64,000 nucleotides of DNA from Salinicola acroporae. GTDB lineage: Bacteria; Pseudomonadota; Gammaproteobacteria; Pseudomonadales; Halomonadaceae. Under the pieces are notes generated by a model. The model saw only the letters and a list, made by a program, of their open reading frames with translations, was not told the origin of the DNA and did not search any database. Positions 1 through 64,000 of this stretch are shown one piece after another; position 1 is the first letter of the stretch, and each line of letters starts with the position of its first letter. The stretch lies in contig NZ_PZJW01000003.1 in the NCBI RefSeq assembly GCF_003206615.1, forward strand, positions 1-64,000. The letters run 5' to 3'. Position numbers and translations under genes: made by a program.

Positions 1-31
1 TATCGAAGGTGTCGAGTAGTTCGTTGAACAT
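1..31 (-). CDS. 5' end of an unidentified gene (partial)
   Basis: An ATG on the minus strand at 29-31 opens a frame reading MFNELLDTFD to the window edge. AGGA sits seven bases upstream of it, a good ribosome binding site. Only ten residues are visible, so no family can be named. It is divergent from the zinc-ribbon gene at 384. Confidence 0.5.
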   Translation of the reverse strand, partial: MFNELLDTFD

Positions 32-383
32 GTTGTCTTCCTGATGACGGGCTCAGGTTCCGGTGCGACTCGGATAGGCAACCGGGTAGCAGTGACCATG
101 AATGACGCAATTCATTAGGGTAACGCGGTATTCATCGAATGTTTGTAGGAGAATTGCTATTGATGACTAAGACTTTTGATGATTTGGCGTGGGGACCGCT
201 CTCGATGAGCCATCTCCGAACGATACTTGTGCCATCAGAAGACTTCGGGGCCCTGGGCAAATCGGCATGGCCCGATACTATTCGGTGTCGAGAGCCTGTC
301 GGTGTTGGCACCGTGACTGCGCCATCGCATACTCTAGTGGCAGTGGCCTTGCCAATCCGTCATCTCGATAAAAGATTTCCCGT
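32..383. other. Divergent intergenic region with one inverted repeat
   Basis: About 350 bases separate the partial minus-strand gene from the start at 384. At 98-115 there is a perfect inverted repeat ATGAAT-N6-ATTCAT that could be an operator. A short plus-strand frame with an AGGAG begins at 163 (MTKTFDDLAWGP) but resembles nothing I know and runs into the next gene out of frame. I see no other gene here. Confidence 0.4.
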
Positions 384-1313
384 ATGGCACCTGCCATCCC
401 GCAGACTTTCTCGACATTCAATATCCCCCCGACGCGAAGGCACGTCGACACCATCGACTTCCTGCTCGGACGGCCATCGCTGGAGCTGCTGCCGGAGGCG
501 TTGCGCCCCAGCGCCCGAAGCTTCCTGTCCTATCTCGCCACCCTGCCCGCCAGCGCACCTCACCAATGTCCAGCCTGCGCGAGCCGCTCGATCTCACTGG
601 CCATTCCCGCTGGCAGTCGTGGATTGCGTCGAGATGGCTATTACTGCCGAAACTGCAACAAGCGTTTCAACGTCCTGAGCGGTACCCCGCTTCGCCTGCT
701 GCGCTCGGAAGACAAGTGGAAGCCGTGGATGAGTTATCGGTTCCAGGGGTTCTCCCAAGAGCTGATCGCCACCTTCCTGGGGATCAGCAACAAGGCCTCG
801 ATGACCTGGAGCCGGGCCTTCATGGAGGCCATGGCCGACTACGATGCCGACCTGCATCGCTGGTGGGAGGATCATCAGTCCACGCAGGTTTCCGAACTGA
901 CGGATGAAGCCGAGCAGGCGCTGGAAGCATGTGTCGCGGCGCTTGCCGAGCTCACAGCCTTGACCGACAGGCACTGTCCCTACTGCGGTTCTTCGTCGAA
1001 CCAGGTGCTGACCAGCCGGCGCGCCACGGAGTATCAATGTCATGGCTGTGGTCGCCGCTACAACAACCTGACCGAGACGCCGCTTTCACATATCCAGCAT
1101 AGGGAACTGTGGCCCGAATACCTGCGCCTTCTCGTAGTGGGGTATCACGATACCGAGATCGGGGAGCGGTTGGGGTTGAGCAAATCGCTGACCAACTTGT
1201 GGCGGCAGCGCTTTCTCCAGTTCATGCAGCCCCGCTGGCCGCTGTTGGCTCACTGGACCCTGTGGCAATGGTCCCGGCGTCGCGCCAGCGCCTCGAGCGA
1301 GCCAATGCCCTAG
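384..1313 (+). CDS. Duplicated zinc-ribbon / helix-turn-helix protein (DUF746-like)
   Basis: The 309-residue protein has two copies of the same module. Each copy is a four-cysteine zinc ribbon (CPAC...CRNC around residues 58-87; CPYC...CHGC around 198-223) with a following FN.L.GTPL / YNNLTETPL turn. Each ribbon is followed by a helical segment that looks like a DNA-binding helix-turn-helix (ELIATFLGISNKASMTWSR; EIGERLGLSKSLTNLWRQR). This ribbon plus HTH layout resembles DUF746 proteins and the InsA-like N-termini of IS1 and IS1595-type transposases. No DDE catalytic domain follows, so it is more likely a stand-alone DNA-binding protein or a domesticated transposase relative. The start is uncertain because no clear Shine-Dalgarno precedes 384. 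Function unknown. Confidence 0.65.
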   Translation: MAPAIPQTFSTFNIPPTRRHVDTIDFLLGRPSLELLPEALRPSARSFLSYLATLPASAPHQCPACASRSISLAIPAGSRGLRRDGYYCRNCNKRFNVLSGTPLRLLRSEDKWKPWMSYRFQGFSQELIATFLGISNKASMTWSRAFMEAMADYDADLHRWWEDHQSTQVSELTDEAEQALEACVAALAELTALTDRHCPYCGSSSNQVLTSRRATEYQCHGCGRRYNNLTETPLSHIQHRELWPEYLRLLVVGYHDTEIGERLGLSKSLTNLWRQRFLQFMQPRWPLLAHWTLWQWSRRRASASSEPMP

Positions 1314-1427
1314 AGAGCGGGCAATCCGGAGACCGTAGGTTCGCGGACACCAGCCAATCACGCCCACTTGTCATCCTGACGAGCCATGGACCATGCTGAG
1401 AACCCCGTACTCGGCAAGGAGGCCAGC

Positions 1428-1715
1428 ATGAAACCCCATACGCTCTGGACCATCATCGGCACGTCCACGGCCATCATCTCCGGCGTGGCAACCCGGGAGG
1501 CTCTCAAGCACACCACCCGACGTCACGCCTTCGAACCCCCGGTCAACCCGGACGACCCCGATGTGCGTTGGCGCGAAGCGCTCCTGTGGGGCGCCGCTTC
1601 CGGCGTCGCGGTCGGCGTGGGTCGTATTCTGGGCTGGAAAATGGCTTCCAGTGGGCTGCGCCGCGCCCGTCGGACTCGCCGGGGCCAACGCCTGCTTTCA
1701 CGTATCGAGGATTGA
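1428..1715 (+). CDS. DUF4235-like small membrane protein
   Basis: A 95-residue protein beginning MKPHTLWTIIG. The ATG at 1428 is chosen because AGGAGG lies six bases upstream, although the frame is open from 1386. An N-terminal hydrophobic helix (residues 5-20) and a second glycine/alanine-rich segment (ALLWGAASGVAVGVGRILG, about 55-75) flank a polar loop with PPVNPDDPDVRW. This resembles DUF4235 integral membrane proteins. The C-terminus is very basic (RRARRTRRGQR) and probably cytoplasmic. The role is unknown. Confidence 0.7.
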   Translation: MKPHTLWTIIGTSTAIISGVATREALKHTTRRHAFEPPVNPDDPDVRWREALLWGAASGVAVGVGRILGWKMASSGLRRARRTRRGQRLLSRIED

Positions 1716-1788
1716 AGGCTTGATGCGTTACCGGCCGCCCTCCAGGGGCCTGCCAAATCACCCCTTGAACCTTAAACGCGAATCTAAT

Positions 1789-1803
1789 TGAGAAATATTA
1801 TTG
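1789..1803. promoter_or_regulatory. Fur-box-like site upstream of TonB receptor
   Basis: TGAGAAATATTATTG matches 10 of 14 defined positions of the 7-1-7 Fur consensus TGATAAT-N-ATTATCA. It lies in a short AT-rich patch about 100 bases before a siderophore receptor gene. Iron repression by Fur is the expected control of such genes; binding here is inference. Confidence 0.4.
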
Positions 1804-1834
1804 ATTGCATGGAGATCCCTGAGGATAATCCCCG

Positions 1835-1861
1835 GGCCCGCCACTAAAAAAATCGCGGGCC
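1835..1861 (+). promoter_or_regulatory. GC-rich stem-loop in the receptor leader
   Basis: GGCCCGC (1835-1841) pairs perfectly with GCGGGCC (1855-1861) around an A-rich 13-base loop. It lies between the Fur-like site and the ribosome binding site of the receptor. No T-run follows it, so it is not a typical intrinsic terminator. It may affect translation or mRNA stability. Confidence 0.4.
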
Positions 1862-1898
1862 TGTAAACAGGGATCATTCACTCTTGGGGATCATCACG

Positions 1899-4034
1899 AT
1901 GAGCGGCCGCAATCGCACCATCGCGAGCCGCGGAAACCCGCCATGGTGGCACCAGACCACCATGGCGGTTTTTTGCGGCTCCACACTACTCACCCTTCCC
2001 GCGATCGGGAACGCGCAGCAGTCACAAAGTGGCGACGATTACCGCCTCTCACCGGTCACCGTTAACGCGCAGGCAGTAGGGGACGACAACGCCAATACCA
2101 TTCTCGCCCGCGAACTGTGGGTCGGCGGCAAGGTCGCGACCAGCATTCAGGACACCCCGGCTTCGGTGTCGGTGATTACCGAGAAAGAGATCGAGCAGCG
2201 CAACGCCAAGACCACCGAGGAAGTGCTGCAATACACGCCTGGCGTGGTGACCGGTTACTACGCCACTGACGATCGCAACGACTACTTCACGATTCGCGGC
2301 TTCCAGGCCACGACCTATCGCGACGGCATGACGCTGGGCTCCATGCGCGGCGTACGTGAAGAGCCCTACGCCTACGAGCGTATCGAAGTCCTGCGCGGTG
2401 CCAACTCCACGCTGTTCGGCCCGGCTGACCCGGGCGGTTCCGTCAACTTCGTCAGCAAACGTCCTCGCTTCGAGTCCTTCGGCGAGGGTTACCTGGGCTT
2501 TGGCTCGTTCGACCATCAGGAAGTGGGACTGGATATCGGTGACACCCTTGGCGACGGCGACACCGTGGCCTGGCGCCTCACCGGCAAGGCCAAGGACAGC
2601 AGCTACGAGTACGACCATTCTGATGACGACGATCAGTTCATCATGGGCGGACTGACCTGGGAGCCAACCGACCGAACCTCGGCTACGCTCATCTTCGACT
2701 ATCTCAACCGCGATGGCACTGCCAACAGCGGCGGCTACCCGTTCGATCGCGAATATGACCGCAGCGATTTCTTCGGCGAGCCCGACTACAACTACCACGA
2801 TGTCGAGCGCACCAATGTCACCGGTCTGTTCACGCATGACTTTGACAACGGTCTCATCTTCCGTGGCAACGTACGCTATAGCGACCTGACCGACGATTAC
2901 GGTTATGTCTATCTGACCGACAGCGCCAGTCGCGTCGGCAGCGACGTGGACCGCGGCTATATCGGCTCGGACACGGACGCCGAGGAGCTGATCGGCAATG
3001 CCATGCTGCAGTACGACGCCAGTTTCGGCGACATCGACAGCAGTACCGTGGCCGGCGTCGAGTTCCGCGATGGCGAATCCACCGGTTACTCCGTCTACGC
3101 CGCTGGCACACCGATCGACATTGACGACCCCGTCTACAGCGGCGCGCCCGCCACGCTGACGCCTTACAACCACGTGAAGCAGGAGTACGACACCCGCGCC
3201 GTCTTCCTGCAGCAGAACTTCTCGTTCTACGACACCTTCGTGGTCACGACCGGCGTGCGTAATGACGACCTCGATCTCTCCAGCACCGACTACCTCTACG
3301 ACATCAGCGATTCCGACGATTTCTCAGAAACCACCTGGCGCGGTGCGCTGACCTACATCATCAATCCGGAAGTCTCCACCTACGTGAGCTACGTCGAGTC
3401 GGTGGCACCGCCCACCATCGGAGTCACGCCGGAACGCGGCAAGCAGTATGAAGTCGGCGTCAAATATTCGCCGCTGTGGACGGACGCGCTATTCTCCGCC
3501 GCCGTCTACGATCTGACCCGCGAAGACGTCGGCATTGCCGTCACCCAGAACGACGGCACCATCGACCAGCAGACGGTCGGCGAATACCGGGTGCGCGGCC
3601 TCGATCTCGAGGTCAAGGCAGAGGTCACCGATAACCTCAGCGTGATCGGCGGTTACACCTACATGCAACCGGAAGTCGAGGAGGGCTCGATCACCGTCAG
3701 CGGCGCCGTGGTCCCAATCGACGGCAACGATATCCAGATCGCGCCGCGACACAGCGCCATGCTGTGGGGCTATTACACCCTGCCCGATCTCGACATGAGC
3801 TTCGGCCTGGGCGCGCGCTATACCGGCACCTACTACTTCGACAGCGCCAACGACGCCAAGAGCGAAGCGGCGACACTGTTCGATGCCGCGTATAACTATC
3901 AGTTCCTGCCGAATACCGACTTCAGCGTCAACGTCACCAACCTGCTGGACGAACAACACGTCGTCGGTTCCGGCACCGCGGACTACTACAACCAGGGTCG
4001 CGAGATCTTCGCCAAAGTGCGCTACCACTGGTAG
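1899..4034 (+). CDS. TonB-dependent siderophore receptor
   Basis: A 711-residue outer-membrane receptor, the usual length for the FhuA/FoxA/FecA-like siderophore family. It has a signal peptide (hydrophobic stretch ending near IGNAQQ, about residue 44), then the plug domain: DTPASVSVITEKEIEQRNA, a YFTIRGF motif, and RIEVLRGANSTLFGPADPGG. A 22-strand barrel follows, ending in aromatic YHW. The ATG at 1899 is preferred over the TTG at 1884 because GGGGA sits eight bases before it. It would import an Fe(III)-siderophore with TonB-ExbBD energy. The substrate cannot be read from sequence. No siderophore biosynthesis or ABC permease genes flank it, so it probably scavenges foreign siderophores. Barrel loops are rich in Asp and Glu, consistent with a halophile. 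Confidence 0.92.
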   Translation: MSGRNRTIASRGNPPWWHQTTMAVFCGSTLLTLPAIGNAQQSQSGDDYRLSPVTVNAQAVGDDNANTILARELWVGGKVATSIQDTPASVSVITEKEIEQRNAKTTEEVLQYTPGVVTGYYATDDRNDYFTIRGFQATTYRDGMTLGSMRGVREEPYAYERIEVLRGANSTLFGPADPGGSVNFVSKRPRFESFGEGYLGFGSFDHQEVGLDIGDTLGDGDTVAWRLTGKAKDSSYEYDHSDDDDQFIMGGLTWEPTDRTSATLIFDYLNRDGTANSGGYPFDREYDRSDFFGEPDYNYHDVERTNVTGLFTHDFDNGLIFRGNVRYSDLTDDYGYVYLTDSASRVGSDVDRGYIGSDTDAEELIGNAMLQYDASFGDIDSSTVAGVEFRDGESTGYSVYAAGTPIDIDDPVYSGAPATLTPYNHVKQEYDTRAVFLQQNFSFYDTFVVTTGVRNDDLDLSSTDYLYDISDSDDFSETTWRGALTYIINPEVSTYVSYVESVAPPTIGVTPERGKQYEVGVKYSPLWTDALFSAAVYDLTREDVGIAVTQNDGTIDQQTVGEYRVRGLDLEVKAEVTDNLSVIGGYTYMQPEVEEGSITVSGAVVPIDGNDIQIAPRHSAMLWGYYTLPDLDMSFGLGARYTGTYYFDSANDAKSEAATLFDAAYNYQFLPNTDFSVNVTNLLDEQHVVGSGTADYYNQGREIFAKVRYHW

Positions 4035-4056
4035 GGCCGAGACTGGCATGCGGTGA

Positions 4057-4086
4057 GATTCCGAGCGGTCCCAACCGCTCGGAATC
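4057..4086 (+). terminator. Strong stem-loop after the receptor gene
   Basis: GATTCCGAGCGGT and its exact complement form a 13-base-pair stem with a CCCA loop, 22 bases past the receptor stop codon. There is no T-run, so it may be a 3' stabiliser or a Rho-assisted terminator. Confidence 0.6.
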
Positions 4087-4326
4087 CACGTCTCTCCTCC
4101 TGGCATGCGCGTCGCCGGATTCTCGAGGGCCAACGAGATATCGGCATGGCGAAGGCCCGCGATCGGACCAGCGGCGCGGCGCTGGATCGCGGGCGGTTCA
4201 AGAAGTCGGTGCGATCGCCGATAATGACCGAATGAGCAAGCCTGCTCGCCCGCCGCCAGCGCATGATCGTTCGAAGACGCCGTGACGGCAGAACTTTTCC
4301 GCCAAGCCACGACGGATCGACACGAC

Positions 4327-5490
4327 ATGGCGTTCGACCCTGCCACGATATTGACCCTGACCATCGCCATCTCGGCCGCCGCCGCGCTCTATCTGCTGAT
4401 GGAGTGGCGCGGCGCCCGCGACGTCTCGTTGCTGTTCTGGTCCACCGGTTTCGCCTCGATCACGCTGGGCTGCTCGCTCGCGCTGCTGCGCGGCAGCGGC
4501 CACTTCTTCATCGGCGTCTGGTTCGCCAACGGCCTGCTGGTATTCGCCCACTGGATGTTTCTGCTCGGCGTCACGCGCTTCGTCGAGCGACGGCTGTCGA
4601 CCTGGTGGTGGTTGGTCGTCGCGGTCTGGTGCGCGCTACTGCTGCTGCCGGACGGGCAAGCGCCGTCGAAACTCTATCTGATTGTCAACTCGCTGCTGGT
4701 GGCGATCGTGTCGCTCCGGGCCAGCCTGCTGCTGCGTCTGGAGGCCGACGTCGCCACGCTCGGCACTCGTCAGTTGCACTACACGCTGCTCGTCCATGGC
4801 GCGTTCTACCTGAGCAAGGTCGGACTGGCACTGGTTCCCGGTACACTGATTGACCTCGTCGTCTACCAGGGCGCAGTGATCCGCATCTCGTTGGTCGAGG
4901 GGGTGATGGCGATCCTGCTGATCGCCCTGTCGATGACCGGGACAGTGCGGTATCGGCGGGAGCGCCAGATCGAACAGCTCGCCGAGCGTGACCCGTTGAC
5001 CGCACTGTTCAACCGTCGGGCCTTCGAGGCGCGCACGCCACGATTCTTGAACCACGCTTCCAGCAAGCGGCCGGGGGCGCTGCTGCTGATCGACGTCGAC
5101 AACTTCAAGCTGGTCAACGACCTCCACGGCCATGCGGCGGGCGACCGACTGCTGATCACGTTGAGCGACCTGATTCGGGAGGCGCTGCCGGAAGAGGCCC
5201 TCGCCGCCCGACTCGGCGGCGACGAGTTCGCCATCATGCTGCATGACGTCATGCCCAAGGACATTCGGCAACTCAGCGAGACGTTGCGCGCGCGCTTCCA
5301 TGAAACCGCTGCGCAGAACTTCGACACCCCGGACGCGGTGACGTTGAGCGTCGGCGCCACGTACTTCGAGCAGCCACCCGGCGATCTCGAATCCCTGATC
5401 GGCCACGGTGACGTGGCACTTTACGACGTCAAGCGCAGCGGCCGAAACGGCACACGCATACTCGAGCTGACCGAGCATAGTCGGGCGTGA
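4327..5490 (+). CDS. Membrane-anchored diguanylate cyclase (GGDEF)
   Basis: A 387-residue protein with about six or seven N-terminal membrane helices (residues 1-205) and a C-terminal GGDEF domain (about 225-380). Visible motifs are DPLTALFNRRAFE, LLIDVDNFKLVNDLHGH and the catalytic loop RLGGDEFAIML. It should make cyclic di-GMP from two GTP at the inner membrane. The positions usually holding the RxxD product-inhibition site before GGDEF read P and A, so feedback inhibition is probably absent. The N-terminal sensor resembles no domain I can name. The start is uncertain: ATG 4327 and GTG 4282 both have weak ribosome binding sites. It is not clearly in an operon. Confidence 0.85.
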   Translation: MAFDPATILTLTIAISAAAALYLLMEWRGARDVSLLFWSTGFASITLGCSLALLRGSGHFFIGVWFANGLLVFAHWMFLLGVTRFVERRLSTWWWLVVAVWCALLLLPDGQAPSKLYLIVNSLLVAIVSLRASLLLRLEADVATLGTRQLHYTLLVHGAFYLSKVGLALVPGTLIDLVVYQGAVIRISLVEGVMAILLIALSMTGTVRYRRERQIEQLAERDPLTALFNRRAFEARTPRFLNHASSKRPGALLLIDVDNFKLVNDLHGHAAGDRLLITLSDLIREALPEEALAARLGGDEFAIMLHDVMPKDIRQLSETLRARFHETAAQNFDTPDAVTLSVGATYFEQPPGDLESLIGHGDVALYDVKRSGRNGTRILELTEHSRA

Positions 5491-5545
5491 CGTGACGATG
5501 CACCAGGGCCAGGCGCTACGACCCGGACTTCAATGAGGAAGCCGG

Positions 5546-7204
5546 CTACCGATGGGCTGCCGCCGGATAACGATGGATCAGATCCAGCAGCACGCCATTG
5601 GTCCAGCCGAATCCATCGACGACATCGTACTCGCCGCCACCACCCACGGCGGGGTCGACCACGTCGTATTTCTCGACCAGCTTGCCGGTCTGCCGGTAGA
5701 CCTCACGGTTGGTCTCGATCCAGCGACGGGCGATGGTTTCGGCCAGCTCGTCGTGTCCGTAACGGTCGAGCCCCGAAACCGCCAGCCACTGCAGCGGCGC
5801 CCAGCCATTGGGTGCGTCCCACTGCTCGCCGGTATCACGCGTAGTGGTGACCATGCCACCGGCACGCAGCAATTCGCGCCGCACCGTTGCGGCCGTGGCA
5901 TCGGCCCGCGCCGGGTCGGCGACACCGAACGCCAGCGGGTACACCATGGCGGCGGAAATCGCATCGGTCAGGCGCCCCTCCCGCCAGTCGTAATCGGTGT
6001 AGTAACCTCCGTCCGGCTGCCAGAAGACCCGGTTGATCGCGCTCTGGCGTCGCTCGGCCATCGCCTGGAAGCGTGCGGCCTGGGCAGCGTCGCCTTGCAC
6101 CCGCCATGCTCGAGCCAGGGTACGCTCGAGCTGATACAGCAAGGCGTTGAGGTCCACCGGCAGGATATCGCGGGTCTCGATGGTGGTCTGGTGCTGGCCA
6201 TCGGCCATCCAGCGCGAGCTGAAATCCCAGCCACTTTCGGCGGCGGCCCGCAGATGCCCGTAAAGCTCAGCCGCCGGACGGTCGCTACGTGCGGCCAGCT
6301 CCCGTTCGTCGGCATAGCCCTCCGGCCGCGGCCAGTTCTCGCTACCGTGGTAGCGGTTTAGCAGGGTGCCGTCGGCCAGCTCGACCACGTGCTCGCGTGC
6401 CTCTCCGGGGCCGATCTCATCGGCGCCGCGCATCCAGTAGTCATGTTCCCGCAGCAATTCGGGCAGGTAGCGGCGATAGACGTCGTCGCCGTCGTGCTCC
6501 GCCAGCAGCGCCACCATCGGGGCAAAGAACGGCGGTTGGCTGCGGGTGAGGAAATAGGTTCTGGTGCCATTGGGGACGAAGCCATAGGTGTCGATCAGCC
6601 AGGCAAAATTGCCGACCATGTCACGCACCAGATCGAAGCGGTCGCTGCGCGCCAGCCCCAGCATGGTGAAGTAGCTGTCCCAGTAGAACATCTCGTTGAA
6701 GCGTCCGCCCGGTACCACGTAGGGCGCCGGGAGCGATACCAGGCTGCTCCAGGGGCCTTCGTCGGTGTCCGCCGGTTCCCGGGTCAGGTAGGGCCAGAGA
6801 TTGACGATATGGGCCTCGATCGAGGTATCGGCATCCTCGCCGAGACGCGTCTCGTTCTCCGGGCGCGGGTCGAAGTTGGCATCCACGAAGGCCTGCAACC
6901 GGGCCTTGCCGATTGTCCCTTCTGGCTGTCGCAGTTGCACGAAGTCGGCCACGATCGCCGCCGGATCGCGCCTGGGCACCAGGTCGACCACCGACTTCCC
7001 GTCCGGATAGAGTTTCGCCATGGCGACCGCTTCCATGACCGGCCCCCAACTGCGATCCGGGGATTGCCTGGCCGTCTTGGCAGGTGGCTCTCGCGAGGGC
7101 TCCCGCTCGAGGCCCTGGGTGCCGCAACCGCCCAGCAGCAGGCCCGCCAGCAACAGCGTGGCCCACCCTAGCATCGCCTGCCGAAAATCCCCACTGGTTG
7201 TCAT
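5546..7204 (-). CDS. treA: Periplasmic/lipoprotein trehalase (GH37)
   Basis: A 552-residue glycoside hydrolase family 37 enzyme that splits trehalose into two glucose molecules. Both family signatures are present: PGGRFNEMFYWDSY (about residue 175) and QWDAPNGWAPLQW (about 460). ESGWDFSSRW carries the catalytic acid Asp and LVEKYDV the catalytic Glu. The N-terminus is a lipoprotein signal (LLLAGLLLGGC), so the mature protein is likely anchored in the cell envelope instead of soluble as in E. coli TreA. The ATG at 7204 is preferred because AGGAG lies eight bases upstream; an in-frame GTG lies at 7219. It may salvage external trehalose, or leaked osmoprotectant, in a salt-adapted cell. It is followed upstream by a sugar isomerase gene in the same direction. 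Confidence 0.93.
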   Translation of the reverse strand: MTTSGDFRQAMLGWATLLLAGLLLGGCGTQGLEREPSREPPAKTARQSPDRSWGPVMEAVAMAKLYPDGKSVVDLVPRRDPAAIVADFVQLRQPEGTIGKARLQAFVDANFDPRPENETRLGEDADTSIEAHIVNLWPYLTREPADTDEGPWSSLVSLPAPYVVPGGRFNEMFYWDSYFTMLGLARSDRFDLVRDMVGNFAWLIDTYGFVPNGTRTYFLTRSQPPFFAPMVALLAEHDGDDVYRRYLPELLREHDYWMRGADEIGPGEAREHVVELADGTLLNRYHGSENWPRPEGYADERELAARSDRPAAELYGHLRAAAESGWDFSSRWMADGQHQTTIETRDILPVDLNALLYQLERTLARAWRVQGDAAQAARFQAMAERRQSAINRVFWQPDGGYYTDYDWREGRLTDAISAAMVYPLAFGVADPARADATAATVRRELLRAGGMVTTTRDTGEQWDAPNGWAPLQWLAVSGLDRYGHDELAETIARRWIETNREVYRQTGKLVEKYDVVDPAVGGGGEYDVVDGFGWTNGVLLDLIHRYPAAAHR

Positions 7205-7304
7205 CGTCGCGCTCCTCACGGCCAGGTGTCGGAGGTCCTAGCTAGCCAGACTTCGGCAACGAAGCCCATGCCGCTTTCGGGGTAGGCGTTTGTCCGAATG
7301 AACG

Positions 7305-7329
7305 ACGCCCCGATCATGGATCGAGGCGT
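7305..7329 (-). terminator. Stem-loop between isomerase and trehalase genes
   Basis: ACGCC-C-CGATC pairs with GATCG-A-GGCGT around an ATG loop, with one mismatch. It sits just past the stop codon of the isomerase gene. There is no T-run. It may be a terminator or processing site separating the two genes. Confidence 0.35.
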
Positions 7330-7364
7330 TCCGGTAGCGAGAGGGGCGATGCCCGCCTGGCGGA

Positions 7365-8627
7365 CTACAATGCGCCGTCGGCGATCGCCCTGGCCATGGT
7401 CGGGGACAGCGGCAATCGCGGCAGCAGCGTCGCCTGGTAGGCGTGGTAGAGGTCGGCCTTGCCGCTCCAGACTTCGCTGGACGGGCGGTTGTGACGGTCA
7501 AGCTCCTGCCACCAGCTGCCTCGCTCGCGATCGATCAGGAAGCGATCGATGTAGTCCCAGAAGCGGCGATACCAGACCTCGTAGGTCGCGTCGCCCGTGC
7601 GCTTGAGCAGCAGGGCCGCGGTGGCGGCCGCCTCGGCCAGGGTCCAGTGCATCCGCTCGTGCACGACCGGGCGGTTGTTCCAGTCGTGGGTGTAGACCAG
7701 GCCCGGTTCTCCATCCACGTGCCAGGCCAGTTCGGTGGCGCTGCGGAACAGCCCTTGGGCATCCTCCAGCAGCCAGCCGGGCGCCGCTTCGCCGTGGCGC
7801 AGCAGCCCCCCCTCGAGATGCAGCAGCAGCCGGGACCACTCGAAAGCATGACCGGGCGTCGCGCCATAGGGCCGAAACTGATCCTTGGGCGTGTCTTCGT
7901 TGTAGTCGCGCCACTCGTTCCAGTGACTGTCGAAATGCTCCACCACGCGGTAGTCGTTGGGCTTGGCGTGGGCGTGGATGATCTTGTCGGCGATGGAGAG
8001 CGCGCGAGCCCGCCACTTGGGCTCGTCGAGGACATCGGCCAGTTGCAGGAAGGCTTCGGTGGCGTGCATGTTGCTGTTGCCGCCGCGGTAGGCCTCGTCC
8101 TCGCGCCAGTCGTGGGAGAACCCCTCGCGCATGCGTCCTTCGTCTTCCGACCAGAAATGGGTCTCGATCACGCCGATGATGTCGTCGAGCAGCGGTCCGG
8201 CCGCTTCGTCACCGGCCTGCCAGGCGCTGGCCGCCGCCAGCGCGACGAAAGCGTGGATATAGGCCTGTTTTGTCTGCGTCTCCCCCGCCTTCGGTCGTTC
8301 GCCATACCAGCCACCGTGTTCGTCGTCCCGCAGGCCGCCCCTGAGCGCCGCCACGCCATGAGCGACCAGCGGCATCATGCCGGGCTCGCCACGCATGGCG
8401 GCCAGGGCGAAGCAGTGGGTCATGCGGGCGGTGATCATGGTGTCGGGGTTGGCATCGGCAGGCAGCCGGCCATCTTCGTCGAGCGCGGCGAAACCGCAGT
8501 CGGGATGACGCGAGGCGCGATAGAACGCCAGCAGGCGTTGCCCCTCGCTCTCCAGCCAATGATGATGCGCCGGCCGGTCCAGCCAGCTCTCCTGCCGCGG
8601 CGGCAGATTGGAAGTCGTACCTGGCAT
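7365..8627 (-). CDS. AGE-family aldose-ketose isomerase (YihS-like)
   Basis: A 420-residue (alpha/alpha)6-barrel protein closely similar along its length to E. coli YihS, a sulfoquinovose/mannose isomerase, and to related mannose isomerases. Conserved active-site blocks are ITARMTHCF (Arg), EYRGGN-type YRGGNSNMHATEAF (His), GATPGHAFEW (His), and ADLYHAYQ (His). It should interconvert an aldose and ketose such as mannose and fructose in the cytoplasm. GGAGG lies nine bases before the ATG. None of the sulfoquinovose catabolic genes (YihV, YihT, YihQ) is adjacent, so mannose or another hexose is the more likely substrate. It may be functionally paired with the neighbouring trehalase. Confidence 0.88.
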   Translation of the reverse strand: MPGTTSNLPPRQESWLDRPAHHHWLESEGQRLLAFYRASRHPDCGFAALDEDGRLPADANPDTMITARMTHCFALAAMRGEPGMMPLVAHGVAALRGGLRDDEHGGWYGERPKAGETQTKQAYIHAFVALAAASAWQAGDEAAGPLLDDIIGVIETHFWSEDEGRMREGFSHDWREDEAYRGGNSNMHATEAFLQLADVLDEPKWRARALSIADKIIHAHAKPNDYRVVEHFDSHWNEWRDYNEDTPKDQFRPYGATPGHAFEWSRLLLHLEGGLLRHGEAAPGWLLEDAQGLFRSATELAWHVDGEPGLVYTHDWNNRPVVHERMHWTLAEAAATAALLLKRTGDATYEVWYRRFWDYIDRFLIDRERGSWWQELDRHNRPSSEVWSGKADLYHAYQATLLPRLPLSPTMARAIADGAL

Positions 8628-8935
8628 GCTGTAGGGCCTCCTCTGCCCTGTCGTCTCTCATGCTTTGTCGGAAAAATGCCTGCGCTCACCCCTGCGGCGT
8701 TAACCGTTGCCGGGAGCGCCAGTCCGGTCCGTTTCGCCGATTCTTGCCTTGCGACCCACAAGAACGTGGGAGGTCCGTTGGCTCATCGGGAACGGGCCTG
8801 GCCATGGCTGTCGCACGTCAATCTTTCAGACCGAGCCTGGAGGATGTCTCATCGGGAATTCGTGTCGCGCGGGCCTATTCACCCCGTCCTGGCGGCAAAA
8901 GTCCATTCCACCTTCGCCGCCCTCTCCCGCGCGGA
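8628..8935. other. Intergenic region, nothing recognised
   Basis: This stretch lies upstream of the isomerase gene and downstream of the SDR gene, both minus strand. It must contain the isomerase promoter. I see no convincing gene, hairpin or repeat. Confidence 0.5.
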
Positions 8936-9799
8936 TCAACCATTGACGACCATTCCGCCATTGGGGTGAAGCGTCTGGCCGCTGATGAAGGAGGCGTCGA
9001 GCGAGGCCAGAAAGACGTAGCAGGGGCCCAGTTCGGAGGGCTGTCCGGCGCGCCTCATGGGTGTGTCGGAGCCGAAATCCTCGAGCATCTGCGGATCATG
9101 GGCACCCAGCGTGGCGGGCTGGAGCGGCGTCCATACGGGGCCCGGCGCCACCGCATTGACACGAATGCCGCGACCGACGACCTGATTCGAAAGGGCGCGG
9201 GTGAAACCGACGATTGCCCCTTTGGTCGCGGTGTAGTCCACCAGGAAATCGGGACCGATGTAGGCGTTGACCGACGTCGTGTTGATGATCGCATCATCTT
9301 CGCCGAGGTAAGGCAGCGCCGCCTTGGTCAGGTAGAACATGCCATGCATGTTGGTGGCGAACGTCTCCCGCCACAGCGCGTCGTCGAGCTCTGTGAGGTC
9401 GGTGCACACCTGCTGGGTACCGGCGTTGTTGACCAGCACGTTGAGCCCGCCGAAGGTCTCGATCACCTGATCGAGCGCCCCGCGACAGAAGGCGGCGTCA
9501 CGAATGTCCCCTGCAATCAGCAGGCAGCGGCGACCCTCGGCTTCCACCAGCCGCTGGGTCTCGCGGGCATCGTCGTCCTCGCTGAGGTACATCACTGCCA
9601 CGTCGGCGCCTTCCCGGGCGAAATGGATCGCCACCGAGCGGCCGATGCCACTGTCGGCACCGGTAATCAGTGCGACCTTGTCTTCCAGCTTGCCGCTTCC
9701 GCGATAGCCGGGGCGAATGAACTCCGCGGGCGGCTGCATCAGACTCTCCCGGCCGGGTAGGGTCTGGCTCTGGGCATGAATCTTCGTTTTTTCTACCAC
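8936..9799 (-). CDS. SDR oxidoreductase, YghA / general-stress type
   Basis: A 287-residue classical short-chain dehydrogenase with the long N-terminal extension (QPPAEFIRPGYRGSGKLEDK) typical of the YghA/YhdF/YdaD stress subgroup. Motifs are TGADSGIG (cofactor glycine loop), NNAG (about residue 124), the catalytic Ser in TSVNAYIG, and YTATKGA (Tyr and Lys). It probably reduces aldehydes or oxidises alcohols with NAD(P)H; the substrate is not known. The GTG at 9799 is chosen because GGGAG lies eight bases upstream. A more distal TTG at 9817 is possible. The upstream gap holds its promoter, and the next gene along is a sensor-type LuxR regulator. Confidence 0.85.
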   Translation of the reverse strand: MVEKTKIHAQSQTLPGRESLMQPPAEFIRPGYRGSGKLEDKVALITGADSGIGRSVAIHFAREGADVAVMYLSEDDDARETQRLVEAEGRRCLLIAGDIRDAAFCRGALDQVIETFGGLNVLVNNAGTQQVCTDLTELDDALWRETFATNMHGMFYLTKAALPYLGEDDAIINTTSVNAYIGPDFLVDYTATKGAIVGFTRALSNQVVGRGIRVNAVAPGPVWTPLQPATLGAHDPQMLEDFGSDTPMRRAGQPSELGPCYVFLASLDASFISGQTLHPNGGMVVNG

Positions 9800-10356
9800 G
9801 TTATGATCTCCCTGCAACCGGAACGGATGAATCGAGTCACCTTCGGTAAAAAGCCATGGAAAAGATTGGCCTCGGAGGATGATGACGGGATGTATTCAGT
9901 CCTAGTCGAGTTGCCCCGATGGCGCAAGCCAGTAACGGGCCGGCGAGATGGGCTCGGGGTGTGAGTATCGCGGCAGCAGGGACTGCAGGGCTGGGGAGAC
10001 AGTGTGGCGGAAACCCGAGACAGATGAGGGAAATCGGAAAGAGATTCGGTGGGTCGATCCACGACAGGATCGCTTCCGTCGATACCGCTCATCCTGAGCG
10101 CCACCAAATCATCAAGCGGTCCTTCGTTTGACTGCAATACGTTCGACTACCGTAACGTTGCGACTCCGTCCACGCGGCGATCCGAGACACCGGTGGTCCG
10201 CCGAGGAGCGGGCGGCCTGCCCGTCTTCAGAAGATCCCTCTCCTGTCGCACCTTCCTGGCGCCTCCTCGCGGTCATCACAAGATAGGCGCTCGGCGTCTC
10301 GACCAATAGATTCAAATGCGCCGGTGCAGACAGTGCATTTGCGGGGGAAAATACCT
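9800..10356. other. Long intergenic region upstream of the SDR gene
   Basis: About 560 bases without a believable coding frame. It should hold the SDR promoter. Short frames present have no recognisable product or good ribosome binding sites. Confidence 0.45.
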
Positions 10357-10384
10357 CAAAAAAACATAATGTTACATTATGTTT
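10357..10384 (-). terminator. AT-rich intrinsic terminator overlapping a stop codon
   Basis: On the minus strand AAACATAATG-TAA-CATTATGTTT forms a ten-base-pair hairpin followed by seven T. The TAA stop codon of the LuxR-type regulator lies inside it. This overlap of stop codon and terminator is compact and unusual. Confidence 0.6.
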
Positions 10385-11861
10385 CCAGGCTCGCCTGGAA
10401 GCCGCGCTGCCGCGCCCAGACGATCGCCTCGCCGCGACTGTGAACGCCCAGCTTCTGATAGAGCGAGGCCACGTAGTTGCGCACGGTGCTGTGCGCCAGC
10501 TCCAGCCGAGCGGCGATCCGCTTGTCCGAGAGCCCGGCACAGATCAGCCCCAGCACATCGCGTTCGCGCGCACTGAGGTCCGCCAGTGCCGCCTGCTGGG
10601 CCCCAGAGGCGTCGATGCCCACATCGCGAACATTGGCCAGCTTTTCCACCAGCGTGCGAGTGAACCAGGACGCATCCTTCATTACCGCCTCGATCGCATC
10701 GGAAAGCTGGTTCTCGTAACGCTTGCGCTCGCTGATATCCACCAGCGTCAGCAGCAGGCAGTCACGGCGATTGATCTCGACCGCCTCCGCTGCCAGCAAG
10801 TAGATGGTGGGCGCGTTGGCGCCATCGACGCCCTGCACCTCCATGTCCTCCACATGACCTGACTCCCCCAGTGCTTTCAGCAACTGCTTGCGTGTCTGCG
10901 GCGTGAAGGGCGAATAGTCCTCCAGCCCGGGAGGCACCGAAGCATCGGCGCGCCGGACCAGATCGCGCTCGAAGGCCGCGTTCGCCTCGATCAGCGTCAG
11001 GCTGTCGGCAGACACCAGAGCCGTGGGGACCGGTGACATCTGGAATGCCGTGGCAAACAGCGCCTCGCTCTGGCGCAAGGCGTGCTGGGCCTGGCGGGCC
11101 GGTTCCAGGTCGGTGAAGGTCAACAACATGCAGGGGGCGTTCTCGACGTCGATCGGCTGACCGGCGACGATCACGCTCTTGCTGCCGCCGTCCCGCCGGC
11201 CGAGTTGTAGCACCGCTTCGGTCTGGGGAATCGACCGGCCGGCGCAGAGCCGCTGGATCGCCGACTCGCGCTGAGGCGAATGGGCGAACACGTCGAACTC
11301 GTAGATAGAGCGTCCCAGGATCTCCTCGGCTTCCAGCTCGGCCATGTCCAGGAAGCCCTGGTTGACGCGAATGAAACGCTGGCTGTCGAGGCGACAGATC
11401 AGTGCCGGCGCCGGGTTGGCGTTGAATGAACGCTCGAAGCGCTCCTCGGCGCTCATGAGTTCGGTGATGTCCTCGATGATCAGGGCCAGCGCATCGGGTC
11501 GGCCATCCCGTGAGAGTGTCCTGCCTCGCACCCGGTGATGGCGAACGGGCAGTTCGGGATCGGCAGGCCGGACTTCGAGAATCACGTCCTCGAACGCTTC
11601 ACCCTCCACCAGGCGCTCCATTGGCGATCGCCCCTCGCCAACCTCATGGTGATTGCGATAATAGAGCTCGAAGCGCCGCCGGTAGGCGTCGACGTCGGGC
11701 CCCAGCGCCTCGATCGATTCGGCCCCGTGCATCTTCAGCGCCGCCGGGTTGGCCCAACGCAAGCGTCCATCGGGATCCAGCAGCACGATTCCGTCGGGAA
11801 GATCGGCGATGAGCTGGTGCAGCGGCGACTGGATCGCGCCGGGATCGTCTTTCGGTGACAT
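10377..11861 (-). CDS. Triple-PAS LuxR-type transcription regulator
   Basis: A 494-residue protein with three PAS-type modules: about residues 15-130 (LPDGIVLLDPDGRLRWANPA), 140-255 (NANPAPALICRLDSQRFIRVNQGF) and 265-385 (MSPVPTALVSADSLTLIEANAAF). A short linker (MKDASWFTRTLVEKLANV) leads to a GerE/LuxR helix-turn-helix (about 425-485: LSARERDVLGLICAGLSDKRIAARLELAHSTVRNYVASLYQKLGV). There is no histidine kinase or receiver domain, so signal sensing and DNA binding are in one chain. The PAS ligand is unknown. It is convergent with nothing and lies upstream of a stress-type SDR on the same strand, a possible target. Confidence 0.85.
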   Translation of the reverse strand: MSPKDDPGAIQSPLHQLIADLPDGIVLLDPDGRLRWANPAALKMHGAESIEALGPDVDAYRRRFELYYRNHHEVGEGRSPMERLVEGEAFEDVILEVRPADPELPVRHHRVRGRTLSRDGRPDALALIIEDITELMSAEERFERSFNANPAPALICRLDSQRFIRVNQGFLDMAELEAEEILGRSIYEFDVFAHSPQRESAIQRLCAGRSIPQTEAVLQLGRRDGGSKSVIVAGQPIDVENAPCMLLTFTDLEPARQAQHALRQSEALFATAFQMSPVPTALVSADSLTLIEANAAFERDLVRRADASVPPGLEDYSPFTPQTRKQLLKALGESGHVEDMEVQGVDGANAPTIYLLAAEAVEINRRDCLLLTLVDISERKRYENQLSDAIEAVMKDASWFTRTLVEKLANVRDVGIDASGAQQAALADLSARERDVLGLICAGLSDKRIAARLELAHSTVRNYVASLYQKLGVHSRGEAIVWARQRGFQASLET

Positions 11862-11966
11862 CTCGTTTCACCACCCTCGGTCGTGCTCGGCGTCGATCAC
11901 GACGCAGGGCGCTATATGAATCGAACACGCAATGGCGGTGTCGACCGACGCTCTTCGAAGCGCGGG

Positions 11967-12695
11967 TCAGCCACTTGCCACACCGAACGCCCATCCCACC
12001 AGCGCCGTGACCCCCATCGCCAATGCCCCCCAAAAAGTGACCCGCACGATGGCCACCCGTAGACGCGATCCCCCGATTCGGGCCGATAACGCACCCAGCA
12101 ACGCCAACGCCAGCAACGACCCCAACGCCACCATGACGGATGTCGCCATCGTGAACGGGGTCAGCAGCACGCAGATCAACGGTAGCGCCGCTCCGGACAG
12201 GAACATCAAGGCCGACGCCATGGCCGCCTGAAGCGGCCTCGCCTGATTGACGGTGCTGAACCCCAGTTCGTCACGGGCATGGGCAGCCAGCGCGTCATGA
12301 TGCATCAGCTTCTCGGCGACTTCGTGAGCCAGCGCCGGCGCCAGTCCACGCGCTTCGTAGATCTCCGCCAGCTCGCGCACCTCGTGGGCATAGTTGGCCT
12401 TGAGCTCGCGCCGCTCGCGCGCCAGATCGGCGCGCTCGGTATCCTTCTGCGAGCTGACCGAGACATATTCGCCTGCCGCCATCGACATCGCGCCGGCTGC
12501 CGCCCCAGCTGCCCCGGCCGTGAGCACCCCACTCAGCCCAGCCCCCGCCGTCGCCATGCCGATCACCAGGCTGGCGGTCGACACGATACCGTCGTTGGCA
12601 CCCAGTACCGCGGCCCGCAACCAGCCCACGCGATCCGAATAGTGGCGCTCCTTGGGTATGGTCATGTCCGGCTGCTGCCCTGACTCCAATGTCAT
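11967..12695 (-). CDS. VIT1/CCC1-family iron/manganese transporter
   Basis: A 242-residue protein of the VIT1/CCC1 family, which moves Fe(II) or Mn(II) out of the cytoplasm. The family hallmarks are AVLGANDGIVSTASLVIGMATAGA (TM1, about residue 30-53) and AAGAMSMAAGEYVSVSSQKDTE (TM2 end, about 68-90). An acidic/His helical metal-binding hairpin follows (about 90-150, ELAEIYEARGL...EKLMHHDAL). Three more membrane helices lie at about 155-240. GGAGAGCGGC precedes the ATG. It is separated from the LuxR-type regulator by about 100 bases on the same strand. Confidence 0.9.
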   Translation of the reverse strand: MTLESGQQPDMTIPKERHYSDRVGWLRAAVLGANDGIVSTASLVIGMATAGAGLSGVLTAGAAGAAAGAMSMAAGEYVSVSSQKDTERADLARERRELKANYAHEVRELAEIYEARGLAPALAHEVAEKLMHHDALAAHARDELGFSTVNQARPLQAAMASALMFLSGAALPLICVLLTPFTMATSVMVALGSLLALALLGALSARIGGSRLRVAIVRVTFWGALAMGVTALVGWAFGVASG

Positions 12696-15050
<2,355 letters not shown>

Positions 15051-15093
15051 GCCCCGACCGCGAGATCCATGCTCGCGCTGTTTCGATCCCTTG

Positions 15094-15126
15094 GGCTCCG
15101 GAGACTTGTCGCTCCGGAGCCGTTTT
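15094..15126 (+). terminator. Hairpin between lamB and malM
   Basis: GGCTCCGGAG and CTCCGGAGCC form a perfect ten-base-pair stem with an eight-base loop, followed by GTTTT. It lies only 23 bases before the malM start. It probably acts as a partial terminator or 3' stabiliser that sets a high lamB to malM ratio. Confidence 0.7.
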
Positions 15127-15148
15127 CGTCTCCAGCAGGAGTTGCCGA

Positions 15149-16063
15149 ATGTTGAGTTCGTATCGTCTCGCCGTACCCTTGAGCACGCTCCTTTTCGCCC
15201 TGGCAGGATGCAGCACGCCGCTGATGGCACCGCACTCCCCGACCATTCCGGCCCAGCAGGGGCAGCAGGCGCTGGCCAGCGCACCGGACTGCTGCACCTC
15301 GCTGGCCAGCCTGCCGTATCGGCCGATATCGGCCCAGGAGACCCTGACGCTGGACTTCACGCCACAGGCGCCGGTTCACGATTTCGGCGACGGCAAGAGC
15401 TTCTTCCAGGCGTTCACGCTACCCCGCAACAACGGCCCGGTGGCGATCAGCATCACCAGCCCGATCCGGGACGGCCAGCTCTTCGCGCCGACACTGCTGG
15501 TCCTCGACGCGGCGTTCCAGCCGGTCAGGCAAGTCCCGAGCGATTCGCTTCGGGTACGTCGCCCCACCGGTTTCTCCAGCGCCCGTCTCGAGGGTCAGTT
15601 CAGCCTGACCCCTGGCCCCGACGCCCAATACCTCGTCATCTACTCGAGCGAGCAGGATCGCCGGGCAACGACGAGCTACGAGTCGGAAGCGAAAGCCTAT
15701 GCTCGGGTCAGAGGTCTTGCCGAGCCCCCCGGTCCCGACCCTCGCGCCGTGCATGCCGCCACCGGCACGATCACCCTCGAGATCGCGTCGCTGGCCGGGA
15801 ACGCCGGCCTGACGCCGCTGGCCGCCGCAGCACCCCCGCCAGCGCAACGCCCGACGCCGTCCGAATCGCAGGGCGTGGCCCCGACACCCGCTTCGGCCGC
15901 AACGAGCCACAGCGCCGACTTCGACTACCGCCGCATGATCGATGCCGCACTCAAGGCCGGCGATATCGAGCTCGCCCTGGAGCTGGCCGATCGCGCGGAA
16001 CGCAGCGGACATCCCGGCACCCGCGCCTGGCTGGCCGAGCGACTGCAAGCCAGGACGCCCTGA
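15149..16063 (+). CDS. malM: MalM-family periplasmic lipoprotein
   Basis: A 304-residue MalM-like protein. A lipobox LLFALAGC ends near residue 21. The family signature APDCCTSLASLPYRPI follows (about 45-60), then a beta-rich domain (GDGKSFFQAFTLP, YLVIYSSEQDR). A proline/alanine-rich linker precedes a short helical C-terminus (ALKAGDIELALELADRAE). MalM is encoded next to LamB in enteric maltose operons and its biochemical role is still unclear; carbohydrate binding in the periplasm is suspected. Here it follows lamB by about 100 bases, with a hairpin between them. Confidence 0.85.
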   Translation: MLSSYRLAVPLSTLLFALAGCSTPLMAPHSPTIPAQQGQQALASAPDCCTSLASLPYRPISAQETLTLDFTPQAPVHDFGDGKSFFQAFTLPRNNGPVAISITSPIRDGQLFAPTLLVLDAAFQPVRQVPSDSLRVRRPTGFSSARLEGQFSLTPGPDAQYLVIYSSEQDRRATTSYESEAKAYARVRGLAEPPGPDPRAVHAATGTITLEIASLAGNAGLTPLAAAAPPPAQRPTPSESQGVAPTPASAATSHSADFDYRRMIDAALKAGDIELALELADRAERSGHPGTRAWLAERLQARTP

Positions 16064-16102
16064 GCCACTCCCGACGGCTGAAGCAGCCCAATAGCCCATG
16101 TT

Positions 16103-16135
16103 GCCGTCGTGGTGATGCCTCGCCGCCACGACGGC
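16103..16135 (+). terminator. Stem-loop after malM
   Basis: GCCGTCGTGG and CCACGACGGC form a perfect ten-base-pair stem with a 13-base loop, about 40 bases past malM. No T-run follows. It probably ends the lamB-malM transcript. Confidence 0.55.
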
Positions 16136-16144
16136 AGGCCGGGG

Positions 16145-16162
16145 TTAAGCCAACCCTAAGCC
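16145..16162. promoter_or_regulatory. Direct repeat before cytochrome b561
   Basis: TTAAGCC and CTAAGCC repeat with an 11-base period about 50 bases before the gene. An 11-base direct repeat of a TTAAG-like half-site is typical for OmpR-family regulators such as PmrA and QseB. The assignment is inference. Confidence 0.3.
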
Positions 16163-16210
16163 AGTGCCGCCTAGGATGGAGATCCCTTGTGCCTCAGAGG
16201 ATCGTCCGTC

Positions 16211-16750
16211 GTGAACGACACGCTACCCAATCGCTATTCGGCGAAGGCTCGCCATTTCCACTGGACCGTTGCTGCCCTGGTCGTGCTGGCCTATGCCCTC
16301 ATCCTGTCGACGGACATCTTCCCGCGTGATACCGGCATACCGACCCTGCTGCTGCAAAGCCATTTCTGGGCCGGTATCGGCGTACTGCTGCTGGCGATTC
16401 CCCGCCTGATCGAACGCCTTCGTCATGCGCCCCCACCCGTGTCGCCGCCACTGCACCCGAAGCTCGAACTGCTGTCGCGACTCACCCACTGGGCGCTCTA
16501 CGCGTTTCTGTTCGCCCAGCCGCTGCTGGGCATCTCGACGGTGTGGCTGGGCGACGGCGCGATCCCGATTCCCGGCACATCACTGGCGATACCCTCGCCC
16601 TTCGGCGTGTTGCCGCACTGGGGCCACTCGCTGGAGTCGATCCACAAGACGCTGGGCACGGTGTTCTACTACGTCATCGGCTTGCATATCGCGGCAGTGG
16701 CCTGGCATCAGTTCGTGCGCCGGGACAACCTGCTCAAGCGAATGTGGTGA
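16211..16750 (+). CDS. Cytochrome b561
   Basis: A 179-residue four-helix inner-membrane protein of the bacterial cytochrome b561 family. It carries the heme-ligand histidines in ARHFHWTVAAL (helix 1), LQSHFWAGIG (helix 2), LTHWALYAFL (helix 3) and GLHIAAVAWHQFV (helix 4), and ends in the typical RRDNLLKRMW. It transfers electrons between quinones and periplasmic acceptors, and E. coli CybB can act as a superoxide oxidase. The GTG at 16211 is chosen because AGAGGA lies 11 bases upstream and it gives the usual length. It is convergent with the dehydratase gene. Confidence 0.9.
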   Translation: MNDTLPNRYSAKARHFHWTVAALVVLAYALILSTDIFPRDTGIPTLLLQSHFWAGIGVLLLAIPRLIERLRHAPPPVSPPLHPKLELLSRLTHWALYAFLFAQPLLGISTVWLGDGAIPIPGTSLAIPSPFGVLPHWGHSLESIHKTLGTVFYYVIGLHIAAVAWHQFVRRDNLLKRMW

Positions 16751-16814
16751 CGTAATGGCGTCAAGCGCTGCCCGGTGCATGGCGACGCGACGTTATTCGC
16801 GCCGCCACGGCCCC

Positions 16815-17987
16815 TCACTCGAGGATATGGAAACCGTCGAGGTAGCGCTCGTTGAGAGAGAGGCCAAGGCCCGGCACGTCGTCGGCCAGATCGAGCATGC
16901 CCTCGACCGGTTCCGGGTCACCCTCGAACAGGTAGTAGAAGAGCTCGTTGCCGATCTCGACGTCATGCACCGGGAAGAACTCCGACATCGGCGACGCCAG
17001 CGACGACATCGTCAGATGGTAGTTGTGCATCTGCCCCGCATGCGGAATCACCGGCACCTCGAACGCTTCCGCCATGGCGTTGATCTTGCGCGCCACGGTG
17101 ATGCCGCCGACCCGGTTGGTATCGTACTGGATCACCGAGACCGCGCGCTTTTCCAGCAACTGGCGGAAACCGTGGACGGTGAACTCGTGCTCGCCACCGG
17201 AGATCGGCATCGGCGCAATGCGGTTGAGCTCGGCATAGCCGTCGATATCGTCGGCGATCACCGGCTCCTCCAGCCAGCGCAGGTCGAAAGGCGCCAGCCT
17301 GGGCAACATGCGCCGGGCGTAGTCGAGGTTCCAGCCCATGTAGCAGTCGGCCATCAGGTCGATATCCTCGCCGACCACCTCCCGCACGGCCGCGACACTT
17401 TTCAGATTCTCACGCATGCCTTTTGGCCCGTCCTTGGGCCCATAGCCAAAACGCATCTTCATCGCCTGGAAGCCCTGATCGAGATAGCCCTGCGCCTCGG
17501 CCTGCATGACATCGAGATCGTCGTGGTAAAGCTTGGAGGCGTAGCACGGGATCTTATCCTTGGTGCGCCCCCCGAGCAGCTTGAACACTGGCTTGTCGAG
17601 CGCCTTGCCCATCAGGTCCCAGATCGCGATATCGACGCCGGAGATCGCCGCCATGCCGATACCACGCCGCCCCCAGGCCAGCGTAGCGCGGTACATGCGC
17701 TGCCACAGGTATTCGGTGTCGAACGGATCCTGACCCACGATCAGCGGCGCCAAATGCTGGTCGACGATGGTCTTGGCGACCCGTGGTGCCAGCGCCACGT
17801 TGCCGAGACCGACCAGGCCGCTGTCGGTCTCGATCTCGATCACCGTCCAGCCGTGAAAGCGGAAGCTCTGCATCGCATCGCCGCGATCCCACAGCGCATC
17901 CATGGCATTGGTGCAGAAGTGCGCCTTGGGCGGCACCGTGTCGCCTTTCCATTCGAAAACCCGGGCGCGGACTCGCGTGATTTTCAT
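16815..17987 (-). CDS. Enolase-superfamily acid-sugar dehydratase (rhamnonate/lyxonate type)
   Basis: A 390-residue mandelate racemase-type enolase. The metal and acid-base motifs are visible: [10 protein letters not shown] (about residue 190), [10 protein letters not shown] (Asp ligand), WLEEPV (Glu), GGEHEF (Glu) and [12 protein letters not shown] (catalytic His). The overall pattern is nearest to L-rhamnonate and L-lyxonate dehydratases, which remove water from an aldonate to give a 2-keto-3-deoxy acid. AGGAG lies eight bases before the ATG at 17987. It is the third gene of the minus-strand arm of the tetronate regulon (denD, permease, dehydratase), 32 bases after the permease gene. No matching KDG-type aldolase or kinase is in the window, so its substrate and product fate are open. 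Specificity assignment is weak. Confidence 0.8.
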
Positions 17988-18019
17988 GTCGGGACTCCTT
18001 GTCGTTTGACGGGCGGCCA

Positions 18020-19405
18020 TCAACCCACGAAAGCATTGGCGACCAGCAGCGCCACCAGCCCGGTGGCCCAGCCCAGCGTGGTCGGCACCGACAGCACGAG
18101 CAACTGATGCTTGGCGGTCTTGACCCCCAGCAGCCGGTTGACGACCCAGAAGTAGCTGTCGTTGAAATAGCTGAAGAACAGTCCGCCCAGGCACGCCGCC
18201 TGCGCCGCCAGCACCATGTTGACGTCCGGCATCGAGGCCAGGATCGGCGCCGAGATCGACGCGCCGGTGATCATCGAGACCGTGCCGCTGCCCTGCACGA
18301 AGCGCACCAGCGTGGCGATGATGAACGGGATCAGCACCGCCGGCAGCGCCAGCCCGGCGATGCTCTCGCCAATGTAGTCACCGGCACCGCTGGCCCGCAG
18401 CACGGCGCCCAGTGCACCCCCTGCACCGGTGACCAGCAGGATGATACCGGCGCTCTCGACGCCTTTTTCCAGATGCGCCAGGACCTGGTCCTTGGGCATC
18501 TTCGGCACCAGCCCGTAGACCGCTACCAGTACGCCGATGCCGACCGCGATCACCGGGTGGCCGACAAACTGAACCACCTGCACGAAGAGACCCGGCGCAT
18601 CGCTGCCGCCCACCAAGGCGGTGACCAGGGTATTGAAGAAGATCAGCGCGATCGGCAAGGCGATCGGCAGCACCGACTTGAAAAGCGTCGGCAGCTCGCT
18701 CTCCTCGAGGGGGGCCGCGAGCGGGTCGTCCGTCGCTTCCCGCTTCAGCGATCCCGGCACGTCACGCTCGATCATCGCCTCGATACGCGGCCCCATGAAG
18801 CGGGCATAGAGCACCATCACGATCAGCGCCGGCGCGGTGAAGACCAGGCCCCAGGCGATCATCAGGCCGATATCGACACCGAAGATGCCGGCGACGCCCA
18901 GCGGGCCCGGTGTCGGTGGTACCGCGCTGTGGGTCACCGCCAGCCCCGAGGCCAGCGCGATGCCGAGCGTGAGCACCGAGCGCCCGCTGTTGCGCGCCAG
19001 GGCCCGCACCAGCGGATTGAGGATCACGTAGGCGGAGTCGCAGAAGATCGGGATCGAGACGATATAACCGGTCAGCGCCATCGCCCAATCCTCGCGCTCC
19101 TTGCCGAGCAGCTTGAGAATCGAGTAGGCCATGCGCTGGCCGGCCCCGGAGACTTCGAGGATCCGTCCCATCATCACCCCGAAGCCGATCACCAGGCCGA
19201 TGGTGGAGAGGGTCTTGCCGAAGCCGGTGGTGATGGCATCGATCACCGCATTGGGCGACATGCCGCCGATCAGACCGGCGATCGAGGCGGCGATGACCAG
19301 GGCGAGCAGTGCGTGAACGCGGGTCTTCAGCACCAGCGCGATCATCACGAAGATGGCGATACCCAGGCCGATGATGACCTGGGGTCCAGCGACGGTGTCT
19401 GTCAT
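18020..19405 (-). CDS. GntP-family acid-sugar permease
   Basis: A 461-residue permease with about 12 to 14 membrane helices and the GntP family signature region [20 protein letters not shown] (about residue 108-127), followed by [15 protein letters not shown]. GntP members carry gluconate or related sugar acids with protons. Between DenD and a dehydratase in a tetronate cluster it probably imports erythronate, threonate or a longer aldonate. A polar cytoplasmic loop lies at about residue 205-240. AGGAG lies eight bases before the ATG. It is 94 bases downstream of denD. Confidence 0.9.
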
Positions 19406-19499
19406 GGCGTGAACTCCTTGTGGGCTTTATTGCGTGTTGTTGCCTGCTTGTTTCAAGGAACGGTTCTGTCGAGTCTCGAGCGTCTTCACAGGGAACGGG

Positions 19500-20459
19500 T
19501 CAGTTATCGAGCTCGTCCTCTCGGTAGGCATGGATGATGGCCTCGAAATCGCTGTCGGCCCGGAAGCCGAGCCTCAAGGGTCGTTCGGTATCCAGCCCGC
19601 CCGGCCAGCTGGCGACGATGGCGTCGATGGCGGCATCGGGCTCGAAGCGCACCCACTGGCGGGTCGCGGGGCCGGCCACACGTTCCAGCGCATCGAGCAT
19701 CGCGGTGACCGTCACCGTGATCCCGGGCAGGTTTAGCGTGCGCCAGTCGCCCAGCGCCTCGCCCTCGATCGACAGCGCATGGGCCAGGTTGGCGACCACG
19801 GCGCGCGGCGAGGAGAGCCACATTGCCAGGCCGGCATCCACCGGGCAGATCGCCTCGAGACCGGACAGCGGCTCGCGGATGATCGCGCTGGCAAACGACG
19901 AGGCTGCCCGGTTGGGCTTGCCGGGACGCACCACGATGGTGGGCAGACGACAGACCCGGCCATCGACGAAGCCACGCCGGCTGTAATCGTTGACCAGCAA
20001 CTCACCCATCGCCTTCTGCGCGCCATAGGAAGAGCGCGGCTGCGGGCCGATCGCCTCGGCCACCGGCTGGGCCAGCCCCGGGCCGAACACCGCCAGCGAG
20101 CTGGCGAACAGGAAACGCAGCCGCTTCGGATGGGCCCGACACGCTTCCAGCAGCGCCCGCGTGGCATCCAGGTTGACCCGCATGCCGAGCTCGAAGTCCG
20201 CTTCCGCCTGGGAACTCACCACCGCCGCCAGATGGCAGACGGCGCCGGAGTCGTCGCCAAGGGCTCGTTCGATCAGCGCGGGGTCGGCGATATCGCCGGT
20301 GAGCGACTCGACCCGATCATCGGCCACCGGACACGGCGCCAGGTCGATAGATGTCACTCGCGTAATGGCCTGGCCGGCGATCGAGACCTCTCCCGATAAC
20401 AGTTGCCGAATCAGCCTTGCGCCGAGAAACCCGGCGCCTCCCGTCACGATCACGTGCAT
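19500..20459 (-). CDS. denD: D-erythronate dehydrogenase DenD
   Basis: A 319-residue extended SDR (NAD-dependent epimerase/dehydratase family). It begins MHVIVTGGAGFLGARLIRQLL with the TGGAGFLG cofactor loop. It has FASSLAVFGPG (catalytic Ser region) and the YGAQKAMGE Tyr-Lys pair (about residue 145). DenD proteins oxidise D-erythronate to 3-oxo-tetronate, the substrate of OtnK. The length, the start and the position beside OtnK/OtnC/OtnI and a GntP permease all fit. AGGAG precedes the ATG. It is the first gene of the minus-strand arm and diverges from the GntR/FCD regulator across a 220-base region with a matching operator. Confidence 0.85.
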   Translation of the reverse strand: MHVIVTGGAGFLGARLIRQLLSGEVSIAGQAITRVTSIDLAPCPVADDRVESLTGDIADPALIERALGDDSGAVCHLAAVVSSQAEADFELGMRVNLDATRALLEACRAHPKRLRFLFASSLAVFGPGLAQPVAEAIGPQPRSSYGAQKAMGELLVNDYSRRGFVDGRVCRLPTIVVRPGKPNRAASSFASAIIREPLSGLEAICPVDAGLAMWLSSPRAVVANLAHALSIEGEALGDWRTLNLPGITVTVTAMLDALERVAGPATRQWVRFEPDAAIDAIVASWPGGLDTERPLRLGFRADSDFEAIIHAYREDELDN

Positions 20460-20560
20460 TCGCTCTCTCTCCTGTGCCGGTGAATTGCCACTTGCCTCAC
20501 GCCGCCGATGGTCTCGAATTGACCAAAGACGAATTGCGTCGGCGATTGAGATTTAACATC

Positions 20561-20571
20561 TTGTCTGACAA
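20561..20571. promoter_or_regulatory. GntR/FCD operator between denD and the regulator gene
   Basis: TTGTCTGACAA fits the FadR-type consensus TNGTNNNACNA exactly and is a near-perfect palindrome. It lies in the divergent region between denD and the FCD regulator, so one site could control both arms. Confidence 0.6.
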
Positions 20572-20678
20572 ATTCGGAGCACAGGCAATATCGCCATTGG
20601 TCGGAGAACGAAGCGGAGCACCGTCGTCACGGCAGTTGGCGATGGTCCGCTTCGACGAACGCATGAGAGATCCCAACC

Positions 20679-21491
20679 GTGAATCAAGAACCGCGAACCA
20701 GCCGCGTGAGTGAAAACACGGAACCGCCATCGCGCGGGCCGCAGCTTTCCGAACAGGTCGCCCAACGGCTGAGCGATGCCATCCAGGCCGGCGAATGGAG
20801 CCGCGGCGCACGCCTGCCCACCGAGGCGGCGCTGGGCGAGCGGTTCGGCATCAGCCGCTCGGTGGTGCGCGAAGCGATATCGATGCTGCGCAACGGGGGG
20901 CTCGTCACCTCGCGTCGCGGCAGCGGCAGCTTCGTCGCCGAAGCCCCGACGGTCTCGCTGCGTCTGGCGATTCCCGACCCCGACCTGCAGTCGGTGGTCG
21001 AGGTGCTGGAACTGCGGCGTCCGCTGGAGGTGGAAGCCGCCCGGCTCGCCGCCGAACGCCGCACCCCCTCCCAGTTGCGTCGAATCCGAAACGCCATGGC
21101 GGATATCGATGAAGCGGTCGAGGCAGGGCTTTCCGGTGTCGATCAGGATCTCGCCTTCCACCGCGCCATCGCCGAGGCGGCCAACAACAGCCACTTCACC
21201 GCCGTGCTCGATTTCTACAACCGCTTTCTGCACCAGGCGATCCGGGTGACGCGGACCAACGAATCGTTGCGCGACACCTTCATGCAGCAGGTCGTCGCCG
21301 AGCATCAGGCCATTCTCGACGCCATTGCCACCGGCGATGCCGAAGCCGCCGCCCGCGCCGCCGCCACGCATCTGGAGCACGCCGAAACGCGCCTGCGCCA
21401 GGCACCGACCGATCTGCTCGAGCGCGTGGAAGCGCAGCGTGGACCGGCCTCGGTGTCATCGACAGAATCCACGGGAGGCAATTCGCGATGA
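20679..21491 (+). CDS. GntR-family FCD-domain regulator of the tetronate cluster
   Basis: A 270-residue regulator. The winged helix-turn-helix is at about residues 24-90 (QLSEQVAQRLSDAIQAGEW, RLPTEAALGERFGISRSVVREAISMLRNGGLV). The FCD ligand-binding domain follows at about 100-240, with metal/ligand residues in DQDLAFHRAIAEAANN and EHQAILDAIATGDAEAA. It probably represses the divergent operons and is released by a tetronate or pathway intermediate. The GTG at 20679 has GAGAGA nine bases upstream. The stop codon overlaps the ltnD start (ATGA), so regulator and enzymes form one operon and the system would be autoregulated. Confidence 0.9.
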   Translation: MNQEPRTSRVSENTEPPSRGPQLSEQVAQRLSDAIQAGEWSRGARLPTEAALGERFGISRSVVREAISMLRNGGLVTSRRGSGSFVAEAPTVSLRLAIPDPDLQSVVEVLELRRPLEVEAARLAAERRTPSQLRRIRNAMADIDEAVEAGLSGVDQDLAFHRAIAEAANNSHFTAVLDFYNRFLHQAIRVTRTNESLRDTFMQQVVAEHQAILDAIATGDAEAAARAAATHLEHAETRLRQAPTDLLERVEAQRGPASVSSTESTGGNSR

Positions 21492-22438
21492 GTACCACAC
21501 AACGACCGCGGGTCGGGGTCATCGGGCTGGGCTCGATGGGAATGGGCATGGCCACCTCGCTGGTGAACGCCGGCTTCGAGACCTGGGGCTGCGATCTACG
21601 CGAGGAGGCGCGGGCAAGCTTTGCCGAGGCCGGCGGCCATGCCGTGGCAACCCCGGCGGAGATGGCCGCCGGGGTCGAGATCGTGCTGACCGTGGTGGTC
21701 AACGCCGACCAGACCCGAGCGGTGCTATTCGGCGACGGCGGGCTGCTGCCGGGGCTCGCGCCGGATAGCGTGGTCATCTCGTGTGCAACCTGTGCCCCGG
21801 ATGACGTGCAGGCGCTAGGCGTCGATCTGGCTGCCCAAGATATTCACCTGCTCGATGCGCCGATCTCGGGCGGATCGGTCAAGGCTGCCGCCGGTCAGCT
21901 GACGATCATGGCGTCGGGCCCGGCGACGCTGTTCGAGCGTGCCGAAAACGTGCTCGACGCCCTCGCCGCCAAGGTATTTCGTCTGGGAGACGGGCTGGGT
22001 CAGGGTTCGCAGGTCAAGCTGGTCAACCAGTTGCTCGCCGGGGTGCATATCGCCGCCGCCGCCGAGGCGATGGCCTACGGCATTCGCGGCGGCTGCGATC
22101 CGCAGACGCTTTACGAGGTGATCACCCAGAGCGCCGGCAACTCGTGGATGTTCGAGAACCGCGTGCCGCACATTCTGGCCGGCGACTACACCCCGCATTC
22201 GGCGGTGGATATCTTCGTCAAGGATCTGGGCATCGTCCATGACACCGCCCATCGCGACAGATTCCCGCTGCCGCTCACCGCCCTGGCATTGAGCCAGTTC
22301 ACGCTGGCCTCGGCGCAAGGTCTCGGTCGTGAAGACGACATCGCCGTGGTCAAGGTCTATCCGGGTATCACGCTTCCCGGCATGGCCGCCAACGACGCCG
22401 GTTTCGATGGCGGTCCCAACGATCACGGAGGTGCTTGA
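21488..22438 (+). CDS. ltnD: L-threonate dehydrogenase LtnD
   Basis: A 316-residue beta-hydroxyacid dehydrogenase. It has the N-terminal NAD loop GVIGLGSMGMGMATSL (about residue 10), the substrate-binding signature LLDAPISGGSVKAAAGQLTIM (about 120) and the catalytic Lys in QVKLVNQLL (about 173). LtnD oxidises L-threonate to 2-oxo-tetronate, which OtnI isomerises. GGGAGG precedes the ATG. It overlaps the regulator gene by four bases and is three bases from otnK. Without the cluster it could only be called a 3-hydroxyisobutyrate dehydrogenase-family enzyme. Confidence 0.87.
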   Translation: MSTTQRPRVGVIGLGSMGMGMATSLVNAGFETWGCDLREEARASFAEAGGHAVATPAEMAAGVEIVLTVVVNADQTRAVLFGDGGLLPGLAPDSVVISCATCAPDDVQALGVDLAAQDIHLLDAPISGGSVKAAAGQLTIMASGPATLFERAENVLDALAAKVFRLGDGLGQGSQVKLVNQLLAGVHIAAAAEAMAYGIRGGCDPQTLYEVITQSAGNSWMFENRVPHILAGDYTPHSAVDIFVKDLGIVHDTAHRDRFPLPLTALALSQFTLASAQGLGREDDIAVVKVYPGITLPGMAANDAGFDGGPNDHGGA

Positions 22439-22441
22439 GCG

Positions 22442-23752
22442 ATGGCGAACTCTCTTTCGAAAACGGGTGAGCGACGGCGTCGCCCCCGGCCGATTCTCGG
22501 CTGCATCGCCGATGACTTCACCGGCGCCACCGACCTGGCGAGCATGCTGGTTAGCGCCGGGATGCGTACGTTGCAGACCATCGGCACCCCCGAGATGCCG
22601 CTGGAAGCGGATGTCGATGCGGTGGTGGTGGCGCTGAAGTCGCGCACGATCCCTGCCAAAGACGCCATCGAACAGTCGATCCAGGCACTCGACTGGCTGC
22701 GCGAACAGGGCTGCGAGCAGTTCTACTTCAAGTACTGCTCGACCTTCGACTCGACCCCGGCGGGCAATATCGGCCCGGTCACCGATGCACTGATGGAGGC
22801 GCTGGAAACCGACTTCACCGTCGCCTGCCCGGCGCTGCCGGCCAACCGCCGCAGCGTGTTCAACGGCTACCTGTTCGCCAACGGCGTGCCGCTCAACGAG
22901 AGTGGCATGCAGGATCACCCGTTGACGCCAATGACCGATGCCAATCTGGTCCGTGTACTCGGCGCCCAGACCCGCCACACCGTGGGCCTGATCGACTACG
23001 CCACGCTGCGCCAGGGCGACGCTGCCGTGAACACACGCATCGACGCGCTCAAGGCCGAAGGCGTCGGTATCGCGATCTGCGACGCCATCGATAACGACGA
23101 TCTGTTCATACTGGCCCGCGCCTGTCGCGAACTACCACTGGTGACCGCAGGTTCCGGCCTGGCGCTGGGATTGCCGGCCAATGTCGCCCAACGCCTCGGC
23201 CACACCGAAGATGCGGCTCGACTCGAGCCTGTCGCCGGTCGTGAAGCCGTGTTGAGCGGCAGCTGCTCGCGGGCCACGCTGGCTCAGATCGAACATGCAC
23301 GGGCGCACATGCCGAACTTCCACCTCGATGCCCTGGCGCTGAACGATGACTATCAAGGCGTCGTCGATGCCGCGCTGGAACATGCCGAGGCGCATCTGGA
23401 AGCCGGCCCCGTGCTGATCTATGCCAGCGCCTCGCCCGAGGAGGTCCGTCGTGCCCAGCAGCGACTCGGCGTGCAGGAAGCCGGCGAGCTGGTCGAGCGC
23501 GCCATGGCCGAGATCGCCGCCGAACTGGTCGGCCGGCTTGGCGTGCGCCGGCTGCTGGTGGCCGGTGGCGAGACCTCCGGTGCGGTCGTCAGCGCCCTCG
23601 GTGTGAAGGGCTTGCGGATCGGCGAGAGCATCGACCCCGGTGTACCCTGGACGACCACCCTCGGCACCGATGAACCGCTGGCGTTGGCACTCAAGTCTGG
23701 CAACTTCGGTGCTACCGATTTCATGACCAAAGCCTGGAAACTGATGCCATGA
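22442..23752 (+). CDS. otnK: 3-oxo-tetronate kinase OtnK (DUF1537)
   Basis: A 436-residue four-carbon acid-sugar kinase. The N-terminal substrate domain starts at GCIADDFTGATDLASML (about residue 21). It contains FKYCSTFDSTPAGNIGP (about 96) and CPALPANRRSVFNGYLF (about 127). The C-terminal nucleotide-binding domain has AGSGLALGLP, VLSGSCSRATLAQIEHA and the glycine-rich VAGGETSGAVVSALGV. It phosphorylates 3-oxo-tetronate with ATP to the 4-phosphate. GGAGGT lies eight bases upstream. Its stop overlaps the otnC start by four bases. Confidence 0.92.
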   Translation: MANSLSKTGERRRRPRPILGCIADDFTGATDLASMLVSAGMRTLQTIGTPEMPLEADVDAVVVALKSRTIPAKDAIEQSIQALDWLREQGCEQFYFKYCSTFDSTPAGNIGPVTDALMEALETDFTVACPALPANRRSVFNGYLFANGVPLNESGMQDHPLTPMTDANLVRVLGAQTRHTVGLIDYATLRQGDAAVNTRIDALKAEGVGIAICDAIDNDDLFILARACRELPLVTAGSGLALGLPANVAQRLGHTEDAARLEPVAGREAVLSGSCSRATLAQIEHARAHMPNFHLDALALNDDYQGVVDAALEHAEAHLEAGPVLIYASASPEEVRRAQQRLGVQEAGELVERAMAEIAAELVGRLGVRRLLVAGGETSGAVVSALGVKGLRIGESIDPGVPWTTTLGTDEPLALALKSGNFGATDFMTKAWKLMP

Positions 23753-24414
23753 CCGCCATTCGCACTTCGACATCCGCAACCGAGAATCGCCTGCGCGAGG
23801 AGATCGCCGAGATCGGCCGCTCGTTCCGCCATCTGGGCATGGCACCGGGCACGTCCGGCAATATCAGCGCCAAGCTCGAAGACGGCTGGCTGATGACGCC
23901 GACCAACGCCAGCCTGGGCGCGCTGGATCCGGCGGAGATTTCCAAGCTCGACTGGAACGGCAATCTGCTAGCCGGCAAACCGCCGACCAAGGAGTCGTTC
24001 CTGCACCGGGCCTTCTATGAGCAGCGCCCGGATACCGGCGGCATCATTCATCTCCACGCCACGCACTCGGCGGCGGTGTCGTGTCTCAACGGTCTCGACG
24101 AGCACTCCTGCCTGCCGCCGATCACGCCCTACTTCGTGATGCGCGTCGGCCGCCTGCCGCTGGTGCCCTACTATCGCCCCGGCGACGCCGCGCTGGGCGA
24201 CGCCGTGCGCGACTACGCCGCCGATCATGCCGCGGTACTCCTGGCAAATCACGGTCCGGTGGTGGCGGGAAAGACCCTGGAAGCCGCGCGCAACGCCATC
24301 GAAGAGCTGGAAGAGACCGCCAAGCTCTATCTGCTGCTGCGTCAGCACGACATGCGCACCCTGAACGAAAAAGAGATCGACGAACTGCGCGACGCCTTCG
24401 GCGCCCAGTGGTAG
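23749..24414 (+). CDS. otnC: 3-oxo-tetronate 4-phosphate decarboxylase OtnC
   Basis: A 221-residue class II aldolase/adducin-fold enzyme. Motifs are [20 protein letters not shown] (phosphate-binding region, about residue 31), the acidic residue in [17 protein letters not shown], the zinc histidines in [10 protein letters not shown] (about 100), and the third His in [10 protein letters not shown] (about 163). OtnC decarboxylates 3-oxo-tetronate 4-phosphate to dihydroxyacetone phosphate and CO2. It resembles L-fuculose- and L-ribulose-5-phosphate enzymes but sits between OtnK and OtnI. It overlaps otnK by four bases. Confidence 0.9.
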
Positions 24415-24469
24415 CAGCCCTGTCGAAAAGCCGCTTCTCGATCAAACGGACCAACGAGGAAACCAAGCC

Positions 24470-25276
24470 ATGCCGCGTTTCGCTGCCAATCTCAGCATGA
24501 TGTTCAACGAAGTGCCGTTCATGGAGCGCTTCGCTCGAGCCGCCGCAAACGGCTTCGCCGGGGTCGAATTCCTGTTCCCGTATGATTTCGAACCGGCAAC
24601 CATTGCCGCGGAGCTGCGACGCCACGGTCTCGAGCAGGTGCTGTTCAACCTGCCGCCGGGCGACTGGGCCGCCGGCGAGCGTGGGCTGGCTGCCCTGCCC
24701 GGCCGCGAGGCGGATTTTCGGGAGAGTGTCGACACCGCCATTCGCTATGCAAAAGCGCTGGATTGTCCACGCCTGCACGCCATGGCCGGGCTGCTCCCGA
24801 AAGCCGCGGCCGATGATGTTTCCCGTGAAACATTCAACACAGTGGCAAGGGAGGTTTACCTGGAAAATCTGAGATTTGCAGCCAGAAAGCTTGCCGAACA
24901 CAACCTGACGCTACTGATCGAGCCGATCAACACCCGCGACATGCCAGGCTACTTTCTCAATCACCAGGCCGATGGCCATGCCATTCTCAAGGAGTTGAAC
25001 GAGCCCAACGTCAAGGTCCAGATGGATTTCTACCACACCCAGATCATGGATGGAGATATCTGGCAGACCTACCAGCGCTATCGCGATGGCGTTGGCCATA
25101 TCCAGATCGCCGGAGTACCCGAACGGCATGAGCCGGATAGCGGCGAGGTCAACTACCCGTGGTTATTCGAGCAGCTCGACGAGAATGGCTACGACGGCTG
25201 GCTGGGTTGCGAATACAGACCCCGCCATGACACCGAGACAGGGTTGGCGTGGTATCGCGCCTGGCAGCAACGCTGA
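24470..25276 (+). CDS. otnI: 2-oxo-tetronate isomerase OtnI
   Basis: A 268-residue TIM-barrel protein of the hydroxypyruvate isomerase (Hyi) family. It has [21 protein letters not shown] at the start, VEFLFPYDF, the metal-ligand Glu in [16 protein letters not shown] (about residue 143), the Asp and His in [32 protein letters not shown], and LGCEYRP. OtnI converts 2-oxo-tetronate to 3-oxo-tetronate, joining the LtnD branch to OtnK. GAGGA lies nine bases before the ATG, 55 bases after otnC. The last gene of the plus-strand arm, it is convergent with the S1-domain gene only ten bases away. Confidence 0.9.
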
Positions 25277-25286
25277 CAGACGTGGA

Positions 25287-25982
25287 TCAATCGCCCTCGA
25301 TCCGTCGGATCCCATCGTCTTCGATCACGATCCGGCGCTGCTTGTAGAGCCGGCCGATGGCCTGCTTGAAGGCATTCTTGCTGACGCCGAGGCGCGCCTT
25401 GATGACCTCGGCCGGGCTCTTGTCGCCGAGGGCCAGGAACCCATCATTGGCGGCCAGCGCTGCCAGCACCTTGTCGCCGACCACATCCAGACGCGCCTGC
25501 CCCGGCGGCAACAGCGATAGATCCAGGCGCGCGTCGTCACGCACCCGGCGCACATAGCCATCCACACGATCGCCTCGGCGTAGCGGGCGCGACATGTCAT
25601 CGTGATACAGCAGCCCCCAGAACCGGTTGTTGACCACTGCCTTGGCGCCGAGATCGGTCAAATCCGAGATCACCAGCGACACGCGGTCCCCCGTCGTCAG
25701 CCCTTCCGACTCGTCCTGCAGGAACTTGTCGAGTTTCATGCTGGCCACCGGGCGCATGCGATCGTCGACATAGATCATCACCAGCACCCGCTTGCCCTCG
25801 TCAGGGCGAAAGCGCTGCTCGCCGAACGGTAGCAGCAGATCCTTGGGTCGGCCCCAGTTCAGGAAAGCGCCGATGTCATTGACCTTCGTCACGCGCAGAT
25901 AAGCGACGTCACCCACGTTGGCCTGCAATTCGGCGGCGGTAGGGGCATCGGCGGGAGCGTCGTCCCGAGGAGGGCGGGTCAT
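25287..25982 (-). CDS. CvfB-like S1-domain RNA-binding protein
   Basis: A 231-residue protein with tandem S1-like OB folds and a C-terminal winged helix, the CvfB/YitL arrangement. Visible elements are VGDVAYLRVTKVNDIGAFLNWG (first S1), GDRVSLVISDLTDLGAKAVVNN (second), GDRVDGYVRRVRDDARLDLSL (third) and a helical end with KARLGVSKNAFKQAIGRLYKQ (wHTH). CvfB in Staphylococcus binds RNA and influences virulence regulators; in proteobacteria the role is unknown. The ATG at 25982 is chosen for homology. The frame stays open to 26072 but the extra residues look non-native, and the ribosome binding site is weak. Confidence 0.8.
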   Translation of the reverse strand: MTRPPRDDAPADAPTAAELQANVGDVAYLRVTKVNDIGAFLNWGRPKDLLLPFGEQRFRPDEGKRVLVMIYVDDRMRPVASMKLDKFLQDESEGLTTGDRVSLVISDLTDLGAKAVVNNRFWGLLYHDDMSRPLRRGDRVDGYVRRVRDDARLDLSLLPPGQARLDVVGDKVLAALAANDGFLALGDKSPAEVIKARLGVSKNAFKQAIGRLYKQRRIVIEDDGIRRIEGD

Positions 25983-26043
25983 GGCGTACTCTGGCTGACA
26001 AGCGGTGACTGGGAAGGATCCATTATGGCGGGCGCGGCGATGT

Positions 26044-26100
26044 GGAGCAAAGAAGCGCAGCTCGCAGCACACGCGGCTGCCTTGGCAGCCGCCTTGCTCC
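26044..26100. promoter_or_regulatory. Extended stem-loop upstream of the S1-domain gene
   Basis: GGAGCAA (26044-26050) pairs with TTGCTCC (26094-26100), enclosing an inner perfect stem GCGGCTGCC / GGCAGCCGC (26073-26092). It sits in the divergent region between the S1-domain gene and the first secreted-protein gene. It could be the 5' leader structure of the RNA-binding protein gene. Confidence 0.3.
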
Positions 26101-26287
26101 GCATTCCCTGCGCGCAGAAAGAAGGTTTACACTATCCTCACGCCTCATGGCTTCGACCTTTGTATCAATCCCATCGATAGTCGAATTCACTACACGTGAT
26201 TAGCAGACTAAAGAACAGACTCCCATAATGTCATCACAGATCGAGGCCGAGAGGCCCTAGTAAAAAAGACATTTTGGAGGCCACACC

Positions 26288-26659
26288 ATGAAAAACCGTA
26301 TTCTCGCAGCTATCGCTATTGCCGTCGCCCTGCCCGCTGCCGCCCAGGCCAACAGCCTCGCAGCCGAGCGTCATTTCGACCAACAGAGCGAACCGCTCAG
26401 CATCGAGCAGACCGCGCAGTATCATGCGCTGCCGACCCGCTATAGCGTCGAAACGGTCAACGGTGGCCATAGCGCCGCTGCCGACCAGGCACTGCAGAAC
26501 GTTGCCGACTCGACTCAACTGAGCACCGATGTTCATCCGTCTCATAACGGCCTGATCGGTGAAGGACAAAGCGACGCCGCGCGCCAGGCTCTGCGAAACG
26601 CCACTCAAACCGTCAGCAATGACAAAGGCAATGTCGAAGTGAACTTCGCCAGCCTGTAA
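26288..26659 (+). CDS. Small secreted protein, copy 1, function unknown
   Basis: A 123-residue protein with a clear signal peptide (MKNRILAAIAIAVALPAAAQA, cleaved before NS). The mature part of about 102 residues has three recognisable blocks shared with its downstream paralog: QTAQYHALPTRY, GGHSAAADQALQNVADSTQL and GEGQSDAARQALRN. It lacks cysteines and membrane segments and is predicted to be helical and periplasmic or extracellular. GGAGG lies eight bases before the ATG. I do not recognise a family. Confidence 0.75.
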   Translation: MKNRILAAIAIAVALPAAAQANSLAAERHFDQQSEPLSIEQTAQYHALPTRYSVETVNGGHSAAADQALQNVADSTQLSTDVHPSHNGLIGEGQSDAARQALRNATQTVSNDKGNVEVNFASL

Positions 26660-26697
26660 GTCTCCGCCTTCAGGCACGAAGACAGCGCTAGTCCATC

Positions 26698-26721
26698 AAG
26701 GGAGCCCTCGGCTCCCTTTTT
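26698..26721 (+). terminator. Intrinsic terminator after secreted protein copy 1
   Basis: AAGGGAGCC-CTC-GGCTCCCTT forms a perfect stem with a three-base loop followed by a run of five T. It isolates copy 1 from copy 2, so the two genes are transcribed separately. Confidence 0.85.
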
Positions 26722-26888
26722 GGTGTTTTGGACTAAAGGAAGGACAAACGCCAGGCGCCAGATCCATCATCATTGATGTCGATAGTTTGTTTCAGAGAAT
26801 TCGATTAGCAGCCTAACATGAATCGTCCGACAATGACGTCACGGATCGGGGCCCATCGCCCGCATGAATGATCATTGGAGGCAACATC

Positions 26889-27257
26889 ATGAAAAACCGC
26901 ATTCTCGCCGCTATCGCCATTGCCATCGCACTACCCGCTGCCGCTCAAGCCAGCGATGCCACCAGTGCTCTCTTCGCCGCACAGCGTGAAACGCTCAACC
27001 TCAAACAGACCGCTCAATACCACGCGCTGCCGACTCGCTATAACGGCGATACCTTGATCGGCGGGCACAGTGCCGCGGCCGCCCAGTCCCTGCAGAATGT
27101 CGCCGACGCCACGCAACTGGCCACCCGCATTCCGGCAAGCCGTAATCCGCTGGTCGGTGAAGGGCAGAGTGATGCCGCAGCTCAAGCGCTACAGGGCACC
27201 GGACAGTTCGCCCATGACACCCGAGGTAACGGCGAGGTCAGCTTCACCACGCTATAA
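26889..27257 (+). CDS. Small secreted protein, copy 2, function unknown
   Basis: A 122-residue paralog of the preceding gene. The signal peptide is almost identical (one Val to Ile change in the hydrophobic core). The mature protein keeps the YHALPTRY, GGHSAAAAQSLQNVADATQL and GEGQSDAAAQAL blocks but differs in the N-terminal and linker segments. GGAGG lies eight bases before the ATG at 26889; an in-frame ATG at 26868 is less likely. The signal peptide and three blocks are conserved while the rest has diverged, which suggests both copies are functional. Confidence 0.75.
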   Translation: MKNRILAAIAIAIALPAAAQASDATSALFAAQRETLNLKQTAQYHALPTRYNGDTLIGGHSAAAAQSLQNVADATQLATRIPASRNPLVGEGQSDAAAQALQGTGQFAHDTRGNGEVSFTTL

Positions 27258-27284
27258 GCTGGCCCTTCGCAACACCAACGCAAC

Positions 27285-27308
27285 AGCCGCCGGCCAAAGT
27301 CGGCGGCT
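27285..27308 (+). terminator. Hairpin after secreted protein copy 2
   Basis: AGCCGCCG and CGGCGGCT form a perfect eight-base-pair stem with an eight-base loop, about 28 bases past the stop. It is followed by TGTCGTT, not a full T-run. Confidence 0.55.
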
Positions 27309-27667
27309 TGTCGTTCGCCCACAGGATCCCCTCTTCCTTTCCCTCGTTCGCTTCCCTTTATTCCTTACCTCTGAATCATCATCCCTTACCCTTGGTGCTT
27401 ATTCCTCTACCCCTGCCTTTCGGGACACCTCCAGCCGCAGAGGTCTCATAGGCTGTCTCTCCCTGTGAAAGCGAGGCTGGCTTGAACTCACCGATCCAAC
27501 ATACGTCATACAAAAAAGCCTTGGCTTTGCAAGGAATGTCAAGGAAATCGGGGGCAAAAAATGGTCTCTCCCGCCGATGAAATTTGGCTACGCTGAATGT
27601 AATGAAATATTACCAAGCCAGGCCATGGCTTGAATGTCTCAGGGACAGTGTGCGGAGACCCGGTCTC
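27309..27667. other. Intergenic region before the second GGDEF gene
   Basis: About 360 bases with a pyrimidine-rich first half (TTCCTTTCCCTCG and similar). There is no convincing gene. In-frame ATG/TTG codons at 27602 and 27584 extend the next gene but lack ribosome binding sites. Confidence 0.4.
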
Positions 27668-28648
27668 ATGAAAGCGTGGATGAAGTCTATCAGAAATCGT
27701 TTGAGACGGGACTTCGTCCTCCGAGTCATCTCGCTTCTGGGCATCTGCGAGACGCTCACCCTGCTACCGTTCAGCCTTTACAGGTTCATTCAAGGCAGCG
27801 TTGGTAAAGGCCTTTTCGACGGTGTCGCCCTCCTCCTGATCCTCTGCATCATCGGCTACTCCTGGTGGGCCGATGACAGTCAGCGTGGTGGTTTCACCCT
27901 GGCAGTTACCAGCGCCCTTTTTGCCGGCATCACCACCAGCGTCCTCGGCTTCGTGGGTGTATTCTGGTCGTTCCCCATGATGCTGACGAATTTCTTTCTG
28001 ACTGATGCCAGGCGTGCACTCATGATCAACGTCGTCATGAGCATCGTGATGACCCCGATACTGATGCAGTTTTCACGACCCGAGAGTATTTTCTCCTTCA
28101 TCGCTTCCAGCATCACGGCAAATAGCTGCGCCTATCTCTACGCCAGACGGAGCGACCTGCAGCAGAGAGCCCTGAAGAGGCTGGCAACTTACGACGATCT
28201 GACCGGCGCCCGTAACCGACGATCGCTGGAGGAGTCGCTGGCTTACGCCAGGGACAAGCTGATCGACGAGGGGCGACCTTGCTCCCTCATCCTGCTGGAC
28301 CTGGACAATTTCAAGAGCATAAACGACCGGTTCGGGCACGCCTATGGCGACGAGGTATTAGCGAAATGCGCCAATCTCATCCGTCGGAGTGTAAGGTCTG
28401 ATGACTGCCTGTTTCGCTTCGGTGGTGAGGAGTTCGTGCTACTACTGGCGGATATCGAAGAGATTGACGCTGCCGAAGTGGCAGAGGATCTGCGCGAGAT
28501 TATCGCCAATCAGCTTGGCGACCCTTCCTGTCTGATCACCGCTTCTCTAGGTGTCACCGGACTGTACCTTTCCGACGACACCAAACGGTGGATGAAGAGA
28601 GCCGACGATGCGCTTTACGAGGCAAAAATAATGGCAGAAATCGCATAG
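27668..28648 (+). CDS. Membrane diguanylate cyclase (GGEEF, with I-site)
   Basis: A 326-residue protein with about five membrane helices in residues 18-150 and a C-terminal GGDEF domain (about 165-325). Motifs are YDDLTGARNRRSLEE, LILLDLDNFKSINDRFGH, FRFGGEEFVLLL and the helix ADDALYEAK. RSDD occupies the position of the RxxD inhibitory site nine residues before GGEEF, so product inhibition is likely, unlike the cyclase at 4327. The ATG at 27668 is selected because GGAGA lies nine bases upstream. The codon use is less GC-rich than neighbours. Confidence 0.85.
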   Translation: MKAWMKSIRNRLRRDFVLRVISLLGICETLTLLPFSLYRFIQGSVGKGLFDGVALLLILCIIGYSWWADDSQRGGFTLAVTSALFAGITTSVLGFVGVFWSFPMMLTNFFLTDARRALMINVVMSIVMTPILMQFSRPESIFSFIASSITANSCAYLYARRSDLQQRALKRLATYDDLTGARNRRSLEESLAYARDKLIDEGRPCSLILLDLDNFKSINDRFGHAYGDEVLAKCANLIRRSVRSDDCLFRFGGEEFVLLLADIEEIDAAEVAEDLREIIANQLGDPSCLITASLGVTGLYLSDDTKRWMKRADDALYEAKIMAEIA

Positions 28649-28689
28649 TTTTGAAAAATTTTATAGAAGAAGACGGTAATAAATTGGAT

Positions 28690-28884
28690 TCTAATCAGGC
28701 CAAAACTATATAAGAACAATCAAAAACAAAGAATAAAATCGAGACAGTTTCGACCATTAATAATAGCCAAAACCTTTTGGTAACTTGTTTCATATTGATA
28801 AATTACAATCACTCACCTATGATATTTCTTGCTATTATTTACCCTCATGGTCTGATTTTGCCCAGCTTCGGCTGGGCTTTTTTT
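28690..28884 (+). ncRNA. Possible small RNA ending in a UUCG terminator
   Basis: An AT-rich stretch with no coding frame leads into GCCCAGC-TTCG-GCTGGGC followed by seven T (28860-28884), a textbook intrinsic terminator. The preceding gene ends over 200 bases earlier at 28648. The terminator could simply end the GGDEF mRNA, or close a short independent transcript. The 5' boundary given is a guess. Confidence 0.3.
28860..28884 (+). terminator. Intrinsic terminator with UUCG loop
   Basis: A seven-base-pair stem GCCCAGC/GCTGGGC, a TTCG tetraloop and TTTTTTT make a very strong Rho-independent terminator on the plus strand. Confidence 0.9.
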
Positions 28885-28947
28885 GTTGACTCATTTCCCT
28901 CGATAATCCGTGCTCAAAGGACCCGTTAAATCAATGAATTCGTTGCG

Positions 28948-29280
28948 TTATGATGTCAGCGATTTGCCGGGCCTCGCCTGATGAACATCGGTCTGTTCGA
29001 CCGTATCTTCCTCACCAGGCGCGTCTCCGGCGGATGACGTGCCGCCGCCGGCCGCCGGGGGCGTCGTAGGACCGGCATTTGCCAGCAGCCAGGCGGCAGT
29101 GAAGGCACCCTCGCTTGCCGCGGCCATTCTCGATGCATGGCGGGTTTCACCGGTGTACTCCGTTCGGGGCAGACGCCCCCGGCGCAGCCACTTGCAGACA
29201 GCCGACGGCGAGACTCCGCAGACCCGGGCACAGCGTGATACGCCACCGAGTTGCTCGACCGCAAGACGGATCGCGCTCAT
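28948..29280 (-). CDS. YdaS/Cro-type phage-like regulator
   Basis: A 110-residue protein. The first 45 residues are a YdaS-type helix-turn-helix (MSAIRLAVEQLGGVSRCARV, VSPSAVCKWLRRGRLPRTEYT). The remaining region is Ala/Pro/Gly-rich and low in complexity (TTPPAAGGGTSSAGD). YdaS proteins are Cro-like regulators in lambdoid prophages. The ATG at 29280 is chosen because GGGGG lies four to six bases upstream and it starts the HTH at the family position. It diverges from the CI-like gene across 80 bases carrying two palindromic operators. Confidence 0.75.
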   Translation of the reverse strand: MSAIRLAVEQLGGVSRCARVCGVSPSAVCKWLRRGRLPRTEYTGETRHASRMAAASEGAFTAAWLLANAGPTTPPAAGGGTSSAGDAPGEEDTVEQTDVHQARPGKSLTS

Positions 29281-29296
29281 GACACCCCCTTGTACC

Positions 29297-29311
29297 TGTA
29301 CTTCCAGTACA
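29297..29311. promoter_or_regulatory. Operator O1 of the phage-like switch
   Basis: TGTACTTCCAGTACA is a perfect palindrome TGTACT-N3-AGTACA in the divergent region between the Cro-like and CI-like genes. Confidence 0.7.
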
Positions 29312-29320
29312 TGATTATCA

Positions 29321-29335
29321 GGTACTGAAAGTACA
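29321..29335. promoter_or_regulatory. Operator O2 of the phage-like switch
   Basis: GGTACTGAAAGTACA matches the O1 palindrome with one change. Its centre is 24 bases from the O1 centre, a bit over two helical turns, which would allow cooperative binding. Confidence 0.7.
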
Positions 29336-29360
29336 TTCAACCGGTGGGAACATTGAACCC

Positions 29361-29876
29361 ATGGTTCACACCGGTAACCGGGATGAGTTCAGCTCCCGAC
29401 TTCACAAGGCGCTCCGTCGCGCAGGCAAGGACGGCTATGGGATGGGCGCACGCCTGGCCCGAGCCATGCGTGTCACACCCAAGGCCGCCAGCAAGTGGCT
29501 GAACGGTGAAGCTCGCCCGGGCCATGACAAGAAGGTCGCGCTGGCCCGCTGGCTCGGTATCCGCGAAGAGTGGCTGGACTACGGCCGGGGGGAGATGCTG
29601 AGAGACGATGCCCCGACGCCCGCCGACGACGCCCGGCATATCGGTGAACCCCTACCTCCCCACTCGCGGCAGCCTTCCGAAAGGTCCGCCGAGGCGCTGC
29701 GCCAGATCGAGCAGGCCGTACTGTCCGGCGACATGGATGAAGCGGATCTGCTGCTGCTCGAGCAGATCGCTAGACGCCTCTCCAGTCGCGAACACCAGCG
29801 ACATCGCAGCGAGGACGCCAGGGCGGACTACCGCACGACGACGGACGCCACGCCCCCATCCGACAGCGAGAATTGA
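29361..29876 (+). CDS. CI-like phage repressor without protease domain
   Basis: A 171-residue protein. Residues 8-75 form a phage-repressor helix-turn-helix (GMGARLARAMRVTPKAASKWLN, KKVALARWLGIREEWLDYGRG). The C-terminal part is helical with a leucine-rich segment (EALRQIEQAVLSGD, EADLLLLEQIARRL), probably for dimerisation, and then a charged tail. No LexA/S24 peptidase domain with its Ser-Lys pair is present, so it should not be cleaved in the SOS response. The ribosome binding site is weak. It diverges from the YdaS-like gene and precedes a third gene with the same operator. Confidence 0.8.
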   Translation: MVHTGNRDEFSSRLHKALRRAGKDGYGMGARLARAMRVTPKAASKWLNGEARPGHDKKVALARWLGIREEWLDYGRGEMLRDDAPTPADDARHIGEPLPPHSRQPSERSAEALRQIEQAVLSGDMDEADLLLLEQIARRLSSREHQRHRSEDARADYRTTTDATPPSDSEN

Positions 29877-29946
29877 ACCCGCAGATAGCGGTGCCCCTCA
29901 TCAGGTTTCATATCCGGTGCGAAGTTTGTACTCGAGGCACCTTTTA

Positions 29947-29961
29947 TGTACATTTAGTACA
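29947..29961. promoter_or_regulatory. Operator O3 upstream of the third switch gene
   Basis: TGTACATTTAGTACA fits the O1 palindrome with one change and lies 36 bases before the ATG at 29997. A half-site TGTACT occurs about 20 bases earlier. The same repressor probably controls this gene. Confidence 0.65.
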
Positions 29962-29996
29962 CAAGTTATCTGCTGCGTTCACGTATCGAGGATGAA

Positions 29997-30374
29997 ATGC
30001 GTCGCTCCAGTCCCGATGACCCGTCTCTACCGGAAAACGGTGATAGCACCCTGCGTCACCACACCACGGCCCTGCAGCGGTTCTACTACGCCAGCCATCA
30101 GATCGCCATCGCCTACGATGTCCACATCTGCGAAGCGGGCGTGCCCGACGTGGAAACCCGCTACGGCGCCTGCCCCCGCCACGAGGGCGAGCGATTGGCG
30201 GCCTATCACCCCTCGTTCCATGTGCCTGGCAAGAACCACACCGTAGTCATCACCGATTGCCAATTCGATGAGGAGAACCTCGCCAGGGCCTGGATGGCCG
30301 ACCGCATACGCTGGCTCATCCTCAGCCGGCGCGGCCAGTCACTGCCACCGGCCAGATACCGTCGACGGAGCTAG
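29997..30374 (+). CDS. Unknown protein controlled by the phage-like switch
   Basis: A 125-residue soluble protein with GAGG five to six bases before the ATG. It contains paired cysteines and histidines (YDVHICEAG, YGACPRHEGE, ITDCQFDEE) and a basic C-terminus (PPARYRRRS). I do not recognise the family. Its place after a CI-like gene, with a copy of the same operator at its promoter, suggests a prophage-type accessory or early gene. No integrase or structural gene is nearby. Confidence 0.6.
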   Translation: MRRSSPDDPSLPENGDSTLRHHTTALQRFYYASHQIAIAYDVHICEAGVPDVETRYGACPRHEGERLAAYHPSFHVPGKNHTVVITDCQFDEENLARAWMADRIRWLILSRRGQSLPPARYRRRS

Positions 30375-31046
30375 TTGCTAGGGCATTCACCGGCCAACCC
30401 CTGACCAGGAGAGGAGGCATCGATGGCAAACATTACCGTCGTTCGACTCTCGGCTATTCGCTTGCCTCATCGCTAACAGCTCGCGGCCTGCCACCATGCT
30501 GGAGTGTCCTCCCCGGCACCTTGGTAACCAGGGCGGCATCGGGAAGATGGGCACGACGCCTCTTACCTAAGGATCCCACACCGCCGACAGATGTCTTCAA
30601 CGCTTCTTCCCATACGCGGGTGATATCGCTGCAACGCAAGCGATTGACGCGGCGGCGGCAAATTGACGGCGCGAGAGGTCCCAGCGACCAAGTCACCCCG
30701 GTCGGGTAAGAGCCTGGCGGCTTCCCACCTGATCTCGGTGGGAAAGGAGCGACCTCTTTCGGCCATGAATCACTCTCGGCAGAGTGCAGGCGATGCCACT
30801 TCAGTGGATGCCCGGATTCACTCGGTCACTACAGTCTCTCCCTCCCTTTGAATGATTCACGATGGGAGAGATGCTGAAAGCTCTCTCGACCAGGGGAGTG
30901 TCTCTCCTGTGTCGACACCTTCAGCGACGTCGATTGCCGGGGGCAAGCAGTCCGAAAGGGTATTGGCACGCTGTGCTCACACTCGTAGCTCATCTTGAGT
31001 AAGAGACACAGTGCGGGAGGAGAGATCGCCCCTCGAATAGCAAGGG
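30375..31046. other. Non-coding, decayed region
   Basis: About 670 bases between the phage-like switch and the lyase gene. It contains an IS3-type orfA remnant on the minus strand (separate entry) and an eight-base-pair hairpin TTCCCACC/GGTGGGAA at 30722-30744 inside it. No intact gene is visible. Confidence 0.5.
30600..30833 (-). pseudogene. Remnant of an IS3-family transposase orfA
   Basis: From an ATG at 30766 the minus strand reads MAERGRSFPTEIRWEAARLL then DRGDLVAGTSRAV, which matches the N-terminus of IS3-type OrfA (RSFTPEFKREAARLVLDQGYSVAEAARAL pattern) in spacing and key residues. The match fades after about 35 residues. TGTAGTGACC at 30833-30824 lies 58 to 67 bases upstream of the ATG, the right place for a left terminal repeat starting with TG. 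No orfB or right end is seen, so this is a degraded fragment. Confidence 0.4.
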
Positions 31047-31937
31047 TCAATGGTCGATCTTTTTCCTATTGGCGACATGCTCGTATCGGGCGATGAGACG
31101 TTGGGCGCGATGATAGACCGGCAGGTCGATCATACGACCATCCAGCTTCGCCGCGCCCTTCCCGGATGCCCAGGCGCTCTCCATGGCCTTGACCGTTCGC
31201 CGCGCCGTTTCGAGCGCTTCCGCCGAAGGGGTGAACCCTCGGTTCAGCGCAGGCACGCTCGCCGGATGAATACAGGTGGCGCCATCGAAACCGTGGTCTG
31301 CCGCCCGCCGGGCCATGTCGTCGAGATCCGATTCGGAATCCAGCCGGGCGACGCTATCGAGCAGCCCGAGCGCCAGCAGACCGGCCGCTTTGGCCGCCAT
31401 CGCGACCCGCAGCTTGGGCGCACGCAGAGTTTCAGCAGAGGGTACCAGACCGGCTTCTGACGCCAGGTCTTCCGCCCCGAGAATCAGGGCAACATTGCGC
31501 TGGCTGGCGCTGGCGATCGCTTCACACTGCAACAGCGCCTGGGGCGTTTCTATCATTGGCACCAGCGCCACCGAGCCCACCGCCATATTCCGCTCGCGCT
31601 CGACCTCGGCAATGTAGTCGTCGAGCAGCTCGAGGTGCCCCACCGAGGCTATCTTGGGCAGAAATAGTGCGGCCACTCCGGGTCTGACCGCGGCAGCGAT
31701 GTCCTCCACGCAGAGACGCAAGGCCGGGTTCACACGTACCAGAATATCGCTGCCCTGCCCTGCCAGTGCATCGATCGTCCCTGCCAGGCTCTGCCGGGTT
31801 TCGGCTTTGCACTCGAAGGGAACACTATCCTCCAGATCGAGAATGATGGCGTCAGCACCGCGTTCGGCTGCCTTGGCGATGAAGCGATCGTTGTTGGCCG
31901 GGATGTACAGCAGGGAGCGCCAGAGCGGTAGGGTCAT
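31047..31937 (-). CDS. CitE-like CoA-ester lyase (HpcH/HpaI family)
   Basis: A 296-residue TIM-barrel lyase. It starts LWRSLLYIPANNDRFIAKA and has ADAIILDLEDSVP (metal Asp/Glu), ILVRVNP (Arg), LVPMIETPQALLQCEAIA (metal Glu), LILGAEDLASEAG (metal Asp) and ATCIHPASVPALNRGF. Members cleave malyl-CoA, citramalyl-CoA or methylmalyl-CoA. As the last gene of an operon with a CoA-transferase and a TctABC transporter it probably cleaves the CoA ester of the imported acid to acetyl-CoA and a 2-oxoacid. It overlaps the CoA-transferase gene by four bases, so the pair is translationally coupled. Confidence 0.87.
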   Translation of the reverse strand: MTLPLWRSLLYIPANNDRFIAKAAERGADAIILDLEDSVPFECKAETRQSLAGTIDALAGQGSDILVRVNPALRLCVEDIAAAVRPGVAALFLPKIASVGHLELLDDYIAEVERERNMAVGSVALVPMIETPQALLQCEAIASASQRNVALILGAEDLASEAGLVPSAETLRAPKLRVAMAAKAAGLLALGLLDSVARLDSESDLDDMARRAADHGFDGATCIHPASVPALNRGFTPSAEALETARRTVKAMESAWASGKGAAKLDGRMIDLPVYHRAQRLIARYEHVANRKKIDH

Positions 31938-33196
31938 GGGTGCGCCCCTCCGACGATGCCGTCACGCATCACGCTGTCGATTCGTTCGGCCGGCAGGCCG
32001 TAATCAGCAAGCACGGCCCTTGAGTCGGCGCCGAGTGCCGGTGCTGGGCGGAAGATGGACCCCGGCGTGCCGGAGAGCCTGGGCACCGGTGCATGCATCG
32101 GCACGCTCCCGAGTTCCTCGTCGGGTACGCGCACGTAGACGCCACGCTCGATAAAATGCGAATCCTCGGCGATGGCCGCGATGTCGTAGATCGGCGAAGC
32201 GGTGATATGTTCACGCTCGAACAGGGCGACCAACTCCTCGCGCTCGAAGCGGCCGACCCACTCACCGACGATCTCATCCACCTGCTGACGATGCGCAACG
32301 CGAGCGGCGTTGGTGGCGTAGCGGGGATCTTCGAGCAGATCCTCGCGCCGCATCAGCCTGAACAGACGCTCGGCCATGCTCTGCATCGACCCCGAGATGG
32401 CGATGTATTCGCCGTCGGCAGTGCGGTAGACATTGCGGGGACTGGAGGTATTGGAGCCGTTGCCGACTCGGGGCTTGGCCATGCCGGTCAGTGCGAAATC
32501 CAGCGCTTCCGGTCCCAGAGTGGAAATGATCGGCTCAAGCAGGGAAAGATCGATGACCTGCCCTTGGCCGGTCTGGTCACGCACGCGAAGCGCCATGACC
32601 GTCGAGAAGGCGCCGTAGATGCCCGCGATCATGTCGGCCAGCGCCAGCGGTGGGAGCAGCGGTCCGCCCCCCGCTTCACCGTTGCGGTCCGCAAAGCCGG
32701 ACATGCCTTCGACCACGGTGCCGAACCCGGGGCGCGAACTATAAGGGCCGGACTGACCGAAGCCCGACACGCGAAGCACGATGAGCGAGGGGGTGGCCGC
32801 AAGCAGCGTTTCCGGTGCCAGGCCCATCTTCTCCAGCGTGCCGGGGCGGAAGTTCTCGATCAGCACGTCGGCGCTGGCGATGAGCTCACGCAGCAGCGCC
32901 ACCGCACCCTCGCGGCGAAAATCCAGCGCCAGACTGCGCTTGTTGCGCCCGTAGACCTTCCAGAACGAGGAAACACCTTCACTCTGCCAGGCTCGGAGCG
33001 GGTCTCCGGCAGGGGTGGGTTCTACCTTGACGACGTCGGCGCCGAAGTCACCAAGCTGCATCGAGGTCATGTTGCCCGCGACCAGTCGCGACAAGTCCAG
33101 AACCTTGACGCCGGCGAGCGCCGCGCTGGTCTCGCCGGAGAAGAGCTGTTCCTGCCAACGGTCTTGTGCAGTGTGCGAATCGTGTGTGGGAGACAT
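31934..33196 (-). CDS. Family III CoA-transferase (CaiB/BaiF type)
   Basis: A 420-residue CoA-transferase. Family blocks are LAGVKVLDLSRLVAGNMTSMQLGDFGADVVKVEP (N-terminal), FWKVYGRNKRSLALDF, DVLIENFRPGTLEKMGL, the region with the catalytic Asp (LADMIAGIYGAFSTV), and GDGEYIAIS-type ADGEYIAISGSMQSMAERLF. It would transfer CoA from succinyl-CoA or acetyl-CoA to the imported acid. It lies 42 bases after tctA and overlaps the lyase gene. The pair resembles CoA-transferase/lyase couples for citramalate, itaconate or malate. No hydratase is present, which argues against itaconate. Confidence 0.88.
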   Translation of the reverse strand: MSPTHDSHTAQDRWQEQLFSGETSAALAGVKVLDLSRLVAGNMTSMQLGDFGADVVKVEPTPAGDPLRAWQSEGVSSFWKVYGRNKRSLALDFRREGAVALLRELIASADVLIENFRPGTLEKMGLAPETLLAATPSLIVLRVSGFGQSGPYSSRPGFGTVVEGMSGFADRNGEAGGGPLLPPLALADMIAGIYGAFSTVMALRVRDQTGQGQVIDLSLLEPIISTLGPEALDFALTGMAKPRVGNGSNTSSPRNVYRTADGEYIAISGSMQSMAERLFRLMRREDLLEDPRYATNAARVAHRQQVDEIVGEWVGRFEREELVALFEREHITASPIYDIAAIAEDSHFIERGVYVRVPDEELGSVPMHAPVPRLSGTPGSIFRPAPALGADSRAVLADYGLPAERIDSVMRDGIVGGAHP

Positions 33197-33238
33197 AGGT
33201 AAGCCTTGCCGATTGGGTCGAGGGTGTCGTCTCGAGGA

Positions 33239-34744
33239 TCAAGGAGTCGTATCGCCGCGGCGTTTCGCCACGACTTTCTTCGCGATGCTGGCAGCCACGA
33301 TCAGGACAAGAAAGATCAGCAGCCCGAGCGATACCGGTCGCGTCACGAAGACGTCCCATGACCCTTGGGCCTGCATGATCGTCTGGCGGAAGTAGTTCTC
33401 CGTCAGCGGTGCCAGCACGACAGCGAGAATGAAGGGCCCGGTCGGGTAGTCGTTCTTCTTCATCAGATAGCCCACCGCGCCGAAGACCAGCACGATCCAG
33501 ATGTTGAAGATGTCGTAATTGAGAGAGAACGCGCCAACGACACAGAGCCCCAGCACGATGCTGGAGAGGTGGTTCTGGATCAGGCGAAGGGCGTTGATGA
33601 ACACCGGGATCAGCAGCACGTTGGAGGCGAGCAGGAACACGTTGCCGACGATCAGCCCGGCGATCATGGCCCAGACGACGTCGCCCGACTGGATCATCAG
33701 CAGCGGCCCGGGTTGCATGCCGAACATGATCAGTGCCCCGAGCATGATCGCGGTGCCGCCGGAGCCGGGGATCCCAAGCGTGATCAACGGGATCAGAGAG
33801 CCTGGTACGCCGGCATTATTGGAGGACTCGGGGCCGGCCAGGCCCTCTATGGCGCCATCGCCGAACTTCTCGGGGCGTCGTGAGAGCTTGCGCTCCAGCG
33901 CGTAGGAGAGAAAGGTCGCAACCGTGGCGCCAGCACCGGGCAGAATCCCGACCGAGGTACCGAGTACCCCGCCACGCATCACCGGCCAGAACGAGGTCTT
34001 CAGGCTGCCGCGATCCGGGAAGTAGTCGCTGAACCGAAATTCGGGCCTGCCCAGGTTGAGGACGATCCGCTTCTCGAGATTGAAGAACACCTCCCCGAGC
34101 CCATATAGACCGATGATAATGGCGACGAAATCGATACCTTCGATGAGCTCGGGGGTGAAGCCGAAACGCACGTAGCCCGAGATGTAATCGCTGCCGAAGG
34201 TGCTCACCAGCACCCCGAACAGGGTAGCGATGACGGCCTTGAAGATGTTGTCGCCCGCGAGCAGGACGATGGTCGACAGGCCAATCACCATCAGTAGGAA
34301 GTACTCCGACGGCCCGAGAAAGATGGCGTATTCCGCGACCACGGGGGCGAAGAAAACCAGCACTGCCAGGCCGATGGTGCCGCCGATGAAAGAGCTCAGG
34401 GCGGACACGCCCAGCGCCAGGCCGCCACGCCCCTGGCGCATCAGCGGGTACCCCTCCAAGGCGGTGATGATGGCCGGCGCGTCGCCCGGGGTGTTGATCA
34501 AAATGGCGGTGATTCGGCCCCCATACATGGTGCCGAGATAGACGCCGGTCAGCAGGCACAATCCTGCGGTCTGCGACATGCCGAAGGTCAGTGGCATCAT
34601 CAGGGCGATACCGGCCGAAGGCCCCAGCCCCGGCAGCGCACCGACGACGGTGCCTATCAAACCGGCCACGAAGATGAGCAGCAGATTCTGCGGATTCAGT
34701 ATGTCCGAAAACCCACCGCCGAGACTCGCCAGTGTGTCTAACAT
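33239..34744 (-). CDS. tctA: Tripartite tricarboxylate transporter large subunit TctA
   Basis: A 501-residue inner-membrane protein with about 11 to 12 helices. TctA signatures are present: LPGLGPSAGIALMMPLTFGM (about residue 39-58), TMYGGRITAILINTPGDAPA (about 72) and GILPGAGATVATFLSYALER (about 260). It carries the substrate, captured by TctC, with an ion gradient. GAGGACGAGTGA precedes the ATG. It is 61 bases downstream of tctB in the operon. Confidence 0.93.
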   Translation of the reverse strand: MLDTLASLGGGFSDILNPQNLLLIFVAGLIGTVVGALPGLGPSAGIALMMPLTFGMSQTAGLCLLTGVYLGTMYGGRITAILINTPGDAPAIITALEGYPLMRQGRGGLALGVSALSSFIGGTIGLAVLVFFAPVVAEYAIFLGPSEYFLLMVIGLSTIVLLAGDNIFKAVIATLFGVLVSTFGSDYISGYVRFGFTPELIEGIDFVAIIIGLYGLGEVFFNLEKRIVLNLGRPEFRFSDYFPDRGSLKTSFWPVMRGGVLGTSVGILPGAGATVATFLSYALERKLSRRPEKFGDGAIEGLAGPESSNNAGVPGSLIPLITLGIPGSGGTAIMLGALIMFGMQPGPLLMIQSGDVVWAMIAGLIVGNVFLLASNVLLIPVFINALRLIQNHLSSIVLGLCVVGAFSLNYDIFNIWIVLVFGAVGYLMKKNDYPTGPFILAVVLAPLTENYFRQTIMQAQGSWDVFVTRPVSLGLLIFLVLIVAASIAKKVVAKRRGDTTP

Positions 34745-34805
34745 TCACTCGTCCTCAATGTTCGATAACGATGCCGGGAGGTGACAGCGGCAAGCGCCGT
34801 TGGCA

Positions 34806-35303
34806 TTAGTGCAGCGGGATGCGTAACCAAAGGGCGAAGACGCCGTAGATCGCGAGCATGACCAAAAGCGTTACGCCGATAGACCGGATCAGGGAGTGCC
34901 CCGCGAAGTACCACGACACCAGTATCATCAGCAGAGCCAGCGGTGTCATGACGCCGATATAGCCCATACTCGCGATCGCCAGCGCCATAACGCCCATCAA
35001 CCCGACAATGCCCAGACCGGCATGAAGGTGTGATCGTGCGCGCTGCGGGGCTGCGTCTCCGGTGCTTGCGACGCGATCCTCGCTGTCGTTCATCTCGACC
35101 TGCGCGCCAGCGCTGGTACGCGGGGTCAGACCGTGCAGCACCTTCATCGCGATGGTCAGCAGCAGCGCACCGGCAACGATCAGGGGCACGAATCCCGGAC
35201 CGAAGGTCATGCCCGAGGAAAATGGCATGTCCAGACTATTGAAGAGCAGGACCCCGGCGAATATCGAAATCCCGGTCAGCAACACGATTTCCGAAGTTTT
35301 CAT
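34806..35303 (-). CDS. tctB: Tripartite tricarboxylate transporter small subunit TctB
   Basis: A 165-residue protein with four predicted membrane helices (residues 5-22, 38-55, 92-118, 125-160) and the TctB-type FGPGFVPLIVAGALLL segment. A polar loop with SAGAQVEMNDSEDRVAS lies between helices 2 and 3. The ATG at 35303 (MKTSEIVLLTG) is chosen because GGAG lies just upstream; a GTG at 35327 would overlap tctC. It forms the small membrane subunit with TctA. Confidence 0.88.
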   Translation of the reverse strand: MKTSEIVLLTGISIFAGVLLFNSLDMPFSSGMTFGPGFVPLIVAGALLLTIAMKVLHGLTPRTSAGAQVEMNDSEDRVASTGDAAPQRARSHLHAGLGIVGLMGVMALAIASMGYIGVMTPLALLMILVSWYFAGHSLIRSIGVTLLVMLAIYGVFALWLRIPLH

Positions 35304-35323
35304 GTCGGCTCCATGCAGGAGTG

Positions 35324-36349
35324 TCACTGTTTGATGATGCCCAGATCGGTCAAGGATTTCTTATAAACGCCGTTCATCTTTTCAAGATAGTTCTCGAAAT
35401 CTTCTGGACCGAGAAAGTCCGGCACCACGGAGTTAGGTTCCATATAAGACGTCTTCCATTCCGGTGACTGGCTGAGTTTTTTTACCATGCTAACCAGATA
35501 ATCCTTGCCCTCTTCGTTGATATCACCGGCGGCCACGACGCCTCGAAACAGGCTGAGTTCGATGTCGTAATTATTCTCCTTGAAGGTCGGCACATCAGGG
35601 AAAAGATCGACGCGTTCTCCGGTACTGATACCCAGGGCGGCAAAGCGTTTCGAGGCGATGAAGTCCTTGACCGGACCGGGATTGGTAATCACGAAATCGA
35701 CCTGACCGCTCAGCAAGGCGGAAGTCACGTTGCCGTCACCCTGGAAAGGGATGTAGTTGAACGTCTTGCCCATGGCTTCGCCGAGTTGGACCGCAACGAT
35801 CTGTTCGATTGAGCCGGTGCCGGTACCGCCCACATTCAACGTTTTCTCGGCGTTGGCGATATCCTCGAGGCTCTGATAGGGGCCCGAAGCGTTGACGACG
35901 AGCAGCTCCGGGTCGATGCCAAGGCGGGCGATCGGCGTGAAGTCGCTATAGTCGAGGCCGATGTTCGACATCAAGGGAGTGGTAATGAACGAGGAGGTTG
36001 CCGCCATGAGATAGTGCGCGTCGCCTCGGTGCGAGTTCAGATACCCCATTGCGACCGATGAACTTCCGCCCGGCTTGTTGACGACATTGATGGCGGCGTC
36101 GGAAATCCCCTCGCTCTGAATGACTTTCGCCATCGAGCGCAGCAGCGTGTCGTGACCACCACCGGGGCCATAGCCTGCGACGAACTCGATGCCGCGACCG
36201 GGAAAGTCCTGCGCCATGACGCTACCCACGGGTACGAGTGCCATTGACCCAGCGAGGCAGAGTCCCATGATCGCTCGGCCGAGGGTGGCCATATGCCCCC
36301 CGATGACGGCTTTGAACCTGCTGCCCGGCCCTGTCGTGTTTACTGTCAT
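35324..36349 (-). CDS. tctC: Tripartite tricarboxylate transporter binding protein TctC (Bug)
   Basis: A 341-residue periplasmic solute receptor. It has a signal peptide (LCLAGSMALVPVGSVMAQ, cleaved about residue 48) and then the Bug-family start DFPGRGIEFVAGYGPGGGHDTLLR. NKPGGSSSVAMGYLNSH and NVGGTGTGSIEQIVAVQL are substrate-binding loops. Such receptors bind di- and tricarboxylates. The ATG at 36349 has AGGAG eight bases upstream; it begins five bases after the IclR gene ends. Next gene is tctB, 20 bases on. Confidence 0.92.
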   Translation of the reverse strand: MTVNTTGPGSRFKAVIGGHMATLGRAIMGLCLAGSMALVPVGSVMAQDFPGRGIEFVAGYGPGGGHDTLLRSMAKVIQSEGISDAAINVVNKPGGSSSVAMGYLNSHRGDAHYLMAATSSFITTPLMSNIGLDYSDFTPIARLGIDPELLVVNASGPYQSLEDIANAEKTLNVGGTGTGSIEQIVAVQLGEAMGKTFNYIPFQGDGNVTSALLSGQVDFVITNPGPVKDFIASKRFAALGISTGERVDLFPDVPTFKENNYDIELSLFRGVVAAGDINEEGKDYLVSMVKKLSQSPEWKTSYMEPNSVVPDFLGPEDFENYLEKMNGVYKKSLTDLGIIKQ

Positions 36350-36354
36350 CGTAA

Positions 36355-37119
36355 TCACTCCTGATGTCTGCCAACTGCTTGATGAGCCGAGGCATTCGCC
36401 AGTGCCAGCGAGATACTCTCGGCGGTAGTAAGCAGAACCTCGAGGATCTTGCTCTGATCGCGAGTCACCCTCTCTTTCGGTCCTGCAATGTTCAGCGCGG
36501 CCACGTATCGGCCTGCGTGATCGCGAATGGGGGCCGCCAGTCCGGAGGCCCCTTCCACGCGGCCCTCGAGATTGATCGCATAGCCATCTTCGCGAGTTTT
36601 CTCGATCCAGTGCCTGATCTTGTCCGAGTTGTCACTCTCGGCTGCGCGGTCACTCAGGTAGGTCTCGAGACGGTCTCTGTCCATACCCGCCAGCAACACG
36701 CGCCCACTCGCCACATGCTCTGCCACTCGCGTCATGGTGATGTCGCGGTCGTAGCGTATTTCCCGTTCGGGCAAGCATTTATTGAGGTAAACAACCCGCG
36801 AAGAAGAGTTCAGTACCGCGATAAACGCACTCTCCTGCGTCTGCGCCACCGCCTCTTCCACGTAAGGCAGGGCCAACCTCCAGAGCGTGCCGAAGGCCTG
36901 GTTTTGCGTGTTGTGCTCGCCGGGAAGCCGGAACAATCGGTAATGCCCGTCGGCATCCCGCACGACATAGCCCTTGTCGACGAGCGTACGCAGGAGCATC
37001 AAGGCGCTGCTCTTGGGGAGCTCGAGCCCGGCGACGATTTCGGTCAAAGAGCGCGCCTCGACCTGCAACGACAGCCACTCGATCAATTCGAGAACCCGCT
37101 CGGTTCCACGTCCGCTCAC
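36355..37119 (-). CDS. IclR-family regulator of the dicarboxylate operon
   Basis: A 254-residue regulator with an N-terminal winged helix (residues 5-70: VLELIEWLSLQVEARSLTEI, LPKSSALMLLRTLVDKGYV). The IclR effector domain covers about 80-245 (TRVAEHVASGRVLLAGMDRDRL, DGYAINLEGRVEGASGLAAPI, YVAALNIAGP). It heads the operon iclR-tctC-tctB-tctA-CoA-transferase-lyase, all on one strand with short gaps. The start is a GTG with AGAGGTG six bases upstream. Inverted repeats GTTCA-N6-TGAAC and TGAAC-N3-GTTCA lie just upstream, so autoregulation is likely. Confidence 0.9.
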   Translation of the reverse strand: MSGRGTERVLELIEWLSLQVEARSLTEIVAGLELPKSSALMLLRTLVDKGYVVRDADGHYRLFRLPGEHNTQNQAFGTLWRLALPYVEEAVAQTQESAFIAVLNSSSRVVYLNKCLPEREIRYDRDITMTRVAEHVASGRVLLAGMDRDRLETYLSDRAAESDNSDKIRHWIEKTREDGYAINLEGRVEGASGLAAPIRDHAGRYVAALNIAGPKERVTRDQSKILEVLLTTAESISLALANASAHQAVGRHQE

Positions 37120-37131
37120 AAATCACCTCTT

Positions 37132-37155
37132 GTTCAGTATTATGAACTGAGTTCA
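37132..37155. promoter_or_regulatory. IclR-type operator of the dicarboxylate operon
   Basis: GTTCA-GTATTA-TGAAC-TGA-GTTCA places two overlapping inverted repeats directly upstream of the IclR gene. IclR-family regulators commonly bind such pseudo-palindromes. A further partial half-site (GAATTC) follows at about 37163. Confidence 0.55.
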
Positions 37156-37382
37156 ATATCTGGAATTCAGCTTGTCAGACAGTCATAACGGGGACCATTC
37201 GACTTTGGGATACTCGATACGAAAGGGGGATCTACGGTCGGCACTGCCTGAAAGGCGACGAGGGGCGGTCGGATCGACGCATCGTCACGAAGGATCCGCG
37301 CTAAACCGCCGGTTTGAGGATCTGGAAAGCTCTACGGCTCGGAGTGGGAGGATCGACGCTGAACGCTACCGGCGTTCAGCCC

Positions 37383-37650
37383 TCAGCTATCCGGTCGCCT
37401 CATCGCCGACAGCCCCTGGCTGGAGAGCAGCATCAGGCTGCCGCTGGCACGGTTGAACCACTGCATGGCCTTGCCGCTGCGCAGGTACTTGCCGATCCTG
37501 CTGCCCAGCAAGGCAGAGATCGCGACCGCCAACACCTCCATCGCCAGAAACAGCGCCCCAGGATCGTGAAGCTCAGGGCATAGTGATCGGGCGCGACGAA
37601 CTGAGGAGGAAAGGCCGTGACAATCAGAATCGCCTCGGGATTGCCGGCGG
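37383..37650 (-). pseudogene. LysE-family exporter, truncated and frameshifted
   Basis: On the minus strand NPEAILIVTAFPPQFVAPDHY (shortened here from a longer match) and FTILG match the middle of LysE/RhtB amino-acid exporters. The protein then continues in another frame as ALFLAMEVLAVAISALLG, KYLRSGKAMQWFNRASGSLM. Adding one G in the GGGG run at about 37559-37562 joins them. The first half of the gene, including the start, is missing. The rest of 37160-37380 holds nothing recognisable. Confidence 0.75.
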
Positions 37651-37782
37651 ATGGAACTGTCGATTGGTCGATCGCCTTGGATAGTGTTGTTCGGGCCAGG
37701 GGCATTATCTGGCGAAGACGAATCACTAGACTGCTTCTTGTCATCGGGACATTCATCACACCGACTCACAAGGAGTGCCGTC

Positions 37783-38556
37783 ATGGCTGACCATACGCTT
37801 CAGAACAAAGTCGTGCTGATTGCCGGGGATGCCAAGAACCTGGGAGGCCTGCTGGCCCGAGACCTGGCTCGCAACGGCGCGCAGGCAGTCGCGATCCACT
37901 ATCACAGCGACGCCACCCCTTGCGCTGCCGAGGAAACGGCTCAAGAGGTAAAGGCCCTTGGCGCCGAGGCTGAGCTGTTCCCGGGAGACCTGACTCAACC
38001 CGCCAACGTCACCCGGCTGTTCGACGACGCCAAGGCGCACTTCGGTAGCCTGGACATTGCCGTCAATACCGTCGGCATGGTGCTGAAAAAGCCGATGCTG
38101 GAGATCAGCGAGGCCGAGTACGACCGCATGTTCGACATCAACGCCAAGAGCGCCTTCTTCTTCCTCAAGGAAGCCGGTCGCACGCTCGACGACCATGGCA
38201 AGATCGTCACTCTGGTGACCTCCCTGCTGGGCGCTTTCACGCCCTTCTATTCCACCTATGCCGGCGCCAAGGCGCCAGTGGAACACTTCACCCGAGCCGC
38301 CGCGCAAGAGTTCGGCGAACGCGGCATTTCCGTCACCGCCGTCGGCCCCGGTCCGATGGACACGCCGTTCTTCTATGGCCAGGAGGGCGAGGACGCCGTG
38401 GCATTCCATAAATCCGCCGCCGCCCTGTCATCGTTCAGCAAGACGGGGCTGACCGACATCGAGGACGTGGTACCGTTGATTCGTCATCTGGTCACCGAAG
38501 GCTGGTGGATGACGGGCCAGACGATCCTGACCAACGGCGGCTACACTACCAAGTAG
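37783..38556 (+). CDS. SDR-family oxidoreductase
   Basis: A 257-residue short-chain dehydrogenase. The cofactor loop reads IAGDAKNLGGLLARDLA, the less common GxAKNLGG type and not TGxxxGIG. The NAG motif is replaced by NTVG (about residue 99). Catalytic residues are Ser in VTSLLGAF and the Tyr-Lys pair in YAGAKAPVEHF (about 159). The C-terminus GWWMTGQTILTNGGYTTK is standard. AGGAG lies seven bases before the ATG. Substrate unknown. It may be controlled by the LysR gene downstream. Confidence 0.82.
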   Translation: MADHTLQNKVVLIAGDAKNLGGLLARDLARNGAQAVAIHYHSDATPCAAEETAQEVKALGAEAELFPGDLTQPANVTRLFDDAKAHFGSLDIAVNTVGMVLKKPMLEISEAEYDRMFDINAKSAFFFLKEAGRTLDDHGKIVTLVTSLLGAFTPFYSTYAGAKAPVEHFTRAAAQEFGERGISVTAVGPGPMDTPFFYGQEGEDAVAFHKSAAALSSFSKTGLTDIEDVVPLIRHLVTEGWWMTGQTILTNGGYTTK

Positions 38557-38850
38557 CCGGATGGGCAAGTGCCAAAGGCCGGCAATACAAGGCGGAAGGA
38601 GAACGGCAGTGGCGGAACGCAACCACCCCCTGATACGCCGGCGCGGCGACAGGGAAGCACCGGGGCGCTGCGTTGGGCTGTCGTTCGACCGGGTTAACGC
38701 GTTCGCGAGCCCCCAGCCAGCCCACTTCCCGCGCACCAACCTGCACCTGCTCGATACGTCGCAGAGCTTGCTGCCGTGCCTCGCCGCCCAGGTTCTGGCC
38801 TCCGCAAGGGTGTGGCCGCGAACATCCCGCCGAGGAGTGGCCGCCTGGTG

Positions 38851-39993
38851 ATGCCTGCCGACGATCGCCCATCGCGGCACGCGGGAGGACATCGCGCCGA
38901 CAGGATCGACCGCCTGCGAGCGTTCGTCACGGTAGCCGAACTGGGCAGCTTCACTCGTGCCGCGCACAAGCTGGAGTGGCCGCGAGCCTCGATTTCGCTG
39001 GCGATCCAGCGCCTGGAGAAAGCCATTGGCACGCGCCTGCTGAATCGCAGTACCCGGCAAGTTCACCTGACCCACGACGGTGAGCGGCTGCTCGACCGGG
39101 CCCGCCACCTGATCGAGGAGAACGAGCGTCTGGAGCGCATGTTCCTGCCGCCCCATCTCGAACTGTCCGGGCGTCTCACCGTCGATGTTCCCAGCCGGGT
39201 CGGTCGCCGCCTGCTGACGCCGGCTCTCCCCGGCTGGTTGGCCCAGCACGCCAATCTCCAGTTGGAGTTGCGAGCGACCGACCGCCCGGTGGACCTGATT
39301 GCCGAAGGCATCGATTGCGCCGTTCGCTTCGGCCCTCTGCAAGACAGCGCACTGGTGGTCCAGCGGCTTGGACAGGTGAACATCGTCAACTGTGCCAGCC
39401 GCGAATACCTCGCCCGCCATGGCGTGCCACACACGCTCGATCAACTTCTGACCCAGGCCCATCGTCTGGTCGGCTACGCCGCCAGCGAAACGGGCACCAG
39501 TGACGCCAGCACGTTCGACTACCATAGCGAGGGGGCCTCGCAGCACCTCGAATTGCCCTGCCAGGTACGAGTCAACAGCGCCGAGAACTACATCGCCTGC
39601 TGCGAGGCGGGGCTGGGGATCATCCAGGTCCCCCGCTACGATGTCCTGGACCAGCTCCGGGACGGCACGCTGGTCGAGCTATTGCCGACGTTCACCGCCG
39701 AGCCACTCGACGTTTCGATACTCTATCCCCACCGCCAGAACCGGTCGCCGCGGGTCGACGCCTTCGTCGCCTGGTTCCGCGAGCTGATGTGCCCCCATCT
39801 CGAGCCGAACGACGGTGACACAGCCCATCAAAGGCGATCCCCAGCGGGAACTCATATAGCGCCCATGGGCTTTTCAATGGTTCGCAATGAGACCGGGAGC
39901 GTGTTTGGAATGTTCGTCCGCGCCGACCATGAAGGGCGAGGTGTGGGCCGCTTACTCCTCGAGAGAGCCGACCGCATCTATTCGCTAAATTGA
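38851..39993 (+). CDS. LysR-family regulator with a fused acetyltransferase fragment
   Basis: A 380-residue protein, about 80 longer than typical LysR proteins. The winged helix-turn-helix covers about residues 18-80 (RLRAFVTVAELGSFTRAAHK, WPRASISLAIQRLEKAIGTRLL). The LysR substrate domain follows to about residue 320. Residues 339-380 (MGFSMVRNETGSVFGMFV, HEGRGVGRLLLERAD) match the acetyl-CoA-binding motif A of GNAT acetyltransferases, and the sequence then stops. This is best read as a LysR gene that lost its stop and runs into a remnant GNAT gene. The ATG at 38851 has a distant GAGGAG. The SDR gene 294 bases upstream is a possible target. Confidence 0.8.
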   Translation: MPADDRPSRHAGGHRADRIDRLRAFVTVAELGSFTRAAHKLEWPRASISLAIQRLEKAIGTRLLNRSTRQVHLTHDGERLLDRARHLIEENERLERMFLPPHLELSGRLTVDVPSRVGRRLLTPALPGWLAQHANLQLELRATDRPVDLIAEGIDCAVRFGPLQDSALVVQRLGQVNIVNCASREYLARHGVPHTLDQLLTQAHRLVGYAASETGTSDASTFDYHSEGASQHLELPCQVRVNSAENYIACCEAGLGIIQVPRYDVLDQLRDGTLVELLPTFTAEPLDVSILYPHRQNRSPRVDAFVAWFRELMCPHLEPNDGDTAHQRRSPAGTHIAPMGFSMVRNETGSVFGMFVRADHEGRGVGRLLLERADRIYSLN

Positions 39994-40026
39994 TAAACGG
40001 GATCGCAGCGCCTTATCGCAGGTTCT

Positions 40027-40956
40027 CTAATCGTAGCCAGGAATGCCTGACGATCTCCAATCAGGTCTAGAAAATATCCAGCGCAGTTCTTTAGCGACTA
40101 CTTCGGATGCGACGGGATTGTCCGATGTTGCGCTTCGCAAAAGCGCTCTATGCGAGTAGAGCTTGGCTATCGGGATGATTTGCACCGCATTGGCACGGGC
40201 CATGGGCTGAGCCGCACTGAGAGGCAGGACGGCACAGCCTAGCCCCCGCAGGACGCAGTTCAGCTGTGAAGTCATGGTCGTGGCCTCGGCGACAATGTTC
40301 AATGTAGTGCCTTGCTTGCTGGCAAGTCGTTCAAGATTTTGACGCCGCGCATTGGGACGTGGCGTCAGAACGAGAGGCAGTGACAGCAAGTCCTCAATTG
40401 AGATGAATGGATCAGCAGGGCTGTCTTGCTTCAGCGTGATCAGATAATCCTGTTCCCTTCCGAGATGCTCCAGATGGCACTGATAGGTCGCACGTCGGGA
40501 TATTATGCTCACGATGGCGAGATCCAACGATCCACTTTCTACGTTCTCGATCAGGTCTGCAGCACCCTCACGGCAAATGATTTGAATGTCTGGATATCTC
40601 GCTCTCGTGCGCTCGACGACCATGCCGAAGAACATGTCCGCCAGGGCCGAGGGTAGACCGAGTCGGACCTCTCCTCTGGGTTGGCCTCGACCGGGTTTGA
40701 CGAGTTCGCGCAGCATATCCGTACGAATTAGGATTTCACGTGCCTCGGCGACGAGCAGTCCACCCTGGGATGTGAGCGTAACGCCGCTTTTGGAGCGGAA
40801 GAGAAGCGGCACGCCCAGATCGGCTTCCAATGCCTGAATCTGACGCGTCAGGGCCGGTTGCGCGATATTTAGCATCTCCGATGCGCGTCGAAAACTGCCC
40901 GCATCAGCCACTTTCACGAAATAGTGTAGCTTCCTGAGATCCATCCTCGGGCCCAT
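40027..40956 (-). CDS. LysR-family regulator, divergent from SnoaL-like genes
   Basis: A 309-residue LysR regulator: helix-turn-helix at about residues 5-65 (LRKLHYFVKVADAGSFRRAS, MLNIAQPALTRQIQALEADL), then the co-inducer domain (RGEVRLGLPSALADMFFGMV, QLNCVLRGLGCAVLPLSAA). It is nearest to the Nac/Cbl-like subgroup. The start could be 40956 or 40944; neither has a strong ribosome binding site. It diverges from the SnoaL-like pair across a palindrome of T-N11-A type. Confidence 0.85.
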   Translation of the reverse strand: MGPRMDLRKLHYFVKVADAGSFRRASEMLNIAQPALTRQIQALEADLGVPLLFRSKSGVTLTSQGGLLVAEAREILIRTDMLRELVKPGRGQPRGEVRLGLPSALADMFFGMVVERTRARYPDIQIICREGAADLIENVESGSLDLAIVSIISRRATYQCHLEHLGREQDYLITLKQDSPADPFISIEDLLSLPLVLTPRPNARRQNLERLASKQGTTLNIVAEATTMTSQLNCVLRGLGCAVLPLSAAQPMARANAVQIIPIAKLYSHRALLRSATSDNPVASEVVAKELRWIFSRPDWRSSGIPGYD

Positions 40957-41040
40957 GGCGAAAGTGCTTTGTGATGCCGGTTCGGCATCATGGTCAACCT
41001 CATCAGTATTATCGAACTCTTTTCCAGCTGCATACAATGA

Positions 41041-41057
41041 CATCACTACAGGTGATG
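41041..41057. promoter_or_regulatory. LysR-type operator
   Basis: CATCAC-N5-GTGATG is a perfect palindrome containing T-N11-A, the LysR box pattern. It lies between the divergent LysR gene and the SnoaL-like gene, 38 bases before the latter. Confidence 0.55.
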
Positions 41058-41094
41058 GTTGTCTTCATGACCAGGAATCGAGAAGAGGTGGACC

Positions 41095-41646
41095 ATGGAC
41101 GTGCATGAGCTGGAACAAAGACTGTGTCTTGTCGAAGACAAACTCGCGATCTATGAACTGATCGCGTCACATCCACCAAGCGCGGACACCGGAGCGGCTG
41201 ACTACACCATATCGGTCTATCGCGACGATGGCGTCTTCGATCGTGGACCAACGTTGGACGGCGCTCGTGGCGCGAAGGATATCGCAGCGTTCATTCAGCG
41301 GCCTGAGCATGACGAAGCTCGACGAGGAGGACTTGCGCATTTTGTGGGGCTGCCGCTGATCGACCTGCGCGGCAATCGCGCGGTGGTGACCTCCTATCTG
41401 CAGATCGTCCATCTCGATCATGAGGGTACGCCACGCGACTTGCCAAATCACGGGGTGTCCACGGGATACCGGATCCATCGTGCGGTAGTGAACCGGTGGG
41501 AGCTGGAAAAGCATGACGGGCACTGGCAAATCGCCAGGCGCACGCTACTGCCCGTTGATGGTTCCGAAGCGCATCAGGAACTGCTGCGCACAGGGCTGAA
41601 TGAGCTCTATGATGAGGCGCCACACGGGGAAGGGCTCAGAGTATGA
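41095..41646 (+). CDS. SnoaL-like (NTF2-fold) protein
   Basis: A 183-residue protein with the SnoaL/NTF2 alpha+beta cone pattern: N-terminal helix LEQRLCLVEDKLAIYELIAS, YRDDGVFDRGPTLDGARGAK, AHFVGLPLIDLRGNRAVVTSY and RWELEKHDGHWQIARRTLLPVD. Such folds serve as polyketide cyclases, hydroxylases or dehydratases in aromatic and terpenoid degradation; the reaction is not predictable here. It is probably the target of the divergent LysR regulator. Its stop overlaps the start of a second, broken SnoaL-like gene by four bases. Confidence 0.75.
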   Translation: MDVHELEQRLCLVEDKLAIYELIASHPPSADTGAADYTISVYRDDGVFDRGPTLDGARGAKDIAAFIQRPEHDEARRGGLAHFVGLPLIDLRGNRAVVTSYLQIVHLDHEGTPRDLPNHGVSTGYRIHRAVVNRWELEKHDGHWQIARRTLLPVDGSEAHQELLRTGLNELYDEAPHGEGLRV

Positions 41647-41942
41647 GGGCCGTCGAGGACGGAAACCATGCTTATTTGAAAACACTCTTCGACGTACTTG
41701 CCCGCGAGGGCTGGGGCAAGATTTCCTCAACGCGTTGCGCGAAGACGTAGTCTTCAACGCGATGGGACAATCTCCCATTGCGGGCCGCTACGAGGGCAAG
41801 GAGACGCACCGCGCACAGGTACTCGAAAAGCTTGAAGAGCACCGAATTCTCGCCGACCGTCATGCTGATGGATGGCGAGATGGCTTGTGTCCGGTTCCAG
41901 TCGTGCGGGGCGGAACCTGTCAGCCATCTCAAGCCCTGTTAG
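41643..41942 (+). pseudogene. Second SnoaL-like gene, two frameshifts
   Basis: Starting at an ATGA overlap with the previous gene, the first frame reads NHAYLKTLFDVLAREGWG. The match continues in a second frame as FLNALREDVVFNAMGQSPIAG and YEGKETHRAQVLEKLEEH, then in a third frame as PTVMLMDGEMACVRFQSCG to a TAG at 41940. Together these are one SnoaL/NTF2-like domain of about 100 residues, missing its C-terminal strands. Two frame changes near 41720 and 41850 break it. Sequencing error is an alternative. Confidence 0.65.
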
Positions 41943-42233
41943 GAATACCTTTGGTATCACTCTGCCCCGTTCCGTTGCACTTCTCTACCCAAGGTCCCCC
42001 ACCTTTCGTCGGGTAGGCTGCAAAATGCATCATTACGCACTATTTTTCCGCCTGCCAAATCGCACTGCCGCCCCAGTGCTGGCGCGGCCTAGCGCCCTCT
42101 GCAACGCTGCATCAAAACCGACCCATTTAGCGCGGGCGGGGCGGGGAGTCGACAGCGCACCGAGAGGAAGCAAGGCTATGAGAGGCAGGCGGTGGCCACG
42201 TGGTGTGCGTCGGCTACTCGCCTCACTGGGTGG

Positions 42234-42668
42234 TCAGGGCAATGAATCGCCCCGCTCCTCAACCGCTGCAATCGAATGCGCTTCTCGGGCCTGACGGAAA
42301 TCTTCCGCGTGCTCGAAGATCCAGAGCCACATGGGGATGATCTTTAGGAGAAATCCCTCCCCCAACCGAGTCAGCTCGTAATCGACTCGCGGCGGGACTT
42401 CCTCGTAATCCTGGCGAAGAATCAGCCCATCGCGCTCGAGCTGCCGCAGCGTTCTCGTTAGCATCCGCTGAGTGACGCCATCGAGCCGCCTGCGAAGCTC
42501 GGCGTGTCTCAACCGCCCTCCCTCCATGAGCGCGTGAATCACTCCAAAAGCCCAGCGATTGCCGGCGTGGGATAGCACCTCTCTTTTCAGCCAGTCGTCC
42601 TCTTCTTCCATCGCGTCGCAGAGCGCCCGGGAGCGAGTGAGCAGGTCGTCTTCGTCTTTCGGTATCAC
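42234..42668 (-). CDS. HxlR-family regulator
   Basis: A 144-residue winged-helix regulator of the HxlR/YodB type. The core is at about residues 25-110 (WAFGVIHALMEGGRLRHAEL, DGVTQRMLTRTLRQLERDGL, VDYELTRLGEGFLLKIIPMW). One cysteine near the start (RALCDAMEEED) is at the position used for redox or electrophile sensing in this family. It diverges from the NmrA-like gene over 79 bases and probably represses it. Confidence 0.88.
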   Translation of the reverse strand: MIPKDEDDLLTRSRALCDAMEEEDDWLKREVLSHAGNRWAFGVIHALMEGGRLRHAELRRRLDGVTQRMLTRTLRQLERDGLILRQDYEEVPPRVDYELTRLGEGFLLKIIPMWLWIFEHAEDFRQAREAHSIAAVEERGDSLP

Positions 42669-42747
42669 TGATGTACCTACTTATGTGGGGAATCCTGACG
42701 TGCAAACATCCGCTACCTCGATCAAAGCCGTCAACTTTGGAGATAAC

Positions 42748-43680
42748 ATGAATCGCACCGACAGGAAGGAATCGATATTGGTATTGGGCGCGGGGGAGCT
42801 GGGCTTCGAAGTACTGCGCCACCTGGCAAACCACGCTCGCAAGCATCAATCAGCGCGTATCTACGTCCGGTTGAGACAATCCACGATAGAGACGACCGAT
42901 CCGATCAAGAAGCAGCAAATCGAGCAGTTGCGGGCATGGGGCGTCGAGACGGTTCCTGGCGATGTCGCCGCAACCGGCACGGATGAGCTGGCCGCCCTCC
43001 TCGCCCCCTATGATACGGTCATTTCCTGCATCGGCTTTTCAGCCGGACGTGGCACACAGACCAAGATTACCCAGGCAGTGCTCCAGGCCGGTGTGAAGCG
43101 TTATGTGCCGTGGCAGTTTGGCGTCGACTACGACACGATTGGCCGAGGTAGCGCCCAGGACGTATTCGACGAACAGCTCGATGTGCGCGACCTGCTCCGG
43201 GCGCAGAACCGCACAGAGTGGCTCATTGTCGCCACGGGAATGTTCACCAGCTTTCTGTTCGAACCGGCTTTTGGCGTCGTGGACCTTGAGCAGAGCGAGG
43301 TTCACGCCCTGGGTAGCTGGGATAACCAGGTTACCGTGACAACGCCGGAAGACATCGGACGCTTGACCACAGCGATACTGTTTCACGAGCCACGGTTCCA
43401 GAACGAAACCGTGTTTGTCGCAGGAGACACCATCAGCTACGGGGAATTGGCGGACGAGCTGGAGCGGCAGCTCGACCGCCCTTTCAAGCGAGAAGCTTGG
43501 TCGATTTCCTACCTTAGCGATGCGCTACGTGCCGATCCTGAAAACAACCTGTTCAAGTATCGAGCCGTGTTCGCGGCAGGCGTTGGCGTCGCATGGCCCA
43601 AGGAAACGACGTTCAATTATCGCGAAGGACTCGAAACGATTGATGTCCCAACCTGGATACACCGCCACTTGGTTGAGTAA
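42748..43680 (+). CDS. NmrA/isoflavone-reductase-like oxidoreductase
   Basis: A 310-residue atypical SDR with the loop ILVLGAGELGFEVLRHLA (residues 10-27), RQSTIETTDPIKKQQIEQL, TVISCIGFSAGRGTQTKI and VKRYVPWQFGVDYD. A typical SDR Tyr-Lys pair is not evident, as in NmrA and isoflavone reductase relatives, which bind NAD(P) as redox sensors or reduce phenolic substrates. GGAGATAAC precedes the ATG. It is transcribed away from an HxlR-type regulator, suggesting induction by reactive electrophiles. Confidence 0.82.
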   Translation: MNRTDRKESILVLGAGELGFEVLRHLANHARKHQSARIYVRLRQSTIETTDPIKKQQIEQLRAWGVETVPGDVAATGTDELAALLAPYDTVISCIGFSAGRGTQTKITQAVLQAGVKRYVPWQFGVDYDTIGRGSAQDVFDEQLDVRDLLRAQNRTEWLIVATGMFTSFLFEPAFGVVDLEQSEVHALGSWDNQVTVTTPEDIGRLTTAILFHEPRFQNETVFVAGDTISYGELADELERQLDRPFKREAWSISYLSDALRADPENNLFKYRAVFAAGVGVAWPKETTFNYREGLETIDVPTWIHRHLVE

Positions 43681-43683
43681 TGG

Positions 43684-43717
43684 CCGGCCCGTTTATAGCT
43701 TAGAAGGACGGGCACCG
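43684..43717 (+). terminator. Stem-loop after the NmrA-like gene
   Basis: GCCCGT (43687-43692) pairs with ACGGGC (43708-43713), with further CCG/CGG pairing outside, just past the stop codon. No T-run follows. Confidence 0.4.
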
Positions 43718-44036
43718 GATCCACCCTATTCGCTCGTCAGGGGCGAATGATCGACCGCACGATTGTGCAATTTAGCGCCCTCTCACAGTCGATAACGGTT
43801 CTCATCTCACCAATGCGTTATTACACACGTGATAAACGCCATCGATCCTAGGATTGGGCAACCCCCTCTCTCCTGGCGAGCGAAGGGGTTGGATGGGGTT
43901 ACGGTCGAGGCTGGCCAGCGGTCGTTTCACTTCCCGGCCCGAGCCTTCGGCCGCGCGGCTTTCATTGATGGCCAGTGATTGCGATGCTCTGATCCTCGTG
44001 AGATTCAGAAAAATCTGTCACATGCAGGAGCCAAGC
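43718..44036. other. Intergenic region upstream of fosA
   Basis: About 320 bases. An imperfect inverted repeat occurs at 43813-43837 (GCGTTATTACAC and GTGATAAACGC). In-frame codons extend the fosA frame back to 43854, but that extension has no family match or ribosome binding site. No other gene is seen. Confidence 0.4.
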
Positions 44037-44465
44037 ATGCTCAAGGGTCTAAACCACCTAACACTCGCCGTCTCTGAGTTGAGTAGAAGCACTGAATTTT
44101 ACCGGGAAACACTGGGGCTGACGCTGAATGCCCATTGGGATGCGGGAGCGTACCTATCGCTTGAAGGATTATGGCTTTGTCTCACCCTGGACAAGCACCG
44201 CGGCACCGAACCGCATCCCGAATACACACACTACGCCTTCACGGTTACGGCCGATGAATTCACACCCATCGTCGAACACCTGAAAGCCAAGGGCGTGAAA
44301 GCGTGGCGGCATAATCGAAGCGAGGGAGATTCGTTCTACTTCCTCGACCCTGATGGCCATAAGCTCGAGATCCACGTGGGTGATCTAAGCAGCAGGCTGG
44401 AAGCCTGTAGGCAAAAGCCCTATTCCGGCATGGAGATTCTGACCTGGCCAGATGACGGCGATTGA
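44037..44465 (+). CDS. fosA: FosA-type fosfomycin/glutathione transferase
   Basis: A 142-residue vicinal-oxygen-chelate enzyme closely matching chromosomal FosA of Klebsiella and Pseudomonas. It starts [18 protein letters not shown]. Metal ligands are His in NHLTLAV (residue 7), His in YTHYAF (about 66) and Glu in GHKLEIHVG (about 112). Fosfomycin-binding residues lie in [17 protein letters not shown], and the C-terminal Arg in [10 protein letters not shown]. FosA opens the fosfomycin epoxide with glutathione, giving resistance; its native role in the environment may differ. AGGAG lies five to six bases before the ATG. Confidence 0.9.
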
Positions 44466-44657
44466 TTCGATTCTTCTTATAGTTAGCGGCGTTGGGGTAT
44501 AGCGAGGGTTTCCGAACAGGGATATATACCCTGATCTGTACCACATTGCGGCTGGATTCGGTAGGAACGCTTAGGAAGAGGCGAGGAAAAAACTACTGGT
44601 TTATAAGCGTTTTTTCTTTCGATTTTGGACTTTCTCGGAAGGTTCAGGAAGTCCAGA

Positions 44658-44734
44658 TGGCGCGCCCAGCAGGATTCGAACCTGCGACCCCTGCCTTCGG
44701 AGGGCAGTACTCTATCCAGCTGAGCTATGGGCGC
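44658..44734 (-). tRNA. tRNA-Arg (anticodon CCG)
   Basis: A 77-base tRNA on the minus strand. The acceptor stem GCGCCCA/TGGGCGC, the D arm, the anticodon stem CTGCC/GGCAG around CTCCGAA, and the T arm with GGTTCGAATCC are all intact. The anticodon CCG is at 44698-44700. The CCA end is encoded. No integrated element borders it in this window. Confidence 0.97.
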
Positions 44735-44919
44735 GCGATGACGTGACGTCGTGCCGAATGGCGTGGAATAGCCGAATGGCCTGCCAACAGCGCGGCCATC
44801 CTACCCGCTCGGCCATTGGCTGTCCAGCCACGGTGCGGCGTGACGGCGGCTTTCGCGATGCGAAGGGCGAGCCAAGCCGCCAGCCAGTCGGAGACGCCCT
44901 GGATGCTCGACCCCGTCGG

Positions 44920-45762
44920 CTAGCGCCCGCAGCAGAGCTTGCCGTTGGCGGGCACGGGCCGTGCCGAGGTTTCCGGCTCCATTGGCTTGTCGAGGCAATG
45001 CTGCATTTCCCGTGAAGGTGCCGCGCAGCCGGCATCGCCGACGATACGCGCCGGAACGCCAACCGCGGTGGTGTGAGGCGGCACCGTCTTCAGCACCACC
45101 GATCCGGCGCCGATGCGGGCACCCTCGCCGATCTCGATGTTGCCAAGCACCTTGGCGCCGGCGCCGATCAGCACGCCACGGCGCACCTTGGGGTGGCGAT
45201 CCCCGGCTTCCTTGCCGGTGCCGCCCAGGGTCACGCCCTGCAGCAGCGAGACGTCGTCCTCGATGACCGTGGTCTCGCCGATCACCACGCCAGTGGCGTG
45301 ATCGATAAACACGCCGTTGCCGACCCTGGCCGCAGGGTGGATATCGGTCTGGAACACTTCGGAGCTACGGCTCTGCAGATAGCGCGCCATCTGCCGGCGA
45401 CCGCTCTGCCACAGCACATGGGCGAAGCGATGCACGGTCAAGGCGTGGAATCCCTTGAGGTAGAGCAGCACTTCGGTGACCTGGCGAATCGCCGGATCGC
45501 GCTCGATCACTGCGGTCAGATCCTGGCCGATGCCTTCGCCGACCGTGGGATCGCTGGCCAGCAGTTCGTCGAACAGTTTGATCAACTGGTTGGCCGCCAG
45601 ATCGGGATGCGCCAGGCGTTGACCCAGGCGATAGGCCAGCCCCGCGCCCAGTGTCGAGCGATTGAGTACCGCGCCCAGCATCAAGGGGGTCAACAGTGGC
45701 TCCTGCCGCGAGATCGTCATCGCCTCGTCGCGGGCCTGTTGCCATAGCTCGATCGTGTTCAT
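44920..45762 (-). CDS. cysE: Serine O-acetyltransferase CysE
   Basis: A 280-residue cytoplasmic enzyme that acetylates serine with acetyl-CoA, the first step of cysteine synthesis. The N-terminal helical domain (residues 1-140) leads to the left-handed beta-helix of hexapeptide repeats (IHPAARVGNGVFIDHATGVVIGET, shortened; ILIGAGAKVLGNIEIGEGARIGAG pattern). The catalytic His is in IDHATG and HPKVRRGV. The tail is extended relative to E. coli CysE and has two or three cysteines (GCAAPSREMQHC, LCCGR). AAGGAGAG precedes the ATG. Confidence 0.95.
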   Translation of the reverse strand: MNTIELWQQARDEAMTISRQEPLLTPLMLGAVLNRSTLGAGLAYRLGQRLAHPDLAANQLIKLFDELLASDPTVGEGIGQDLTAVIERDPAIRQVTEVLLYLKGFHALTVHRFAHVLWQSGRRQMARYLQSRSSEVFQTDIHPAARVGNGVFIDHATGVVIGETTVIEDDVSLLQGVTLGGTGKEAGDRHPKVRRGVLIGAGAKVLGNIEIGEGARIGAGSVVLKTVPPHTTAVGVPARIVGDAGCAAPSREMQHCLDKPMEPETSARPVPANGKLCCGR

Positions 45763-45808
45763 CGTCTCTCCTTGAAGCGACTGTCGCCACCGGCGCCACG
45801 TGTAATCT

Positions 45809-47857
45809 CTAGCCTAGCAGCGATCTCAGCCCGGCGATGGCGCTCTGGCCACGCTCCTGCTTCTTCTCGGGGTTCTCCTTGTCGGCGCGGCCTTCCCACT
45901 CCAGATCGTCCGCCGGCAGTTCGTCGAGGAAGCGGCTCGGGGTGCAGTCGAGCAGTTCGCCGTAGGCCTTGCGCTGGCGCGCCAGGGTCAGCGTCAGCGT
46001 GCGCCGGGCGCGGGTGATGCCGACGTAGGCCAGGCGCCGCTCTTCTTCGATGGTGCCGGATTCAATGGAATTGCGGTGCGGCAGCAGTTCCTCCTCCAGC
46101 CCCATCAGATAGACGTGGGGAAACTCGAGCCCCTTGGAGGCGTGCATGGTCAAGAGTTGGACGCGGTCGGAGTCATCCTCCTCGGCCTGCTGCTCGAGGA
46201 TGTCGCGCAGCACCAGCCGCGAGATCGCCGACTGCACGTCGTCAGTCTCCTCACTGGCCTCGCCCTCCTCGTCGTCGCGGTGCATCGACTTCTCGAGCTG
46301 GTCGATCAGCGTCCAGACGTTGGCCATGCGCCGCTCGGCGATGGTCGGCGCGCTGGCGTTCTGGTAGAGCCAGGCTTCGTAGTCCATGTCGCGGATCATC
46401 TCGCGGATCGCGGCGATGGCGTCGCCCTGGTCCATGCGCTTGCGCACGCCATCGATGAAGTGGGCAAAGCGCCCCAGCCTCTCGACCGCACGGGTCGGCA
46501 GCACCTGCTCCAGCCCCATCTCATGGCAGGCCGAGAACATCGAGCCGCCGCGTTCGGAAGCGTAGTTGGCGAGTTTCTCCAGCGTGCCGGGGCCGATCTC
46601 CCGGCGCGGCACGTTGACGATACGCAGGAAGGCGTTGTCGTCGTCCGGATTGATCAGCAGCCGCAGGTAAGCCATGGCGTCCTTGATCTCGTTGCGCGAG
46701 AAAAACGAGGTGCCGCCGGAGAGCTTGTAGGGGATCTGGTGGTGCTGCAGCTTGAGTTCCAAAAGCCGGGCCTGGAAGTTGCCGCGATAGAGCACGGCGA
46801 AGTCACGCCACTCCGCACGCTCCTTAATCCGGCGGGTGAGGATCTCGCCGGCCACGCGCTCGGCCTCGGCCTCCTCGTGGCGGTTGACCACCACCCGGAT
46901 CGGGTCGCCCTGGCCCATGTCCGACCACAGCGTCTTCTCGTAGACGTGAGGGTTGTTGGCGATGAGCGTATTGGCGGCGCGCAGGATGGTGGCGGTGGAG
47001 CGGTAGTTCTGCTCCAGCTTGATCACGTTGAGACGCGGGAAATCCTCGCCCAACGTCACCAGGTTCTCCGGCCGCGCACCGCGCCAAGCGTAGATCGACT
47101 GGTCGTCATCCCCCACCACGGTAAAGGTGGCGCGCTCGTCCATCAGCATCTTCACCAGTTGGTACTGGCTGACATTGGTGTCCTGGTACTCGTCCACCAG
47201 CATGTAGTGGATGCGTTTTCGCCAGCGCGCCAGCGCCTCGGGGTCGGTCTTGAGCAGCACCACCGGCAGCATGATCAGGTCGTCGAAGTCGACCGCGTTG
47301 TAGGCCTTGAGATGGCGGTTGTAGGCCTCGTAGATCCGCGCGGCGTACTGCTGGTCCTCGTCTTCCGCATGGGAGATCGCCGGTCCGGGCAGCACCAGGT
47401 CGTTCTTCCACTGGGAGATCTGGTTCTGCACGCCGTTGATCTGTTCGGCATCGGTGTCCGCCTCCTTCTGCATCAGGTCGCGCAGCAGCGCCTTGGCGTC
47501 TTCCGGGTCGAACAGCGAGAAACCGGGACGGAAGCCCAGCGCCTTGAGCTCGCGACGAATGATGTTGAGCCCCAGGTTGTGGAAGGTGGAGACAGTCAGG
47601 CCGTGCCCCTCGCGCCCCTTGAGCATCTGCCCCACGCGCTCCTTCATCTCGCGCGCCGCCTTGTTGGTGAAGGTGACCGCGGCGATCTTGCGCGCGCTCA
47701 TCCCGCACTCCTGGACCAGATAGGCGATCTTGGTGGTGATCACGCTGGTCTTGCCGGAACCGGCGCCGGCCAGCACCAGGCAGGGGCCATCGATAAAGCG
47801 CACCGCCTCCTGCTGGCGCGGGTTGAGCTTGGCAAGACGTTGGCGAATATCGGACAT
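45809..47857 (-). CDS. rep: ATP-dependent DNA helicase Rep
   Basis: A 682-residue superfamily 1A helicase, the Rep length. Motifs in order are RQQEAVRFIDGP (Q), LAGAGSGKTSVIT (Walker A), AAVTFTNKAAREM (Ia), LVDEYQDTN (Walker B), VGDDDQSIYAWRGA (III), LEQNYRST (IV), LLTMHASKGLEFPHV (V) and AYVGITRARRTLTL (VI). Rep unwinds 3' to 5' and clears proteins ahead of replication forks. The C-terminal tail is basic/acidic mixed as usual for Rep. It is separate from cysE by 46 bases in the same direction. Confidence 0.95.
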   Translation of the reverse strand: MSDIRQRLAKLNPRQQEAVRFIDGPCLVLAGAGSGKTSVITTKIAYLVQECGMSARKIAAVTFTNKAAREMKERVGQMLKGREGHGLTVSTFHNLGLNIIRRELKALGFRPGFSLFDPEDAKALLRDLMQKEADTDAEQINGVQNQISQWKNDLVLPGPAISHAEDEDQQYAARIYEAYNRHLKAYNAVDFDDLIMLPVVLLKTDPEALARWRKRIHYMLVDEYQDTNVSQYQLVKMLMDERATFTVVGDDDQSIYAWRGARPENLVTLGEDFPRLNVIKLEQNYRSTATILRAANTLIANNPHVYEKTLWSDMGQGDPIRVVVNRHEEAEAERVAGEILTRRIKERAEWRDFAVLYRGNFQARLLELKLQHHQIPYKLSGGTSFFSRNEIKDAMAYLRLLINPDDDNAFLRIVNVPRREIGPGTLEKLANYASERGGSMFSACHEMGLEQVLPTRAVERLGRFAHFIDGVRKRMDQGDAIAAIREMIRDMDYEAWLYQNASAPTIAERRMANVWTLIDQLEKSMHRDDEEGEASEETDDVQSAISRLVLRDILEQQAEEDDSDRVQLLTMHASKGLEFPHVYLMGLEEELLPHRNSIESGTIEEERRLAYVGITRARRTLTLTLARQRKAYGELLDCTPSRFLDELPADDLEWEGRADKENPEKKQERGQSAIAGLRSLLG

Positions 47858-47953
47858 GAGGGCAGAATCGCAGAGGTGAAGAAAGCGTCGAGAAAGAGCA
47901 CGACGGAATCAGGACGACAGAGTCAAAACAACAACGCGGGAATGATACACCTC

Positions 47954-48409
47954 ATGCAGATCAAAAGAGACGATCTACGCGGTCCCGAAATCGCCGCCAT
48001 GCTGGAAGCGCATCTCAAGGACTTCGAGCCCCACTCCCCGCCCGAGAGCCGCCACGCGCTGGATCTCGACGGGCTGCGACGCCCGGAGGTTCACTTCTAC
48101 ACCGCCTGGGAAGATAACGAGCTGCTGGGCTGCGGCGCGTTCAAGCGCCTCGACGATACGCACGCCGAGATCAAGTCGATGCGCACCGATCCGAACCATC
48201 TACGCAAAGGCGTGGCGCGGGCGATCCTGGCGCACCTGATCGAGGAGGCGCGTGCCGCCGGCCTGCATCGGCTGAGTCTGGAGACGGGGTCGATGGAAGT
48301 ATTCGTACCGGCGAGAAAACTCTACGAGGCGTTCGGCTTCGACTACTGCGATCCGTTCGGCAGTTACCGGGAAGATCCGTACAGCGTGTTCATGACTCGA
48401 CGGCTGTAG
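47954..48409 (+). CDS. GNAT-family N-acetyltransferase
   Basis: A 151-residue acetyltransferase. It begins MQIKRDDLRGPEIAAMLEAH, has ELLGCGAFKRLDDTHAEIKSM (beta strands 3-4) and the acetyl-CoA loop HLRKGVARAILAHLIEEARA (motif A), followed by LSLETGSMEVFVPARKLYEAFGF. It resembles the YsnE/PhnO-like group common in proteobacteria; the substrate is unknown. The ATG at 47954 is chosen by family alignment; 47942 is possible. It diverges from rep. Confidence 0.85.
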   Translation: MQIKRDDLRGPEIAAMLEAHLKDFEPHSPPESRHALDLDGLRRPEVHFYTAWEDNELLGCGAFKRLDDTHAEIKSMRTDPNHLRKGVARAILAHLIEEARAAGLHRLSLETGSMEVFVPARKLYEAFGFDYCDPFGSYREDPYSVFMTRRL

Positions 48410-48429
48410 GCCAACGGATCACACCGCGC

Positions 48430-48900
48430 TCAGACATCCACCGCGCCGGCGAAGTCGAGCTGGCGCCACGCCTCGAAGACGATGATGGCGCAGGCGTTGG
48501 AGAGGTTCAGGCTGCGGCTGTCGGCCAACATGGGAATGCGCAGACGTTGCGCCGGCGGCAGGGCATCCAGCATCTCCTGGGGCAGGCCGCGGGTCTCGGG
48601 GCCGAAGACCAACGCATCGCCTTCGCGATAGTGGATATGGTGGTAGCCGTGGCGGCCGCGGGTCGAGACCGCGAAGACCCGCTCCGGCCCGACGGTTTCG
48701 AGAAATGCCGCCCAGTTGGCGTGGACCTGGACGCGGGCCCACTCGTGATAATCGAGCCCGGCGCGGCGCAAGCGCTTGTCGTCGAGTTCGAAGGCCATCG
48801 GTTCGATGATATGCAGGCGAAATCCGGTATTGGCGCACAACCGGATGATATTGCCGGTATTGGGCGGGATTTCGGGCTCAAACAGCACGATATCAAGCAT
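48430..48900 (-). CDS. trmL: tRNA (cytidine/uridine-34 2'-O)-methyltransferase TrmL
   Basis: A 156-residue SPOUT methyltransferase almost colinear with E. coli TrmL. It starts [20 protein letters not shown], has [34 protein letters not shown] (SAM knot) and the C-terminal [20 protein letters not shown]. It methylates the ribose of the wobble base in tRNA-Leu isoacceptors. The start at 48900 follows the family; an upstream ATG at 48942 has no homology support. The gene is convergent with the GNAT gene. Confidence 0.95.
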
Positions 48901-49025
48901 GGCGGCCAGCTCGGAGGCGGGTGACTCTCGCATCATACGCAATCGACACCGCTTTCTACAGCGCCCTCAGAACGTCGCCGGCCTCCTCCTCGTACCGCGA
49001 AGCCGGCGCCATGGCCAGGGGTGTC

Positions 49026-49595
49026 CTAGAAGCCGACGCTGACGCCGAGCACCGGTCCGCTGTCCAGGGTGTGGCCGTCGTCGTTGTCGAAATCGGTGCG
49101 CATATAGCGATAGCCGCCGTAGACATAGGTCTGCGAGATGATGTTGACCCGCGCCTGGGCGCCGTACTCGTAGCTCTTGTCGATGTCGCCGTGGGCCAGC
49201 CCATTCGGCGTGTAGAAACCGTAGGCGCCGATGGAGGTCAACGGGATGGGCGTGTCGACGAATGCGGAACCGCCGAGCCCCAGGCCGCCGCCATTGCCGT
49301 AGTGGGTATCCTGGTACTGGTAACGCCCACCAACGGCTAGATCGATGCCGGGAATCCATGGCGTGAACATCAGCGAACCGGAGTAAGCCTTGGCGTTGTG
49401 ACCACTGTCGTCGGTGTTCAGGTAACCGACACCGGCCCGCACCGAGGGCAGGATGGTCTGGCTGGCTTCGACACCGAAGGATTCGTCACCACCGTTGGCG
49501 GATACGCTCAGCGCCATCGCCTGTTGACTGGCGAAGACAAAGGTCGCTGTGGCAAGGGCAAAGCCCCATGGTTTCATCCTGTTGCGCTTGATCAT
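49026..49595 (-). CDS. YfaZ-family outer-membrane protein
   Basis: A 189-residue beta-barrel protein. It has a signal peptide (GFALATATFVFASQQAMA, residues 11-28). The body alternates strands (VEASQTILPSVRAGVGYLNT, AKAYSGSLMFTP, DLAVGGRYQYQDTHYGNGGG) and ends VLGVSVGF with a terminal Phe. This matches YfaZ, an outer-membrane protein of unknown role. GGGAG lies nine bases before the ATG. Confidence 0.82.
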   Translation of the reverse strand: MIKRNRMKPWGFALATATFVFASQQAMALSVSANGGDESFGVEASQTILPSVRAGVGYLNTDDSGHNAKAYSGSLMFTPWIPGIDLAVGGRYQYQDTHYGNGGGLGLGGSAFVDTPIPLTSIGAYGFYTPNGLAHGDIDKSYEYGAQARVNIISQTYVYGGYRYMRTDFDNDDGHTLDSGPVLGVSVGF

Positions 49596-49766
49596 GATAC
49601 GTCTCCCGATATTCGCGCCAAATCGCGTTGGACCACTCGCTTAAGCGTGACATAATCCGGGAAATTATCAAACGGTGTTTTTAAACCTTTTGTAACGCCT
49701 TGCCGCGAGCCGGGCGCGGCAGATAGAGGCCACCATGAGCACGGCTGTCGGGAATCGGGTCTCAGC

Positions 49767-50468
49767 TCAGTGGGCGTCGGTGACGCCGTAGCGATCACGG
49801 TAGGCGCGGATGGCTTCGGCATGCTGGGCGATGGAGGCACCGCCGTCACCGTGGCCTGGCCGGGTTTCGAGATAGGCAAGGAGTTGATCGAGGTTGACGA
49901 TGCTGACAACCGGCATATGATACGTCGCCTCGACTTCCTGGATGGCGCTGTGCGGCTTCAAGCCCTCATCACCCTGGCCACGCTCCTGGCGGTCGAGCGC
50001 GATGACCACGCCAGCGGCTCGGGCACCGGCCGCTCGGATGATCTGCATGACCTCGCGGATTGCCGTCCCAGCCGTGATGACATCGTCGATGATCAGGACG
50101 TTGCCGCGCAGTTCGGCGCCGACGATATTGCCGCCCTCACCATGGGTCTTGGCTTCCTTGCGGTTGAAGGCAAAGGGCAGGTCGCGCTGATGATGATCGG
50201 CCAGAGCAACGGCTGTGCTCGCCGCCAGCGGTATACCCTTGTAAGCTGGACCAAACAGTACATCGGCCTCGATGCCGCTGTCGGCGATGGCACTGGCGTA
50301 GAAACGCCCCAGGCGAGCCAGGGCACGGCCGGAGCGGAACAAGCCGGCATTGAAGAAATAGGGACTGACGCGACCGGACTTGAGCGTGAACTCACCGAAG
50401 CGCAATACCCCTTCGGCGATCGCAAACTCGATGAACTCCTGCTGATACGGCTGAATCTCGACGCTCAC
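49767..50468 (-). CDS. pyrE: Orotate phosphoribosyltransferase PyrE
   Basis: A 233-residue type I phosphoribosyltransferase that makes OMP from orotate and PRPP in pyrimidine synthesis. Key blocks are [44 protein letters not shown] (flexible catalytic loop with Lys) and the PRPP loop [18 protein letters not shown]. The GTG at 50468 has GGAG eight bases upstream. It is divergent from crc, an arrangement typical of Pseudomonas-like gammaproteobacteria. Confidence 0.96.
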
Positions 50469-50606
50469 CCCGGGGTCTCCCTAAGTCCTTATGCATGGCC
50501 TCATGAATCTTGACTGACCGCTGCCGTTTTGGCCAAACGAAGCAGTCATTTACCTAAACCTTTCAAGCTCGGGTATCATACACGCGCGACAAAGAAGGAA
50601 CACTGT

Positions 50607-51377
50607 ATGAAAATCGCCAGCATCAATGTGAACGGGATCCGAGAGGCCGTCGAGCGGGGCTTCCTCGACTGGCTGGCCGAACAGGATGCTGACGTCGTCT
50701 GCGTGCAGAACCTGAAGGCCAAGAGCTTCGAGCTCGATGACAGCATCCTCTATCCAGAAGGTTACGAAGGTTATTTCCTGGATGCGGAGAAGGATGGATT
50801 TTCCGGCGTGGGTCTCTACTGCCGCAAGATTCCCAAGGCCATCATGTATGGGCTGGGCTTCGAGCAGTGTGACAACGAAGGGCGTTTCCTGCAGGCCGAC
50901 TACGACCGCTTCAGCATCGCGACCTTCCTGATGCCCAGCGGCGACGACGATCCGGCCGCCAAGCAGACGTTCATGACCCAGTATCTGGAGTACCTGAACA
51001 AGATGGCTCGCAAGCGTCGCGAGTACATCATCTGCGGAACGTGGCATATCGCGCACAAGACCCTCGATCTCGCCAACTGGACCGACAATCAGACGACGCC
51101 CGGCTTCAAGCCCGAGGAGCGCGCCTGGATGGATCAGGTGTTCGGGCCGACCGGCTTCATCGACACCTTCCGCGAGGTCAATCGGGATGCCGACCAGTAC
51201 ACCTGGTGGCCCAAGCTCGATCAGGAAGTGTCGCGGACCCGTCAGGAAGGTTGGCGCCTCGATTACCAGATCGTCGGCCCCAACTTCCGGCGCAACGTGA
51301 AGGACGCCTGGATCGATACCGATGCAACCTTCAGCGAGTTCGCCCCGCTGATCGTCGAGTACGATCTCGAGCTGTAA
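50607..51377 (+). CDS. crc: Crc catabolite repression control protein
   Basis: A 256-residue exonuclease III-fold protein. It begins MKIASINVNGIREAVERGFL. The fold is kept, but the nuclease active site is lost: the metal Glu position reads Asn in VCVQNLKAK, and the GD.N motif is CGTWHIAH. Crc of Pseudomonas is likewise inactive and works with Hfq to block translation of catabolic mRNAs with A-rich sites. AAGGAACACTGT precedes the ATG. It is divergent from pyrE, as in Pseudomonas. It could repress catabolic operons in this window, such as the tetronate or dicarboxylate sets. Confidence 0.9.
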   Translation: MKIASINVNGIREAVERGFLDWLAEQDADVVCVQNLKAKSFELDDSILYPEGYEGYFLDAEKDGFSGVGLYCRKIPKAIMYGLGFEQCDNEGRFLQADYDRFSIATFLMPSGDDDPAAKQTFMTQYLEYLNKMARKRREYIICGTWHIAHKTLDLANWTDNQTTPGFKPEERAWMDQVFGPTGFIDTFREVNRDADQYTWWPKLDQEVSRTRQEGWRLDYQIVGPNFRRNVKDAWIDTDATFSEFAPLIVEYDLEL

Positions 51378-51422
51378 TCGCCCGGCACGACGCACGCCAG
51401 CAGCTGTCAGCGATTGAATGTC

Positions 51423-51466
51423 AAAACACCCCGCCAACCGGATCTTCGGCTGGCGGGGTGTTTTTA
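51423..51466. terminator. Bidirectional intrinsic terminator after crc
   Basis: CACCCCGCCA and TGGCGGGGTG form a perfect ten-base-pair stem flanked by AAAA and TTTTT. It ends crc and probably also the convergent rsmE transcript. Confidence 0.92.
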
Positions 51467-51517
51467 TTGGCTGGCCTGCGGTGGCAGATGACCTGACGCG
51501 ACGCGCCTGGCCTACGG

Positions 51518-52243
51518 CTAAAGGTCCCCGAAATGATGCTGCAGCAGCGCCAGCGCGACCACCGGCGCCGTCTCGGTACGCAGAATACGCGGACCGAGGG
51601 TGAGCGGTTGGAAGCCGGCACGGCGGGCGGCATCGACTTCGGCGGCGCTGAGCCCACCTTCGGGGCCGATCAGCAGCGCAGCAGCGTCGATCGAATCCGC
51701 CGGCCGCCAGCTATCGTCAGTGGCGGGATGCAGCACCAGACGCAGCGCTTCGTCACGCTCGCCGAGCCACTCCGCCAGCATCCGTGGCGGGTGAACCGGC
51801 GGTATTGTCGCCCGCCCGCACTGCTCGCAGGCGCTAATCGCCACGCCCTGCCAGTGAGCCAGTTTCTTCGCCTCGCGATCGCCCTTGAGGCGCACATCGC
51901 CATGCTCGACATAGAGCGGCGTAATCGCGGCCACGCCCAGTTCGACGGACTTCTGGATCGCGTAGTCCATGCGATCGCCCTTGGAGATCGCCTGCCCGAG
52001 ATGAACCCGCAGCGGCGATTCCGTCGCGATCTCCGTTACCGCCTCGATCCTGGCGACGACCCGCTTGCGGCCCACCTCGGTCAGCCGCGCCTGCGCCTCG
52101 CGACCCTCGCCGTCGAACAGGATCAACGGCGCGTCCTGGCGAAGCCGCAATACCAGCGCGACGTGACGCGCCGGGCCCTCGGGCAGAACGACATCGCCGC
52201 CAGCGATCAGGCTGGCGGCGACATGGATACGTGGCTTGGCCAT
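51518..52243 (-). CDS. rsmE: 16S rRNA (uracil-1498-N3)-methyltransferase RsmE
   Basis: A 241-residue SPOUT methyltransferase. The N-terminal PUA-like part (residues 1-70: HVALVLRLRQDAPLILFDGEG) leads to the knot with LGQAISKGDRMDYAIQKSVELG, RWQGVAISACEQCGR-type HWQGVAISACEQCGRATIP, LLIGPEGGLSAAEV (SAM loop) and LTLGPRILRTETAPV. It methylates U1498 in 16S rRNA. It starts nine bases after secB on the same strand. Confidence 0.95.
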   Translation of the reverse strand: MAKPRIHVAASLIAGGDVVLPEGPARHVALVLRLRQDAPLILFDGEGREAQARLTEVGRKRVVARIEAVTEIATESPLRVHLGQAISKGDRMDYAIQKSVELGVAAITPLYVEHGDVRLKGDREAKKLAHWQGVAISACEQCGRATIPPVHPPRMLAEWLGERDEALRLVLHPATDDSWRPADSIDAAALLIGPEGGLSAAEVDAARRAGFQPLTLGPRILRTETAPVVALALLQHHFGDL

Positions 52244-52252
52244 GATCCGGGC

Positions 52253-52738
52253 TTACTGGGTGGTTTCGCTGGCCTGGGCGGTGCGCTGCTTCTTCTGGGC
52301 GTACATCGCCTCGAAATTCACCGGCGCCAGCATCAGCGGAGGGAAGCTGCCACGGCTGACCAGGCTGTCGATGCACTCCCGGGCGTAGGGGAACAGGACG
52401 TTGGGGCAGAAGGCACCCAGCGTGTGATCCAGCTGGTCGCCGGCCAGGCCGGCAATGCGGAACAGACCGGCCTGCTCGACCTCGACCAGAAACGCCGTGG
52501 CGCCATCTTCGTTGTTCGAGACCTGAGCGGTCACCTTGACCACGACCTCATAGAGGTCCTCACCCACCGACTGGCTGGTGGTATCGAGATCCAGACCGAC
52601 CTTGGGCTTGAACGGCTGCTGAAAGACGCTCGGCGCGTTGGGCGACTCGAACGAGATGTCCTTGACGTAAATGCGCTGCAGGGAGAACTGCAGCTGCGGC
52701 TTTTCCTGGGAACCCTGCTGATTGTTGTCTTCCGCCAT
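52253..52738 (-). CDS. secB: Protein-export chaperone SecB
   Basis: A 161-residue SecB. Typical motifs are [17 protein letters not shown] (residues 20-36), [29 protein letters not shown] and [21 protein letters not shown], then [19 protein letters not shown]. The tetramer holds preproteins unfolded and delivers them to SecA. AGGAAACGCATC precedes the ATG. It is preceded by yibN and followed closely by rsmE. Confidence 0.97.
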
Positions 52739-52833
52739 GATGCGTTTCCTTTACATTCCTGAATGACTGGCCATGCCGACCGGCCGGCGTGCCGGGCAGA
52801 ATGGCGATGGCGATTCGGCGAGCGGCGCCCTGC

Positions 52834-53256
52834 TCAGCGGCGCACCACCGGCAGGCTGTCGGCCTGCCACTGTGCCATGCCGCCCTTGAGCTTGTAGACC
52901 CGGGTGAAGCCGGCCTGACTGAGTTCGGTGACAGCGGCACCGGCAGACTGCCCCTGCTTGCAGACCACGATGACCGGCGTCTCCTTGTACTTCTCGAGCT
53001 GCGTCAGCCGCTCCTTGAGCCGGGACTGCGGGATGTTCTTGGCACCGGCGATATGCCCGGCCTTGAACTCGCTGCTCTCGCGGATATCGATCACCACACC
53101 GTCTTCACGGTTGATCAGCGAGGTGGTCTCGGTGGTGGAAACACCGGAGGCACCGCCACGCTTGGCCTCGAACGCCAACCACGCGAGCAGCACGACCAGA
53201 AAGGCGCTGACCAGCAGCGGGTGGTTTTCGACGAATTCGAACAACTGATCGATCAT
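52834..53256 (-). CDS. Membrane-anchored rhodanese YibN
   Basis: A 140-residue protein with one N-terminal membrane helix (LLVSAFLVVLLAWLAFE, residues 14-30) and a rhodanese domain (about 40-135). The active-site loop VIVVCKQGQSAGAAV carries the catalytic Cys. VIDIRESSEFKAGHIAGAKN is the CH2 motif. YibN is normally encoded with secB and grxC. In this window grxC is missing between yibN and secB; only 95 bases separate them. Confidence 0.92.
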   Translation of the reverse strand: MIDQLFEFVENHPLLVSAFLVVLLAWLAFEAKRGGASGVSTTETTSLINREDGVVIDIRESSEFKAGHIAGAKNIPQSRLKERLTQLEKYKETPVIVVCKQGQSAGAAVTELSQAGFTRVYKLKGGMAQWQADSLPVVRR

Positions 53257-53786
53257 GGGTCTGCCGACACTCTAAATCTGGGGCCAATGGGATCGCGAAA
53301 CGCCTTCACGGCGTGCGACTCCGCCCTTGGCGCGTCTGCGTCAAACCGCGTCTTGCACCTTGGCGTGGAAGCCTTCGTGGCTCGGGACGCGAACGGCTGA
53401 TAATCCTGGCCCGTTGAAAGCCTGTCGGACTTAGCACTGATCTACTGCGAATTCCGGGCTTTTGGCCAATTTCATTCGATCGGATGCGTTAAATAGCGGG
53501 CTATTCGCCTTATCCGATCGATGTACCTGACTCAAAATCCAATTTCCTCGCGACGATCGGCCAAGCCCGGCAGACTCCTGGCGGGCGCCGGCCATTATAC
53601 ACGAGGGCGTCGGTGAAACGAGGCAAGCTCAAGGCAGACGGCTGACCCGACTCGCCCGGTGCGCTATCCTTTGAGGTCTTCGTTTCAAAACGACGAATTC
53701 CAGAACGGCAGGTTCCAGCATCTCCGGTGCCGAACGATAGGTTTCGACACGACTTACGCCGCCCATCCGATTTTTCGAGGCTTGTC
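53257..53786. other. Divergent region between yibN and gpmI
   Basis: About 530 bases holding both promoters. It contains a large near-palindrome at 53477-53520 (separate entry). I see no gene. Short frames such as that at 53510-53806 lack homology. Confidence 0.5.
53477..53520. repeat. 44-base near-perfect palindrome
   Basis: CGATCGGAT (53477-53485) and ATCCGATCG (53512-53520) are exact complements; inside, GCG pairs with CGC and AATAGC with GCTATT. The whole unit could form a cruciform or a long hairpin. Its layered symmetry resembles REP-type extragenic elements. Confidence 0.55.
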
Positions 53787-55361
53787 ATGGCAGATACTCC
53801 CCGCACTCCGCGTCCCGTCGCGCTGTTGATTCTCGATGGCTACGGCCAGAATGACGATAGCGCCAACAACGCTGTCTCCGCCGCCGACACCCCGGTGATG
53901 GATCGCCTCAAGCGCGACTACCCCAACACCTTGATTCACACCGATGGCAACTACGTCGGCCTGCCCGAAGGCCAGATGGGCAACTCCGAAGTCGGCCACA
54001 TGAACATCGGCGCCGGCCGGATCGTCTACCAGGATTTCACCCGGATCACCAAGGCGATCGCGGACGACGAACTGAAGACCATCGAACCGCTCACCGCACC
54101 GATCGACGACGCGGTCGCCAACGGCAAGGCCGTCCACCTGATGGGTTTGCTCTCTCCCGGCGGCGTCCATAGCCATGAAGATCATCTGCTGGCCGTGGCC
54201 GCCCTGGCCGCCGAGCGCGGCGCCAAGCGCATCTATCTCCACGCGTTCACGGACGGTCGCGACACCGCGCCGAAAAGCGCCGGCGCCTCGATCGAGCGCG
54301 CCAACGCCCGGCTAGCCGAGCTGGTCGGTGCCGATAATGGCTTCGTCGCGTCGATCGTCGGCCGCTACTTCGCGATGGATCGCGACAATCGCTGGGACCG
54401 TGTCGAGAAGGCCTACCGGGTAGTGCGTTTCGGCGAGGGCGAACATGTCGCCGACAGTGCCGAAGCCGGCCTGGCGGCGGCCTACGACCGCGGTGAGACC
54501 GACGAGTTCGTCACCGCCACGGCAGTGCGACCGAGCGGCGACAAGATCGCCATGGCCGATGGCGACGCGGCGCTGTTCCTCAACTTCCGCGCCGATCGCG
54601 CCCGCGAGTTGACCCGCGCTTTCGTCAATCCGGACTTCGACGGCTTCGACCGGGGGGAAAGGATCAAGCTGGCCGGCAAGGGGCTGGTGATGCTGACCCA
54701 GTACGCCGACGACATCGACACGCCGGTCGCCTTCCCGCCGCGGGATCTGGTCAATACCCTGGGCGAGGTGGCGGAGAGCCACGGTCTCACCCAGCTGCGC
54801 ATCGCCGAAACGGAGAAGTACGCCCACGTGACGTTCTTCTTCTCCGGCGGTCGCGAGGCGAAGTTCGACGGCGAGGATCGTGCCCTGATCCAGTCGCCCA
54901 AGGACGTCAAGACCTACGACGAGAAGCCGGAGATGAGCGCCTTCGAACTCACCGACACGCTGGTCGAGGCGATCGAGGGCGGCAAGTACGACTTGATCAT
55001 CTGCAACTACGCCAACGGCGACATGGTAGGGCATACCGGTGACCTGGGCGCCGCCACCAAGGCGATCGAGGCCGTCGACACCTGCCTGGGCCGCGTCGTC
55101 GAGGCGATCGAAAAAGCGGGTGGCGAATGCCTGGTCACCGCCGATCACGGCAATGCCGAACTGATGGTCGACCCCGAGACCGGCAATCCGCACACCTCCC
55201 ACACCACGTTCATGGTGCCGCTGGTCTACGTCTGCCGCGACAAGGCGGCCAGGCTCAAGTCGGATGGTCGGCTTTGTGACCTGGCGCCGACGCTGCTGCA
55301 CATGCTGCGCCAGCCGGCTCCCGAAGAGATGACGGGTGACGTGCTGATCGATGATGCGTAA
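53787..55361 (+). CDS. gpmI: Cofactor-independent phosphoglycerate mutase GpmI
   Basis: A 524-residue alkaline-phosphatase-superfamily enzyme that interconverts 3- and 2-phosphoglycerate with two Mn ions. The N-terminal metal site [11 protein letters not shown], the phosphoserine motif [15 protein letters not shown] (about residue 61-75), [11 protein letters not shown] (about 153), FFNFRADR-type [31 protein letters not shown] and [13 protein letters not shown] ... TADHGNAE are all present. CGAGG precedes the ATG at 53787. It begins the run gpmI-envC-ctpA. Confidence 0.97.
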
Positions 55362-55406
55362 CGCAGGCTCGTCTCAGGCCATCGTCCACGCCAGGATTCG
55401 CCCGAC

Positions 55407-56585
55407 GTGAGATCCAGCAAGGCCAACTTCTCATGTCGGCGCGGGCAACGCAGAAACGGTCTCTCTCTCCTGCTGGCCGGCAGCTTGCTGCTGGCCGGCC
55501 CCGTCTTCGGCCAGGCCAACCCGCAGGAGGCCCGTGCGCGGCTGGACAGCCTGGCGACCGATATCCAGGCGCTGCAGGGCAAGCTGGAAAACACCCAGGC
55601 CGCTCGCGGCAACGCCCAGGATGACCTGAAGCAGGTAGAGACGGCGATCGGCCAGACCCACCAGCGTCTTGACTCGCTACAGGCGGAGCGACGGCAACTG
55701 GACGACGAGGTCGCAGACCTCGAGCAGCGTCGCCAGGGCCTGGCCGCTGATCGCCAGCGGCAGCGCGAGGCGCTGGCGCTGCAGTTCGATGCGCTCTATC
55801 GCCTCGGCACCACGCCACAGCTCAAGCTGCTGCTCAATCAGGACGATCCGGCCGAGGTCGATCGGCTCCAGCACTATCTCAATGCGCTGTCGTCGGCACG
55901 CCGGGAACGCCTCGACCAGCTCCGGGAGATCAACCGCCAGCTCGACGACAACCTGGCGGAGATCGATCGGCGGCGCTCGCGCCTGGATGACGTCCAGGCC
56001 GATCTCGAGCAGCAGCAGCAGCGCCTGGCATCGAACCTGAAGGAGCGCCAGACCCTGGTGGCCAAGCTGAACGGCCGCTACGACAGCGAGCAGGCCCGGC
56101 TCGAGGATCTCAACCAGGATCGTGCCCACGTCGAGCGCCTGCTGGACCGGATGCAGAAAGAGCTCGCCAACCTGAAGAAACCGCCCCCCTCGACCGATAT
56201 CCGCCAGACCAGAGGCGGTCTGCCATGGCCCGTCCAGGGAGCGATGCTGTCGAGCTACGGCAGCGGCGACGGCATCAATCGCAACGGTATTCTGATCGGG
56301 GCACCGACGGGAACGGCGGTCAAGGCCGTGCATGCCGGCCGGGTGGTCTTCGCCAACTGGATGCGCGGCTTCGGCAACCTGCTGATACTCGATCATGGCG
56401 ACGGTATTCTCACGCTCTACGCCCATCTCCAGCAGATCGACGTCGACCCCGGGCAGCAGGTCTCCAACCGGCAGACGGTCGGGGCCGTCGGCGACACGGG
56501 TGGTCAGTCGAGACCGGCGCTCTATTTCGAGGTACGCCAGAACGGCAACCCGATCAATCCCAGCAACTGGATTGCCAAACGCTGA
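55407..56585 (+). CDS. envC: Murein hydrolase activator EnvC (degenerate LytM)
   Basis: A 392-residue periplasmic protein. It has a signal peptide (LSLLLAGSLLLAGPVFGQ, residues 19-36), a long coiled coil (about 40-255, rich in Gln, Arg, Asp, Leu), and a C-terminal LytM/M23 domain (about 270-390). The zinc ligands are lost: the HxxxD region reads GDGINRNGILIGAP and the last HxH site reads LYFEVRQNG. EnvC proteins use such an inactive LytM domain to activate amidases AmiA/AmiB at the septum. The start is a GTG. It is 45 bases after gpmI, the usual order. Confidence 0.92.
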   Translation: MRSSKANFSCRRGQRRNGLSLLLAGSLLLAGPVFGQANPQEARARLDSLATDIQALQGKLENTQAARGNAQDDLKQVETAIGQTHQRLDSLQAERRQLDDEVADLEQRRQGLAADRQRQREALALQFDALYRLGTTPQLKLLLNQDDPAEVDRLQHYLNALSSARRERLDQLREINRQLDDNLAEIDRRRSRLDDVQADLEQQQQRLASNLKERQTLVAKLNGRYDSEQARLEDLNQDRAHVERLLDRMQKELANLKKPPPSTDIRQTRGGLPWPVQGAMLSSYGSGDGINRNGILIGAPTGTAVKAVHAGRVVFANWMRGFGNLLILDHGDGILTLYAHLQQIDVDPGQQVSNRQTVGAVGDTGGQSRPALYFEVRQNGNPINPSNWIAKR

Positions 56586-56721
56586 TCGGCAAGCTGGATC
56601 ATCGACCCGGCGAAACGCTATGCTGGGTTATCAAACGCCGTTCCTTCACGGATATCGGTATCGCCAGTCGCCTCGGGTATCGGCGCCAGCGAATCCATCC
56701 AGCTCGAGTCGCGGAGACCGC

Positions 56722-58125
56722 ATGAATTCAAGCCGCCTGAAGCCAGGGCCTGCCCGCGCGGATCTTCTCGCCCGGAGAGCCGCCTTCGTCCCCACGCTGG
56801 GCGCCGCGCTGATCCTGATCCTTGGCCTGGCCCCGGTGGCCCAGGCCCAGCAAGACAGCACCGCCGGCGCTCCCACCCAGGCCGAGCAGGATGCCGCCAA
56901 CGGCTTGCCGGTGGAGGACGTTCAGACCTTCGCCGAGGTCTTCGAGCGCATCAAGCGTACCTATGTTGAGCAGGTCGACGACAAGACGCTGCTGCGCAAC
57001 GCCATGCGAGGCATGCTCAGCCAGCTCGACCCTCACTCCGAATACCTTGACGCCGATGCCTTCCAGAACCTGCGCGAGACCACCGAGGGCGAGTTCAGCG
57101 GCGTCGGCATCGAGGTCGGCCTGCGTGACGACCAGTTGACCGTCATCGCGCCCATCGACGACACCCCGGCCGCCCGGGCCGGCATTCAGCCGGGCGATCG
57201 CATCGTGGCCATCGACGGCACGCCGACCAGCAATCTGAGCCTGCAGGAAGCCGTGGACCTGATGCGCGGCGAGGCCGGCACCGATATCGAGCTGTTGCTG
57301 TTGCGGGACGGCGATCAGGAGCCCCGCAACCTGACGCTGACCCGCGAATCGATCCAGTCCGAGAGCGTATCCAACCGCGTGCTGGAACCCGGTTACGGCT
57401 ATCTGCGGATCAGCCAGTTCCAGAGCCGGACCGGCCAGCAGACGCATGACGCGTTGGAGTCGTTGCTGAAACCGGGGCCGCTGAAGGGCCTGGTGCTCGA
57501 CCTGCGCAACAATCCCGGCGGCGTGCTCTCCAGCGCCGTCGACGTGGCCGACCAGTTCCTCTCCAGCGGCCTGGTGGTCTACACCAAGGGCCGGCTGGTC
57601 GATGACGACATGCGCTTTACCGCCCACGCCGATACGACCGCTCCCGACGTGCCACTGGTGGTGCTGATCAACGGGGGCAGCGCCTCAGCCGCCGAGATCG
57701 TCGCCGGAGCGCTGCAGGATCAGGGACGTGGCGTGCTGATGGGCACGCGCAGCTTCGGCAAGGGTTCGGTGCAGCAGGTGATGCCGCTGGGCAACGGCGA
57801 CGGGCTCAAGCTCACCACGGCGCGCTACTACACCCCCAGCGGGCGTTCGATCCAGGCCGAGGGCATCGCACCCGACGTTCGCGTCGTCAGCGGTCGCCTG
57901 GAGATCGAGGAGAACAGCGGCTTCCAGCTGCGCGAGTCCAACCTTCGCGGGCACCTGCTGAACGGCAATCCCGACCAGGCGGAGGACAACCCCGACACCC
58001 CGGTCGCGGCCAACGACTACCAGCTGGGGGAGGCGCTGAACCTGCTCAAGGCGCTCAACGTGGTGCAGCGACCCCGGGCGGCGGCGGCCCCCGCCACCCA
58101 GGAGAGCGCCAAGCCCGCTCCCTGA
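56722..58125 (+). CDS. ctpA: C-terminal processing protease CtpA (S41)
   Basis: A 467-residue periplasmic serine protease. A signal peptide (about residues 20-42, ending PVAQAQQ), an N-terminal helical region, a PDZ domain (about 125-200: VGIEVGLRDDQLTVIAP, GIQPGDRIVAIDG) and the S41 core follow. The catalytic Ser is in LINGGSASAAEIVAGA (about 320) and Lys in TRSFGKGSVQQVM (about 345). It trims or degrades periplasmic proteins and may act on peptidoglycan hydrolases. A Pro/Ala-rich tail ends it. GCGGAGACCGC precedes the ATG, 136 bases after envC. Confidence 0.94.
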   Translation: MNSSRLKPGPARADLLARRAAFVPTLGAALILILGLAPVAQAQQDSTAGAPTQAEQDAANGLPVEDVQTFAEVFERIKRTYVEQVDDKTLLRNAMRGMLSQLDPHSEYLDADAFQNLRETTEGEFSGVGIEVGLRDDQLTVIAPIDDTPAARAGIQPGDRIVAIDGTPTSNLSLQEAVDLMRGEAGTDIELLLLRDGDQEPRNLTLTRESIQSESVSNRVLEPGYGYLRISQFQSRTGQQTHDALESLLKPGPLKGLVLDLRNNPGGVLSSAVDVADQFLSSGLVVYTKGRLVDDDMRFTAHADTTAPDVPLVVLINGGSASAAEIVAGALQDQGRGVLMGTRSFGKGSVQQVMPLGNGDGLKLTTARYYTPSGRSIQAEGIAPDVRVVSGRLEIEENSGFQLRESNLRGHLLNGNPDQAEDNPDTPVAANDYQLGEALNLLKALNVVQRPRAAAAPATQESAKPAP

Positions 58126-58188
58126 CGAGCCGCGAGCCGGCATCGGTCGGACAAGAACGGCGAGACGGCTGCCCAAACGGCAGCCGTT

Positions 58189-58587
58189 TCACGATAGGGA
58201 TCCGATGGGCGCTCCCTGATGGAATCGCAACTGCCAGCCATGTGGCGTCAACCACCACAACGAGCAGCGTCTGGCCCAACGCTCGCACGATCCATCGGCA
58301 CGAAGATTGGCGGAACGATAGAAAAGCAGCGCGGAGCCTGCCGAAAGACGCCGGCAATAATCTCCTTCTGCATGGATTCTGATATCCAAGCCCGCCTGGT
58401 CCTCGTACGCTGATTTGAGCACGTCGTCACGCGTGTAATGCTGCCCGGAGCGACCCACTTCATAGAAATCAGGGTGCAAATACTGGCAAATGGCCTTCGG
58501 CGAGCGTCTGACCATTGGCTGATGCAGCCCTCTCTCTCGCGCAGCGAGAACTGTCAGAAGTGTCGAATCTTCGGACCAGCCCTTCAT
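58189..58587 (-). CDS. NTF2-like protein (DUF4440-type) coupled to ubiI
   Basis: A 132-residue protein with the NTF2-like pattern: LLTVLAARERGLHQPMVRRS (helix 1), YLHPDFYEVGRSGQHYTRDD (first strands), SALLFYRSANL and CSLWWLTPHGWQLRFHQGAP. The last block is typical of DUF4440 proteins. Function unknown. Its ATG overlaps the stop codon of the ubiI-like gene (ATGA), so it is translated with the ubiquinone operon. AT content is higher than in ubiI. Confidence 0.7.
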   Translation of the reverse strand: MKGWSEDSTLLTVLAARERGLHQPMVRRSPKAICQYLHPDFYEVGRSGQHYTRDDVLKSAYEDQAGLDIRIHAEGDYCRRLSAGSALLFYRSANLRADGSCERWARRCSLWWLTPHGWQLRFHQGAPIGSLS

Positions 58588-59858
58588 CGACACCGCTCGG
58601 GTAGATCGCCGTACTCCCCCAGTGCCTGGCGGATCAGCAACCGCTTCACCGGCATGAAGCGGTTCACGCCGGAGAGCCCCCAATTGCGGGCGAGCCGAAG
58701 CGCGGGTTGCCGGCTGCCGAACAACCGCTGGAAGCCCTGCATGGCGGCGAGCATGGCCGCGTTTTCGTTGCGGCGACGACGCTCGTAGCGAACCAGGATT
58801 CGCCGATCCCCCGGCGGCGCACCGCGCCGTCTGGCGCGCACCCACTCCTCGGCGAGCACGGCGGCATCCATCAAGCCGAGATTGACGCCCTGCCCTGCCA
58901 GCGGGTGCAGGCTGTGTGCGGCATCGCCGACCAGCGCCAGGCCGTCGTCGACGTAACGCTGCGCATGGCGCTGGGTGATCGGAAAGTGCGGCGCGGCATC
59001 GATGACCTCGACGTCGCCCAGCCTCTCCCCCAACCCGTGGGCGAGTTCGATGCCCAGTTGTGCGCGCCCCTCCTCGGTGTCGGCCAGGGCCGTCAACCGC
59101 CGGGCCTCGCCGGGAGTGGTCGACCATACGATTGAACAGTGGTCATCCCGCCCGTCGACAGTCAGCGGCAGGAAGGCCAGCGGACCGGTGGCGAGAAAAG
59201 CCTGGCGCGCAACGGCGCCATGGCCGACAGCGGTGCGCACGGTGGTGACCACGGCAGCCTGGCCGGTCTCGCGTTCGCTGACCGGGATACCAGCCAGGCT
59301 GCGCAGCGGGGAGTGGGCGCCATCGGCGCCGACGATCAGCGGCGCCCGTCGCTGGGTGCCACTGTCCAGGGTTATCACGGCATCGCTGGCATGGCAGGCA
59401 CCGTCGCGAGCCGCGCTCTGCTGGCGCTCGTAGTCGGTCACTCGCACACCCTGCAGCCACTCGACGTTGGGTAGCGATTGCAAGCGTCGGGCCAGTCCGG
59501 CCAACAGCAGGTCGTTCTCGACGATATGTCCCAGCGCATCGACACCGACCTCGTCGGCATCGAAGTCGATCTCGCCGCTACCTTCGGCGTCCCAGACCTG
59601 CATGCCCCGGTAGGCGGACACCCGGCGGGAGGCGACCCAGGGCCAGACGTCCAGGGCCATCAGCAGACGCTGCGATGCCGCCGTCAATGCGCTGACGCGA
59701 AGCGCCGGTTTCCCCTGCCCCAGGCGCGCATCGCCTGCGGGCGCCGGTGCCGCATCGACCACGGCCACCTGCCAGCCGGCTTCGCCCAGGAGCAGGGCCA
59801 GCGTGGAGCCGACGACCCCGCCACCGACGATGATGACATCACTCTCGCTCTGGTCCAT
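58584..59858 (-). CDS. ubiI: Ubiquinone-pathway flavin hydroxylase (UbiI/UbiF type)
   Basis: A 424-residue FAD monooxygenase of the UbiH/COQ6 family. Motifs are VIIVGGGVVGSTLALLLGEAG (FAD, residues 8-28), LIVGADGAHSPLRSLAGI (DG motif) and DGLALVGDAAHSLHPLAGQGVN (GD motif). It hydroxylates the ring of ubiquinone precursors. Its place after ubiH suits UbiI (VisC, C5 hydroxylase), though UbiF cannot be excluded from sequence alone. GGAG lies eight bases before the ATG. It is 76 bases after ubiH. Confidence 0.88.
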   Translation of the reverse strand: MDQSESDVIIVGGGVVGSTLALLLGEAGWQVAVVDAAPAPAGDARLGQGKPALRVSALTAASQRLLMALDVWPWVASRRVSAYRGMQVWDAEGSGEIDFDADEVGVDALGHIVENDLLLAGLARRLQSLPNVEWLQGVRVTDYERQQSAARDGACHASDAVITLDSGTQRRAPLIVGADGAHSPLRSLAGIPVSERETGQAAVVTTVRTAVGHGAVARQAFLATGPLAFLPLTVDGRDDHCSIVWSTTPGEARRLTALADTEEGRAQLGIELAHGLGERLGDVEVIDAAPHFPITQRHAQRYVDDGLALVGDAAHSLHPLAGQGVNLGLMDAAVLAEEWVRARRRGAPPGDRRILVRYERRRRNENAAMLAAMQGFQRLFGSRQPALRLARNWGLSGVNRFMPVKRLLIRQALGEYGDLPERCR

Positions 59859-59934
59859 TACGCGTACTCCTTGTCTCGTCGCATGCCGCGCCACCTGCCG
59901 GCCCGTTCATATCCAGGCTCATTCACCGCCAGCG

Positions 59935-61182
59935 CTAGCGCTCGATGCCCATCGCGTGTCTCGCCAAGGTCCGGCGCAACGGCCCCAGCGCATTGAGGCC
60001 GACCAATCCGGCGGCCCGAGCCGACCCCAATGCCACATGATCGATGCCGAATAGCCGGATCAGCCCGTCACTGAAGCGCACGATCCGATGCGTGTCCGCC
60101 GTTCGTCTCGCCTCGAAGCTCGCCAGCGTTCGGGGGTCGCCGGCGGCAACGCCGTCCGCGCGCGCCGCGCCGATGGCGCCGGCCAAGTCCATCACGCCAC
60201 GCAGGGCCAGGTTGAAACCCTGCCCGGCAACCGGGTGCAGCGCATGTGCCGCGTTGCCCAGTATGGCCAGATGCGGGCGAACCGTCTCCCGCGCCGTGAT
60301 CAACGACAGTGGATAGGTGTGCCGCTGCCCCACCCGCCGAAAGCGGCCCGCCCGATCGCCGAAGGCCTGCTGCAGGCGCTCCAGAAAGGCGCCGTCGGAA
60401 AGCGCCAGGGTCTCGTCGAACGCGCCCTCCCGGTGGGTCCAGACCAGTTCCATCCGGCGTCCGTCGAGTGGCAGCAGGGCCATCGGCCCTTCGCGGGTGA
60501 AGCGTTCGAAGGCCCAGCCGCCATGGGCACGGCTGACCTCGACGTTGGCGATCAGCGCGGTCTGCTCATAGGAATGATGATCGCTCTCGATACCGAGGCG
60601 CTCCTTGAAACCGGCTCGTCCGCCGTCTGCCAGCACGGTCAGGCCGGCGTGAATCACCTCGCCGCTGTCCAGCGCGAGCCGATAGCCCCCGCTCTCGGGC
60701 TCCAGCGATTCGACGCGTGCCGGACAGCGCCAGTCGATGGGCAGCGACTCGAGGCGAGCATGCAGCGCTCGCCCCATCCAGGCGTTGGGGATGACATAGC
60801 CCAGCGCCTCCACGCCCAGCTCGGCGGCGTGCAGCCGGGTCGCGCCCAGCCGGCCACGCTCGCTGACGTGGATATGGCGGATCGCGGACGCCTCCGACGC
60901 CATCGCCGACCACACGCCGAGCCGCTCGAAGTGGCGTCGCGAGCCGTAGGCGATGGCGCTGGCCCGGGCGTCGAAGCTGGGTTGATACGTGCTCGCCTCG
61001 ACGCTGCTGGGCAGCGGCCGAGGTTCGATGATGGCCACGCGCAGTTGCGCCCGCTCCTCGCCAAGCTCGCGCTCCGCCGCGATGGCCTCGCCTAGGGCGC
61101 AGGCGAGACTGGCGCCCACCAGACCACCGCCGATGATGGCCACGTCGACCGTGGTGGATTGCCGTGTCTGAGACATCTGCAC
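59935..61182 (-). CDS. ubiH: 2-octaprenyl-6-methoxyphenol hydroxylase UbiH
   Basis: A 415-residue FAD monooxygenase. The FAD loop is DVAIIGGGLVGASLACALGE (residues 13-32), followed by ARASAIAYGSRRHFERLGVW (family signature). Further blocks are LTVLADGGRAGFKERLG, and the GN/GD motif LAILGNAAHALHPVAGQGFN where Gly-Asn replaces Gly-Asp as in UbiH proteins. It adds the C1 hydroxyl in ubiquinone synthesis. The start may be GTG 61182 (GGGAG six bases before) or ATG 61176. It belongs to the ygfB-pepP-ubiH-ubiI unit. Confidence 0.93.
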   Translation of the reverse strand: MQMSQTRQSTTVDVAIIGGGLVGASLACALGEAIAAERELGEERAQLRVAIIEPRPLPSSVEASTYQPSFDARASAIAYGSRRHFERLGVWSAMASEASAIRHIHVSERGRLGATRLHAAELGVEALGYVIPNAWMGRALHARLESLPIDWRCPARVESLEPESGGYRLALDSGEVIHAGLTVLADGGRAGFKERLGIESDHHSYEQTALIANVEVSRAHGGWAFERFTREGPMALLPLDGRRMELVWTHREGAFDETLALSDGAFLERLQQAFGDRAGRFRRVGQRHTYPLSLITARETVRPHLAILGNAAHALHPVAGQGFNLALRGVMDLAGAIGAARADGVAAGDPRTLASFEARRTADTHRIVRFSDGLIRLFGIDHVALGSARAAGLVGLNALGPLRRTLARHAMGIER

Positions 61183-61293
61183 CAGCCACTCCCTTACGAT
61201 TGAAAATTCAGACGCCAGTATTCACGCACCCTACACCTGAATTACATCGGTTACGTAATTTTCTGGCGCGGTTGGCGATAGATCAAAAAATGA

Positions 61294-62631
61294 TCAATCT
61301 CGCCCCTGCATCAGCGCCTCGATATCCGCTGGCGCCTTGGGTACCTCCGAGGTCAGGACCTCGCGGCCGGACTCGGTGACCACGACGTCGTCCTCGATAC
61401 GAATCCCGATGCCGCGATAGGCCGACGGCACGTCTTCGACATCCGGGATGTAGAGCCCGGGCTCGATCGTCAACACCATGCCCGGCTCGAGCCGGCGGGG
61501 TTCGCCATCGACCCGATAGCTGCCGACATCGTGGACATCGAGGCCGAGCCAGTGCGAGGTCGAGTGCAGATAGAAGCGGCGGAAGCGCTGGGACTCGATA
61601 TTCTCCTCCAGCTCGCCTTCCAGCAGGCCGAGTTCGATCAGGCCGGCGGTCAGATCGCGCACCACGCCCTGGTGGATGGCCTCCAGCGTGACGCCGGGTT
61701 CCACCGCGGCCACGGCACGCTCTTCTGCCGCCAGCACGACGTCGTACAACGCCCGCTGAGCGTCGCTGAAACGGCCGTTGACCGGAAAGGTACGGGTAAT
61801 GTCACCGGCGTAGAGGTCGAACTCGCCACCCGCGTCGATCAGTACCAGCTCGCCATCCTTCAGCGGCGCGGCGTTCTCGATATAGTGCAGCACACAGGCG
61901 TTGGCCCCGCCGCCGACGATGGTGCCGTAGGCGGGGGCGCGCGCGCCGTGCCAGAGGAACTCGTGCTCGAGCTCGGCCTGCAGCTGGTATTCGAAGCGTC
62001 CGGGGCGGCTCGCCTGCATGGCGCGCCGGTGCGCCAGCGCGCTGATCCGCGCGGCGTGTCGCATCAGCGCCAGCTCGGCCTCGCTCTTGGTCAGGCGAAG
62101 TTCGTGGATCAAGGCACTGACGTCGGCAAACCGGGTGGGGGCGACGGCACCCCGTCGCGCCCGGGCGCTCAGCTGTCCACGCACGCCCTCGGCGATGCCC
62201 ATGGCGGCGGTGTCGGCCAGCGGCAGGTAGAGGGTTTGACGACCATCCAGCAGTTCGGTGAGGTTGTGGCGCTGGGTGTTATCGAACGCCTCGTCCATGC
62301 CGTAATCGCGCACGGCCCCTTCGGGGCCGATACGAATGCCGGTCCAGGCCTCCTTCTCGGGATCCTTCTCCTGGCAGTAGAGGATGGCCTCGCCGGCTTC
62401 CCGGCCGGGCAGCAGCACCAGCAGCGCGTCGGGTTCGGGAAAACCGCACAGATAGTGGAAGTCGCTGTTCTGGCGGAACGCGTATTCGCTGTCGTGATTG
62501 CGCGTCTTGAGCGCGGCACCCGGCAACAGCACGGCGCTGTGTGCCGGCAATTCGGCCATCAGGCGCTCGCGACGGGCCGCAAACTCCTCTGGCGAGATGG
62601 GGGCGGGACGCGGCAACGGCTCGGGTCGCAT
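61294..62631 (-). CDS. pepP: Xaa-Pro aminopeptidase PepP
   Basis: A 445-residue metallopeptidase (M24B) that removes N-terminal residues before proline. The N-terminal domain (about residues 1-175) starts with the family pattern EFAARRERLMAELPAHSAVL. Metal ligands are in LVLIDAGGEFDLYAGDITRTF (shortened; two Asp), HSTSHWLGLDVHD (His), MVLTIEPGLYIP (Glu) and GIRIEDDVVVTE (Glu). It lies 84 bases after ygfB and 111 before ubiH, as in E. coli. Confidence 0.96.
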   Translation of the reverse strand: MRPEPLPRPAPISPEEFAARRERLMAELPAHSAVLLPGAALKTRNHDSEYAFRQNSDFHYLCGFPEPDALLVLLPGREAGEAILYCQEKDPEKEAWTGIRIGPEGAVRDYGMDEAFDNTQRHNLTELLDGRQTLYLPLADTAAMGIAEGVRGQLSARARRGAVAPTRFADVSALIHELRLTKSEAELALMRHAARISALAHRRAMQASRPGRFEYQLQAELEHEFLWHGARAPAYGTIVGGGANACVLHYIENAAPLKDGELVLIDAGGEFDLYAGDITRTFPVNGRFSDAQRALYDVVLAAEERAVAAVEPGVTLEAIHQGVVRDLTAGLIELGLLEGELEENIESQRFRRFYLHSTSHWLGLDVHDVGSYRVDGEPRRLEPGMVLTIEPGLYIPDVEDVPSAYRGIGIRIEDDVVVTESGREVLTSEVPKAPADIEALMQGRD

Positions 62632-62715
62632 GTCTCTCTCCTTGAGCGAAGCGTCTCGGGATTCGCCGGGACGCCTGGAATATCGTCGATCACGCGCCTC
62701 GCGGCGCGGGCGGGC

Positions 62716-63345
62716 TCAGTGCAGCGCCGACGGCATCTCGTCCTCGCCGCCGGCGGTATCGCCACTCTCGTTATCCACCTGCTCTACCTGGGGTTCTCCA
62801 GGGTGCTGTTCGGTGTAGAGCAGCATCGCTGCCATCCGGGCATGTTCGGTCAGCGCGAAGAGATCGTTCTCGTTTTCGGGGTCGTCGGCGATATCGACAT
62901 CGATCGCCGACAGCTGGCCGAGATCCTCCAGCGCCTCTTTCAACGGCGAGGACCAGTTCTCGTAGGTTTCGCCATCCACTTCGTTGACGACCTCGAGAAA
63001 GCCCTGGGTCCACTCCTTGAGCCCCTGGGCCCGCTCGGAGAGCGAAAACAGCTCGTCCGGCAACAGCGGCTCGAAATTGAGCTCGGCGGCGGAGAGCGCG
63101 TCCAGCGTCTGGCGGCGCCAGCCCAGCAGCACGTCCGCATCCTCACGGTTTTCCGGCTGTTCCACGTTGAGCGACAGGCAGACTTCCTCCAGCCATCCCT
63201 CGGCACTCAAATCGTGCAAACCGAGCTCGGCGCACAGTCGGCCGTCGAGAAACGCTGGCGACTGCATGCTGCCATGGGCCAGGAAGACATTGGCGACGGT
63301 GGAAAAGTCGAGCTGGTCGTTGATGATCGACATGTCGGCATCCAT
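62716..63345 (-). CDS. ygfB: YgfB/YecA family protein (UPF0149)
   Basis: A 209-residue UPF0149 protein. The pattern SPAFLDGRLCAELGL, ADVLLGWRRQTLDALSAAEL, LLPDELFSLSERAQGLKEWT and FALTEHARMAAMLLYTE is characteristic. The C-terminus is acidic and lacks the YecA SEC-C zinc motif. In Pseudomonas YgfB affects ampicillin resistance through amidase expression; elsewhere its role is unclear. Start 63345 or 63333. It heads the pepP-ubiH operon and is divergent from zapA. Confidence 0.9.
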   Translation of the reverse strand: MDADMSIINDQLDFSTVANVFLAHGSMQSPAFLDGRLCAELGLHDLSAEGWLEEVCLSLNVEQPENREDADVLLGWRRQTLDALSAAELNFEPLLPDELFSLSERAQGLKEWTQGFLEVVNEVDGETYENWSSPLKEALEDLGQLSAIDVDIADDPENENDLFALTEHARMAAMLLYTEQHPGEPQVEQVDNESGDTAGGEDEMPSALH

Positions 63346-63571
63346 GATTGGGTGATCGCAAGAGCCGGCGGGCGCGAGGCGGCGCGTTGACCGCCAATAA
63401 CCGGCTCTCTATAGTGATTCCTCAATCGCGGCGGCACGCTCCCCGGGCCCTCGACCCCGCCCGGCGCAGCCGGTCACCGACCGCGGGCAGGGTAACGAAT
63501 CCGGACGCGCTCGGCGCGAATGCCTGCCATCTTACCGCATCGATCTTCACCGCCCACCCCGGAGCGACAAC

Positions 63572-63886
63572 ATGAGCGACACGTCTCGCCCGACGACCGA
63601 AGTCACCCTGCTGGGCAAACCCTACGTGATCGCCTGCCCGCCCGAGGAGCAGGATCAACTGAAGCGCTCCGCCCGCTACCTGGATCGCGCCATGCACGGC
63701 ATCCATTCGCGGGGCAAGGTGCTGGGTGCCGAAAAGATCGCGATCATGGCCGCCCTCAATATCACCCACGAGCTGCTGACGGCGCTGGACTCGCATCGCG
63801 CCGGCGAGCAGAGCCTGAGTGATTTGAGCGAGAGACTGGAACGCGCGCTGGCCAAGGCGGGCGAACCCGGCCGGCAGGCACCGTGA
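63572..63886 (+). CDS. zapA: Cell-division protein ZapA
   Basis: A 104-residue ZapA. The globular head has TTEVTLLGKPYVIACPPEEQD and LKRSARYLDRAMHGIHSRGK. A helical coiled coil follows (KIAIMAALNITHELL, LSDLSERLERALAKAG). It binds FtsZ and promotes bundling at the Z ring. GGAG lies seven bases before the ATG. It is followed by the 6S RNA gene, the standard gammaproteobacterial arrangement. Confidence 0.95.
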   Translation: MSDTSRPTTEVTLLGKPYVIACPPEEQDQLKRSARYLDRAMHGIHSRGKVLGAEKIAIMAALNITHELLTALDSHRAGEQSLSDLSERLERALAKAGEPGRQAP

Positions 63887-63919
63887 TATCGAAAGCGCCA
63901 CCGGCATCGCAATCCGCCA

Positions 63920-63948
63920 TTGGGCAACGGGGGCCGCTCTGCTACGAT
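63920..63948 (+). promoter_or_regulatory. Sigma-70 promoter of 6S RNA
   Basis: TTGGGC (63920-63925) and TACGAT (63943-63948) are separated by exactly 17 bases and lie just upstream of the expected 6S RNA 5' end. Confidence 0.6.
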
Positions 63949-63954
63949 GGTGGA

Positions 63955-64000
63955 GTTTCCTGGAGTGTGCGCCAGTCATTACAAGTCCCTCGAGCCTATG
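63955..64000 (+). ncRNA. ssrS: 6S RNA, 5' part (cut by window end)
   Basis: TTTCCTGGAGTGTGC and AAGTCCCTCGAGCC match the 5' closing stem and the conserved CCAGTCCCCTGAGCC region of gammaproteobacterial 6S RNA. The RNA mimics an open promoter and binds sigma-70 RNA polymerase. About 46 of the expected 180 bases are in the window. Confidence 0.85.

Follow-up and report, generated by a model that had tools for sequence, protein, structure and literature searches.

The locus studied here raises the question of why a bacterium should keep two adjacent genes for nearly the same small exported protein, and whether these are independently controlled duplicates or members of a larger set under common control. 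The window, that is, the whole stretch of 64,000 nucleotides from Salinicola acroporae that was analysed (contig NZ_PZJW01000003.1, positions 1 to 64,000), carries these two genes, here called copies A and B, as a tandem pair in which both open reading frames are intact and the encoded proteins are 62% identical. The near-identical signal peptides that a sequence-only reading had described are there, with 20 of the first 21 residues being the same in A and B, as are the YHALPTRY, GGHSAAA and GEGQSDAA blocks that it listed, and the leader motif that it had picked out, GATTAGCAG(A/C)CTAA, lies at 26198-26211 and 26803-26816. With such protein identity and such matches in the leader pattern, the similarity between A and B far exceeds chance. 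The features on which the argument depends are the following.

26164..26178, + strand: LysR-type box of copy A, ATC-N9-GAT (T-N11-A dyad), centre at about -65 from the predicted transcription start
26200..26211, + strand: SlyA-type palindrome of copy A, TTAGCAGACTAA, overlapping the -35 element TTAGCA (26200-26205)
26224..26229, + strand: -10 element of copy A, CATAAT, 18 bp from the -35 element (promoter scan)
26245..26256, + strand: probable 5' UTR hairpin of copy A, GGCC-GAGA-GGCC, about 10 nt from the predicted transcript start (folding)
26275..26279, + strand: ribosome binding site of copy A, TGGAG (leader alignment)
26288..26659, + strand: copy A gene, 123-aa exported protein, signal peptide at about residues 1-21 (LPAAAQA)
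26698..26718, + strand: terminator-like stem-loop followed by a T-tract, between A and B (terminator scan)
26769..26783, + strand: LysR-type box of copy B, ATC-N9-GAT (leader comparison, composite pattern match)
26805..26816, + strand: SlyA-type palindrome of copy B, TTAGCAGCCTAA (leader comparison, composite pattern match)
26829..26834, + strand: weaker -10 element of copy B, GACAAT (pattern match; not called by the promoter scan)
26889..27257, + strand: copy B gene, 122-aa exported protein, start ATG at 26889
27286..27307, + strand: GC-rich stem after copy B with no clear T-tract, possible weak terminator (read in the sequence)

The promoter of copy A (TTAGCA-18-CATAAT, 26200-26229) is the sole sigma-70-like call in 26000-27500, and its predicted start at about 26236 puts the centre of the LysR-type box near -65 and the palindrome near -30. 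In the case of copy B an upstream ATG at 26868 would add seven residues to the protein. The claim that each copy has a promoter and a terminator of its own stands for the promoter of A and is plausible for its terminator, whereas copy B has the weaker -10 element and a weak terminator candidate (the stem at 27286-27307 was not called by the terminator scan); as for the terminator-like sites, two were found against a mean of 1.6 in shuffles of the region. An Rfam search over 25900-27400 gave no match. Judging from the sequence, the copies seem to be separately transcribed, and the earlier description of two transcription units appears right. That they would also be separately regulated is a different matter, since the same control module precedes each of them and the evidence favours common regulation.

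The duplication is real, but the family does not end with the pair. The 4.37-Mb genome (G000) has four full copies at three genomic places, with copy C (G000:C27:510684-511052) and copy D (G000:C1:94213-94575) being 53% and 51% identical to A, respectively, and two weaker relatives at C23:189762 and C31:173835. A CRISPR-like array lies upstream of copy C (L004:69-1600, on G000:C27), in which a 28-nt repeat, GTGCGCTGCCGCCCAGGCAGCTCAGAAA, recurs with a period of about 60 nt; we take this repeat to resemble type I-F. The count in this genome and its relatives that had been proposed found the family in 18 of 18 Salinicola genomes, with between one and five full-length matches per genome (all at E 2.4e-39 or lower) and 54 in total, a number that excludes the broken B copy of S. 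lusitanus and one mis-started row (L057). Two shorter, more distant Salinicola proteins (L082 and L083) were kept out of the leader statistics and counted among the distant paralogues, and neither the protein alignment A3 nor the composition count, which covers 53 members, includes L074, one of the 54, in which some bases are masked. Salinicola belongs to the Halomonadaceae. Among 250 genomes sampled from the bacterial family, a profile search matched at least 36; the 18 of these that are not Salinicola gave only weak matches (best E 2.5e-10 to 6.5e-4), and the count is a minimum, as G018, unmatched there, was matched with a broader profile. That broader profile matched four of 293 genomes sampled from the order, all of them within the Halomonadaceae.

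Searches of Pfam and NCBIfam with A and B gave sub-threshold matches only, and 25 diverse members gave no family above threshold (matches at E up to 0.01, one member each). The weak match to DUF4148 (PF13663), a family of small proteins exported by way of an N-terminal signal peptide, covers residues 1-41, mainly the signal peptide, and was rejected at 16.5 and 13.7 bits against a gathering cut-off of 27. Protein A had no match in a plasmid collection, and no title naming the family was found among the matches listed for the literature on small periplasmic or hypothetical proteins of Salinicola and Halomonas, on proteomics and on SlyA. As far as the Pfam and NCBIfam libraries reach, this is an undescribed and lineage-restricted family, and the view that its kind was unfamiliar agrees with the lack of any curated family above cut-off. 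It is a multi-copy family of small (94-124 aa), apparently exported proteins, so far seen only in Halomonadaceae. The gene next to copy A on its upstream side encodes an S1-type RNA-binding protein, presumably CvfB-like, of which a homologue was found within the stretch fetched at 15 of the 38 loci, these coming from 14 other genomes; at 11 further loci the neighbours are those of copy C, at three they are those of copy D, and at nine no reference neighbour is present (some loci show the same place twice in this count). Because neighbours recur in this way, the copies appear to reside at a few fixed genomic places, and several species have extra tandem copies at the A place.

What these genes have in common is most evident in front of them. 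Alignment of 56 leaders delimited a sharply bounded module, for which the statistics were taken on 54. Upstream of the module the commonest base reaches only 22-65% of the leaders, whereas inside it ATC (93, 93 and 81%), GATA (96-100%), TTC (87-100%), GATTAGC (81-100%), CTAA (91-100%) and the -10 element ATAAT (81-100%) are conserved, as are TCA, GGT and AGGCC further downstream in the module. The LysR-type box, in the form ATY-N9-GAT, is present in 54 of 54 Salinicola leaders, and the SlyA-type palindrome TTAG-N4-CTAA over the -35 element is strict in 47 of them. In 42 of these 47 the palindrome begins 36 nt after the start of the LysR-type box, and in the remaining five the distance is 42 nt. 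A strict palindrome is missing from the five D-type copies, TTCG replacing TTAG in those that match the composite pattern, and also from L023 and L028. Judged by these alignments, conservation between species is stronger in the control region than in the proteins. In one copy of each of four Salinicola genomes (leaders L024-L027) a long, structured, GC-rich 5' UTR has been inserted, and the module is about 75 nt more distant from the start codon.

The module also predicts where family genes are to be found. The pattern GATTAGCNNNCTAA-N11-CCATAAT with up to three mismatches has four matches in the 4.37-Mb genome, all before family copies, against one for its reversed control. The composite pattern (ATC-N9-GAT-N21-TTAG-N4-CTAA, up to one mismatch) gave 52 matches in the 18 Salinicola genomes against three for the reversed control; a scripted comparison of positions assigned 48 of the 52 to 48 different family genes, each match lying no more than 250 bp ahead of its gene, and every one of the 37 perfect matches is among them. 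Six of the 54 family genes have no composite match at one mismatch, and three of the four exceptions, all one-mismatch matches (G004:C2, G005:C1:450127, G013:C154 and G017:C1:1090464), are nearly the same sequence in three genomes. Two loci of genus g20 suggested a form of the composite in which the gap is 20 nt; this form has six matches in the 250 genomes of the bacterial family and none for the control, and all six precede a gene of this kind. Five of them stand before family genes already found by the profile search; the sixth, in genus g7, is followed by a gene for a 94-aa protein with a signal peptide and no profile match, which is 36% identical to L066 (E 3e-18 in a single comparison), L066 being itself a weak member (E 9.5e-6) and the similarity lying partly in the signal peptide. 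On these sequence similarities the g7 gene is likely a family member that the promoter pattern found and the protein profile missed. The half-module ATC-N9-GATAGTC-N3-TTC, with up to two mismatches, was rejected as too loose to serve by itself as a regulon definition, since the control has 26 matches to its 69.

Which regulators might read this module? The SlyA consensus has been given as TTAGCAAGCTAA, refined to TTAN6TAA (PMC5797941), and near the -35 element of ydhI there is a SlyA site with 75% identity to this consensus (PMC6401476). Palindromes of this type are found in the promoters of the family: within 150 nt upstream of the gene, 48 of the 54 Salinicola copies have a site with no more than one mismatch of TTAGCNNGCTAA, compared with 0.13% of dinucleotide shuffles, and so do 11 of the 13 fetched distant relatives from other genera (12 loci with 13 genes among the non-Salinicola matches), compared with 0.7% of shuffles. 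None of seven more distant Salinicola paralogues has a site within one mismatch of TTAGCNNGCTAA, and hence not every relative is under a SlyA-type box. The distant paralogues L010, L084, L085 and L087 (G000:C23:189762 and relatives) have similar leaders of their own (GCCGACAG...CTGTCGAC, by eye), without the SlyA/LysR module. At two loci of other genera (L060:1430-1475 and L179:1536-1600) the palindrome is followed by a second, imperfect copy, an arrangement that suggests binding there may be cooperative.

Over the whole genome TTAGCNNGCTAA occurs within one mismatch at 27 places, four of which are the leaders of A to D, and its reversed control at 91. None of the 27 places adjoins slyA, and inspection by eye of the 3-kb loci around five further perfect places recognised no MarR-like ORF beside them. 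One perfect site (L120:1501, G000:C30:217076) lies between two divergent transporter-like genes and another (L117:1501, G000:C27:5992) between a transporter-like gene and one for a histidine-rich exported protein, the types being judged from sequence; both are possible further SlyA targets. The genome encodes one protein (G000:C29:9321-9749) that matches NF002926 with 198 bits against a cut-off of 120. This NCBIfam entry (PRK03573) we take to be the SlyA model, and the solved relatives agree: the best of them are SlyA entries, and residues of about 56-73 of the orthologue, presumably the DNA-reading helix, are nearly those of the solved entries (IGVEAPSLVRTLDQL versus IGIEQPSLVRTLDQL). Matches over the cut-off of this model occur in all 18 Salinicola genomes and in each of the 18 other genomes that have a family match, and also in nine of 12 sampled genomes without a match in the 250-genome search, two of which (G018 and G023) were later found to have a member. 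Because SlyA orthologues are so common, their presence alone does not tie SlyA to the family genes. The promoters resemble those of the SlyA/RovA systems (MarR family) of Enterobacteriaceae, such as ydhI and slyA, in having the same 12-bp palindrome (TTAGCAAGCTAA or TTAN6TAA) near -35 and in the presence of a SlyA orthologue; unlike in those systems, the palindrome stands at a fixed distance from a LysR-type box and the composite, in Salinicola, is nearly confined to one gene family.

For LysR-type proteins, PMC8407307 describes a usual layout in which the T-N11-A box lies near -65 and an activation site occupies -35 and -10, and it also describes the spacing of the sites and their extent of 50-60 bp. 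The ATY-N9-GAT box of all 54 leaders is such a dyad, its position in copy A being counted from the predicted start. The family promoters share with those activated by LysR-type regulators (LTTR) both a dyad that has its centre near -65 and a further site that covers the -35 element, and they differ from them in that no LysR gene was recognised by eye beside the A, C and D copies at the loci read and in that the targets are scattered over the genome. A single LysR-type regulator might thus cover the whole 48-bp element, with recognition at -65 and activation at -35, and no MarR or SlyA protein would be involved. The spacing and the 50-60 bp extent described in PMC8407307 agree with this account, as does the fixed 36-nt register of the two sites in 42 of the 47 leaders with a strict palindrome. 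Nevertheless, in five copies, found in four genomes and perhaps going back to a single inherited event, the palindrome has shifted 6 bp towards the -10 element and the LysR-type box has not moved, while L060, L061 and L063 of genus g19 keep the palindrome at -39 to -51 from the ATG with no LysR-type box at the expected place, the palindrome there lying, by eye, downstream of the likely promoter. The palindrome sequence is, moreover, that of the published SlyA site. Regulation by one LysR-type protein alone is for these reasons rather improbable in our opinion, if still a serious contender.

We favour a scheme with two inputs. Each Salinicola copy has its own promoter, and nearly all of these promoters share one composite switch, at which a dimer of a SlyA-type (MarR family) protein most likely sits on TTAG-N4-CTAA over the -35 element and represses, and a LysR-type activator most likely binds ATY-N9-GAT near -65 and recruits the polymerase to a promoter with a poor -35 element. 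A MarR ligand, a LysR inducer or both may signal envelope or chemical stress, upon which all copies would be turned on together; a large dose of protein would then be exported, and the extra copies would serve gene dosage. That a dose-amplified exported protein is subject to SlyA-type repression combined with LysR-type activation seems to us, from the sequence patterns, an evenly balanced proposition. The small hairpin at the 5' end may protect the transcript, and it is the weakest part. Near the transcript start, the predicted folds of the leaders are more stable than those of shuffles (mean z of -2.3 over 46 distinct leaders), the support coming from per-sequence folding only; different copies show different stems there, and the longer fold of the copy A leader pairs the bases of 26245-26256 differently. 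Because short stems are frequent in shuffles too (66% have stems of four or more pairs), we regard the hairpin as only probable.

The proteins themselves begin with MKxRILAAIA...ALPAAAQA-N, in which a putative signal peptide with an AXA cleavage site can be read directly. Behind the AQA that ends the signal peptide come a variable stretch, LPT-x-Y, GGHS-x-AA-x-x-AL, a second block of the form G-x-G-(H/Q)-S-x-AA-x-x-AL and a tail, while the relatives of other genera are shorter and without the tail. AlphaFold2 with 55 sequences returned low confidence (pLDDT 49, pTM 0.21). The mature part is hydrophilic and acidic and has, over 53 members, a mean GRAVY of -0.42, a mean pI of 4.7 (range 4.1-5.8), no cysteine and a mean of 8.2% glycine (4.0-12.7%; 5.9% in copy A). 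The Salinicola proteins are probably intrinsically disordered, according to this modelling, a low pLDDT being something that fits disorder and proves nothing. Hydrophilins are stress-induced, disordered, hydrophilic proteins with more than 6% glycine and a hydrophilicity index above 1, and the family shares with them the low fold confidence, the hydrophilic character and a glycine mean of 8%. Membership was rejected, as hydrophilicity is too low for this definition and copy A has 5.9% glycine. That the exported proteins have a protective role in the periplasm, as shields of the envelope, we suggest tentatively.

The conserved blocks might instead bind metal through GGHS and the second G-x-G-H/Q-S block, in which case the promoter would be metal-responsive. 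H61 is conserved in 90% or more and S62 is invariant among 55 aligned members, and most Salinicola proteins contain GxxS-x-AA twice. Yet at the H/Q position of the second block many members have Q and others H, cysteine is absent from all 53 members counted, only one histidine is near-invariant, and no metal-sensor box was recognised, all of which makes metal binding quite unlikely.

We examined the history of the copies at the codon level in 21 tandem-locus sequences out of the 54 copies. The comparison of dN/dS between copies that had been suggested gave 0.22 for A versus B (Nei-Gojobori). By the same method the focal A gave 0.05-0.13 against five orthologues and the focal B 0.19-0.26 against three, and B is thus under weaker purifying selection than A; the very close pair of copy A in S. 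corii and in MAG EAC73, with few changes, gave about 0.4. Synonymous divergence between A and B (dS of about 1.25) points to an old duplication. Decay of one copy, which would have spoken against maintained copies, is visible neither in A nor in B here, but in S. lusitanus, the closest named relative, where copy A stands at 97% identity, copy B is a pseudogene (L012:1960-2380) that has lost its start and most of its signal peptide, with the frame shifted and the palindrome decayed. In five of 11 within-genome comparisons, runs of identical polymorphic sites were longer than in permutations (p 0.0004 or less), the longest run lying in the front half in three of the five and in the tail in two; the test permutes polymorphic sites, and regional constraint can inflate its result. 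In S. salarius DSM 18044 the identity of A and B is 97% over the first 54 codons and 67% over codons 55-90. These patterns point to gene conversion between copies in some species, whereas the focal pair has no conversion tract (p = 0.58), and the B copies of S. acroporae, S. corii and S. avicenniae, which keep a different front part, look unconverted.

Since the Salinicola copies descend from one gene with its leader, the shared module could be a mere remnant of duplication devoid of regulatory meaning. This is largely refuted and very improbable: the module stands out against both the unconserved sequence upstream and its own spacers, it occurs at three places with conserved neighbours of their own before proteins only about 50-60% identical, and it is also present in genus g20 with highly diverged proteins. 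Just as remote is the idea of secreted effectors or toxins against competitors diversified by recombination between copies, for which fast divergence outside the signal peptide and the conversion-like tracts between tandem copies would speak, and against which stand purifying selection in most comparisons, conserved neighbours with no toxin or immunity gene seen by eye beside the copies, and the lack of a Pfam or NCBIfam family match.

In its widest form, our proposal is that a two-input promoter has been dedicated to one gene family across the Halomonadaceae and has outlasted the sequence of the proteins it controls, these acting as a dose-dependent, disordered shield of the envelope of halophiles in which composition and dose matter over sequence. 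We consider this speculative and rather less likely than not. What had been an orphan pair of genes becomes a testable regulon, with a composite operator that predicts its targets, a named SlyA orthologue and a second, LysR-type input. If the proposal is true, regulation would outlast protein sequence in a secreted orphan family, the module would be a marker for MarR/LysR signalling in halophiles, and small secreted proteins that diverge fast could be found by their promoter instead of by their sequence.
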